Shown here piece after piece: positions 1 to 41,772 of a stretch of 41,772 nucleotides of DNA. Each line of letters begins with the position of its first letter. The stretch's first letter is position 1. The stretch comes from an uncultured Anaerolineae bacterium. GTDB lineage: Bacteria > Chloroflexota > Anaerolineae > CG2-30-64-16. The stretch lies in NCBI GenBank assembly GCA_937124585.1, contig CAKZKT010000092.1, positions 1 to 41,772 on the forward strand, written 5' to 3'. Both the position numbers and the translations under genes were made by a program. The notes beneath the pieces were generated by a model, which did no database searches, was not told the DNA's origin, and was given only the letters and a program-made list of their open reading frames with translations.

Positions 1-2004
1 CGTGACGGTCACACTGGCAGTCGGGGTGGGAGTCTCGGTTGCGGCCGGCGTCGGTGTCGGCGTGGCCGTCGCCGTCGCGGTCGCAGTCGCAGTCGGGGTG
101 GGAGTCGCGGTTGCGGTCGGCGTCGGCGTCGGTGTGGCCGTGGCCGTCGCGGTCGCAGTCGGGGCGGGAGTCTCGGTTGCGGCCGGCGGCGGCGTCGGTG
201 TGGCCGTAGCCGTCGCGGTCGCAGTCGCAGTCGGGGCGGGAGTCGCGGTTGCGGTCGGCGGCGGCGTCGGTGTGGCCGTGGCCGTCGCGGTCGCAGTCGC
301 AGTCGGGGTGGGAGTCGCGGTTGCGGTCGGCGGCGGCGTCGCCGTGGCCGTGGTCGTCGCGGTCGCAGTCGCAGTCGGGGCGGGAGTCGCGGTTGCGGTC
401 GGCGTCGGCGTGGGCGTCGGGGTCCTGGTCGCGGTCGGAGTCGATGTGGCCGTGGCCGTCGCGGTCGGCGTGGCCGTGGCGGGCACGTAGACGACCACCG
501 GCGAGACGCCGTTCTGCGGTGCAATCGAAGTGTTGTCGGCGCCGGCCGTCACGCCGCTGGTGAATGTCCCGGCCCAAGAGGCCGCCATCGCCCGAAAGGT
601 GACCATGATCTGGCTGGCCGCGTACGGGTTCGATTTATCTATCGCCAGCACTGCCGGATAGACGGCGTGGAGCGAGTTGTCGCCCTCGACCCAATTCCAG
701 GCGCTCCACACCCCGGTAGGGTCAGACAGCTGAAAGGATGCGACGCCGAACAGCTCAGGCCACACTTGCCAATAATCACGAAAGGCGCGCTGCATGTAGT
801 CCGCCCGGTTCTCTTCGTTGATCGCCGGATAGCGCCAATCGACGCGCTGGCCCAGGGCATAACCGTTCTCGCTCAGAAACACGGGCACGTATGGTCGGCC
901 CCATGCAGCCAGGGCTTGCAATTCCGGCACGTAGCTGTCAATGGTCAGGAGCGGGTTCAATGCCCGGCCGTTATGAATGTTCAGCTCCGGCGGGTAGTTG
1001 CCGGGATAGGCATGCGAGGCCCAGCGATCAAAGGCCCAGCGACTGTTCGGCACGGCGCGGAACATCTCGTTGATAAAAGTCGTCGGGTGAATATCGCCGC
1101 CCGGCGACAGCGGCGCGTTGAGAATCACGATGCGCGGGTCGCCTCCGGTCATGGTACGGATCGCGCCGGCAGTCTGCTCCAGGAACTGGCCGTACTCGGT
1201 CGGATTCGCTGCGCCGCTCCACTCCAGGTTCAGGTTCGGCTCGTTCCAGATCTGCAGGTAGAGGGTATAGCCGTCACGTCGCGGCAGCCTGGAGGCCACG
1301 CGGGCGAATGCCTGGGCCACGCTGGTGTAGTTACCGGGCCAGTCGGCCCGTGGCTTCAGCCAGCCTGAACTGTCCCGCTCGCCCTGCAGGCGGATGACCG
1401 GTTGCAACCCACGCTCATAGGCCGCGATGATGAAGTCGGTCCAGCACGGCAATGGATCGCTGAAGCTGGCATTGATGCCATAGAAGAGCTGCTTGACGTA
1501 GGCGTGATAGCCCATGAGGTAGCGGGTGTGATTCAGTTGCCATTGAATATAGCCGATCGCGCATCGCTCCTGGACCATCGTGTTGATCCCATAGAAGGAG
1601 TCGCCGCGGCGCGCCGGCACGGTCAGGCCCCTCCAGGTGAGGGTGCGACCGGAGATCGCCGGATCGGCGTTGCTCATGAGAATGCCGTTCCAGGAGATGC
1701 GCGCGGAGCCGGGGACGTAGGTGAACCCGGCGGGGAGCGTATGCGCCAGCCACGCGCCGGTGGCGGCCACATCGCCGGAGTTCGTGAGCACATTCTGGTA
1801 GGTCACAGTGGCCCCGGCCGGCACATAGCTGGGGCTCACACTGGGGCTCAGGGCGACGGAAGGCCACGGCACAGCCGGCCCGGCGGGCCCGGCGACTGTC
1901 GGATCCATCGGCGCGGCCCATCCCGCCACCGGCTGCATTGCCAACGCGCTCAAAATAATCAGAATCAATGCCACAATCGCACATCCGCGATATACACCCC
2001 GCAT
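1..2004 (-). CDS. Secreted glycoside-hydrolase-like protein with DUF11-like domain and Thr/Pro repeat linker (3' end off window)
   Basis: Reading the minus strand from ATG at 2004 gives an unbroken frame of 668 codons to the window edge, so the C-terminus is missing. GGGAG lies 6 nt before the ATG. Residues 1-31 are a signal peptide (hydrophobic core, then AGWAA). Residues about 45-105 resemble a DUF11/conserved-repeat domain ([16 protein letters not shown]). Residues about 135-470 look like a clan-A (beta/alpha)8 hydrolase: IWNEPN supplies a likely acid/base Glu255 and FLSENGYA a likely nucleophile Glu379, as in GH39/GH5-type enzymes. From residue about 509 it becomes a TPTATAT linker, common in exported Chloroflexota proteins, presumably leading to a wall or carbohydrate-binding domain outside the window. 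Substrate is unknown. The opposite strand is also open across the linker, but only because of composition. Confidence 0.8.
29..454. repeat. 72-bp tandem repeat encoding the Thr/Pro linker
   Basis: The landmark GGAGTC(T/G)CGGTTGCGG recurs at about 29, 101, 167, 239, 311 and 383. Spacings are 72, 66, 72, 72 and 72 bp, i.e. 24-residue units with one 22-residue unit. Read on the minus strand it encodes alternating Thr, Pro and Ala of the secreted protein. The array may continue left of the window. Confidence 0.85.
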
Positions 2005-2060
2005 GAACCGCTCCCAATCGCGCAATGTTCTGCCTGCTGGCTTAATCTTGCACTCCTCGC

Positions 2061-2094
2061 CACGTGCCAGACATCGTCCAGAGTGCCTGGCGCG
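2061..2094. repeat. Degenerate copy of the GTGCCAGGCAC palindromic repeat
   Basis: CACGTGCCAGACA and AGTGCCTGGCGCGT flank a short centre. The arrangement matches the copies at 5493-5720 and 13099-13130 but with mismatches between the arms. It lies just upstream of the secreted hydrolase gene. Confidence 0.6.
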
Positions 2095-2190
2095 TACAGC
2101 ATAGCGCCCTGTCTGAAAACAGATGCACATAAAAGAAGACGCCCGAACGTGCCACAAGTGACGCAACCCCACCACAAAAAGCTGTTGCGC

Positions 2191-2212
2191 CAATTCTCAA
2201 GCAATTCTCAGC
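2191..2212 (-). promoter_or_regulatory. Candidate operator: 11-bp direct repeat upstream of the hydrolase gene
   Basis: CAATTCTCAAG is followed immediately by CAATTCTCAGC, so the same face of the helix is presented twice. OmpR/PhoB-family regulators typically bind direct repeats with 11-bp periodicity. The assignment is inference only; it lies about 190 bp upstream of the hydrolase start. Confidence 0.3.
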
Positions 2213-2347
2213 CCTTTTTCATGCTTCTTTCAGTCGGCCCGTTTATCGTGCGCGCATGCGAGACGGCTCAAGGCACCGAGATTCCGCGAAACACACAGAC
2301 GCCGACAAAAACGGGCGGTGCGATCCAGGCGAATGCATTGCATGAGC

Positions 2348-2381
2348 CATGCTGGGGCGCACAGTTGTGCGCCCCAGCATG
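2348..2381. repeat. Perfect 15-bp inverted repeat with 4-nt loop
   Basis: CATGCTGGGGCGCAC (2348-2362) and GTGCGCCCCAGCATG (2367-2381) are exact reverse complements around AGTT. No T-run follows on either strand, so it is not a canonical intrinsic terminator. It could block read-through from ppdK, or be a repeat element. Confidence 0.7.
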
Positions 2382-2502
2382 CGCCAGCCGAACCGCCTGC
2401 TCATAAAAAAGCAGTACACCCAACATGCCCCGACCGCACCATCTGATCACCAAAAGCGCTACGCCCCAGCATACGCCAGTCAAACCGTCTGGCCATAAAA
2501 AA
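2371..2502. repeat. Imperfect 40-bp direct repeat, two copies 92 bp apart
   Basis: Positions 2371-2410 and 2463-2502 match at 34 of 40 bases. Both start GCCCCAGCAT and end CATAAAAAA. The right-hand copy carries the A-run that forms the T-tract of the ppdK terminator, so the left copy may be a duplicated and decayed terminator tail. Confidence 0.7.
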
Positions 2503-2537
2503 CATGTGCCAGGCAACGACGCGTCGTCGCCCGGCAC
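2495..2537 (-). terminator. Intrinsic terminator of ppdK
   Basis: As a minus-strand RNA, 2537-2506 is a 32-nt near-perfect palindrome (GTGCCGGGC...GCCTGGCAC). Its positions can all pair, with two G-U wobbles, although a few central bases must form the loop. Six U residues follow 3 nt later (2502-2497). On the plus strand the two wobbles become A-C mismatches, so folding favours minus-strand transcription. It lies 45 nt after the ppdK stop. Confidence 0.8.
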
Positions 2538-2541
2538 ATCC

Positions 2542-2581
2542 GCCTACTTGTCTACTTACTACTTGCCTACTTGTCTACTTA

Positions 2582-2587
<6 letters not shown>
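2542..2587. repeat. 23-bp perfect tandem duplication covering the ppdK stop codon
   Basis: GCCTACTTGTCTACTTACTA plus CTT occurs at 2542-2564 and again at 2565-2587. The second copy contains the ppdK TAG stop (2582-2584). Each unit read on the minus strand carries several in-series TAG/TAA triplets. Confidence 0.85.
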
Positions 2588-5326
<2,739 letters not shown>

Positions 5327-5348
5327 TGGGAAAGACCTCCTGATGAAT

Positions 5349-5403
5349 ACGCCTGTACGGCGTTAGCTCTCTAAAACAGACGAAAAGCCCGCTGTGCGCG
5401 GGC
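5349..5403 (-). promoter_or_regulatory. Structured 5' leader of ppdK with a terminator-like hairpin
   Basis: Between the predicted start of transcription (about 5417) and the ppdK ribosome-binding site are two stems. The first, GCCCGC/GCGGGC with a 5-nt loop (5387-5403), is followed on the minus strand by TTTTCG, like an attenuator. The second, ACGCC/GGCGT (5349-5363), lies close to the AGGAGG. I do not recognise it as a known riboswitch class. Confidence 0.45.
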
Positions 5404-5423
5404 CATTCGGAGCATCCTGAACA

Positions 5424-5452
5424 ATTATAGCGCAAAAAGGACAGGTTGGCAA
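5424..5452 (-). promoter_or_regulatory. Sigma-70-type promoter of ppdK
   Basis: The minus strand reads TTGCCA (5452-5447), 17 nt spacer, TATAAT (5429-5424). The -10 matches consensus fully and the -35 at 5 of 6. The expected start is near 5417, giving a leader of about 90 nt. Confidence 0.8.
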
Positions 5453-5492
5453 AAATGAAGCCCAAGCCGAACTGCCCTGCCCTGAAAATCGC

Positions 5493-5720
5493 CGCCCTCA
5501 CGTGCCAGGCACTCTGCAAGATGCCTGGCACGTGGCAACCGTCACCCGCAGGGGCGCTGACACCAGCCCGAACATCGTCGCCCTCATGTGCCAGGCACTC
5601 TGCAAGATGCCTGGCACGTGGCAACCGTCACCCGCAGGAGCGCCGGCACCAGCCCGAACATCGTCGCCCTCATGTGCCAGGCACTCTGCAAGATGCCTGG
5701 CACGTGGCAACCGTCACCCG
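5493..5720. repeat. Array of 86-bp repeats (2.7 copies), each with a GTGCCAGGCAC hairpin
   Basis: Units begin at 5493, 5579 and 5665; the third is cut short near 5720. Each holds an 11-bp inverted repeat (first unit: CGTGCCAGGCA at 5501-5511 and TGCCTGGCACG at 5522-5532, loop about 10 nt) followed by GTGGCAACCGTCACCCGC. Units are nearly identical, implying recent duplication. Short frames through the array are artefacts. It fills most of the 446-bp gap between cdsA and ppdK; apart from the ppdK promoter and leader I see nothing else in that gap. Confidence 0.9.
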
Positions 5721-5758
5721 CGCAAGCGCGGAAAAGCAGACGCGGACGAGCGCGGAAA

Positions 5759-5774
5759 GACCATTCTCATGGTC
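5759..5774 (-). terminator. Weak terminator-like hairpin at the end of cdsA
   Basis: GACCAT and ATGGTC pair around a 4-nt loop, and the minus strand continues TTTCC. The stem overlaps the cdsA stop codon. Only 6 bp and three T residues, so at best a weak terminator; the hairpin array that follows may act with it. Confidence 0.3.
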
Positions 5775-6618
5775 ATAGTCCCGTCACCGCCAACGCAAAA
5801 TACGTCACCACCGGAAACACGAAAAGCAGGCTGTCCAGCCGGTCGAGCACGCCGCCATGACCCGGAATGAGATGACTGCTGTCTTTGACGTTCGCCAGCC
5901 GCTTGAAAAGCGACTCGGCCAGGTCGCCGAACGGCGCGGCGACAGCGACCAGCAGGCCCAACAGTAATCCCTGCCACCACAGCAACGCCAGCAGCCACGA
6001 GCCAAACGTCAGGCCGGCGGCAAGCGCGGCAAGCGTGCCGCCGATCAGCCCCTCCCAAGTCTTGCGCGGGCTGATGCGCGGCCACAGCAGATGTCTGCCC
6101 AGACTCCGGCCGACGAAATAGGCCGCGGTGTCGCAGCTCCACGTGACGAGAAAAGCGGTGCAGGCCCATATGAAGCCGTCCGGTCGCTGGCGCAAAGTCA
6201 CCAGGTAGCTGAGCGTGACTCCCAGGTACAGAGCGCTGGCCACCGTGAGACCCCAATCGGCGGTCGGATGTTCGTTCCGGTTGTAGAGGGCCCAGATGAG
6301 CGAGAAGAGGATCAATGCGGCCAAGAGCGGCCGCAAAAGGTCATAGCGGCCCGGATCCAGACTGTGAAGGTAGGCCTCCAGAATGGCGCCGACGACGAAG
6401 AAGAGCCCGAGACCGCGATCTACCATGTAGGTCTCGCGGCGAAGGATGATGACCATCTCGCGCCAGGCCAGGATCCCGGCGACCAGCACGCCACACAACC
6501 AGGGAAAGCTGCCCAAGTAAAGCAGGCCGAGAACGAGGGGAATCAGGATGATGGCTACGATCACGCGGGTGCGCAGCATGACGGACGCCTCTCGCAGTTG
6601 GGGAACCGATACACTCAT
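5773..6618 (-). CDS. cdsA: Phosphatidate cytidylyltransferase
   Basis: Makes CDP-diacylglycerol from CTP and phosphatidic acid at the membrane, the branch point of phospholipid synthesis. The 281-residue product is strongly hydrophobic with about eight membrane segments. It ends with the CDP-alcohol synthase signature SLFKRLANVKDSSH then PGHGGVLDRLDS (near residues 235-265), containing the conserved Lys-Asp and the D-R-x-D motif. The ATG at 6618 is chosen because GGAGG lies 6-7 nt before it; an in-frame TTG at 6645 is possible but lacks support. It is the last gene of the rpsB-tsf-pyrH-frr-uppS-cdsA operon, 39 nt after uppS. The dxr and rseP genes that often follow cdsA are absent here. Confidence 0.95.
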   Translation of the reverse strand: MSVSVPQLREASVMLRTRVIVAIILIPLVLGLLYLGSFPWLCGVLVAGILAWREMVIILRRETYMVDRGLGLFFVVGAILEAYLHSLDPGRYDLLRPLLAALILFSLIWALYNRNEHPTADWGLTVASALYLGVTLSYLVTLRQRPDGFIWACTAFLVTWSCDTAAYFVGRSLGRHLLWPRISPRKTWEGLIGGTLAALAAGLTFGSWLLALLWWQGLLLGLLVAVAAPFGDLAESLFKRLANVKDSSHLIPGHGGVLDRLDSLLFVFPVVTYFALAVTGL

Positions 6619-6657
6619 GCGTCGTCCTCCGCGCGGATACAGCAACCTGTGACCCGC

Positions 6658-7401
6658 TTAACCCTCAGCTGGCGTCACCCGGCCGAAGCGGCGCTCCCGA
6701 TGGCTGTACTCTTCAAGCGCCCTGGCCAGCTCGTGTTCGTCGAAATCCGGCCAGTAGGTGGGCGTCGCATAGTATTCGGCGTAGGCCGCCTGCCAGATCA
6801 GGAAGTTGCTCAGCCGATACTCGCCACCGGTGCGGATGATCAGATCCACGTCGGGCAGGCCACCGGTGTACAGGTATTGCGAGATCAACGCCTCGGTCAC
6901 TGCGTCGGCCGGATGGCCATCGCGCATGATGTGGCGCACCGCATCCACGATCTCAGCCCGTCCGCCATAGTTGAAGGCCACGTTGAGGATAATACGCTCG
7001 TTGTGACAGGTGAGCGAGACGGCGTTGAGGATCTCCCGCTGTAGGTGCGGCGCGATGCCTTCAAGCCGGCCGCTATGGCGAATGCAGACGCCGTTCTCGT
7101 GCAGCTCCTTCAGCTCGCGCCGGATCACTTCGCCCAACAACCGCATCAGCGCGTTGACTTCGGCCGGCGGCCGCGCCCAGTTCTCGGTCGAGAAGGCATA
7201 AATCGTGAGCACCTTGATGCCCAGCTCGACCGCGGCGCGCAGGACGCGCCGGATATTTTCGGTTCCGGCGCGATGCCCGGCCATGCGCGGCAGTCCGCGC
7301 GCCTGTGCCCAGCGCCCATTGCCGTCCATGATGATGCCAACATGGTACGGAATGCGGGTGATGCCGGGATAACGCTCTCGCAAAGGAACGTCTTGTGTCA
7401 T
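6658..7401 (-). CDS. uppS: Isoprenyl transferase (undecaprenyl diphosphate synthase family)
   Basis: Cis-prenyltransferase that condenses isopentenyl diphosphate units onto farnesyl diphosphate, giving the C55 carrier lipid for peptidoglycan and surface polysaccharides. The product has 247 residues, normal for the family. Visible motifs are [13 protein letters not shown] with catalytic Asp26, [22 protein letters not shown], and the C-terminal [20 protein letters not shown]. The ATG at 7401 matches the usual N-terminus. The ribosome site is weak, and the open frame extends upstream to 7482 without family similarity. It probably feeds the sugar-1-phosphate transferase and flippase encoded further right. 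Confidence 0.95.
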
Positions 7402-7440
7402 AGAAAACTCTGGCGGCCGCCGGGAAGTGAGAGGAGATGC

Positions 7441-7492
7441 GTGCGGCCCGGCGCGACATGCGCGCAAGACCACATCACGCATCGCGCCGCAC
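7441..7492. other. Large inverted repeat in the frr-uppS gap
   Basis: Within the 92-nt gap, GTGCGG (7441-7446) pairs with CCGCAC (7487-7492), and GCGCGA (7451-7456) with TCGCGC (7482-7487), sharing one base at the boundary. An operon transcript could fold here. This may be a processing or stability element; no T-run follows. Confidence 0.4.
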
Positions 7493-7493
7493 G

Positions 7494-8051
7494 TCAGACC
7501 TCCATGATCTCCGCTTCTTTGGCTTTGCCGATCTCGTCAATCTTCTTGATGTACTCATCGGTCAGCTTCTGCGCGTCTTCGCGGCCCTGGTGCAATTCGT
7601 CCTCGCTGATCAACTTTTCCTTCTCCAGATCCCGCAACATGTCGTTGGCATCGCGGCGGATGTTGCGCACCGAGACACGCGCTTCTTCAACGCGCTTGTT
7701 GACCAGACGGGTGAGCTCACGGCGGCGCTCCTCGGTGAGCTGCGGAATAACCAGGCGGATCACCTGCCCGTCGTTGGTGGGCGTGAGGCCCAGATCGGAC
7801 TTGAGGAGCGCCTTCTCGATGGCGCCGATCGTGTTACGATCCCAGGGGCGGATCATCAGCAGGCGAGGTTCTGGCACCGTGATGCCCGCCAGCTGAACGA
7901 GCGGAGTCGGCATGCCATAATAATCCACCTGCACGCGCTCCACGAGGGCCGGCGAGGCGCGGCCCGTACGAATCGTGCGCAGATCTGTGTGCAATGCATC
8001 AATGGTTTTCTCCATGCGCTCTTCGGCATCTTTGAGCACATCTTTGAGCAT
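7494..8051 (-). CDS. frr: Ribosome recycling factor
   Basis: Splits post-termination ribosomes together with EF-G. The 185-residue product matches the universal family length. Recognisable segments are [15 protein letters not shown], the tip-domain stretch around [14 protein letters not shown], and the C-terminal helix with [25 protein letters not shown] lies 5 nt before the ATG at 8051. It follows pyrH after 39 nt in the standard bacterial order tsf-pyrH-frr-uppS-cdsA. Confidence 0.98.
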
Positions 8052-8090
8052 GACAACCTCCGCAGAATCTACCTGGATGACAAACCTGTA

Positions 8091-8807
8091 TCAGCCACAC
8101 ACCAGCGTGCCGACCGGTTGACCGAGCACCGCCTTCACGAGACTGTCGGGCTGCCACAGGTCGAGCACGATGATCGGCATGTTGTTGTCCATGCACAGGC
8201 TGAAGGCCGTGCTGTCCATCACGCCGATGCGCTCGACCAGCGCGTCATGATAGGTCAGTTTCTCATAACGCACTGCGTCCGGATAACGTTTGGGGTCTTT
8301 GTCGTAGATCCCATCCACCTTCGTCGCTTTGATGAGCACATCGGCGTTGATCTCGACGGCGCGCAGGGCCGCAGCCGTATCGGTTGTAAAGAACGGGTTG
8401 CCGGTGCCTGCCGCGAGCAGGATCGTCCGCCCTTTTTCCATGTGGCGGATGGCCCGGCCCCGGATATACGGCTCGGCAACGGCGGTCATGGCAATGGCGG
8501 TCATCACGCGCGGGTCGAGCCCGGCCCGTCGCATGGCATCGGCCAGCGCCAGCGCGTTCATTACCGTCGCCAACATGCCCATATGGTCGGCCGTCGCCCG
8601 ATCCATGCCGTGGGCCGAACCATCGGCCCCACGCCAGAGGTTGCCGGCGCCGATCACCACCGCCACTTCCACGCCCAAATCGCGCAACCGACAGATCTGG
8701 TGGACCACTCTGTCGGCCTCGTGCGGATCAATCCCATAGCCGGTTTCCGGCGCCAGGGCCTCACCGCCCAGTTTGAGCAAGATACGACGATAACGCAACG
8801 CGCCCAT
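8091..8807 (-). CDS. pyrH: UMP kinase
   Basis: Phosphorylates UMP to UDP in pyrimidine nucleotide synthesis; an amino-acid-kinase-fold hexamer. The 238-residue product has [11 protein letters not shown] at the N-terminus, [11 protein letters not shown] (nucleotide/UMP loop), the [15 protein letters not shown] helix, [17 protein letters not shown] and the C-terminal [12 protein letters not shown] strand, all typical of PyrH. It starts 6 nt after the tsf stop; GGGTGAG spanning that stop may serve as a weak ribosome site, so coupling is likely. Confidence 0.98.
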
Positions 8808-8813
8808 GACGAC

Positions 8814-9407
8814 TCACCCGCCGACTTCGATCCGAGCGAAACGCCGCACGACGATGTTCTCGCCAAGCTTGGCAATTGTCGCCGTGATCAGGTCCTTGAT
8901 GCGGACCGTCTCGTCTCTGATAAAAGCCTGTTCCAACAGACAGTTCTCTTCGTAGAATTTGGTGAACTTGCCGGCAATCATTTTCTCTGCGATTTCGGCC
9001 GGCTTATTCAGGCCGGCGATCTCGGCCTCATACTTCTGCCGTTCGGCAACGATCACATCGGCCGGAACATCCTCGATACGCACCCACTGCGGTCGCGCGG
9101 CCACGATCTGCATCGCCAGGTCCTTGCAGAGCGTCTGAAACGCCTCGGTGCGGGCCACGAAATCGGTCTCGCAGTTCACCTCAACGAGCGCGGCCACCTT
9201 GCTGCCGGTGTGGACATAGTGTCCGACCAGCCCTTCTTTGGCTACGCGATCCGCTTTCTTGGCGGCAGCCGCCAGCCCCTTCGCGCGCAGCATCTCGGCC
9301 GCCTGATTGAAGTCGCCCCCGGTCGCCTCGAGGGCTTTGCGACAATCCAAAACGCCCGCTCCGGTTTGCTGGCGTAGTTCTTTCACCATCTGTGCAGTGA
9401 TTTCCAC
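8814..9407 (-). CDS. tsf: Elongation factor Ts
   Basis: Nucleotide exchange factor for EF-Tu. With the GTG start at 9407 it has 197 residues, the short form common outside Proteobacteria. AGGAG (9419-9415) sits 7 nt before this GTG, which is why I prefer it to the longer frame starting at 9443. The N-terminal UBA-like domain has [19 protein letters not shown], and the core has [12 protein letters not shown], the classic EF-Ts signature. It lies between rpsB and pyrH as usual; a stable hairpin in the rpsB-tsf gap may tune the S2:Ts ratio. Confidence 0.96.
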
Positions 9408-9414
9408 AACAAAA

Positions 9415-9419
9415 CTCCT
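9415..9419 (-). promoter_or_regulatory. Ribosome-binding site fixing the tsf GTG start
   Basis: AGGAG on the minus strand, 7 nt before GTG at 9407. There is no comparable site before the longer frame at 9443. Confidence 0.75.
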
Positions 9420-9454
9420 TGCTTGAATGATATCAGAGATCACCTGTAGCGTAA

Positions 9455-9489
9455 ATCAGGGGGCCAGATCGCTTCACCCGCCCCCTGAT
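9455..9489 (-). terminator. Intercistronic hairpin between rpsB and tsf
   Basis: ATCAGGGGGC (9455-9464) and GCCCCCTGAT (9480-9489) form a perfect 10-bp stem with a 15-nt loop. Only a short ATTTA follows in the direction of transcription, so it may act as a partial terminator or RNA-processing signal rather than a full stop. Confidence 0.5.
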
Positions 9490-9503
9490 CGGTTGTTATT
9501 GCT

Positions 9504-10367
9504 TTAGTTGTCCTCTTCTTCGTCAAAGCCTTTGGCCAATCGCGCCAGGATGGAGGGCCCCAGGAATTCATCCTCCTCGATTTCGAGGGTCGCAAGCTTC
9601 AGATCGGGTTTCACCGCCTCCGCAGGCTCCGGCTCGTAGACCTCCTCTGGCTGCGCAGCAACACGATCGGCCTCATCCACTGCCCGCATCTGCAGGCCCT
9701 CGACCACCGCGTCGGCCATCTTGCCGGCCATGAGCTTGATGGCACGGATCGCGTCATCGTTCGACGGGATCGGGTAGTCAATCGGGTCGGGGTCGCAATT
9801 GGTGTCCACCATGGCCACAATGGGAATATGCAGCTTGTTGGCCTCCTCCACCGCCAGCGCCTCGCGCTGCACATCCACGATGAAGAGGGCATCCGGCACG
9901 TGGGTCATGTTGCGCAGGCCGCCGAGACGTGTGTGCAAGCGAACCAGCTCGTTGCGCAGCAACAGAGCCTCTTTCTTGGGCAGGCGATCCAGATCGCCGC
10001 GCTCGGCCCGACGTTCGAGGTCAATCATGTATTCGACCCGGCTGCGGATCGTGCGAAAGTTGGTCAGCGTGCCGCCGAGCCAGCGCTCCGTCACATACGG
10101 CATCCCACAGCGTTCCGCCTCGACCTTGATCGTTTCCTGCGCCTGTTTCTTGGTGCCCACGAAGAGGACCAGGCCGCCCTCGCGCACGATATCGCGCAGC
10201 GTGTTATAGGCGGTGTTGACCTGCCGCATCGTCTGTTGCAGGTCAATGATGTGAATGCCGTTGCGCTCGGTGAAGATGAACGTGCGCATCTTCGGGTGCC
10301 AACGCCGCGTCCGGTGCCCAAAGTGGACACCAGCTTCCAACAATGCTTTCATCGAAATGACGGACAC
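9504..10367 (-). CDS. rpsB: 30S ribosomal protein S2
   Basis: Small-subunit ribosomal protein. The N-terminus ([20 protein letters not shown]) and the internal [30 protein letters not shown] and [19 protein letters not shown] are diagnostic. At 287 residues it is longer than the usual 230-260 because of an acidic tail (about residues 230-287, ending DEEEDN), as often seen in this lineage. The start is GTG at 10367, with GGAAGGAG 9 nt upstream; an internal ATG five codons later lacks that spacing. First gene of its operon, behind the promoter at 10499-10527. Confidence 0.97.
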
Positions 10368-10436
10368 AGTACAGTGCTCCTTCCGTTATGCTTCCGCCTG
10401 CCAACCCCTGGAAACCTCGCACCGCCGATTCATGCC

Positions 10437-10450
10437 GATGCCAGGCACGG
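10437..10450. repeat. Half site of the GTGCCAGGCAC repeat in the rpsB leader
   Basis: GATGCCAGGCACGG resembles one arm of the palindromic family. No second full arm is adjacent. Confidence 0.35.
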
Positions 10451-10498
10451 CCAGGTTCCACGCAGACGTGTAGAATGTGGGACTCAGCCCGACGGGGC

Positions 10499-10527
10499 AG
10501 TATAACATAGCGGGCAGTATCGGGCAA
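10499..10527 (-). promoter_or_regulatory. Promoter of the rpsB-tsf-pyrH-frr-uppS-cdsA operon
   Basis: The minus strand reads TTGCCC (10527-10522), 17 nt, TATACT (10504-10499). Transcription would start near 10492, leaving a leader of about 125 nt before rpsB, long enough for ribosomal-protein feedback control. Confidence 0.7.
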
Positions 10528-10528
10528 G

Positions 10529-10557
10529 TTGTGGGGGTATTCACTGTGTGCTAAAAT
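10529..10557 (+). promoter_or_regulatory. Promoter of the Trm112-like gene
   Basis: TTGTGG (10529-10534), 17 nt, TAAAAT (10552-10557). It lies back to back with the rpsB promoter, the two -35 boxes being 1 nt apart. Confidence 0.6.
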
Positions 10558-10605
10558 GGCAACACATCGCGATGAGCGACTGAAGCCCCGCATCGGAGGG
10601 AATTC

Positions 10606-10848
10606 GTGATTTCAGAAGATCTGTTGGGGATCCTGCGCTGTCCGGCCTGCGTGTCGGGCCCCACACGCCGGCCCGGCGCCGATCCGGGAAGGCTTGAACT
10701 GGTCAAAGGAGCATGGCTGGTTTGCCAGGAAGAGGGCTGTGGCCGCAAATACCCGATCCTGGACGGCATCCCGAATATGCTGGTCGAGACCGGAGACAGG
10801 TGGGTGAGCACTGCCGTCGCCGACCTGCCGATCCCGCCGAAAGCGTGA
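10606..10848 (+). CDS. Trm112 family protein (YcaR-like zinc-ribbon)
   Basis: Small 80-residue protein and the only plus-strand gene of the window. It has the family pattern LLGILRCPAC near the N-terminus, a second cysteine pair (CQEEGC), then GRKYPILDGIPNML, as in bacterial UPF0434/Trm112 proteins. The four cysteines probably bind zinc. Eukaryotic and archaeal Trm112 activates methyltransferases; the role of bacterial homologues is less clear. The GTG start at 10606 is supported by GGAGGG 5 nt upstream and the promoter at 10529-10557. It converges on ribonuclease Z. Confidence 0.9.
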   Translation: MISEDLLGILRCPACVSGPTRRPGADPGRLELVKGAWLVCQEEGCGRKYPILDGIPNMLVETGDRWVSTAVADLPIPPKA

Positions 10849-10861
10849 CGCGGTGACGGGA

Positions 10862-10912
10862 TGATGGGGTGACCACGCGGTTGGGAGCAAACCTCACTGG
10901 GTCACCCCATCA
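10862..10912. terminator. Inverted repeat between converging Trm112 and rnz genes
   Basis: TGATGGGGTGACC (10862-10874) and GGTCACCCCATCA (10900-10912) are perfect 13-bp arms with a 25-nt loop. The right arm overlaps the last codons of rnz. No T-run is present; it could end transcription or block antisense entry from both sides. Confidence 0.45.
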
Positions 10913-11889
10913 CCGTGTCGCCTGTCCCCTCCTTCATCGCCCGGCCGCTCACGCACATCCTCGCGCTCCAGGGGCCTTTGTTTGACCACGCGAAACAGAT
11001 CGAAGTCCCTGGCCACATGCGTGTCGGGAAAGATGGGGGTCGCCTCGTCCAGGATCTGCCGACTGGTGTAGCGCCGGGAAATATGATGGAGGACCAGGTT
11101 CTTGACGCCGGCCTCGCGCGCCAGCCATGCAGCCTGGCTGGCCGTCAGATGGCCGAAGGCGGCTGCGACTTCTTGTTCCTCGGCCGTGTACGTGGCTTCG
11201 ATCGCCAGCAGGTCGGCGCCGGCCACCTGCTCCACCAGATCGTCTACCCGGCCGGCATCGCCGATGAACACCAGACGTGCGCCGGGAATGGCCGGGCCGA
11301 GCACCTCGTCAGGATGGATCGGCCGGCCGTCGGCCAGGTGGACGACGCGACCCGACACCAGCTCACGACGGATCGGCCCGGCAGGCACGCCCAGCGCCTC
11401 GGCCTTGTCGACCAGAAACGGCCGGCGTTCTTTTTCCTCGAAGCTGAAGCCGAATGCCTCGGTGCCGCGATGATCCACCGCGAACACGCGCACCCGGAAC
11501 ACATCGTCTTCCATCAGCACACCCGGTGCGATCGGGTGATAACCGATGCGAATGCGCGCCTCGCCCGCGCCGAAGACCACCCGCATGAGCTCGCGCACGC
11601 GCTGCAGCGCCCAGACCCCGCCGTAAATCTCCATTCCCTCGATGGCCTCCCAGCGGCCGAAGGTAGAAGCGAGCCCGCCCAAACCCAGGATATGATCGAG
11701 ATGGCCATGCGTGAGCAGGATGCGGTCGAGGCGCTTGAAGCCAACGCCGCTGCGCAGGATCTGACGCTGTGTGCCCTCACCGCAATCTATCAGGAAACGA
11801 TATTCGCGATGCAGCAGCAACGCCGCCGGCAGCCCGCGCTGCGTAGATGGCGCCGAGGCAGAAGTGCCGAGAAAGATCAGTTCAAACAA
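10894..11889 (-). CDS. rnz: Ribonuclease Z
   Basis: Metallo-beta-lactamase-fold endonuclease that removes the 3' trailer of tRNA precursors. The 331-residue product starts [15 protein letters not shown] and has the zinc motif THGHLDH (His61, His63, Asp65, His66), [13 protein letters not shown] before it, then [12 protein letters not shown], and the C-terminal HHISRRY, all expected for RNase Z. The last 25 residues are Arg/Asp/Gly-rich and lie in the inverted repeat shared with the neighbouring gap, so the C-terminus may be a recent extension. It starts 9 nt after the VTT-domain gene stop and is probably cotranscribed with it. Confidence 0.93.
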
Positions 11890-11898
11890 GCGCCACCC

Positions 11899-12531
11899 TC
11901 ATCGCGTCAGCCAGCGCTCCAGCAACGGACTGAGCCTGGCGATCGTCTCGGCACCGATCAGGGCGATCGTCGTCGCCTTCACGATGTTGCCGGCGCAGCA
12001 GGCGATGAAGAAACGGATCACCGGCACGCGCAGCACGCCGGAGACCATGCCGGCAACATCGAAGAAGGGATTGGGGATGGCCGCCATGACGAAAAGCACC
12101 CACAGCCCGTAGCGATCCATCCAGCGTTTGATGCGCCGATAGGTCGGGTTATCTTCCACCAGGCCCTGGCCGCTGTAGCCGGCCAGATAGCCGGTCAGCT
12201 CGCCAGTCGCGGCGCCCGCGCCCATGGCCACCCCCACGAGCCACGGGTTCAGGCTGCCGCCGGCAGCAAAAGCCACCGCCAGGCCGGGCATCGGCAGCAC
12301 CACCGTGGCGCTGCTGAAAAAGTTGATCAGAAACAGACCGGGATATCCCAGCGCGCCCAGGCCGGCCAGCTGATCGCGGAACGCGATGATGGCCCCCGAA
12401 ATGAACAGGGCCGCCAACAACGCCAGCCAGCGTCGTCGGGCCGACCACAGGCGCTGGACGAAAGGCAACGGCCTGGCGGTCGGCACCTTTCGTCCGTCGC
12501 CGGCACCGGTCTGTCCCTCAACAAGCTGCAC
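11899..12531 (-). CDS. DedA/VTT-domain membrane protein
   Basis: A 210-residue integral membrane protein with the VTT (SNARE-associated/DedA) fold. A first hydrophobic helix lies at about residues 35-52. Re-entrant-like segments follow around INFFSSATVVLPMPGLAVAF and GVAMGAGAATGELTGYLAGY, then AAIPNPFFDVAGMVSG and a last helix. Family members are implicated in lipid-carrier or phospholipid flipping; the substrate here is not determinable. The GTG start at 12531 lies 9 nt after the cyclophilin stop, with GGGG 5 nt upstream. It sits in a short operon with the cytoplasmic cyclophilin and rnz. Confidence 0.85.
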   Translation of the reverse strand: MQLVEGQTGAGDGRKVPTARPLPFVQRLWSARRRWLALLAALFISGAIIAFRDQLAGLGALGYPGLFLINFFSSATVVLPMPGLAVAFAAGGSLNPWLVGVAMGAGAATGELTGYLAGYSGQGLVEDNPTYRRIKRWMDRYGLWVLFVMAAIPNPFFDVAGMVSGVLRVPVIRFFIACCAGNIVKATTIALIGAETIARLSPLLERWLTR

Positions 12532-12540
12532 GGCAGCCCC

Positions 12541-13023
12541 TCACTGCTCGGCGATGCGCACCGAGAGCAGCACATCGCCCTGCTCGATGGCATTGACGAC
12601 TTGCTGGCCTTGGATCACCTGCCCGAAGACGGAATGCTTGCCGTCGAGCCAGGGCGTCGGCACATGGGTGATGAAGAACTGACTGCCATTGGTATTCGGC
12701 CCGGCATTCGCCATGGAGAGCACGCCCGGCTTGTCGTGCTTGAGCCGAGGATCGAACTCGTCCTTGAAGGTGTAGCCCGGCCCCCCGCGGCCGGTGCCCG
12801 TCGGATCACCCCCCTGGATCATGAAATCCTTGATGACCCGGTGAAACGTGGTGCCGTCGTAGTAATGATCCTCGGCCAGACACACGAAGTTGTTGACCGT
12901 GCGCGGGGCCTGAGCCGCGAACAGCGTGAGAACAATGATCCCCCGATTGGTTTCCATTGTCGCCGTGTACTGTTTCTGCGGATCTATGCGGAGATCGAAC
13001 GGCTTGCTATAGCGTTTTGACAT
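12541..13023 (-). CDS. Peptidyl-prolyl cis-trans isomerase, cyclophilin type (cytoplasmic)
   Basis: Single-domain cyclophilin of 160 residues without a signal peptide. The catalytic core is intact: [19 protein letters not shown] with the active-site Arg, then [10 protein letters not shown] and [12 protein letters not shown]. It catalyses proline isomerisation in folding proteins. The ATG at 13023 has AAGGA upstream. It heads a group with the VTT protein and rnz. No promoter was convincing in the 166-nt gap, which instead holds a GTGCCAGGCAC hairpin and a second palindrome. The neighbouring lipoprotein gene encodes two further cyclophilin domains. Confidence 0.95.
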
Positions 13024-13077
13024 GAAAACGTCCTTTTTCGAGACCTCTTCGGCTTTTCAGTCAGCGGACGGCGTGCC

Positions 13078-13153
13078 ATGAAAAATGAGCCGTGTCCACG
13101 TGCCAGGCACCTGAGAGGGTGCCTGGCACGTCTCGGCCACGTGTCAGACACGT
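13078..13153. repeat. GTGCCAGGCACC hairpin plus adjacent ACGTGT palindrome
   Basis: CGTGCCAGGCACC (13099-13111) and GGTGCCTGGCACG (13118-13130) form a perfect 13-bp stem with a 6-nt loop. ACGTGT-CAG-ACACGT (13139-13153) is a second small palindrome. On the minus strand the hairpin is followed 13 nt later by TTTTT, so it may also act as a poor terminator for the lipoprotein gene. Positions 13088-13109 are identical to 27291-27312. Confidence 0.85.
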
Positions 13154-13189
13154 CCTGGCGACGATTTTCAGAAGGCTGCGGGTATGTGT

Positions 13190-14509
13190 TCACTTCTCGA
13201 CGATGGTGATGCTCGTCAGTGTATCGGTGACCGTCAGCCTGGCAACGATATCCAGGCCACTGATCACTTTGCCCAGGATGCTCAGCGGCGTCTGGTTGTC
13301 TTCCACAGTGACCAGCGAGATGAAGAACTGGCTGCCGCTCGCCTGCACATCGCCCGTGACCGGATTGAAGATCGGGTAGTACGCCACCGTGCCGGTGACC
13401 ACCCCAGAGCTTTGCGGCCCAGATTCGGGCTTCAGCGTGTAACCGATATCGCTCGACGGGTCGCTGGCCGGCGAGCCGGTGACCATGTACAGGTCTTCCT
13501 GGATGAAGGCCACCGGCATGCCGTCATAGTAGCCCAGGTTCGAGAGCAACACGAAGTTGTAAACGCCTTGCGGCGCAGCCTGCGGATCCAGCGCCAGCAC
13601 CACATCGCCCTTTGGCGTCTTGATCGTCGCCTCGTAGGCGGCCGGCTGCTTCTCCGGTGCCTGGGGCGCCGTGTTGTAGAGGCCTTCGCGCTTCTCGATG
13701 GGGAGTCCCGCCAGCGGCCGGCCCGGCTCCAGCTTGGGCGCTTTCGGCAACGGGGTCGGCGTCGGGGTCGGCAGCTGCGATACTGCGACCTCTTTGATGT
13801 CAATCCGTCGGATCTTGTCGCCGACCGCCAGCTTGTCCACGTTCTCCATGCCGGCGATCACCTGGCCGAAGACGCTGTACTGACCGTCAAGGAACGGCGT
13901 CTCGCGCAGGGTGATGTAGAACTGGCTGCCGCTGGAGCGCCGCTCCGGGTTGACCTCGTCGCCGGTGCGCGCCCAAGCCACTGCCCCGCGCGGATGCGTG
14001 TGTTTGATCTCGGCCGGGATGGTGTAGCCCGGCCCACCCGTGCCGTTGCCGGAGGGATCGCCGCCCTGAACGACGAAACCAGGCTCGACCCGATGGAAGG
14101 TCAGGCCGTCATAGTAACCGTTCAGGGCCAGAGTGACGAAGTTGTTGACACCCTGAGGAGCGTCCGGGAAAAGCTCGACGACGATATCGCCCTTGTCGGT
14201 GACGATCGTCGCCTGGTAAATGACGCCGGCCTTGATCCAAACCGGCGCCGGCGCGCTGAAACGCTGATTGCGCTCGGCGGGCGCGATCTGGGCCAGCGGC
14301 CGGCTATCGCTTGCCGGCGCCGGAACGGCCGGCAGAGCAGCCGGCGTCGCCATCGAGGCCGGCGTCGCCGTCGCGGCCGACGGCGCGACTGCGACAGTGG
14401 CCTGCCGTGCCGATGGCGGCGCCACCGGCGTCGCGGGCGGCATGCATGCCGTCATCGTCAGAACGATCAGAACCAGAACACCGAGGAGAAGAGAAACAGG
14501 CTTGTTCAA
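13190..14509 (-). CDS. Lipoprotein with two cyclophilin domains, the second degenerate
   Basis: Exported peptidyl-prolyl isomerase of 439 residues. The lipobox LTMTAC puts the lipidated Cys at residue 22, followed by an Ala/Pro/Thr-rich linker to about residue 90. Domain 1 (about 98-240) keeps [26 protein letters not shown] and [10 protein letters not shown], so it should be active. [11 protein letters not shown] linker leads to domain 2 (about 288-437), where the FHRV position reads VAFIQ and the QGGDP position reads VTGSPASD; the catalytic Arg is gone. Domain 2 may bind clients or be structural. The TTG start at 14509 is chosen because AGGAG lies 6 nt before it. It is 37 nt after the sugar-1-phosphate transferase gene and may be cotranscribed with it. 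Confidence 0.9.
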
Positions 14510-14515
14510 GAGAAA

Positions 14516-14520
14516 CTCCT
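14516..14520 (-). promoter_or_regulatory. Ribosome-binding site fixing the TTG start of the lipoprotein
   Basis: AGGAG on the minus strand with 6-nt spacing to the TTG at 14509. The signal peptide begins directly there. Confidence 0.7.
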
Positions 14521-14546
14521 ATCCATGAATTGACGCGCGAATTTAT

Positions 14547-15545
14547 CTATCTTAACGGCACTTGCTCAAGACGCCAAATCCCATAGATGCCCAAGCACAG
14601 CATCAGCGAACCGACGACATACGCTTCGATGGCGGTGGCCTGCGTGACGAAAGTGGCGACCACACCGCACATCCCCGCGAGCAGGTAGCAGATCAACACG
14701 GCTTCCCGTGGGTTGCCGGTCAGCCGCGCAAGGCGGAAATTCAGATGATCCTTGCCCGGCGTAGTCAGCGGGTTAAGGCCCCGCCGCAACCGCGAAATGG
14801 TGATCAGGGTCGTATCGAAAATAGGCACCGCCAGCGTCAGCACCGGCACCATCCAGGTGACGAGCACCGAGTTGGATGGGAAGCGCAGCTTGATGCCGAC
14901 CGCTGCCAGCATGAAGCCCAGGAAGAGGCTGCCGGTATCTCCCATGAAGATGCGCGCCGGGTTGAAATTGTAGAACAAAAAGCCGGCGCATGCACCCAGC
15001 AGGGCCGCGGCCAACGCGCCCACCAGATACTGCCTGCTCAGCGCGGCGAAGAGGAGGAAGAAGCCGGCGGCGATGCCAGCGATGCCGGCGCTGAGGCCGT
15101 CCATGTTGTCGAGGAAGTTCACCGCGTTGGTGATGCCTACCACCCACACCAGGGTGATGAGGATGTTCAGCCACGGCCACGGCGTGGCCGTCACTCGTAC
15201 ATCGGTCAGCACCAGGATCATGGCGGCAGCAAACTGGCCGACCAATTTCACCACCGGGCCGAGCGGCCGCCGATCATCCCACAGGCCGAGCAACGAGACC
15301 ACCGTAGCGCCGAGGAAGATGCCGGTCACCTGGCTGACGTAGAAGCGGTCCCCCAGGAGAATGAGCGAAATCACGAAGGCCAGATAGATGGCCACGCCGC
15401 CCAATAGCGGTGTGGGCAACGTGTGCTGTTTGCGGGCGGCCGGCTGATCAATCATCCCCGTGCGATAGGCGAGCCGTCGCGCCAGCGGCACGATGCCCAC
15501 TGCCAGAAAGAGCGCACTGCCCAAGATGAGGAGATAGGTGATCAT
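14547..15545 (-). CDS. Polyprenyl-phosphate HexNAc-1-phosphate transferase (WecA/TagO type)
   Basis: Transfers a sugar-1-phosphate (usually GlcNAc-1-P) from UDP-sugar to undecaprenyl phosphate, the first membrane step of polysaccharide or teichoic-type polymer assembly. The 332-residue product has about 10-11 membrane helices. Motifs are [12 protein letters not shown], the Asp-Asp pair in [22 protein letters not shown], and [17 protein letters not shown]. The fourth loop reads GKDHLNFRL, where TagO/WecA proteins usually have a His-rich HLHHRL, a lineage variant worth noting. Its ATG overlaps the stop of the ligase gene (ATGA). MraY itself is less likely because the gene is outside a division/cell-wall cluster. 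Confidence 0.9.
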
Positions 15546-18500
15546 CCGCCGGCTCCCTTTTGCAGGTCAGAGATCAACGCTTCGATGGTAGGCCGTTCCG
15601 CTTCCGATGCATAGGTCAGGGCCACGCGGGCGGTCTGCAATGCCTCGGGGATGCGGCCGGCATCGCGCAGGACGAGCGCCATGTTCCGATAGGTCAGGTG
15701 CAGCTGCGAGCGGATGCCCGGCAGACTGCCCTGGAGCGCATCGCGGCGCTGGCTGGCGGCTGGCAGGAGGCTGCCATAGCCGCCCAATCGGTTCACCAGC
15801 GCATCGAGCTCGTTGAGCTGCTGCTGCGTCGCGATCAGGCTTGCCTCTTGCAGCTCGGCCAGCTGTCTGAAGGCCGCCAATGCGCCCTCCAGATCGCCGG
15901 TTTGCGCGCTGTAGACGCCGATCGCGCTCAGGACGCCATGGTCGGTGCTCGCCAGCTGGCCGGCCTGGCGATAGGCTGTCAGCGCCCCGGCCCTATCGCC
16001 GATGGTCGCCAGCATGTCCCCGCGCAGGATGTACGTCTGGAAGTAGATCGGATCAATCGTCTCGGAATGCCGAAGCGTCGCCAGCGCCGCCTCTGTATCG
16101 CCCATGATGAATTGGGTCGTCGCCAGCTCGTTCCACAGTTGGGCGTTCTGCGGGCTCAACGAAGTGGCCTGACGATAGTAGTTGAGCGACTGGTTCAGCC
16201 GGTTCAGATCAACGCCTTTCGCCTGCGTGACCACCAGCTGGCGCAGCAGCGCGTTGGACGGCGCGTCGTTCGGCCCCAGCGCGTCGGTGAAGGCCCAGGA
16301 CCGATTGTGTCGCGCCAGGTTGGCGCTATGATCGGTATTGTACGGGTTCAGCTGCTGCGCGGCCACCAGCGCCGCGTAACTCGCGCGCATCAGGTCTTCG
16401 CGGTTGCGCGCGCGCAGGCCCCGCTCGATCACGCCCAGCAGTTCTTCCTGAGACAGTCGGCTCATATCGGCGGGCAGCGTGGGATTGCCGGTCGGCTGGC
16501 TTCCCGCCAACTGGAGCAGCGACCGCCCCAGGAACAGGTAGTAGAAATCTTCGGCCGGTTCCAGTTTCGCCGCCTCGTAGTGGAGTATGGCAGCGCCATC
16601 CCAGGCGCCCGCGTTCTCGTAGGCCAGCCCCTGCTTGTAGTACGTGTCGGCCTGAACCGTCTTGATGTTGACGTTGACGATCACCAGCAAGGCCACCACC
16701 GCGGCCACTGCGCCAACCCCCAGCGGGATCGCGGGCAGGTCCTGGCTGAAGCGCACCGGCCGCGGCCGAACATCGCCGGCCCAGATCAGCACTGCTAGAG
16801 CCAAGAGCAGCAGGAACAAAACGATGTCGAACACCAGGATATGGTTCGCCAGATGATGGAACACGGCCAGCCCGCCGAGATTCTGCAGAGAAAGCCGACC
16901 GGCATGGAACAGGCCATAGATCAGCCAGACGCCGATCACTACCGCCAGATAGACGGCGCCGCGCCCCACGGCCGCACGGCCCTGAGTCGGCCGCAGCGAG
17001 AGGAGCGCCCGGTGCTCGGCCACAGCGAGCAGCCCGCCCACGAGCCAGGTGAAAACCATGAGCATCAGAAACATGGGCGACTGCACCACCCGAAAGGTGT
17101 CGTTGTCCACGCGCAGGGTGAAGGCGCTCCACAGGATGTTCCAGCTGCCTTGCGCGCCGGTCTGATTGATCAGATAGTCCCAGGTCAGGACCAGGCTGAT
17201 CAGCGCGCCGATACCGGCATAGGGCAGGAAAGTCAGGAATGGCGATGGAGCGCCGACGGCCCGGGCCGTCGGCGCTGCCGGCCGGGGCGACGCGCCGCGT
17301 TCCACCGCTCGTCGGCCAGAGGGAGGTGCTGCCGCGCGGGCAGCCTGCGCCCGGCCGCGCGGCTTCGACTTGGCCGGCGCGGCAGGAACGGCGCCGCCAC
17401 GAGCCGGAGTCGGCGCCGTAGCCGGCGCGGCCTCCACGCGAGTCGGCGCGCCGGCGGCAGCCGGCTCAGGACGTTCCTCGGCCTCGGGCACCCACCCCAT
17501 CCCGACCACAACCAGCACGCCAGCCAGCGTCCAAAACGTGGTGAGGGTCGAGGCGATGGCGATGCCGAAGTGGATCTCGACGAAGTGGGCGATGATGGCA
17601 GCCAACAACGTCAAAATAAGCAGCTGACGGTGTCCGCCGCCGGGCAACGCGGCCGCCTGCGCCTCACCCCCCTCGTCGCGGCCCGCCGCCTGGCGCGACA
17701 CCAGGAACAGATCTACGGTCACGTAGACGATCAGGCCCAGGATCAGGCCGGCCGGCAGCGCGATCCCGGCCAGCCGCACGCTGCGATCGGCGAGCAGGGG
17801 AATCACGATGCCAAGGAGCGCGCCACCGCCGAGCATGCCCAGAAACAGATTGCGACGATGCGGCCCCTGCATCAGGCCGAGCCAGCGCAGCGCGTAGTAG
17901 AAGATGCTCACGTAGAGCCACATCTGGACGCCCAGGCCCAGAAAGCCCGTGCGCACCAGCGCATCGAAAGTCTCATTGTGGGAGCGGTCGGGCGACGCGT
18001 TGCGCGCCTCATAGTGCGCCAGATCGGGCGGATAGAACCGGTTGTAGGCCACCCACATGGATTCCGGGCCGTAGCCGACCAGCGGCCGGATCGGATTCCA
18101 GAGATCGGGGGTGCCGTTCGGCTCCTGGATCGGCGGATGGGGCTTCAACATCATGTCCACCACGCCATCCCAGATCAGCACGCGGACGGCATTGGTGCCC
18201 TCGGTCGTGCTCAACAGGGTGCCCAGCCGGCCGATAAACCGTTGCTGGCGCAGGCCGGCGAAGGGGCTGTTCGGCAGGTTGAAGACGACCAGAAAAGCCA
18301 TACCCGCCAGGGTCAGGCCGATGATGGTCACCCAAATCGGCCGGACGGCGCCTGCCAGCCAGGGCATCCGCCGCGGATGCTGAGCCGCCCAGCGCCCCAG
18401 CAGCAGCACCCCCATCAGCCCGAAGACGTAGAGGCCGGCGGCCAGGCCGAGCCAGGGCCCGCGGCTCTGCGTGAACACGATGGCGACCAGTTGCACGACG

Positions 18501-19210
18501 AGGATGAAGAGATAGGCGCCGGCCCGCAGCGCGTCGGCCATCGTCCCCTGCTCCTCGCTGAGCAGGGCGGCCACGCTGCTGATCAGGCGCTCCAGGGTGA
18601 GGAAGAAGGCGATGATCAGATAGGCGGCGACGAAGATCGCATTGCCCATGTTGGCCGCCACCCGCTCCTTGACATCGCCGCCCCACGGCAACGCGTCCAG
18701 GCCGTAATGCTGGATGATGCCGTAGATCGCGATCGGCAGGCTGGTGAGAATAACGGCAAAAAAGACCCGATTGAGCTGGACGCGCGAGCGCAGATGGGTG
18801 ATCACCATGAAGAAGATCAGCACGTAGCTGATAAACGTGTAGGTGCCCTGCATGCGCACGTAGGAGCCGAAAAAGCTAATGCGCGGCACGATCGAAAGCG
18901 CGGTGCTGATCAGATAGGCACCCACCAGGATCAGCGCAGGCAGGACGAGCGGCGTGCGACGGATTGCCGCGCCGAAACGAACGGTCGCGGCGTCTGCATC
19001 CGACCGCGTCCGGCCGCCCACGGCACCATCCACCAGCTGGATGACCCAGGCCACGGCCATCACCAGGGCAATGGAGCGCAGCAGATGGAGCTTGTCCGGC
19101 TCAAAGACGCGGTTCGAAAAGGTATTGAAGAAAAGCGGCGTCACGATCAACGCGGCCAACCAGCCGGCCTCGATGACCGCGTCGCAGATGCGTCCGAGCT
19201 TGGTTTGCAT
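15542..19210 (-). CDS. O-antigen-ligase/polymerase-like membrane protein fused to a TPR domain
   Basis: Very large protein of 1222 residues. The N-terminal part (about 1-570) is polytopic with a long periplasmic loop rich in [15 protein letters not shown] and NRSHNE-like features of the Wzy_C/O-antigen ligase family (the sequence here is [16 protein letters not shown]). A Pro/Ala/Arg-rich linker spans about 575-645. A second hydrophobic block lies at about 650-835. Tetratricopeptide-like repeats follow from about 845 to the end (for example [35 protein letters not shown]). It probably joins or polymerises undecaprenyl-linked glycans at the outer face of the membrane, the TPRs binding partners. 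ATG at 19210; promoter at 19267-19295; the 3' end overlaps the transferase gene. Confidence 0.85.
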
Positions 19211-19266
19211 TCGTCTCTTTCACCCCACACGAAAATCGCACAGTCGCGCGCGCCAGGCGAAAACCT

Positions 19267-19295
19267 ATCTTACCCGATTGCACCCGAAATGCCAA
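19267..19295 (-). promoter_or_regulatory. Promoter upstream of the ligase/TPR gene
   Basis: TTGGCA (19295-19290), 17 nt, TAAGAT (19272-19267) on the minus strand. The -10 overlaps the TAA stop of the preceding glycosyltransferase gene. The -35 sits inside the palindrome CCCGAA-N7-TTCGGG (19283-19301), a possible operator. Confidence 0.6.
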
Positions 19296-20433
19296 TTCGG
19301 GCGCGACGTCGCGGCGATCGTCGCACCGCCTCATATACCTCGAGCACGCGCGCGGCCATGCGCGTTTGGTCGAACTCGGCCAGCACGCGCGCCCGGCCGG
19401 CCTGCCCCATGCGCTGACGCCGGACCGGGTCGGCGAGCAATTCAGCCAGGGCCGCTGTGAGCGCCGCAACATCCTGCGCCGGCACCACCCGGCCGGTGAC
19501 GCCGTCCTGCACCACCCATGATGTGCCGCTACCCACCTCGGTCGTCACACAGGGCAGGCCCGAAGCCATCGCCTCCAGCAACACCGTGCCGAACGCCTCG
19601 GCGCGCGCGTTGGCTGGGAGCACAAAGACATGCGCCTGGTGATAGCACGCCGGCAGCTCGTCATCGGCGACTTCGCCGAGAAAATGGACGCGCTCGGCCA
19701 CGCCGAGCTCCTGCGCCAGGGCCATCCAGGGCTGACGCATGGGGCCGTCGCCCACCAGCTTCAGATGCACTGCGGGCAGGGCAGGCAGCGCCCGCAGGAG
19801 AGTGTCCACGCCTTTGTAATAGCGCAGCTTGCCGGCGAAAAGAAGCGTCGGCGGGCCGACGAATGGCTGCGCCGGCGGCCCGAAACGGGTCGTATCCACG
19901 CCCAGCGGCACGACCACACAGCGCTCGGCCACCGGCCGCAGCCAGGGCGATGTCTCGATGTAGCGCGGGCTGGTGGCGATGATGCAATCGGCGTGACGCA
20001 GGATCAGGCGCAGCAACGGCCCGTAGAGCCGCAGCCAACCCTGCTGGCGCACAACGTCGGAGTGATGCGTGATGATCAGCCCCGCGCCCCGGCCCAATAG
20101 CCAGCCGCTCACCTCGCCCAGCGGATAGGGAGAATGGACATGAATCACATCGGCGCGCTGGCGCGCCGCCAGCCACGGCTGGCTGAAGCTGATCGGCATG
20201 GACGCGGCCGTGGTCAGCCGGCCGGCCTTGATCACGCGCACGCCCTCCAGTTCGACGATCTGCGTGCGCGGACCAGGGTTGCAGACTAGCACCGTGACGG
20301 CATGTCCGACTGCAGCCTGAGCTACAGCCAGCACGCGCACATGGTTCTCGATGCCGCCGAGGACAGGAAAATAGTCTTTGTAGATGTGGAGAATGTTCAA
20401 AGCTATGTAACGATCTGAAACCAGCGTATTCAA
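19270..20433 (-). CDS. Glycosyltransferase, GT4 family
   Basis: Retaining GT-B glycosyltransferase of 387 residues, presumably building the lipid-linked polysaccharide repeat at the cytoplasmic face. The N-terminal domain has LHIYKDYFPVLGGIENHV, typical of GT4 enzymes with a Gly-Gly acceptor/phosphate loop. The C-terminal domain has LLFAGKLRYYKGVDTLLRA and the E-x7-E motif EAFGTVLLEAMASGLP. The start is uncertain: the frame opens with TTG at 20433, whereas family alignment favours a second TTG at 20397 (LNILHIYKDYF); neither has a clear ribosome site. A promoter at 20515-20543 serves it independently. Confidence 0.9.
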   Translation of the reverse strand: MNTLVSDRYIALNILHIYKDYFPVLGGIENHVRVLAVAQAAVGHAVTVLVCNPGPRTQIVELEGVRVIKAGRLTTAASMPISFSQPWLAARQRADVIHVHSPYPLGEVSGWLLGRGAGLIITHHSDVVRQQGWLRLYGPLLRLILRHADCIIATSPRYIETSPWLRPVAERCVVVPLGVDTTRFGPPAQPFVGPPTLLFAGKLRYYKGVDTLLRALPALPAVHLKLVGDGPMRQPWMALAQELGVAERVHFLGEVADDELPACYHQAHVFVLPANARAEAFGTVLLEAMASGLPCVTTEVGSGTSWVVQDGVTGRVVPAQDVAALTAALAELLADPVRRQRMGQAGRARVLAEFDQTRMAARVLEVYEAVRRSPRRRARIGISGAIG

Positions 20434-20514
20434 AACCGGTCGAACTCAAGCCCCGCAGATTTTCGTGCTCGCCACGCGCACACGACAACCCGAAGGATCC
20501 ATCATGCTGCGGCC

Positions 20515-20543
20515 ATGATACCACGTCTACCGCGGCGGGTCAA
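20515..20543 (-). promoter_or_regulatory. Promoter at a gene junction, upstream of the 19270-20433 glycosyltransferase
   Basis: TTGACC (20543-20538), 17 nt, TATCAT (20520-20515) on the minus strand; each box matches consensus at 5 of 6. The TGA stop of the upstream gene (20542-20540) lies within the -35 box. Confidence 0.7.
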
Positions 20544-21742
20544 TGCGCCAGCATCCGATAAATCTCCAGCGTGCGCCGGGCGGTCTGTGACCAGCTGAAG
20601 CGGGCCGCCTGGCGCAGCCCTCGCCGCCGCAGATCCTCGGCCAGGCCGGCATCATCGAGCACACGGGTGATCGCCGCGGCCAGCGCCTCCACGTCGAGCG
20701 GATCCACCAACAATGCAGCCTCGCCGGCCACTTCGGGCAACGACGACGCATTGGAACAGATCACCGCCGCGCCGCACGCCATCGCCTCCAACACGGGCAG
20801 GCCAAAGCCCTCGTACAGCGACGGGAAAACAAACGCCCTGGCCCCGGCGTACAGCGCCGGCAGGTCGGCGTCTGCCACCGGGCCGAGGAACAGCACCCGA
20901 TCGGACAGCCCCAGCGCGTCGACGCGCGCTCGGGCCTCGGGGTAGCGGGCATCCCACGCGCCGGCGATGACGAGGCGGATGTCTGGAGACTGAAAGCCGG
21001 ATGCCGTCACGATGTGCCAGGCCTCGACCAGGCGCGCCAGATTCTTGTGCGGCTTGTTGCTGCCCAGGTAGAGGACGTAGTTTTCGGGAAGCGAAAGGCG
21101 CGAGGCGGGCGCGATGAAACGTGAAACATCCTGGGCGGCCAGGGCGTCGGCGTACAGCTCCACCCTGCTCCCTGACCCCTCGCCTCTATCCCTCGCATCT
21201 GCAGCCAGGGGGATGACGACGATCCGTTCCGGCGACAGACGAAAATGCGCCAGGATGTCGCGGCGGGTCGCCTCGGAGATAGCAATCACGATGTGCGCGG
21301 CCCGCAACGCTAGCATGGTCGTCCAGCGGAACAGCAGCCGGGCGCGCGCGGTGCTGTGCTCGGGGAAGAGGAGAGGGATCAGGTCGTAGACGGTCAGCAC
21401 GGTCGGCAGGCCGGGCCGATAGGGCATCAGATAGTAGGAACTGTGGTAGACGCCGAACGCCGGAAGCTGAGAGCCGGCGAGCCGGGCTTCGAAATCGAGG
21501 TGGCGCAGCAGGCGCGGAAGTTGCCATTGTTGCCGGAGCGAAAAGGGGGAGGCCGACACCGGGATCAGTCCTACCCGCTCCGAATGCAGTAGCGACAGCG
21601 GATGCACGGGATCGTACAGGACCGTCAGCCGCTCGTCGGCGGCCAGCAGCGGCGCCAGCGCCCCAGCCAGGCCGGTCACGTAACGGCCGATGCCAGGAAA
21701 ATGCAGAGTCGCCGTGCGCGCGTCAAGGATGTAATGAGGCAT
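20540..21742 (-). CDS. Glycosyltransferase, GT4 family (paralogue A)
   Basis: GT-B enzyme of 400 residues from ATG at 21742 ([21 protein letters not shown]); a GTG at 21769 would add nine residues. AGGAG lies 12 nt before the ATG, a little far. Motifs are [12 protein letters not shown] at the N-terminus, [18 protein letters not shown] at the hinge and [14 protein letters not shown] as the E-x7-E element. The last 110 residues are very close to those of the gene at 21917-23053 ([23 protein letters not shown]), indicating tandem duplication followed by N-terminal divergence. These mannosyltransferase-like proteins usually act on nucleotide-sugar donors; the donor here is unknown. Confidence 0.92.
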
Positions 21743-21890
21743 CGGGACGATCTTCTCCTGGACCGACACACAAAATGCGTCCTGATTGTTGGTCGGATAG
21801 CGGAATCCCTCGATGGCAATGATCCATCGTGCGATGTCACTGCAATCGCCGCCATCGCAACGCCCTCGCTCACCCGATTACACGGGCCGC

Positions 21891-21920
21891 ATGATACCAC
21901 GGCCTCGCGCCCCGGGTCAA
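21891..21920 (-). promoter_or_regulatory. Promoter at a gene junction, upstream of paralogue A
   Basis: TTGACC (21920-21915), 18 nt, TATCAT (21896-21891). As at 20515-20543, the stop codon of the upstream gene is embedded in the -35 box. The two junctions share TTGACCCG and GTGGTATCATG. Confidence 0.7.
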
Positions 21921-23053
21921 CGCATCTGCGCCCGGTAGACCTCCAGCGTGCGTTGTGCGGCCTGCGCCCAGCTGAAGCGCGCGGCCTGCTGCAGGCCACG
22001 CAGCCGCATTTCCTCGGCCAGCGCCGCGTCAGTCAGCACGCGGCCGAGGGCGGCGGTCAGCGCGTCCACGTCGAACGGATCCACCAACAACGCCGCTTCG
22101 CCAGCCACCTCAGGCAACGATGAGCTGTTCGAACAGACAACCGGCGTGCCGCAGGCCATTGCCTCCAGCACGGGCAGGCCGAAGCCCTCGAACTCGCTGG
22201 GAAAGGCGAGCACCTGGCTGCCGGCGTAGAGCGCCGGCAGGTCGGCGTCGTCCACCCAACCCGGAAAGATGACCGCCTGGCGCGCCGGCGACTCCTCCAG
22301 TCGGGCAAAGAAATCGGCATAGAGCCAGCCCCGCTTGCCCGCGATCACCAGCGCGTCGGTGAGCCGTGCGGCGTGCAGGCGCTCGAACGCGGCCAATAGA
22401 CGGATCAGGTTTTTGCGCGGCTCCAACGTGCCCACGAAGAGCAGGTAGCGGTCGGCCAGGTGGTAGCGAGCGCGCGCGGCCGCCACGACCTCCGGCGACT
22501 GCGGCCGGAAATGGGCATCTGCCGCCTCGTAGATGACGGTGATCTTCTCGGCGGGCACGCCGTAGGCCGCCATCACATCGCGCTTCGTCTGCTCCGACAC
22601 CGCGATGATATGACCGGCGCGGCGGCAGAAGAGTGGCATGGTCGCGTTCAAATACCAGCGGTTGAGCGGCTTGTGATGCTGCGGATAACGCCGGAAGATC
22701 AGATCGTGGACGGTGAGGACGGTCGCCGCGCGGCGCAGCGGCAGGAGCAGGTGCTCGGTGGCGTGAAACAGCGTTGCGCCGGGCAGGAGGCGGTCGAAGC
22801 CGACACCGGCAAGCTGGCCCAGCCACACGAGCATCCGCCATGGCTTGTAGCCCAGGCTGACGGTGCGCGCCGGCACGTGCTCCAGGCCGGGCAGGGGCTG
22901 GATGCCGGCCTCACGGTTGTAGAAAAAAGCCAGATCGGTAGACGGATAGATTGATAGATCGCGGGCAAGGAGGGCGCGGGCCAGGCTTTCGGCGTAGCGG
23001 CCCAGGCCGGCGCGACGATGGACGGCGGCAGAGATGTCGAGGTAAATAGTCAT
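21917..23053 (-). CDS. Glycosyltransferase, GT4 family (paralogue B)
   Basis: 378-residue GT-B enzyme starting at ATG 23053 (MTIYLDISAAVHRRAGLGRY). The frame stays open upstream to 23287, but that part overlaps the preceding gene and has no family similarity. It shows VLTVHDLIFRRYP, AVSEQTKRDV, FVGTLEPRKNLIRLLAAFE and [14 protein letters not shown], typical of GT4 mannosyltransferase-like enzymes. It lies 20 nt after the GT2 gene. Its C-terminal third nearly duplicates that of paralogue A. Confidence 0.93.
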   Translation of the reverse strand: MTIYLDISAAVHRRAGLGRYAESLARALLARDLSIYPSTDLAFFYNREAGIQPLPGLEHVPARTVSLGYKPWRMLVWLGQLAGVGFDRLLPGATLFHATEHLLLPLRRAATVLTVHDLIFRRYPQHHKPLNRWYLNATMPLFCRRAGHIIAVSEQTKRDVMAAYGVPAEKITVIYEAADAHFRPQSPEVVAAARARYHLADRYLLFVGTLEPRKNLIRLLAAFERLHAARLTDALVIAGKRGWLYADFFARLEESPARQAVIFPGWVDDADLPALYAGSQVLAFPSEFEGFGLPVLEAMACGTPVVCSNSSSLPEVAGEAALLVDPFDVDALTAALGRVLTDAALAEEMRLRGLQQAARFSWAQAAQRTLEVYRAQMR

Positions 23054-23073
23054 CAGGCTACAACTCGCTGCGA

Positions 23074-23895
23074 TCAGGCGCCGGCCATTCGTGCATAAAA
23101 AGGCAGCAGCAACCGCAACAACAGACTGGCCGGCAGGCCATAGTGTTTGGCATAGAAATAACACAGACTTTCGCGATAGGCGCGCCGCGCGGCCGAATTC
23201 TGCGCCAGGCTCTGGCCGCCGATGTGGGTGATCGCGACCTGGGGATTGTAGTAGACGCGCCAACCAGCCCGGCGGATGCGCAGGCACCAGTCGTTGTCCT
23301 CGAAATACATGAAGATCAGCTCATCCAACAGCCCGGCCCGGTCTATCGCCTCCCGGCGCACCATCAGACACGCGCCGGAGACCCAATCCACCGCCTGAAC
23401 GGCATCGGTTGCCCAATCGTGGAGCGGCCGGCCGAAGAGGAGCCGGTTGGCGCCGCGACGCAACAGATAGCCGAGAGTTGGGTCGCCGCCGAACGCATAG
23501 GGCTGCGGCGAGCCGTCGGGACGGAGCAACCGCGGGCCGACCGCGCCGGCGTCACCGTGTGCTTCCATGAAGGCAACCAATCCCGCCAGCGCGCCGACCG
23601 GAACCACCGTGTCGTTGTTCAGCAAGAGGACGTAGCGGCCCCGGCTGGCCTGAATGCCGATGTTGTTGGCCCGCGCAAAGCCGAGGTTCTCGGCATTGGC
23701 GATGAGTCGGACGTGGCCGAACTCCTCGCGCACCATCTCCGCGCTGCCGTCGGTCGAAGCATTGTCCACCACGAACGTTTCGACGTTGGAATGTTGAAAC
23801 GTTGAAACGTTGTTTTGCACCGAGCACAAGCAGGCGCGCAGTAACTCGCGGCCGTTCCAGTTCAGGATGATGATCGAAAGAATGGGCTGCGCCAT
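23074..23895 (-). CDS. Glycosyltransferase, GT2 family (rhamnosyltransferase-like)
   Basis: Inverting GT-A enzyme of 273 residues. It has [18 protein letters not shown] at the N-terminus, [10 protein letters not shown] for nucleotide binding, [21 protein letters not shown] (DXD-equivalent), the acceptor segment [15 protein letters not shown], and [18 protein letters not shown] with the catalytic ED motif, as in dTDP-rhamnosyl transferases. Between the first helix and second strand is the unusual stretch [14 protein letters not shown], encoded by an AACGTTTC-type microrepeat. Six nt separate it from the upstream GT gene, so they are in one operon. Confidence 0.92.
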
Positions 23896-23901
23896 GGCAT
23901 C

Positions 23902-25206
23902 TCAGCTCAACAACCGATGATAAAGCTCCCGATATTGCGCAGCCAGCACATCGAGCGCGAAATGCTCGCGGGCAAAGCGCCAGGCGCGCGCGCTGAAATC
24001 CGCGCGTTGGGCCTGCCAGCGCGCCAGCCATGCGGCCATCTCATCGGGCGACGCCTCATCAGAGACAATGCCTAGATCGTGCTGACGCACGATATCGGCG
24101 GCCGCGCCGGCCCAGCGGTTCACGAGCACCGGCAAGCCTGCGGCCAGGTACTCGGTAAACTTAACAGAAAGAATGGTGCGTGCCAGCAGATGAAAACGCG
24201 CCGTGCGCCGCGCCTGTTCCGATACACCGATCGGCAGCACGGCGAGGTCGGCGCCGGCCAGGTAGCGCACCACGTCGGCCGGCCGGGCCGCGAGGACGGT
24301 GCAGCCGCTCTGGGGCAGCGCCTCGCGCACCGCAGCCGCTACCCGTGACTGCATGGCGTCGGCCTCGCCGCTGCGCGATGAGACCAGCAGCAAAAAATGG
24401 CACGGCGCTGCGCCGGCTGCCGCCTGCACCTGGCGGAAAAGCGCCAACGTCGAGGCCGGATCGAACCAGGAGCCAGCATATGCCACCACCAACTGATCGG
24501 CCAGCGCCAGGTCAGCGCGCGTCTGACTGCGCCAGGCCGCAAGTGCATCCGGCGTCGGCACGGGCGTGCATGTCGGCGCGACGAGCAGCCGATCACGCGC
24601 CTCCGGATACTGTTCGGCCAGGATGTCGGCCATCGGCTGTGAAACACAAGCAATGGCATCGGCGCGGCGGATCAGCCCGGCTTCGATCTGCTTCCATGTT
24701 GCGAACGAGAGATCGTCGAGAAGGATGCTTTTCCCGCTGTCGAGCCGGACGGCGCCTTCTTCGGGATACAGGGCCCGCGTGTCGAAGATCAACCGACTGC
24801 CGACAAGCCGTTTGACATCGTCGCCGACGAGCATCGCCGGATAGGAACGACAATGAACAAGGGCTGGCCGCCAGCGCCGTGCGATCCAGGCCGCAGCCAG
24901 CCGCGCCTGGAGCCGGTAAAGCGCCAGCCAGGAGCGGGACATATAAAAATGCCGCGTGAGAAAGAAGATCGGCAGCACATGCAGCGCGATGCCGGCCTGC
25001 GCCAGTTCATCGCGCCGCGCGCGCAGACGCCGTCCATAACGCAGCCAGTTGACGATGGGATACAGCGCCACCACCTCCTGGCGCCAGGATGCGCCCTGCG
25101 CCCGCATCGCCCGCAGCACGTCGAAAACCTGGGAACGGATCAGGGGCGATTGCACGACATCCTCGACTGCGATGAGATAGACGGCCGTGGACGCGGAAGC
25201 TGCCAT
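23902..25206 (-). CDS. Glycosyltransferase-like GT-B protein
   Basis: 434-residue protein with GT4-like organisation: an N-terminal Rossmann domain (YLIAVEDVVQSPLIRSQVFDVL), FDTRALYPEEGAV, ACVSQPMADILAEQYP at the domain junction, VVAYAGSWFDPASTLALFRQ opening the second domain, and SVKFTEYLAAGLPVLVNRW near the C-terminus, standing in for the usual E-x7-E. ATG at 25206 has AGGAG upstream. It lies 15 nt after the AsnB-like gene. Donor and acceptor unknown. Confidence 0.82.
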   Translation of the reverse strand: MAASASTAVYLIAVEDVVQSPLIRSQVFDVLRAMRAQGASWRQEVVALYPIVNWLRYGRRLRARRDELAQAGIALHVLPIFFLTRHFYMSRSWLALYRLQARLAAAWIARRWRPALVHCRSYPAMLVGDDVKRLVGSRLIFDTRALYPEEGAVRLDSGKSILLDDLSFATWKQIEAGLIRRADAIACVSQPMADILAEQYPEARDRLLVAPTCTPVPTPDALAAWRSQTRADLALADQLVVAYAGSWFDPASTLALFRQVQAAAGAAPCHFLLLVSSRSGEADAMQSRVAAAVREALPQSGCTVLAARPADVVRYLAGADLAVLPIGVSEQARRTARFHLLARTILSVKFTEYLAAGLPVLVNRWAGAAADIVRQHDLGIVSDEASPDEMAAWLARWQAQRADFSARAWRFAREHFALDVLAAQYRELYHRLLS

Positions 25207-25221
25207 CCGAACACTCCTTTG

Positions 25222-27234
25222 CTAGACGCCCATGGCCCGATGCCAAAGCTCTATGGCCAGACAACGCCAGAGCGTCGTCGCGAGGTCGACGCCCTGCACG
25301 TGGCGGTCGAGCAGGCGTAGCACAGCTTCGGCCCGGAAATAGGGTCGGCCGCGAAACTCGGGCGAAGTCAGGATCTCGCGCGCCCAGGGCGCCAGCTCCG
25401 CGCGCAGCCAGACATCCTGCGGCGTGCTGAAGCCGAGCTTGTCCTGCCGCAGCCGCACATCCTCCGGCAGGATCCCGGCCATGGCCTGGCGCAGGACGAA
25501 TTTGGTCACGCCGTCCCGAATTTTCTGCCGGGGAGGCAGCGCAAAACAGAGCTCCACCAGCCGATAATCGAGGAATGGGACGCGCGACTCGATGGAGTGC
25601 GCCATGGCATTGCGGTCATCGAAGCGCAGCAACGACGGCAACGGATCGAAGCTGAGCGCGCGCTGAAGCCCCTGCGCCAGCCGCGAGCCGACCCCGTCCG
25701 TTGGCCGCCAGCGCGCCTCGGCGCCGGCCTGGGCCGCAGCGACGAAATCGCGCGCAAGCCAATCCAGGCCCAACGCCGCCCGCTTCTTCAGCCGCGCTTT
25801 GAGCCCGGCCGGCAGCAGGTTGGTCGCGATGCTGCGGGCCTCCTGGCGCGCTGCCGTCTGGTGCAGCACGAGGTGACGTCGAAACTCTCGCCAGAGGGTC
25901 GGCCAGCGGCCGCTCGCTGCCAGGTCGGCGAAATAGTTGGGGAAGAAACCCAGGTAGCCGGCCAGCAATTCGTCGCCGCCCTGACCGTCCAGCGTCACCG
26001 TGACGCCGGTCTCCCGCGCCAGCTTGAAGACACACCACTGGGCGAAGATACTGGTCGAGACGAACGGCTCTTCCTGGTGATAGAACAGCGGTCGCCATTG
26101 CTCGCGCAATTCGTGCGGGGACGGATAGGTCATCCGAGCATCCACATCCGCCGCGCGGATCACAGAGGCGATGAAACGACCCTCATCGTGCCGGAGGTCG
26201 GCATAGCGAGCCGAGAAAGTCTTCTGCTGCGCCTCCATGCCCACCACGCGCAGTCCGCGCTCGCGGATCAGCCGACTGATGACGCACACGACCGCGGAAG
26301 AGTCCAGCCCGCCGCTCAGGCAAGTGCCGACCGGCACATCGCTGATCAGGTGGCGACGCACGGCGTCTTCGAAGAGCTGGCGGAAGGCAGCGGCGTAGGC
26401 AGCGTCGGAAGACAGATGGATCTGCCGGGTCGGGTCGAGCTGCCAGTAACGCCGCAGTTCCGCTGTGCCACCGCTCAGGTCGAGCGTCAGGTTATGCGCC
26501 GGAAGCAAAGCCCGCACACCCTCGAAGAAAGTCGCGTCCGTGTGATCGCTCAGGTTCGCGGCCAAAAAGTCATAGACCATGGCCTCGTTCGCGCGCCGTG
26601 GGATGCCCAACGCCAGCAACGCCTTGATCTCCGACGCGAAGGCGAAGCGCCCCGCCTCCTGCCAGAGGTAAAGCGGCTTGATGCCGATGCGATCGCGGGA
26701 AAGCAGCAGCCGACGCCGGGGCATATCCCAGATGGCAAAGGCCCACATGCCGTTGAAGCGCGCCGTGCATTTCTCACCCCATGCCTCGTAGGCATGCAGG
26801 ATCACCTCGGTATCGCTGTGCGAGACGAAACGATGGCCGGCGTCCGTCAGTTCCGCGCGCAGATCGTCCGCGTTATACAGCTCACCATTGTAAACGATCC
26901 AGACCGTGCGCTCCTCGTTGCACATCGGCTGATGGCCGGTCGGCGTCAGGTCCAGGATGGCGAGGCGACGATTCGCCAGGGCGAACGTGAAACGCTGTTC
27001 CCCAACCGCCTTAGGCGTCAGCCGGCCGACCGGCGCGTAGGGCAGAGGGTAGCCGAACACATCGGCAGGCGTGTCGTCGCCGCCGAAAATGGCATAGTCT
27101 CCGGCCGTCGCATCGCCCAACAAATAGCCCACGTCATCCGGCCCACGATGGCGAATGGCATCGGCCATGGCGCGCAGATCGGCCACAGCCACCGGTTTGC
27201 CATTCAGATGAACCAATCCGACAATGCCACACAT
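25222..27234 (-). CDS. asnB: Asparagine-synthase-like amidotransferase (glutamine-hydrolysing)
   Basis: 670-residue class-II amidotransferase. Residues 1-220 are the glutaminase domain with catalytic Cys2 (MCGIVGLVHLNGKP), HRGPDD, NRRLAILDL, YNGELYN and SDTEVILHAYE. The synthetase domain has the ATP-pyrophosphatase loop LSGGLDSSAVV at residues 306-316, then TLDGQGGDELLAGYLGFFP and DRNAMAHSIESRVPFLDYRL. Family members make asparagine, but in O-antigen and capsule loci relatives such as WbpS amidate uronic acids. Its place between a flippase and glycosyltransferases, near a diacetamido-uronate pathway, makes a sugar substrate plausible. I cannot separate the two from sequence alone. Confidence 0.92.
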   Translation of the reverse strand: MCGIVGLVHLNGKPVAVADLRAMADAIRHRGPDDVGYLLGDATAGDYAIFGGDDTPADVFGYPLPYAPVGRLTPKAVGEQRFTFALANRRLAILDLTPTGHQPMCNEERTVWIVYNGELYNADDLRAELTDAGHRFVSHSDTEVILHAYEAWGEKCTARFNGMWAFAIWDMPRRRLLLSRDRIGIKPLYLWQEAGRFAFASEIKALLALGIPRRANEAMVYDFLAANLSDHTDATFFEGVRALLPAHNLTLDLSGGTAELRRYWQLDPTRQIHLSSDAAYAAAFRQLFEDAVRRHLISDVPVGTCLSGGLDSSAVVCVISRLIRERGLRVVGMEAQQKTFSARYADLRHDEGRFIASVIRAADVDARMTYPSPHELREQWRPLFYHQEEPFVSTSIFAQWCVFKLARETGVTVTLDGQGGDELLAGYLGFFPNYFADLAASGRWPTLWREFRRHLVLHQTAARQEARSIATNLLPAGLKARLKKRAALGLDWLARDFVAAAQAGAEARWRPTDGVGSRLAQGLQRALSFDPLPSLLRFDDRNAMAHSIESRVPFLDYRLVELCFALPPRQKIRDGVTKFVLRQAMAGILPEDVRLRQDKLGFSTPQDVWLRAELAPWAREILTSPEFRGRPYFRAEAVLRLLDRHVQGVDLATTLWRCLAIELWHRAMGV

Positions 27235-27280
27235 ATCTCAACTCTCAGTTGACCCATGCGCCGGTCGGCGCACAACAAGC

Positions 27281-27312
27281 CATGAAAACAAGCCGTGTCC
27301 ACGTGCCAGGCA
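27281..27312. repeat. Half copy of the GTGCCAGGCAC element in the flippase-asnB gap
   Basis: CATGAAAACA then AGCCGTGTCCACGTGCCAGG occur here; positions 27291-27312 match 13088-13109 exactly, and the preceding CATGAAAA is shared. The second arm of the hairpin is missing. A separate stem TGCGCC/GGCGCA lies at 27257-27272. Confidence 0.7.
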
Positions 27313-27363
27313 TCCTGTCCCGCAATAGCGCGCACACAGCCACCGACGACGGCCATTTTGCGA

Positions 27364-28821
27364 CTACAGCCATGCTCGCAGGCGTCCACGCACCCATCCC
27401 AGCCCCAGGCGCACTTCCTCGAGGCCGATGATGCCCAGGAGGAAAAGCGCCGCGCCGAACGCGGCGCACACGACGAGCTTGAGGCCGACACCCGGCCAGA
27501 AGCTCAGCTGATTGGCTGCCAGCGCGATCAGCCACGCCAGCACACACAGGACGATGAGCATCAGCACCTTCCGCCCCTCATAGGGGATCGGATAAACGCG
27601 CTGAGCGAGCACGTAGGCGAGGCCGGCCGCAACGCCGTAGGCCAGCATTGCGGCCAGAGCCGCGCCGATGTAACCGAGCCGCGGCGTCAGAAGCAGATTG
27701 AAAATGACGCAGGCGGCCGCAGCGGCCGGCACGCTGTAGGCCAGCAGGCGTGTGCGCTTCGCCAGGATCAGGCCGATGTTGACGATGTAATAGCTGCAAT
27801 CCGCCACGACCTGCAGCGCCATCAGCCCGGATACGGCCGCACCGTCCAGGTAGCTGGCCGTCGTGAAGATCAACAGCATCTCTTTGGCGAAAAGCGCCAC
27901 AACCACGACGCCGGCGCCCGCCACGATCCAGAAATAGGTCAGCGCTTTGGCATAGACCTGGAGGGCATTTTCCTGCTTCTGGAGCGAAAACGCAAATGGC
28001 CCCCAGGCAGTCAGGAAGGCGCTGGTGAAGAGCACCAGCGGCGCGCTGGCCTTGTTGCCCACGGCCAACAGCCCGACATCGGCAACCGAGCCGTAATGCA
28101 ACAGAAAATAGCGATTCGAATACGCGATCAGCCAGCCGCCGAGCGCGGTCGGAATGAGCGGCAGGCCGACGTGCAGCAACTTCGCCAGCCACTGCCGCGA
28201 GAAATGCGGAACGAGCAGCCGCCGCGTGGCCCAAAAGCCCATCGGCAGGATCAGGACGGCGGCCAGCAGCGGCCCGGCGAACGCGCCGCTCACGCCCCAG
28301 CCCAGGCCGACCACGAACAAGATGCTCAGGCCGACGCCGAGCAACAAGTTGCCGATCGCCAGGCCGGCGTAGACCCAGGGCCGGCGGCTCAGCCGCAGCA
28401 GCTCGATCAGGAAGCCGGCCATGGCGTTCGCCGGCGCAGTCCACACCGCAATGCGGATGGTGTTGGCGGCCAGCGCATCGCGGAAGAGAAGCACGGCGAT
28501 GGCCGGCGCGGCCAGATTGATCGCCGCTGCCATGAGCATCGAAAGGCCCACGCGCGTCGCCACGGCGGTCGTGATCATCGCGCCGCGATCTTCGGCGCCG
28601 GCGTTGTCGTAAAAATAGAGCGCGGCCGCCGTGTCCATGCCCAGGGTGGCGGCCAGGGTCAGAAACGCCACCAGGGTCGTCAGGGTATCTATCTGGCCAT
28701 ACTCGCCCGGCAGAAAGACGCGCGTGTAGACGGGCACGAGCAACAGGCCCACCAGGCTGCGGGTGGCGCTCACCAGCCCGTAGACAGACGTGTCTTTGAC
28801 CAGGTGACGGAGACGGATCAC
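27364..28821 (-). CDS. Polysaccharide flippase (Wzx/MOP superfamily)
   Basis: 485-residue membrane protein with about 12-14 hydrophobic helices, belonging to the MATE/oligosaccharidyl-lipid flippase superfamily. The N-terminus (LVKDTSVYGLVSATRSLVGL, PVYTRVFLPGEYGQIDTL) is the usual Wzx start. It should move undecaprenyl-linked oligosaccharide to the outer face for the ligase/polymerase. The start is GTG at 28821, overlapping the stop of the upstream glycosyltransferase (GTGA). Confidence 0.92.
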   Translation of the reverse strand: MIRLRHLVKDTSVYGLVSATRSLVGLLLVPVYTRVFLPGEYGQIDTLTTLVAFLTLAATLGMDTAAALYFYDNAGAEDRGAMITTAVATRVGLSMLMAAAINLAAPAIAVLLFRDALAANTIRIAVWTAPANAMAGFLIELLRLSRRPWVYAGLAIGNLLLGVGLSILFVVGLGWGVSGAFAGPLLAAVLILPMGFWATRRLLVPHFSRQWLAKLLHVGLPLIPTALGGWLIAYSNRYFLLHYGSVADVGLLAVGNKASAPLVLFTSAFLTAWGPFAFSLQKQENALQVYAKALTYFWIVAGAGVVVVALFAKEMLLIFTTASYLDGAAVSGLMALQVVADCSYYIVNIGLILAKRTRLLAYSVPAAAAACVIFNLLLTPRLGYIGAALAAMLAYGVAAGLAYVLAQRVYPIPYEGRKVLMLIVLCVLAWLIALAANQLSFWPGVGLKLVVCAAFGAALFLLGIIGLEEVRLGLGWVRGRLRAWL

Positions 28822-30041
28822 GGCGCGATATGTGATGCGTGGTGCGCGATTGATGGCGTCACCGCCAGGAGACGACGATACACATCGAGCAGAACCTGTT
28901 CCTGCGCCTCCCAGTTGTACACAGCGGCCGCGGCCAGCGCGCCGTCGCGCATCCGGGCATACAGATCGGGATCACCCAACAGCCGGTTGCACGCCTCGGC
29001 GATGGAAGCGGGCGAGGTCGGATCACACACCAGCCCGCAGCCATACGCCTCGCAGATGCGGCGCACGATCGGCAGGTCGCTGGTCACTACCGGCAGGCCG
29101 ACCGCCAGGTACTCGAAGAATTTGTTGGGCGAAGAATAGCGCAGGACAGGGTGGTGGATCTCGGTCGGGATCACGCCGATCGTCGCGCCGGCCGTGTAAT
29201 CGAGCAATACAGCGGGCGGCACCGCCGGCAGGACGAAGGCACGGCCGGCGAAAGGTGGCTGTGCCGCCAGGGCAGCCAGCTCCTCGAACTGCGGCCCCCG
29301 ACCCATCACCACGACCACCCCGCGTTCCAGCAGCGGCGCGGCCCGGATCAGGTTCTCCAGGCCCACGCCGTGTCGGTCGCGCACCAGCATCCCCTGGCAG
29401 ATCACGATGGGCGTGTCCGGGCTGACGCCGATCTGCTCGGCCATGAGGGTCGTGCGCAGCGCAGATGTCTGCGGCCGCGGCGGACAGTTCATCACCACGG
29501 CCGGCCGGGAGATGCCGTAATGCCTGGCCTGCAGATCGGCCAGGACATCGTTGACGGAGATCACGGCGTCTGCTTTGTGCCGCACGACCCAATCGGTGAG
29601 CACGCTCCACAGCCAGTTGAGGGAGCCGATGAACGGGCCGAAATAGCCGACGCTGCCGCGCAGCGTGATGAAGCCGATCTCGTGTGCGTCGTAGAGCAGC
29701 TTCGCGCCGGCCACCTGCCGCGCCGCCAGCCAGGCGGGCAGCACCGCGTCCGAGTCATGCGCGTGATAAATGCGGGCGCGCAATGCTGCGGCGGTCTGCG
29801 CCATCCGCCAGATCGCACGCGGAAACAGATTGATGCCGCGCTCCAGCCGCGTTCGCGCGCGCTCGACCGGCACGCGCACGATCCGAAAGCCCTGACGCGT
29901 TTCCTCCTCGGCGGGGCCATAGATGTTCAACGCAACGACGGTGACAGCGTATCCGCCGCGCGCCACCGAAGCCGCCTCCTTGAGAACGCGCTGATCGGTG
30001 CGACAGTCGTTGCGCACGAGCATACATACCTGCGCGGTCAT
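28818..30041 (-). CDS. Glycosyltransferase, GT4 family
   Basis: 407-residue GT-B protein. Features are CMLVRNDCRTDQRVLKEAAS at the N-terminus, YHAHDSDAVLPAWLAA, LLYDAHEIGF, PIVICQGMLVRDRHGVGLENL at the hinge and SPNKFFEYLAVGLPVVTSD as donor-site element. These resemble capsule glycosyltransferases that recognise UDP- or GDP-sugars. The ATG overlaps the stop of the 30038-31099 gene, and its own stop overlaps the flippase start, so translation of all three is coupled. Confidence 0.9.
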   Translation of the reverse strand: MTAQVCMLVRNDCRTDQRVLKEAASVARGGYAVTVVALNIYGPAEEETRQGFRIVRVPVERARTRLERGINLFPRAIWRMAQTAAALRARIYHAHDSDAVLPAWLAARQVAGAKLLYDAHEIGFITLRGSVGYFGPFIGSLNWLWSVLTDWVVRHKADAVISVNDVLADLQARHYGISRPAVVMNCPPRPQTSALRTTLMAEQIGVSPDTPIVICQGMLVRDRHGVGLENLIRAAPLLERGVVVVMGRGPQFEELAALAAQPPFAGRAFVLPAVPPAVLLDYTAGATIGVIPTEIHHPVLRYSSPNKFFEYLAVGLPVVTSDLPIVRRICEAYGCGLVCDPTSPASIAEACNRLLGDPDLYARMRDGALAAAAVYNWEAQEQVLLDVYRRLLAVTPSIAHHASHIAP

Positions 30042-31099
30042 CTTCTGCCTCCGCCGCGCAACTCCTCGTAGATGCCGATCAACTGACGGCCGATCATCAT
30101 CGCGTCGTGGTAGCGTTCGACATAGGCCCGGCCGCGCAGCCCGATGGCATGGCGCCGGCCGCCATCGGCCAACAACGGCGCCAACACCTCGACCAGATTC
30201 TCCTGATCGGCGTTGATCGCCGGCAGATCGGCCGGATAATGGGCAAGCAACGAAGGCTTGATGTACAGGACAACCGGTTTGGCCAGCGCCATGGCCTCCA
30301 GCGCCGCCAGGCCATAGCCCCCCAACACGAACTGATCCAGGTAGATATCGGCGTCGGCGACCAGCTGCAGCGCCTCGGCCCGCGGCAGGTTCTGAATCAG
30401 GCGAAAGTCGAAGGCATACTGCAGTTTCAACCGCTCGACTGCAGCCAGAACAGCCGCCGTCCCCTTCGCGACCGGCGCGCTCGGGCTATGGACCAACAGA
30501 GGACGTTGTCGGTGCGGGTCGGGCGGTCGCGGCGTGAACTCGGGGAGCCAGATACGCTGGCGCACCATGCAGGGATGCGGAAACAGATCGGGCTGCACAT
30601 GCGGTCTCATGCTGTGACAGGGAAGCAGGCAGGCAACCCCGGCCCGCGCGAAGAGCGCCTGGGTGTGACGCGAGCGGGCCGCGCTTTCCGCGTGCGCATA
30701 TTCGTAGTCGGGGCCGAGTCTGGCGTAATACGGATTATCGGCCGCCTCGACCTCGGGGATGCGGATGTCGGAACCCCAGAACTCCACCAGCCCCGGCCGG
30801 CGCAAAGCCCTTGCCCAATGCAGATCCAGACGAAAGGGAAGCGCTGTAGCACCGTAGTGCCAGTGCAGCACATCAGCCCAGCGGATGGCGGCGAGGACAT
30901 GGGGCGCATGGCGCAGCGCATCCACCAGCCGCCGACGCAGCGGCCGGGACGCGATGCGGATCACCTCCAGCCCCTCGGCCGACTGGATGATGGCCGGGCT
31001 GACCACCAGCCCGCGTGCGTCCACGCCCAGGCTTCTCAGCGCCCGCACTGTAACGCTGGCCTGCGAGGCGATGTTCAAGGGCAGATGCAGCACGCGCAT
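30038..31099 (-). CDS. Glycosyltransferase-like protein
   Basis: 353-residue GT-B-like protein. MRVLHLPLNIASQASVTVRA begins the first Rossmann domain. DVLHWHYGATALPF and GLVEFWGSDIRIPE resemble a branch of glycosyltransferases seen in polysaccharide loci. VHSPSAPVAKGTAAVLAAVE starts the second domain. YGLAALEAMALAKPVV provides the E-x7-type element. It is one base after the acyltransferase gene and overlaps the next gene by 4 bp. Specificity is unknown. Confidence 0.85.
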   Translation of the reverse strand: MRVLHLPLNIASQASVTVRALRSLGVDARGLVVSPAIIQSAEGLEVIRIASRPLRRRLVDALRHAPHVLAAIRWADVLHWHYGATALPFRLDLHWARALRRPGLVEFWGSDIRIPEVEAADNPYYARLGPDYEYAHAESAARSRHTQALFARAGVACLLPCHSMRPHVQPDLFPHPCMVRQRIWLPEFTPRPPDPHRQRPLLVHSPSAPVAKGTAAVLAAVERLKLQYAFDFRLIQNLPRAEALQLVADADIYLDQFVLGGYGLAALEAMALAKPVVLYIKPSLLAHYPADLPAINADQENLVEVLAPLLADGGRRHAIGLRGRAYVERYHDAMMIGRQLIGIYEELRGGGRR

Positions 31100-31100
31100 A

Positions 31101-31988
31101 TCAGCGGATCGTCCTCAGGAACGCGATGAATCTGTCGTGGTCAATGGCAAAGTTGCCCGTCACCCGTTGGCCCGGCGCCACATCGCGCGTCACCACCGAG
31201 CCGAGGGTCACACAGGCGCCATCGCCGATGGTGACCTCGCTGGCGATCGTGGCGTTCGGGCCGATCCACACGTCATCGCCGACCGTGACGCTGCCGGTGA
31301 TCGCGGCGCCGGCGCCGATCAGACAGCGTCGGCCGATCACGACCTCGTGCGCCACATAGACCTGGCTGTCCAGCTTCGTGTCTGCGCCCACTTCGGTGAA
31401 GCCGCCGAAAAGCGCGCGCGCGATGGTGCAATTGGCCAGCACCTCCACGCGATCGTGCAGCCGCACGCCGCCGGCATGAGCAACCGCCATGATCGCTTCG
31501 CCGAGACGCACGAACTGAAACCCCTGCGCGCCCACCACCGTCCCGGCGCGCAGGATCACGTCGTCACCGATGATCGTGCGCGGCAGGACGGTCACATGCG
31601 GCTCGATGACCGCACGGCGGCCGATGCGCACATTGTCCGCCGCGATGCAGGCCGCCGGGCTGACGACCGCATCGCCGGCGACCTCGGTGGGAAAGTCCTG
31701 CCAGTAGAACGTCGTGTGAGAGGCCAGATGATTGTGCAGCAGATAGAAAGCGCGACGGGGCGCGTCGGAGAGCGCCAGGCCGAGGCCGGACGGAATCCGA
31801 TCGGCCAGCGACTCCACCGTGATCACTGCGCACACATGGGCGTTCGCCAGCAACCCATCCAGGAAACGGTCGCTTTCCAGGAACACGAGCAGCGCGGCGC
31901 GGCGATGCGACACGAAGCCCAGCGCGGCAAAATCCGCATCCCGCACCACCTGAAGCGGCACAACAGACGCTGCTTCGGACAGGCGCAT
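31101..31988 (-). CDS. Left-handed beta-helix acyltransferase (LpxD-like)
   Basis: 295-residue protein with an alpha/beta N-terminal domain (about 1-100) and a C-terminal hexapeptide-repeat beta-helix (for example VRIGRRAVIEPHVTVLPRTI, VTVGDDVWIGPNATIASEVT). The organisation and motifs resemble LpxD, which N-acylates UDP-3-O-acyl-glucosamine, but here it stands among sugar-nucleotide genes, so N-acylation of an amino sugar made by the neighbouring DegT aminotransferase is more likely. ATG at 31988 is preferred; a GTG two codons earlier is possible. It starts 12 nt after the Rossmann-like gene. Confidence 0.85.
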   Translation of the reverse strand: MRLSEAASVVPLQVVRDADFAALGFVSHRRAALLVFLESDRFLDGLLANAHVCAVITVESLADRIPSGLGLALSDAPRRAFYLLHNHLASHTTFYWQDFPTEVAGDAVVSPAACIAADNVRIGRRAVIEPHVTVLPRTIIGDDVILRAGTVVGAQGFQFVRLGEAIMAVAHAGGVRLHDRVEVLANCTIARALFGGFTEVGADTKLDSQVYVAHEVVIGRRCLIGAGAAITGSVTVGDDVWIGPNATIASEVTIGDGACVTLGSVVTRDVAPGQRVTGNFAIDHDRFIAFLRTIR

Positions 31989-32000
31989 AAACACCGCCCC

Positions 32001-33152
32001 TCACGCCACGCGCTGGCCCAGCACATGGCCGCGCCAGACGATCTCGGCCTCTTCTGCCGCAAAGCGGCCGACCAACCGCGCGCGCGCGGCCAGCTCGCCC
32101 ACCTTCAGCCCGGCGGCGTGCAGCTCGATCACCGGCCGCGGGCCGAGATCGGCCAGCGTGCGCGCCATGCGCCGCGCGGGCAGATCAATCCCCGGATAGA
32201 CCGGCATCTCGTGCGCCAGCAGGCTGGCCACATCCACCACGCCCGCGAACTGGATCACGGCCGCTCCCGGACAGGCCGCGGCCAGCTCTGCTGCGGTCAC
32301 ATCGCCGGCCGGCCCGATGACCGGATCCGAACGCGTGTAATCGGCGACGATCAACGCATCGGCCCGGTCCAACTCTCCCGCCGCCACACTGCGCAAATCC
32401 GGCAACAGGCGCACCATTGCGCCGGCCCGCCGCAGCCGGTCGGCGATCACCGGGCCGAATCGGTCGCTGCTGACCACGACTACGGTGCTTTTGTGCACCT
32501 CCACCTGGGCTGCAAACAGCATCTTGAGCGCCAGCCAGCCGCTGTAAGCGAAGACCTCCAGGCCGGGGTAATCCTCGTTCGTGGCAATCACCGGAATGCC
32601 GGCCGCTCGACATGCCGCCAGATCCACATCGCCCGGCCGAATCTCCCACGCCTCGCACATCAGCGGCACCACGGCCGTCGGCTTCATGGTGGCCACCGCG
32701 GCCGCGTCGATCGGTCGCACGAAGCCGAGGTTGGTGATGATATCGGCGGCGGCGAACAGCTCCGCCGAGCGCTCCGAGCAGATCTCCACCGCAGCCGTCG
32801 GTCGGGATGGATTCTCGGGCCGCGGGGTGAGGCCTGGCAACATCGGCTGCGCCACGCCCTGCACCTGCACATCCAGACTGCACAGCTCGGCCAGCGCCTG
32901 CGTCTGCGCGATCACCGCCTCGAGCGATCCGTAGCGCGACGCGCGCGTCAGCGCGATCACCCGGTCGGCGCCGGCCAGCGCCGCGATCACCGGGGTGACC
33001 GTGTAGGGGCCGCTGGCGGCCTCGGTGAGCACGCACAGGCCGCGAAGATCGAGCTCGAGGAAAGCGATCGTGCGCCGCATCAGGTCAACCAGCCGGCCCG
33101 GATGCGCCAGGCCCGCCTGACGCAGCACCGCGGAGGCGATGGCCGTGCTCAT
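32001..33152 (-). CDS. Uncharacterised Rossmann-like protein of the polysaccharide locus
   Basis: 383 residues from ATG at 33152, which overlaps the stop of the upstream aminotransferase gene (ATGA); the frame is open further up without meaning. I do not recognise a named family with certainty. The layout resembles NAD-dependent 2-hydroxyacid dehydrogenases: an outer domain with LCVLTEAASGPYTVTPVIAA and ADIITNLGFVRPID, then EVHKSTVVVVSSDRFGPVIA, which could start a nucleotide-binding domain although the usual GxGxxG is replaced, and a C-terminal return to the first domain (VDVASLLAHEMPVYPGID). Coupling to aminotransferase and acyltransferase genes suggests a role in making or modifying a nucleotide sugar. 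No catalytic residue can be named. Confidence 0.75.
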   Translation of the reverse strand: MSTAIASAVLRQAGLAHPGRLVDLMRRTIAFLELDLRGLCVLTEAASGPYTVTPVIAALAGADRVIALTRASRYGSLEAVIAQTQALAELCSLDVQVQGVAQPMLPGLTPRPENPSRPTAAVEICSERSAELFAAADIITNLGFVRPIDAAAVATMKPTAVVPLMCEAWEIRPGDVDLAACRAAGIPVIATNEDYPGLEVFAYSGWLALKMLFAAQVEVHKSTVVVVSSDRFGPVIADRLRRAGAMVRLLPDLRSVAAGELDRADALIVADYTRSDPVIGPAGDVTAAELAAACPGAAVIQFAGVVDVASLLAHEMPVYPGIDLPARRMARTLADLGPRPVIELHAAGLKVGELAARARLVGRFAAEEAEIVWRGHVLGQRVA

Positions 33153-34294
33153 GGCCTGAGGGCCACCGCGAGCGCATCGTGCAGCCGACCCACGACCTGG
33201 GCCTGCTCCTCCGCGGTCAGCGTCTCGTGCAGCGGCAATGTCAGCGAGCGGGCGAACACGTCGTCGGTGACGGGGAAATCGCCCGGCCGATAGCCATAGC
33301 GCGCGCGAAAATAGGTCGTCATGGGCATGTGCCACGTGCCGATGGTCGTCTCGATGCCCTCCCTGCGCAACCGGCCGATCAGATCGCCGCGGCCGGCCGC
33401 GGCCGCAGGCGGCAACAGCACGACATACGACTGATAGACCGGCACCGCACCAGGGGCGACGGCCGGCGGCTGCACGGCCGAACCGGCCAGCAATTGATCA
33501 TAGCGATCGGCGCGTTCGCGACGGGCCGCGATGATCCGGTCGAGCTTCGCCAGCTGCGTCAGGCCCAGGGCCGCCTGAAATTCGGTGAGCCGATAGTTGA
33601 AGCCAGGCATGACGAAATCGGGCCCGGCCGCGTCGGGGTCCTGGCCGTGATTGCGCAGCGCACGCAGTCGCCACGCCAGATCGTCGCGGTCGGTCACGAT
33701 CAGCCCGCCCTCGCCGGTCGTGATCGCCTTGCGCGGATGGAAGCTGAAACAGCCCAATGCGCCCCAGGCACCCGCCGGCCGACCGGCCAGGCGCGCGCCC
33801 AGCGCACACGCGGCATCCTCCACCACCGGAATGCCGTATCGGTCGGCGATGGCCATGATCGCCGGCATGTCGGCCGGCTGACCGAAGGTGTGCACGGGCA
33901 GAATCGCCCTGACGCGGCCGAGCGCCGCCCGCGTGGCCGCCAGTCGTTCCAGCGTCTCGGCCAGCCGGTCGGGGGCCATATTAAAAGTGTCGGGCTGAAT
34001 GTCCACGAAGACCGGTTGCGCGGCGCACAGCTCGATCACGTTGGCCGTGGCCGTGTAGGAATAAGCGGTCACGATCACCAGGTCGCCCGGCCGCACATCG
34101 AGCGCCAGCAGCGCCAGATGCAGCGCGGCCGTGCAGTTGCTGACCGCGATCGCGTGCCGGACGCCGAGATACTCAGCGAGCGCGCGCTCGAAGGCCGCCA
34201 CACGCGGCCCCTGCACCAGGAAGCCGGTGGCCAGCACCTCGCGCACCGCGGCCAGATCGTCCGCTTCGATGGAAGGAATAGTCAGCCGGATCAT
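33149..34294 (-). CDS. DegT/DnrJ/EryC1/StrS aminotransferase
   Basis: 381-residue PLP enzyme that transaminates keto-sugar nucleotides. It shows [15 protein letters not shown] (phosphate binding), [16 protein letters not shown], and the PLP-lysine region [27 protein letters not shown] and [16 protein letters not shown] are family hallmarks. Both ends overlap neighbours by 4 bp (SDR gene upstream, Rossmann-like gene downstream). It is a different subgroup from the WbpE-like enzyme at 36434-37555, so two amino sugars may be made in this locus. Confidence 0.93.
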
Positions 34295-35244
34295 ATCCTG
34301 GTCCGATAATACGCCGCAGTGCGACGGATGCCCTCTTCCAGGTCAATTTTGGCCTCGAAGCCCAGCAATTCCTTCGCTTTGCGCACCGAAGGGACGCGCA
34401 GCTCGACGTCGGCATAATCTTTGCGGGTGAACACCACCGGCGAGCGGGAATCGAGCACGCGGATCACGGTGTTGGCCAGGCCGTAGATCGTGGTGACCGC
34501 CCGCTGATTGCCGATGTTGAACGACTCGCCGACCGCGCGCGGATGTTCGATGGCCAGCAACACGCCATCCACCATGTCGTCCACATAGCACCAGGCGCGA
34601 ATCTGCGTGCCGTCGCCGTGGATCTCGATGGGATCGTTGCGCAGCGCCCGGATCACGAACGTGCGCAGCGCGCCCTCGCCCACTTGCCCCGGCCCGTACA
34701 CGTTGAACGGCCGGACAATCGTCGTCGGCAGCCCCTTCTCCTGGAAGTAGGCGATGGCCAGGTGCTCCTCGGCCACCTTGCTCACCGCGTAGGTCCAGCG
34801 CGCCTCCCCGACCTTGCCCATCACTGCGTTGTCGGTTTCCGATGAACGGAACGCCTGCTGACCGAATACCTCGCTCGTGGAGAAACAGACGACCCGATCG
34901 CAGCGTGGCAGGCCGGCAGCGGCCTCCAGCACGTTGGCCGAGCCGATCATGTTCACCCGCATCGTCGTCACCGGGCTTTTGATCACGGTGTCAATGCCGG
35001 CGATGGCCGCGCAGTGGACAACGATGTCCGCGCCGCGCATCGCCGCGGCCACATGCGCGGCATCCAGCACATCGCCCTGGATCAGACGCAGGTTGGGATG
35101 ATCGCGGAACGGCTGGTCCTGCAGCGTGTTGCGGGACAGGTTATCGTAGATCACCACCCGATTGTGCGCTACCAGTCGTCCGGCCAGCGTCGAACCGATG
35201 AAACCGGCCCCGCCGGTGATGAAAATCGTCTTACCCTCGATCAT
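34291..35244 (-). CDS. NAD-dependent epimerase/dehydratase (extended SDR)
   Basis: 317-residue extended short-chain dehydrogenase acting on nucleotide sugars. The NAD loop GGAGFIGS is at residues 11-18, a Ser-Thr pair is in [11 protein letters not shown], and catalytic Tyr-x3-Lys is in [23 protein letters not shown] and [16 protein letters not shown] are typical of UDP-glucose/UDP-GlcNAc 4-epimerases and 4,6-dehydratases. A 4-keto product could supply the adjacent DegT aminotransferase. It overlaps the upstream 2-epimerase gene by 14 bp. Confidence 0.92.
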
Positions 35245-36310
35245 GGCTCCTCAAAATGCGCACGATATGTTGAGCTGCCCGGCCATCGCCGTAAAACGTC
35301 GGCCGCTCCCCGGGCGGCTGCGCCTGCCTGACCGCAGCCAGGATGCGCGCCCGATCGGCGCCCACCACCACGTTCCAGCCCGCGGCCACCGTCTCCACCC
35401 ACTCGGTCTCGGTGCGCAGCGTGACGCACGGCACGCCCAGCCAATACGCTTCCTTCTGGATACCGCCCGAATCGGTGAGGATCAGCCGGGCGTTCTGCTC
35501 CAGCGCGAGCATATCCAGGTAGCCGACCGGCTCGATCATGCGCGGATTGGCAGTCGGCCCAGGGTCGGCATCCATGCCCAGCGCCGCGATCTGCTTGCGC
35601 GTGCGCGGATGGACCGGAAAGATGACCGGCTCCTCGATCTCGGCGAACGCGGCCAAAATGCTGCGCAGATTTGCGGGATCATCCGTGTTGGAGGGCCGAT
35701 GGACGGTCGCCAGCAGGTAGCCCTTCGGCGTTAAGTTCAGCCGCGCCAGGATCGTCGAGCGCTGTGGCGCGACCGCGGCGAACTGGAGCACCGCGTCGTA
35801 CATCGTGTCGCCGACCAGGTGCACGCCCGCCGTGATCCCTTCATTGCGCAGATTGTCCACCGCGGTCTGCGTCGGGCAGAAAAGCAAGTCGGCGATGTGA
35901 TCGGTCAGCACGCGGTTGTGCTCTTCGGGCATCTCCCGGTTGAAGGAGCGCAGTCCGGCCTCGACGTGTGCGGTCGGCAGGCGCAGCTTCACCGCGGCCA
36001 ACGCGCCGGCCAGCGTGGAGTTGGTGTCGCCGTAGACCAGTACCCAATCGGGCCGCTGCGCCATCAGCACCTCCTCCAGGCGGATCAACATCTGGCCCGT
36101 CTGCCAGCCGTGCGCGCCAGAACCGATCTCCAGGTTAACGTCCGGCTGTGGGATGCCCAGCTCGTCGAAGAAGACCTGCGACATGCCGTAGTCATAGTGC
36201 TGGCCGGTGTGCACCAGATATTCGGTATGTCCTGCCTCGCGCAGCACCCTGGAGACCGGCGCGGCTTTGATGAACTGCGGCCGCGCGCCGATGACGGCCA
36301 CCACCTTCAT
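35231..36310 (-). CDS. UDP-HexNAc 2-epimerase, non-hydrolysing (WecB/WbpI family)
   Basis: 359-residue GT-B-fold epimerase. It has [67 protein letters not shown] and [17 protein letters not shown], all diagnostic. WecB makes UDP-ManNAc. The close homologue WbpI epimerises UDP-2,3-diacetamido-glucuronate, and the neighbouring WbpB/D/E-like genes favour that role here. The ATG at 36310 overlaps the stop of a 40-codon ORF, and no strong ribosome site precedes it, so initiation may depend on coupling. Confidence 0.93.
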
Positions 36311-36429
36311 CGGTCGTGGCGCTCTGCATTTTCAGGCCGATCAAATGGCCTGCTGGCCTGCAAATACGTGTGAATCATCTCCCGAAAACGATCAAAATCG
36401 CCGAAATGGTCACGGGGAGCTCGGCCCAT
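36307..36429 (-). CDS. Possible 40-residue small ORF between WbpE- and WbpI-like genes
   Basis: ATG at 36429 starts 4 nt after the aminotransferase stop, and the TGA overlaps the epimerase ATG (ATGA). It fills the whole 123-nt gap exactly and would couple translation through it. The product begins MGRAPRDHFGDFDRF and is charged, with a helix-like FREMIHTYLQA centre; no signal or membrane segment. Its third-codon-position GC looks clearly lower than that of its neighbours. No family recognised. It could be a real small protein, a coupling leader, or a gene remnant. Confidence 0.4.
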   Translation of the reverse strand: MGRAPRDHFGDFDRFREMIHTYLQASRPFDRPENAERHDR

Positions 36430-36433
36430 CACA

Positions 36434-37555
36434 TCACTTGTAGGCTGCGGCGACTGCCGCCACCACCGCCGCCTGCATCTCCTCTGTCAGCTCCGGGTAA
36501 ATGGGCAGCGCCAGCGTCTCCTGGGCCGCGCGCTCGCTGGCGGGCAGGTCGCCCGGCCGATAGCCCAGGCCGGCGAAGCATTCCTGCAGGTGCAGCGGCA
36601 CGGGATAGTAAATCTCGTGGCCGATCTTGCGCGCCTTCAGTTCGGCCATCACCGCTGTGCGACGCGTCGTGCGGATGACGAATTGATTGTAGATGTGTCG
36701 ACGGTCAGACTCTTCTGTCGGCAGGATGATGTCAGCGATGCCTGCTTGTGCAAAAAACTGCCGATAACGCGCGGCATTGCGCTGCCGACCGGCGGTCCAG
36801 CCGTCGAGATATTTCAGCTTGACGCGCAAGATGGCAGCTTGCAGGGCATCCAGCCGAAAATTGCCGCCCACCAGCTTGTGATAATATTTCGGCTCCGCGC
36901 CGTGATTGCGCAACAAGCGGGCTCGCTGCGCCAGCTCCGGGTCGTTGGTGACGATCATGCCGCCATCGCCGAACGCGCCCAGGTTCTTCGACGGGAAGAA
37001 GCTGAAGCAACCGAAGTGGCCGATGGAGCCGGCGCGACGGCCCCGATATTCCGCGCCGATGGCCTGGGCAGCATCCTCGATGACGATCAGGCCGTGTCGC
37101 CGCGCAATCTCTATGAGCGGATCCATGTCGGCCATCTGGCCGAACAGATGCACCGGGATGATCGCCCGCGTGCGGTCGGTGATGGCCGCTTCGACCTGCG
37201 CCAGCGCGATGTTGTACGTGCGCGGATCAATGTCCACGAACACGGGCCGGCCGCCCAGCCGATAGATCGAGCCAGCCGTGGCAAAGAAGCTGTACGCGGT
37301 CGTGATCACCTCGTCGCCCGGCCGCAGGTCAATCGCCATCAGCGCCACGAGCAGCGCGTCGGTGCCCGAGCTGACGCCGATCCCAAACTGCGCCTGCGCA
37401 TAGGCAGCGACCTCTCGCTCCAGCGCCTCAACCTCGGGGCCGCCGATGAAGTGTTGGGCATCGGCCACCCGATCTATCGCCGCCCGAATCTCCTCGCGGA
37501 TCGGCGCATATTGAGCCTTCAAGTCGAGCAACGGAATGGGTTGATTCCAGGTCAT
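36434..37555 (-). CDS. DegT-family aminotransferase, WbpE-like
   Basis: 373-residue PLP aminotransferase. [20 protein letters not shown] and [16 protein letters not shown] at the N-terminus, [30 protein letters not shown] and the PLP-lysine segment [16 protein letters not shown] closely follow WbpE-type enzymes, which aminate the 3-keto group of UDP-2-acetamido-3-keto-glucuronate using glutamate. It lies directly after WbpD- and WbpB-like genes, the expected partners. The start overlaps the acetyltransferase stop (ATGA). Confidence 0.93.
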
Positions 37556-38160
37556 GGCAACGGTTCATCCTCCGGCCAGTCCAGGCAGCGCACCACGCCC
37601 GGTTCCACCTCGCGATAGCGCCAGCCGCTCTCCGGGCAGACCATGATCCCCGCTGCGTCGGACGCGGGCAGGCGGTGACCGTGGCGGCTCATCCAGCCGC
37701 GCTGACGCGCCGGCACGCCCAGCATCAGCGCGTAATCGGGCACATCATGCACGACCACCGCGCCGGCGCCGATGAACGCGTAGCGGCCGATGATCACGCC
37801 GCACACGATCGTGGCATTCGCGCCGATGGTCGCGCCGCGGCGCACCACGGTGCGCTCATAAAGATGATGGCGCACGATCTGCGAGCGCGGATTCGAGACA
37901 TTGGTGAAGACGCACGACGGCCCACAGAAGACATCGTCCTCCAGCGTCACTCCGGCGTATACCGAGACGTTGTTCTGAATTTTCACATTATGGCCGATGA
38001 CCGCGTCGCCGGCCACGAAGACGTTCTGGCCCAGGCTGCATCGGCTGCCGATCCGCGCGCCGGCCATGACGTGACAGAAATGCCAGATGCGCGTGCCCGG
38101 CCCGATCTCACACGGCTCATCCACGTATGCGCTGGGATGGATGAAATAGTCGCCAGCCAT
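37552..38160 (-). CDS. Sugar-nucleotide N-acetyltransferase, WbpD-like
   Basis: 202-residue hexapeptide-repeat (left-handed beta-helix) acetyltransferase starting [20 protein letters not shown]. Repeats include [20 protein letters not shown] and [35 protein letters not shown] and [20 protein letters not shown] are typical of WbpD/PglD-like N-acetyltransferases using acetyl-CoA. ATG at 38160 has GAGGT 5 nt upstream and fits the family; an ATG at 38196, adjoining the dehydrogenase stop, would add 12 residues. A 40-residue tail ends [11 protein letters not shown]. Predicted to acetylate the 3-amino group made by the WbpE-like enzyme. Confidence 0.92.
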
Positions 38161-38196
38161 CTCGCACCTCGCTGTCTCTTCAGAACAGATATCCAT

Positions 38197-39150
38197 TCAG
38201 GTCCTGTCGCGCAGAAACGGGTGGGCCACGTCATCGCGCGGAGAGAGCGGCGCCGTGCGGATGCGGTAGACCAGGCTGATCGAGGGGCGCGCGTCCTCGA
38301 TCCCGAATCCCTGGCCGGCCAGCGTCCGTTCGTAGACGCGCGTGTGCAGATCGGTGAAGCCCTCGGTGAACTCCAGCTCCTGGCCGTCAATCGTGATCGA
38401 GCGATAGGTGCTGCGTCGGCCCGGCTCGACCGCAAACGGCAAATCGGCCGGATCCACCGACAGAAACCAGCGAACCCGGGCGCGCTCGAGCTCCAGGAAG
38501 CCGGACATCCGCCGGGGATCGGCGTGATAGACGCGGCTTTCGCCGGCCGGGCCGAACAGCCAGAGCAACAGATCGAAGAAGTGGATGCCGATGTTCGTGG
38601 CGATCCCGCCCGATTTCTCGGCCGAGCCCTTCCAGGAGACATGATACCACCCGCCACGCGCGGTCACGTAGGTGAGCTGGACATCGTGCTGGCAATCGGA
38701 TGCTTCGCTTTGCAGCTGTTCGCGCAGTGCCAGCAATTTCGGATGCACGCGCAGCTGAAGGACCGTGTTGATGCGACGGCCGGTCTCATGCTCCAGCTCC
38801 TGAAGCGCGTCCAGGTTCCACGGGTTGATCACCAGGGGCTTCTCGCAGATAGCATCCGCGCCCACGCGCAGGGCCAGCCGGCAATGCGCGTCGTGCAGAT
38901 AATTGGGCGAACAGATGCTGATGTAGTGGACCCGATTCTCCTGGGGGCCGCGGCGCAGCTTCTCCAGATGGCGGTCGAACCGCTCGATCTCGGTGAAAAA
39001 GGCCACGTCGAAGGAAAAGCTGTCCAGAATGCCGACCGAATCTTTGGGATCCACCGCCGCCACCAAACGGTTGCCGGTGTCGCGAATGGCCCTGAAATGG
39101 CGCGGCGCGATGTAGCCGGCCGCGCCGATGACGGCGAAATTACGACTCAC
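38197..39150 (-). CDS. Gfo/Idh/MocA oxidoreductase, WbpB-like
   Basis: 317-residue NAD-dependent sugar dehydrogenase. NFAVIGAAGYIAPRHFRAI is the dinucleotide site, SICSPNYLHDAHCRLALRVG and CEKPLVINPWNLDAL carry the family EKP motif, and GGWYHVSWKGSAEKSGG plus NIGIHFFDLLLWLFG match the WbpB/WlbA group that oxidises C3 of UDP-GlcNAc-uronate. GTG at 39150 is chosen because AAGGAGG lies 6 nt upstream; a longer frame to 39225 lacks this. It is the first gene of the polysaccharide operon, behind the promoter at 39188-39216. The UDP-GlcNAc 6-dehydrogenase (WbpA) needed upstream in the pathway is not in the window. Confidence 0.92.
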   Translation of the reverse strand: MSRNFAVIGAAGYIAPRHFRAIRDTGNRLVAAVDPKDSVGILDSFSFDVAFFTEIERFDRHLEKLRRGPQENRVHYISICSPNYLHDAHCRLALRVGADAICEKPLVINPWNLDALQELEHETGRRINTVLQLRVHPKLLALREQLQSEASDCQHDVQLTYVTARGGWYHVSWKGSAEKSGGIATNIGIHFFDLLLWLFGPAGESRVYHADPRRMSGFLELERARVRWFLSVDPADLPFAVEPGRRSTYRSITIDGQELEFTEGFTDLHTRVYERTLAGQGFGIEDARPSISLVYRIRTAPLSPRDDVAHPFLRDRT

Positions 39151-39156
39151 ATCCCT

Positions 39157-39163
39157 CCTCCTT
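39157..39163 (-). promoter_or_regulatory. Strong ribosome-binding site fixing the WbpB-like GTG start
   Basis: AAGGAGG on the minus strand, 6 nt before GTG at 39150. Confidence 0.8.
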
Positions 39164-39187
39164 CCAGCAGCCTGAACCGACGCCCGC

Positions 39188-39216
39188 ACTCTATCATCGA
39201 ACAATCCATCTGTCAA
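39188..39216 (-). promoter_or_regulatory. Promoter of the polysaccharide locus
   Basis: TTGACA (39216-39211, perfect consensus), 17 nt, TAGAGT (39193-39188, 4 of 6) on the minus strand. It lies between the udk stop and the WbpB-like gene. All genes from here to 14547 share its orientation. Confidence 0.65.
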
Positions 39217-39240
39217 ACGCATCAAAATCCACCAGGTGCA

Positions 39241-39870
39241 TCATGTTTCGGCGGATTGCTCGACCAGGACACGCAAACGGGCCGCCACCATCTCGATGGC
39301 CACCTCATTGAATCCGCCTTCCGGGATGATGACGTCCGCGTAACGCTTGCTGGGCTCGACGAACTCCAGGTGCATCGGTCGCACCGTGCGCAGATACTGG
39401 CTGATCACCGATTCGGGCGCGCGGCCCCGCTCGCTGATGTCGCGCTGCAAACGGCGGATAAAGCGGAGGTCGGCATCTGTGTCCACGAAAATCTTGACAT
39501 CCATCAGGTCGCGCAGCCGCTTGTCCGCAAAAATGAGAATCCCTTCGACGAGAATGACCGGCTGCGGCTCCACGCGACGGGTCTCGGCCAGCCGCGTATG
39601 CGTCTTGAAATCATAGACGGGGATGTCCACCCCATGTCCGGCCTGCAATTGGCGCAGATGCTGGATCAACAGATCGTTGTCCAACGCGTCGGGATGATCG
39701 AAATTGAGCTGACTGCGCTCAGCGGGCGGCAGGTTGCTGGCATCCCGATAGTACGCGTCGTGCGGCACATATGCGATGCGGTCGAAGCCGACGCGTTCCA
39801 GGATCTTCAGGGCCACGGTCGTTTTGCCGGAACCGGTACCGCCGGCCACCCCAATCGTGATCGGCTTCAT
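39241..39870 (-). CDS. udk: Uridine kinase
   Basis: 209-residue P-loop kinase for pyrimidine-nucleoside salvage, forming UMP or CMP. The Walker A motif GVAGGTGSGKTTVA is at the N-terminus. PHDAYYRD, NFDHPDALD, YDFKTHTR, VILVEGILIFAD and FIRRLQRDISERGR are diagnostic for the family. AGGAGG lies 6 nt before the ATG at 39870, just after the ResB-like stop at 39886, so these two genes are probably cotranscribed. Confidence 0.97.
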   Translation of the reverse strand: MKPITIGVAGGTGSGKTTVALKILERVGFDRIAYVPHDAYYRDASNLPPAERSQLNFDHPDALDNDLLIQHLRQLQAGHGVDIPVYDFKTHTRLAETRRVEPQPVILVEGILIFADKRLRDLMDVKIFVDTDADLRFIRRLQRDISERGRAPESVISQYLRTVRPMHLEFVEPSKRYADVIIPEGGFNEVAIEMVAARLRVLVEQSAET

Positions 39871-39885
39871 GGGCAGCCTCCTCCT

Positions 39886-41241
39886 TCACGCGAGTGCTCG
39901 TTCGATGGCCTGGGCCAGTCGCCGGGCCTCAGCGCGGCTGCGCCAGGTGGCCGCCGTGCGCACGACGACGGTCAACTGCGACCCAGCGAACAGCACATGC
40001 ACCCATGTCTCGGTGTAATTCCAGCCCACCGCCAGAATCGCCGCAACGACCAGGAACAATCCGGCCAGAACCAACCAGCTCAGCCCAGGCAGATAGGCCA
40101 CCGTCAACAGCACAAAACGGTCACGGCGCAAATCTACGACGACCTCGTCAATGACCAACGCCGCCTGCAATTCGACCAGCTTCGTGAGCAGCGGGGTCGG
40201 CTCGTCGCCCCGATAGGCCTCCACCAAAAAAACCGGCCCCGCCACCCCCTGCGCCGGCAGCGCATCGTAACTCACCGCGCGAAAAGTGAGATTGTGTGAC
40301 GGCAGCGCGAATGCCTGCTCTGTCCGCGCCTGGCGAAACGGCACCCGCACCTCTGTGCCGGCCTGGCCGCCGACCGTCAGCGCCTGCAATCGAAGCGGCT
40401 GCTCATCGCGCATGGCACGCACGGCCAGCGCCGGCCCATCGCCGAGCTGGACGACCCAGAGGTCATCCGCGCGTGCCGGCCGATAGCGCGCCAGCTCAAC
40501 CTCGGCCTGGCGGCCGTCAGCCCGCACGATGGCAACCGTCGCGCGCTCTGGCCCCGTTTTCAGGGTGACCTGCAGTCCGCCGGCAAACGACAATTTCGCG
40601 CTGCCGCCGACTGTCAGCGGAATCTCATCGGAACGCCAACCGACCGCCAGATTGATCGTCAGGCCGGCCAGCGCCAGGAGCAGGCCGAGGATGAAGAGGA
40701 AGCCGGCGGCCGCGGCCGGCCGCCCGGCCTGGCCGTACACGCATGTCGGCGCCGAGTCGGCGCCGACCAGGAGCAGAGGATAGCGCGGCCGCATCGTCCC
40801 TGCCACGCCTGCCAGCGTCGCGTTCAGATCTCCGGTCGCGGCGACCTCGACAATGGGCAGGTCGGGTCGCACCGGCGGAGGCGCTCCGGCCAGCCGCCAC
40901 GCCCGCAGCAACCTGAGCAATTGATCGGCCAGGCGCAACGCGAGATTGTAGGCAAGCAGTGCCAGCAAGACACGCAGCCAGAGGCTCTGGAACAGCGTGA
41001 AGACGCCCAACGTGCGCAAAAAGGGGCCGACATCCCGATAGGAGGCCTCCAGGCTGCTCAGCTGGCGCTCCAGCTCGCCGCGATCCAGCCCGACCGGCAC
41101 CTGCGGGAAGAACGCCGCCAGCGACAACATGAGCGCCACGAGCAGCAGAAGCACCCAGGTCACTCGACCCGAGCTGGCGAAACGCCACAGGAAATCAAGC
41201 CAATCAGGGCGGCGCGGCTTTTGAGCGGAAGCAACGATCAT
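39886..41241 (-). CDS. ResB-like cytochrome c biogenesis family protein
   Basis: 451-residue membrane protein. Helices lie at about residues 25-43 (WVLLLLVALMLSLAAFFP), 80-98, 175-192 and 390-410; a soluble domain between the last two carries VGWRSDEIPLTVGGSAKLSF and extracytoplasmic beta-rich sequence, the layout of ResB/CcsB, the partner of CcsA in haem export and apocytochrome ligation. No ccsA or redox gene is adjacent, so the role is tentative. ATG at 41241 with AGGT upstream is preferred to an ATG at 41271, which lies inside the terminator of tRNA-Thr. Confidence 0.75.
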   Translation of the reverse strand: MIVASAQKPRRPDWLDFLWRFASSGRVTWVLLLLVALMLSLAAFFPQVPVGLDRGELERQLSSLEASYRDVGPFLRTLGVFTLFQSLWLRVLLALLAYNLALRLADQLLRLLRAWRLAGAPPPVRPDLPIVEVAATGDLNATLAGVAGTMRPRYPLLLVGADSAPTCVYGQAGRPAAAAGFLFILGLLLALAGLTINLAVGWRSDEIPLTVGGSAKLSFAGGLQVTLKTGPERATVAIVRADGRQAEVELARYRPARADDLWVVQLGDGPALAVRAMRDEQPLRLQALTVGGQAGTEVRVPFRQARTEQAFALPSHNLTFRAVSYDALPAQGVAGPVFLVEAYRGDEPTPLLTKLVELQAALVIDEVVVDLRRDRFVLLTVAYLPGLSWLVLAGLFLVVAAILAVGWNYTETWVHVLFAGSQLTVVVRTAATWRSRAEARRLAQAIERALA

Positions 41242-41270
41242 GAGACCTGCTGATGGGTGGCGATCGGGCA

Positions 41271-41305
41271 TAAAAGAAAGGCCCTAACCGGCAAAGGTCA
41301 GGGCC
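41271..41305 (-). terminator. Intrinsic terminator after tRNA-Thr
   Basis: GGCCCT and AGGGCC (41280-41285 and 41300-41305) with an inner ACC/GGT form a hairpin. The minus strand continues TTTCTTTTA. It lies 7 nt beyond the tRNA 3' end. Confidence 0.8.
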
Positions 41306-41311
41306 GCCAGG

Positions 41312-41384
41312 AGCCACCCAACGGAGTTGAACCGTTAACCTAGCGCTTACGAAGCGCTTGCTCTGCCGATTGAGCTAGGGTGGC
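41312..41384 (-). tRNA. tRNA-Thr(CGT)
   Basis: A 73-nt cloverleaf can be drawn by eye on the minus strand. Acceptor GCCACCC/GGGTGGC, D stem GCTC/GAGC, anticodon stem AGCGC/GCGCT with loop TTCGTAA (anticodon CGT, reading ACG), 5-nt variable loop, T stem AACGG/CCGTT with loop TTCAACT, discriminator T. CCA is not encoded. Confidence 0.96.
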
Positions 41385-41387
41385 ACA

Positions 41388-41413
41388 CGATCGGTCTTGT
41401 CTCTCACCGATCG
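41388..41413 (-). other. Hairpin in the tRNA-Thr 5' leader
   Basis: CGATCGGT and ACCGATCG form a perfect 8-bp stem immediately 5' of the tRNA, within the predicted short leader. It may assist RNase P processing. Confidence 0.5.
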
Positions 41414-41418
41414 CAGAC

Positions 41419-41446
41419 ATTATAGCAGAATGCGGCCGGGATGCAA
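41419..41446 (-). promoter_or_regulatory. Promoter of tRNA-Thr
   Basis: TTGCAT (41446-41441), 16 nt, TATAAT (41424-41419) on the minus strand. The expected start is near 41412, about 28 nt before the tRNA. Confidence 0.75.
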
Positions 41447-41468
41447 AATCGCCCAGGCCCACTCCGCT

Positions 41469-41772
41469 CTACACGCGCGTGACATAGGCGCCCGTGCGCG
41501 TGTCTATGCGGATGACATCGCCGACGTTGACGAACAACGGCACCTGCACCTGATAGCCCGTGCTGACGATCGCCGGCTTGGTGGCATTGGTGGCCGTATC
41601 GCCTGCAAAACCCGGATCGGTCTGCACCACTTCCAGGTCCACCGTGGTGGGCAGCTCGACGCTGATCGGCTCGCCCTCGAAGCTCTCCAGCTCCAGCGTG
41701 AGACCGTCCGTCAGGAAATGAACCGCATCGCCCAGCATCTCGGCGTTCAACACCGGCTGCTCGTTTGTCTCC
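41469..41772 (-). CDS. efp: Elongation factor P (C-terminal part; start off window)
   Basis: The frame is open to the right edge, giving the last 100 residues of EF-P. ELPTTVDLEVVQTDPGFAGD, TKPAIVSTGYQVQVPLFV and VGDVIRIDTRTGAYVTRV are the conserved domain II/III segments including the family signature. EF-P binds between the P and E sites and relieves stalling at polyproline, useful for a genome with Pro-rich linkers like those seen here. The modified-residue loop of domain I lies outside the window. Confidence 0.96.
   Translation of the reverse strand, partial: ETNEQPVLNAEMLGDAVHFLTDGLTLELESFEGEPISVELPTTVDLEVVQTDPGFAGDTATNATKPAIVSTGYQVQVPLFVNVGDVIRIDTRTGAYVTRV

Follow-up and report, generated by a model that had tools for sequence, protein, structure and literature searches.

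The array between the cdsA-type and ppdK genes raises the question of whether its 86-bp units belong to this one gap or form a local cluster of a more widely spread element. The window, that is, the whole 41,772-nucleotide stretch of DNA analyzed here, comes from the genome of an uncultured Anaerolineae bacterium (G000; 164 contigs, 4.83 Mb). Tandem Repeats Finder returned an 86-bp period with 2.8 copies, 95% matches and zero indels at 5479-5721, confirming the three-copy 86-bp array that the initial annotation had placed at 5493-5720. Profile searches upheld the names given to both neighbors. The CTP_transf_1 domain of the cytidylyltransferase is that of the CdsA family, and the protein scored 129.6 against the NCBIfam phosphatidate cytidylyltransferase model, under its cut-off of 385. 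The first hairpin of the array begins 176 bp upstream of the ppdK start as called, and the last lies 70 bp from the stop of the cdsA-type gene. The features of the window are as follows.

2064..2093, minus strand: decayed hairpin copy, 2 mismatches in 20 arm bases
2506..2537, no strand assigned: weak candidate copy, one arm intact and the other with 2 mismatches, atypical loop; may be chance
2582..5326, minus strand: ppdK, pyruvate phosphate dikinase (profile search; TIGR01828, 1296.8 bits, cut-off 843.45)
5479..5564, plus strand: array unit 1, 86 bp, hairpin at 5502-5531 with the CTCTGCAAGA loop type (repeat finding, folding)
5482..5493, plus strand: accessory box CTGAAAATCGCC
5565..5650, plus strand: array unit 2, 86 bp, hairpin at 5588-5617 (repeat finding)
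5651..5721, plus strand: array unit 3, right end shortened, hairpin at 5674-5703 (repeat finding)
5773..6579, minus strand: cdsA-type cytidylyltransferase (profile search; CTP_transf_1 domain, 225.6 bits, cut-off 24)
13100..13129, plus strand: single hairpin of the same type with the CCTGAGAGGG loop type, flanked by genes for two cyclophilin-type isomerases

An 11-bp palindrome had been reported within each unit; the hairpins were confirmed, whereas the arms as quoted were 10-mers. The relevant unit, about 34 nt long, is the hairpin AC-GTGCCAGGCA-(loop)-TGCCTGGCAC-GT, and 86 bp is merely the local period. We refer to this hairpin family as REP-A, in which each arm has the core GTGCC-W-GGCAC, an odd palindrome. 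Folded as single-stranded DNA, positions 5498-5535 form a stem that is lengthened by the AC and GT at its sides, carries a single bulged base and closes in a GCA loop, at -18.3 kcal/mol on the plus strand (z -6.74; shuffle mean -5.76, equaled by 0 of 200 shuffles) and -18.2 kcal/mol on the minus strand (z -6.76). When one mismatch is allowed, the arm GTGCCAGGCA has 21 matches in the window where 5.53 are expected, and none of 100 shuffles has as many. At gathering scores, Rfam matched a tRNA and nothing else in the window, and the hairpins matched no known RNA family.

Searching the genome with the exact-arm pattern (GTGCCAGGCA, 5-25 nt, TGCCTGGCAC) identified 286 hairpins, compared to 0 for a backwards control pattern. 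These copies, together with the intact one at 13100-13129, contradict the earlier confinement of the unit to one gap and rule out a regulatory array unique to the cdsA-ppdK gap. The initial annotation had also reasoned that its element and barrier ideas would lose support if the unit occurred only here and RNA-seq coverage passed through unaltered; the 286 exact-arm copies show that the unit does not occur only here. REPs are recognized as short hairpins at about 100 or more copies, mostly extragenic, and this holds for REP-A in G000.

Placement was analyzed in the first 20 kb (or the whole, if shorter) of contigs C1-C82, a sample of 1,194,192 bp that is 89% coding, with genes from a simple purpose-made codon-usage caller. 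The sample holds 110 hairpins with at most 2 mismatches, 75 of them perfect-armed. They fall into 72 clusters with spacings of 41-56 bp; 46 clusters are lone hairpins, 18 are pairs, 5 are triplets and 2 are quadruplets, and 1 has five hairpins. Most clusters (64/72) are intergenic, 4/72 being wholly and 4/72 partly coding. Among the 50 clusters flanked by two called genes, 38 lie in tandem, 8 in convergent and 4 in divergent gaps, against 30.2, 4.7 and 15.1 under a length-weighted null. Within the tandem gaps (n = 38), the median cluster is found 19 bp past the upstream stop and 83.5 bp ahead of the next start. Gaps of less than 3 kb between close clusters of the sample and window enclose host-like genes, judged by eye (ppdK by family search), or no called gene, and a passenger transposase between clusters was rejected on this basis. 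DNA uptake sequences occur as many single copies, inside genes too; in the 1.19-Mb sample, just 6 arm 11-mers stand apart from a hairpin, 2 of them in coding DNA, and that explanation was rejected.

The 3' gene end is closer than the 5' end for 43 of the 50 clusters, against a null mean of 19.7 and a maximum of 30 in 500 simulations. This bias, the stable folds, and the GAGA tetraloop of the 13100 copy with the similar GNNA-type loops of other copies of the CCTGNNAGGG loop type would suit host-maintained 3'-end RNA structures, either mRNA stabilizers or factor-assisted terminators, that spread through usefulness at gene ends. However, none of 62 gene ends had a run of four or more T within 12 nt after the cluster, compared with 2.4% of 907 controls; with about 1.5 expected, this amounts to a lack of enrichment only. 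An intrinsic terminator is therefore not supported, and the T-tracts lend no support to the barrier that the initial annotation had suggested for the ppdK promoter. The arms are, moreover, letter-identical across genera, something not required of a plain RNA hairpin, and copies are present in divergent gaps (4/50) and in wholly coding regions (4/72). A host-maintained RNA structure is thus an unlikely origin of the family.

The stem reaches AC-GTGCC...GGCAC-GT, with AC at 190 of 224 feet and at both feet in 86 of 112 hairpins. Two main loop types were observed, CTCTGCAAGA (one bulge and a GCA loop, as in the cdsA-ppdK array) and CCTGNNAGGG. Across 92 distinct loops from the G000 sample, the window and fetched contig loci, the second inner stem pair co-varies, being Watson-Crick in 65/92 (shuffle mean 40.7, maximum 59); the first (71/92; mean 66.5, maximum 71) and third (52/92; mean 47.2, maximum 56) inner pairs are not clearly above shuffling. 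The classical tags within 3 nt of a foot, on either strand, were found in few or no hairpins (GTAG 0/112, GTGG 6/112, GGAG 0/112). CGTC lies within 3 nt of a foot in 14/112, and where it was seen to follow the stem its CGT is part of the paired foot, so a REP with an unpaired CGTC tag was rejected as well.

Hairpins occur singly or in short head-to-tail arrays with the same orientation throughout (e.g., L091, L175 and L200), as judged from the loops only, the arms being symmetric; alternating pairs of the BIME/REPIN type were not found among the arrays compared. Array spacers are copied along with the hairpin inside an array and differ among arrays. CRISPR arrays hold unique spacers between repeats; because the spacers inside one array are here near-identical copies of one another, the earlier exclusion of a CRISPR array was right. 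REP-A is therefore a dispersed, mostly intergenic and 3'-end-preferring family, alike in its arms and not its flanks, with tandem units separated by a locus-specific spacer. Spacers that repeat within a locus and differ between loci suggest multiplication in place after arrival.

Flanks are mostly private to each locus, the exceptions being one duplicated stretch and the CTGAAAATCGCC box, which lies about 15-20 bp outside a minority of G000 hairpins. CTGAAAA is present in 14 of 141 outer flanks against 2.0 expected. With at most one mismatch, the box matches the sample 30 times, where shuffled motifs average 3.6 matches and reach 28; of the 30, 16 are intergenic, and 9 of those 16 lie within 60 bp of a hairpin. 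At L103:13432, the CTGAAAACCGCCG box precedes an unrelated hairpin-like sequence, TGTAGCACAAGATGATATCTTGCGCTACA, hinting that this box is common to more than one repeat family. The duplicated stretch is on contig C5 (L099), where the flanks of hairpins 5914-5943 and 13841-13870, 7.9 kb apart, are identical over 60 bases and alike over 80 bases per side, and represents a duplicated segment.

The family extends beyond this genome. The exact pattern is present in 13 of 60 genomes, counting G000, and a W-arm pattern that allowed gaps of 6-12 nt matched 37 of the 396 class genomes, led by G000 (290), G004 (117), G394 (57) and G009 (51). Among 80 stretches listed of 91 with the hairpin, 62 belong to Chloroflexota and 18 to other phyla; the Chloroflexota matches listed include Anaerolineae, Thermoflexus, Thermoflexales, Caldilineales and unplaced MAGs. 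At least three viral stretches also carry the hairpin. A MutS-like gene of G009 (L077:1911-4619, named by eye) contains an in-frame REP-A-like hairpin with one mismatch at 2316-2344 and a second in-frame repeat reading IPNTQSPIPNTQY.

In two relatives of the same family, G009 and G004, the same hairpin brackets a gene for a REP-associated tyrosine transposase (RAYT), an HuH single-tyrosine enzyme of the Y1 type. The G009 gene encodes a RAYT-like protein of 196 aa (P0001; NF047646 74.5 bits, cut-off 80; Pfam Y1_Tnp 24.2 bits, cut-off 23) with hairpins at -112, -58 and +22 around it, and the G004 RAYT, 89% identical to P0001, has REP-A on both sides. A RAYT from another family (G067), 63% identical to P0001, lies between GTGCCWGGCAC arms whose layout has wider loops. 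Further Anaerolineae RAYTs at about 50-63% identity adjoin similarly built hairpins with other arms (GTGACAGTCAC, GTGCGWCGCAC, GTGCCCGTCAC and more), and some of the 53 RAYT loci scanned have no such stem within 450 bp. Three arm types were scored: REP-A, GTGACAGTCAC and GTGCGWCGCAC. One of these arm types lies within 450 bp in 15 of 69 distinct RAYT-like proteins, and two types in none. The arm type tracks the RAYT tree with 4 changes (shuffle mean 7.35; 2 of 300 shuffles as low), a result that is partly post hoc because arm types were read off some loci later labeled. Exact GTGACAGTCAC-type hairpins are present in 10 and GTGCGWCGCAC hairpins in 14 of 30 chosen genomes, and neither in G000. 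Arm types are not exclusive to a genome: besides REP-A, G004 carries 6 GTGCGWCGCAC hairpins, and G015, G082, G285 and G298 hold both non-REP-A types. Own-type copies are few in some RAYT genomes, with 3 in G313, 2 in G190 and no exact one in G328.

Outside Chloroflexota, REP-A arms adjoin one RAYT of Planctomycetota SJ703 (L337; 37 hairpins in the genome) and lie on both sides of one RAYT in Clostridiales UBA10612 (L334; 2 hairpins), both candidate links. Near-identical 43-bp palindromes centered on GTGCC-N-GGCAC were observed at 867-909 and 1959-2001 of the SJ703 locus, on either side of the RAYT match. The arm was found in 5 of 30 RAYT loci examined, namely in G009, twice in G004 (which is G403 too), and in L334 and L337, and was absent from the other 25. 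These include the RAYT loci of Alkalihalobacterium (12 hairpins; L329, L345), Clostridiales UBA8386 (6 hairpins; L336, L349) and Marinimicrobia TCS56 (3 hairpins; L338, L351), and a second Planctomycetota locus, L350.

Within G000, profile and protein searches and inspection of the RAYT locus found no cognate RAYT. The one RAYT-like gene found, on contig C102 (L076:8420-8947), encodes a protein that aligns with P0001 along part of its length at 31% identity and is flanked by GGGGACAYGTCCCC palindromes in a locus without REP-A arms; the long form of this palindrome has one match in the 1.19-Mb sample. P0001-like RAYTs (E<=1e-20) are present in 4 of the 15 genomes with at least 10 REP-A hairpins (G004, G009, G011 and G289; the 15 include G000), about the rate of 94/396 for the class, so plain co-occurrence of hairpin number and RAYT fails. 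As the RAYTs of G011 (L125) and G289 (L339) have no flanking REP-A, the pair is seen in only 2/15. For G084, G306 and G394 (10, 10 and 57 hairpins), there was no NF047646 match at E<=0.001. With the RAYT flanked by REP-A in few genomes, the link is observed in those and for G000 is one that we infer.

These results bear on a reading in which the family was once RAYT-borne and is now inert, the present arrays having arisen enzyme-free, from replication slippage and recombination only. The missing cognate RAYT in G000, the 13 of 15 hairpin-rich genomes in which a RAYT with REP-A was not seen, and the duplicated stretch on contig C5 are all consistent with it. The perfect arms in 75 of the 110 sampled hairpins argue against it, as do the contig starts, 9 of 82 of which lie within 200 bp of a hairpin (1.0 expected). 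Arrays thus probably break the assembly, and a RAYT between arrays could be missing from it, because contigs tend to begin at hairpins. We regard an inert, enzyme-free family as improbable. A third possibility, that each GTGCC-W-GGCAC arm is a dimer site of a conserved DNA-binding protein (e.g., a chromosome-organizing one) and the arrays are binding platforms, keeps a slim chance because each arm is itself an odd palindrome and the same core occurs in other phyla, but sits poorly with the 6 arm 11-mers outside hairpins in 1.19 Mb, which make the site an inverted pair at hairpin distance, and with the differing arms of similar build at other RAYT loci.

Comparison with known systems places REP-A near REPs without making it a canonical one. 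REP-A shares with REP/RAYT REPtrons (PMC2817692, PMC8266576) short, high-copy, mostly intergenic hairpins, a repeat that flanks the RAYT (here in two relatives) and several repeat types, with one at each RAYT. It differs from them in having no GTAG foot tag (GTGG in 6/112), in its head-to-tail instead of alternating arrays, in its palindromic arms and in the cognate RAYT not found in G000. As it shows neither the GT(A/G)G tag nor pairs of alternating orientation, and no RAYT flanked by it was found in G000, REP-A is not classed here as a canonical REP. The published account that comes closest is that of the TIRs of TIRYT genes (PMC3733652), in which a RAYT-like gene lies between inverted repeats that lack the tag, some TIRs being called double palindromic and some forming dispersed families. 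A RAYT between inverted copies of an untagged, also dispersed palindrome is seen for REP-A in G009 and G004 and not in G000. The likeness is one of description, and TIR families are described there as moderately abundant, unlike REP-A. The same source names GTAG repeats in the phylum Chloroflexi (PMC3733652). Hairpins of atypical form next to TnpA_Y1 genes of class 3 and subclass 2.6 (PMC6006769) likewise have no GT(A/G)G consensus; the class 3 structure, for which Solibacter usitatus is given about 600 copies, ends in a CnGA foot and goes with another protein signature, and REP-A is set apart from it by description. Among titles and abstract starts in the open PMC literature (preprints outside), no paper on a bacterial repeat with these arm letters was found.

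On balance, the cdsA-ppdK array is best explained as a local cluster of the genome-wide, REP-like family REP-A, once spread by a RAYT and multiplied in place, a reading to which we assign a probability of about 65%. Its position on both sides of a transposase gene in two relatives makes the hairpin probably a very small DNA element, mobile now or in the past, whose general kind is known but whose form is unusual. The initial suggestion of a mobile REP-like element multiplying in place therefore agrees with the dispersed, intergenic, head-to-tail and, in two relatives, RAYT-bracketing copies, and lacks its cognate RAYT in G000. A RAYT of the P0001 kind would have nicked and rejoined the hairpin folded in single-stranded DNA, e.g., on the lagging-strand template, scattering copies. 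Where a copy landed, the hairpin and its local flank may then have been multiplied together, through strand transfer or through slippage of replication at the hairpin, which would account for the 41-56-bp spacings of the sample and the 86-bp period at cdsA-ppdK. Copies would last best just past stop codons, where an insertion may be harmless or a 3' mRNA hairpin mildly useful. In G000, the enzyme may have been lost, left unassembled or replaced, and the copies may thus now be relics.

A broader proposal, which we consider possible but doubtful, is that the GTGCC-W-GGCAC core is a RAYT recognition element kept or reinvented across Chloroflexota, Planctomycetota and Bacillota. Related Anaerolineae RAYTs would have switched to the sister cores GTGAC-W-GTCAC and GTGCG-W-CGCAC, and RAYT residues would correspond, in a readable code, to palindromic arms that lack the GTAG tag. 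REPs are usually viewed as species-specific, and a core kept across phyla would, if true, be contrary to that view. With REP-A, a phylum that has been little studied would gain a REP type with palindromic arms and no tag. Its RAYTs form natural sets, related in protein yet accompanied by different hairpins, in which the long-standing question of RAYT-repeat recognition, and whether RAYTs still move REPs, can be tested. The hairpins may also explain why contigs of the assembly tend to begin at them.

Two further repeats were observed in the window. GTC-rich tandem repeats occupy positions 6-480 within a called gene on the minus strand (1-1806), and a 23-bp direct repeat of the CTACTTGT type at 2542-2587 adjoins the ppdK stop.
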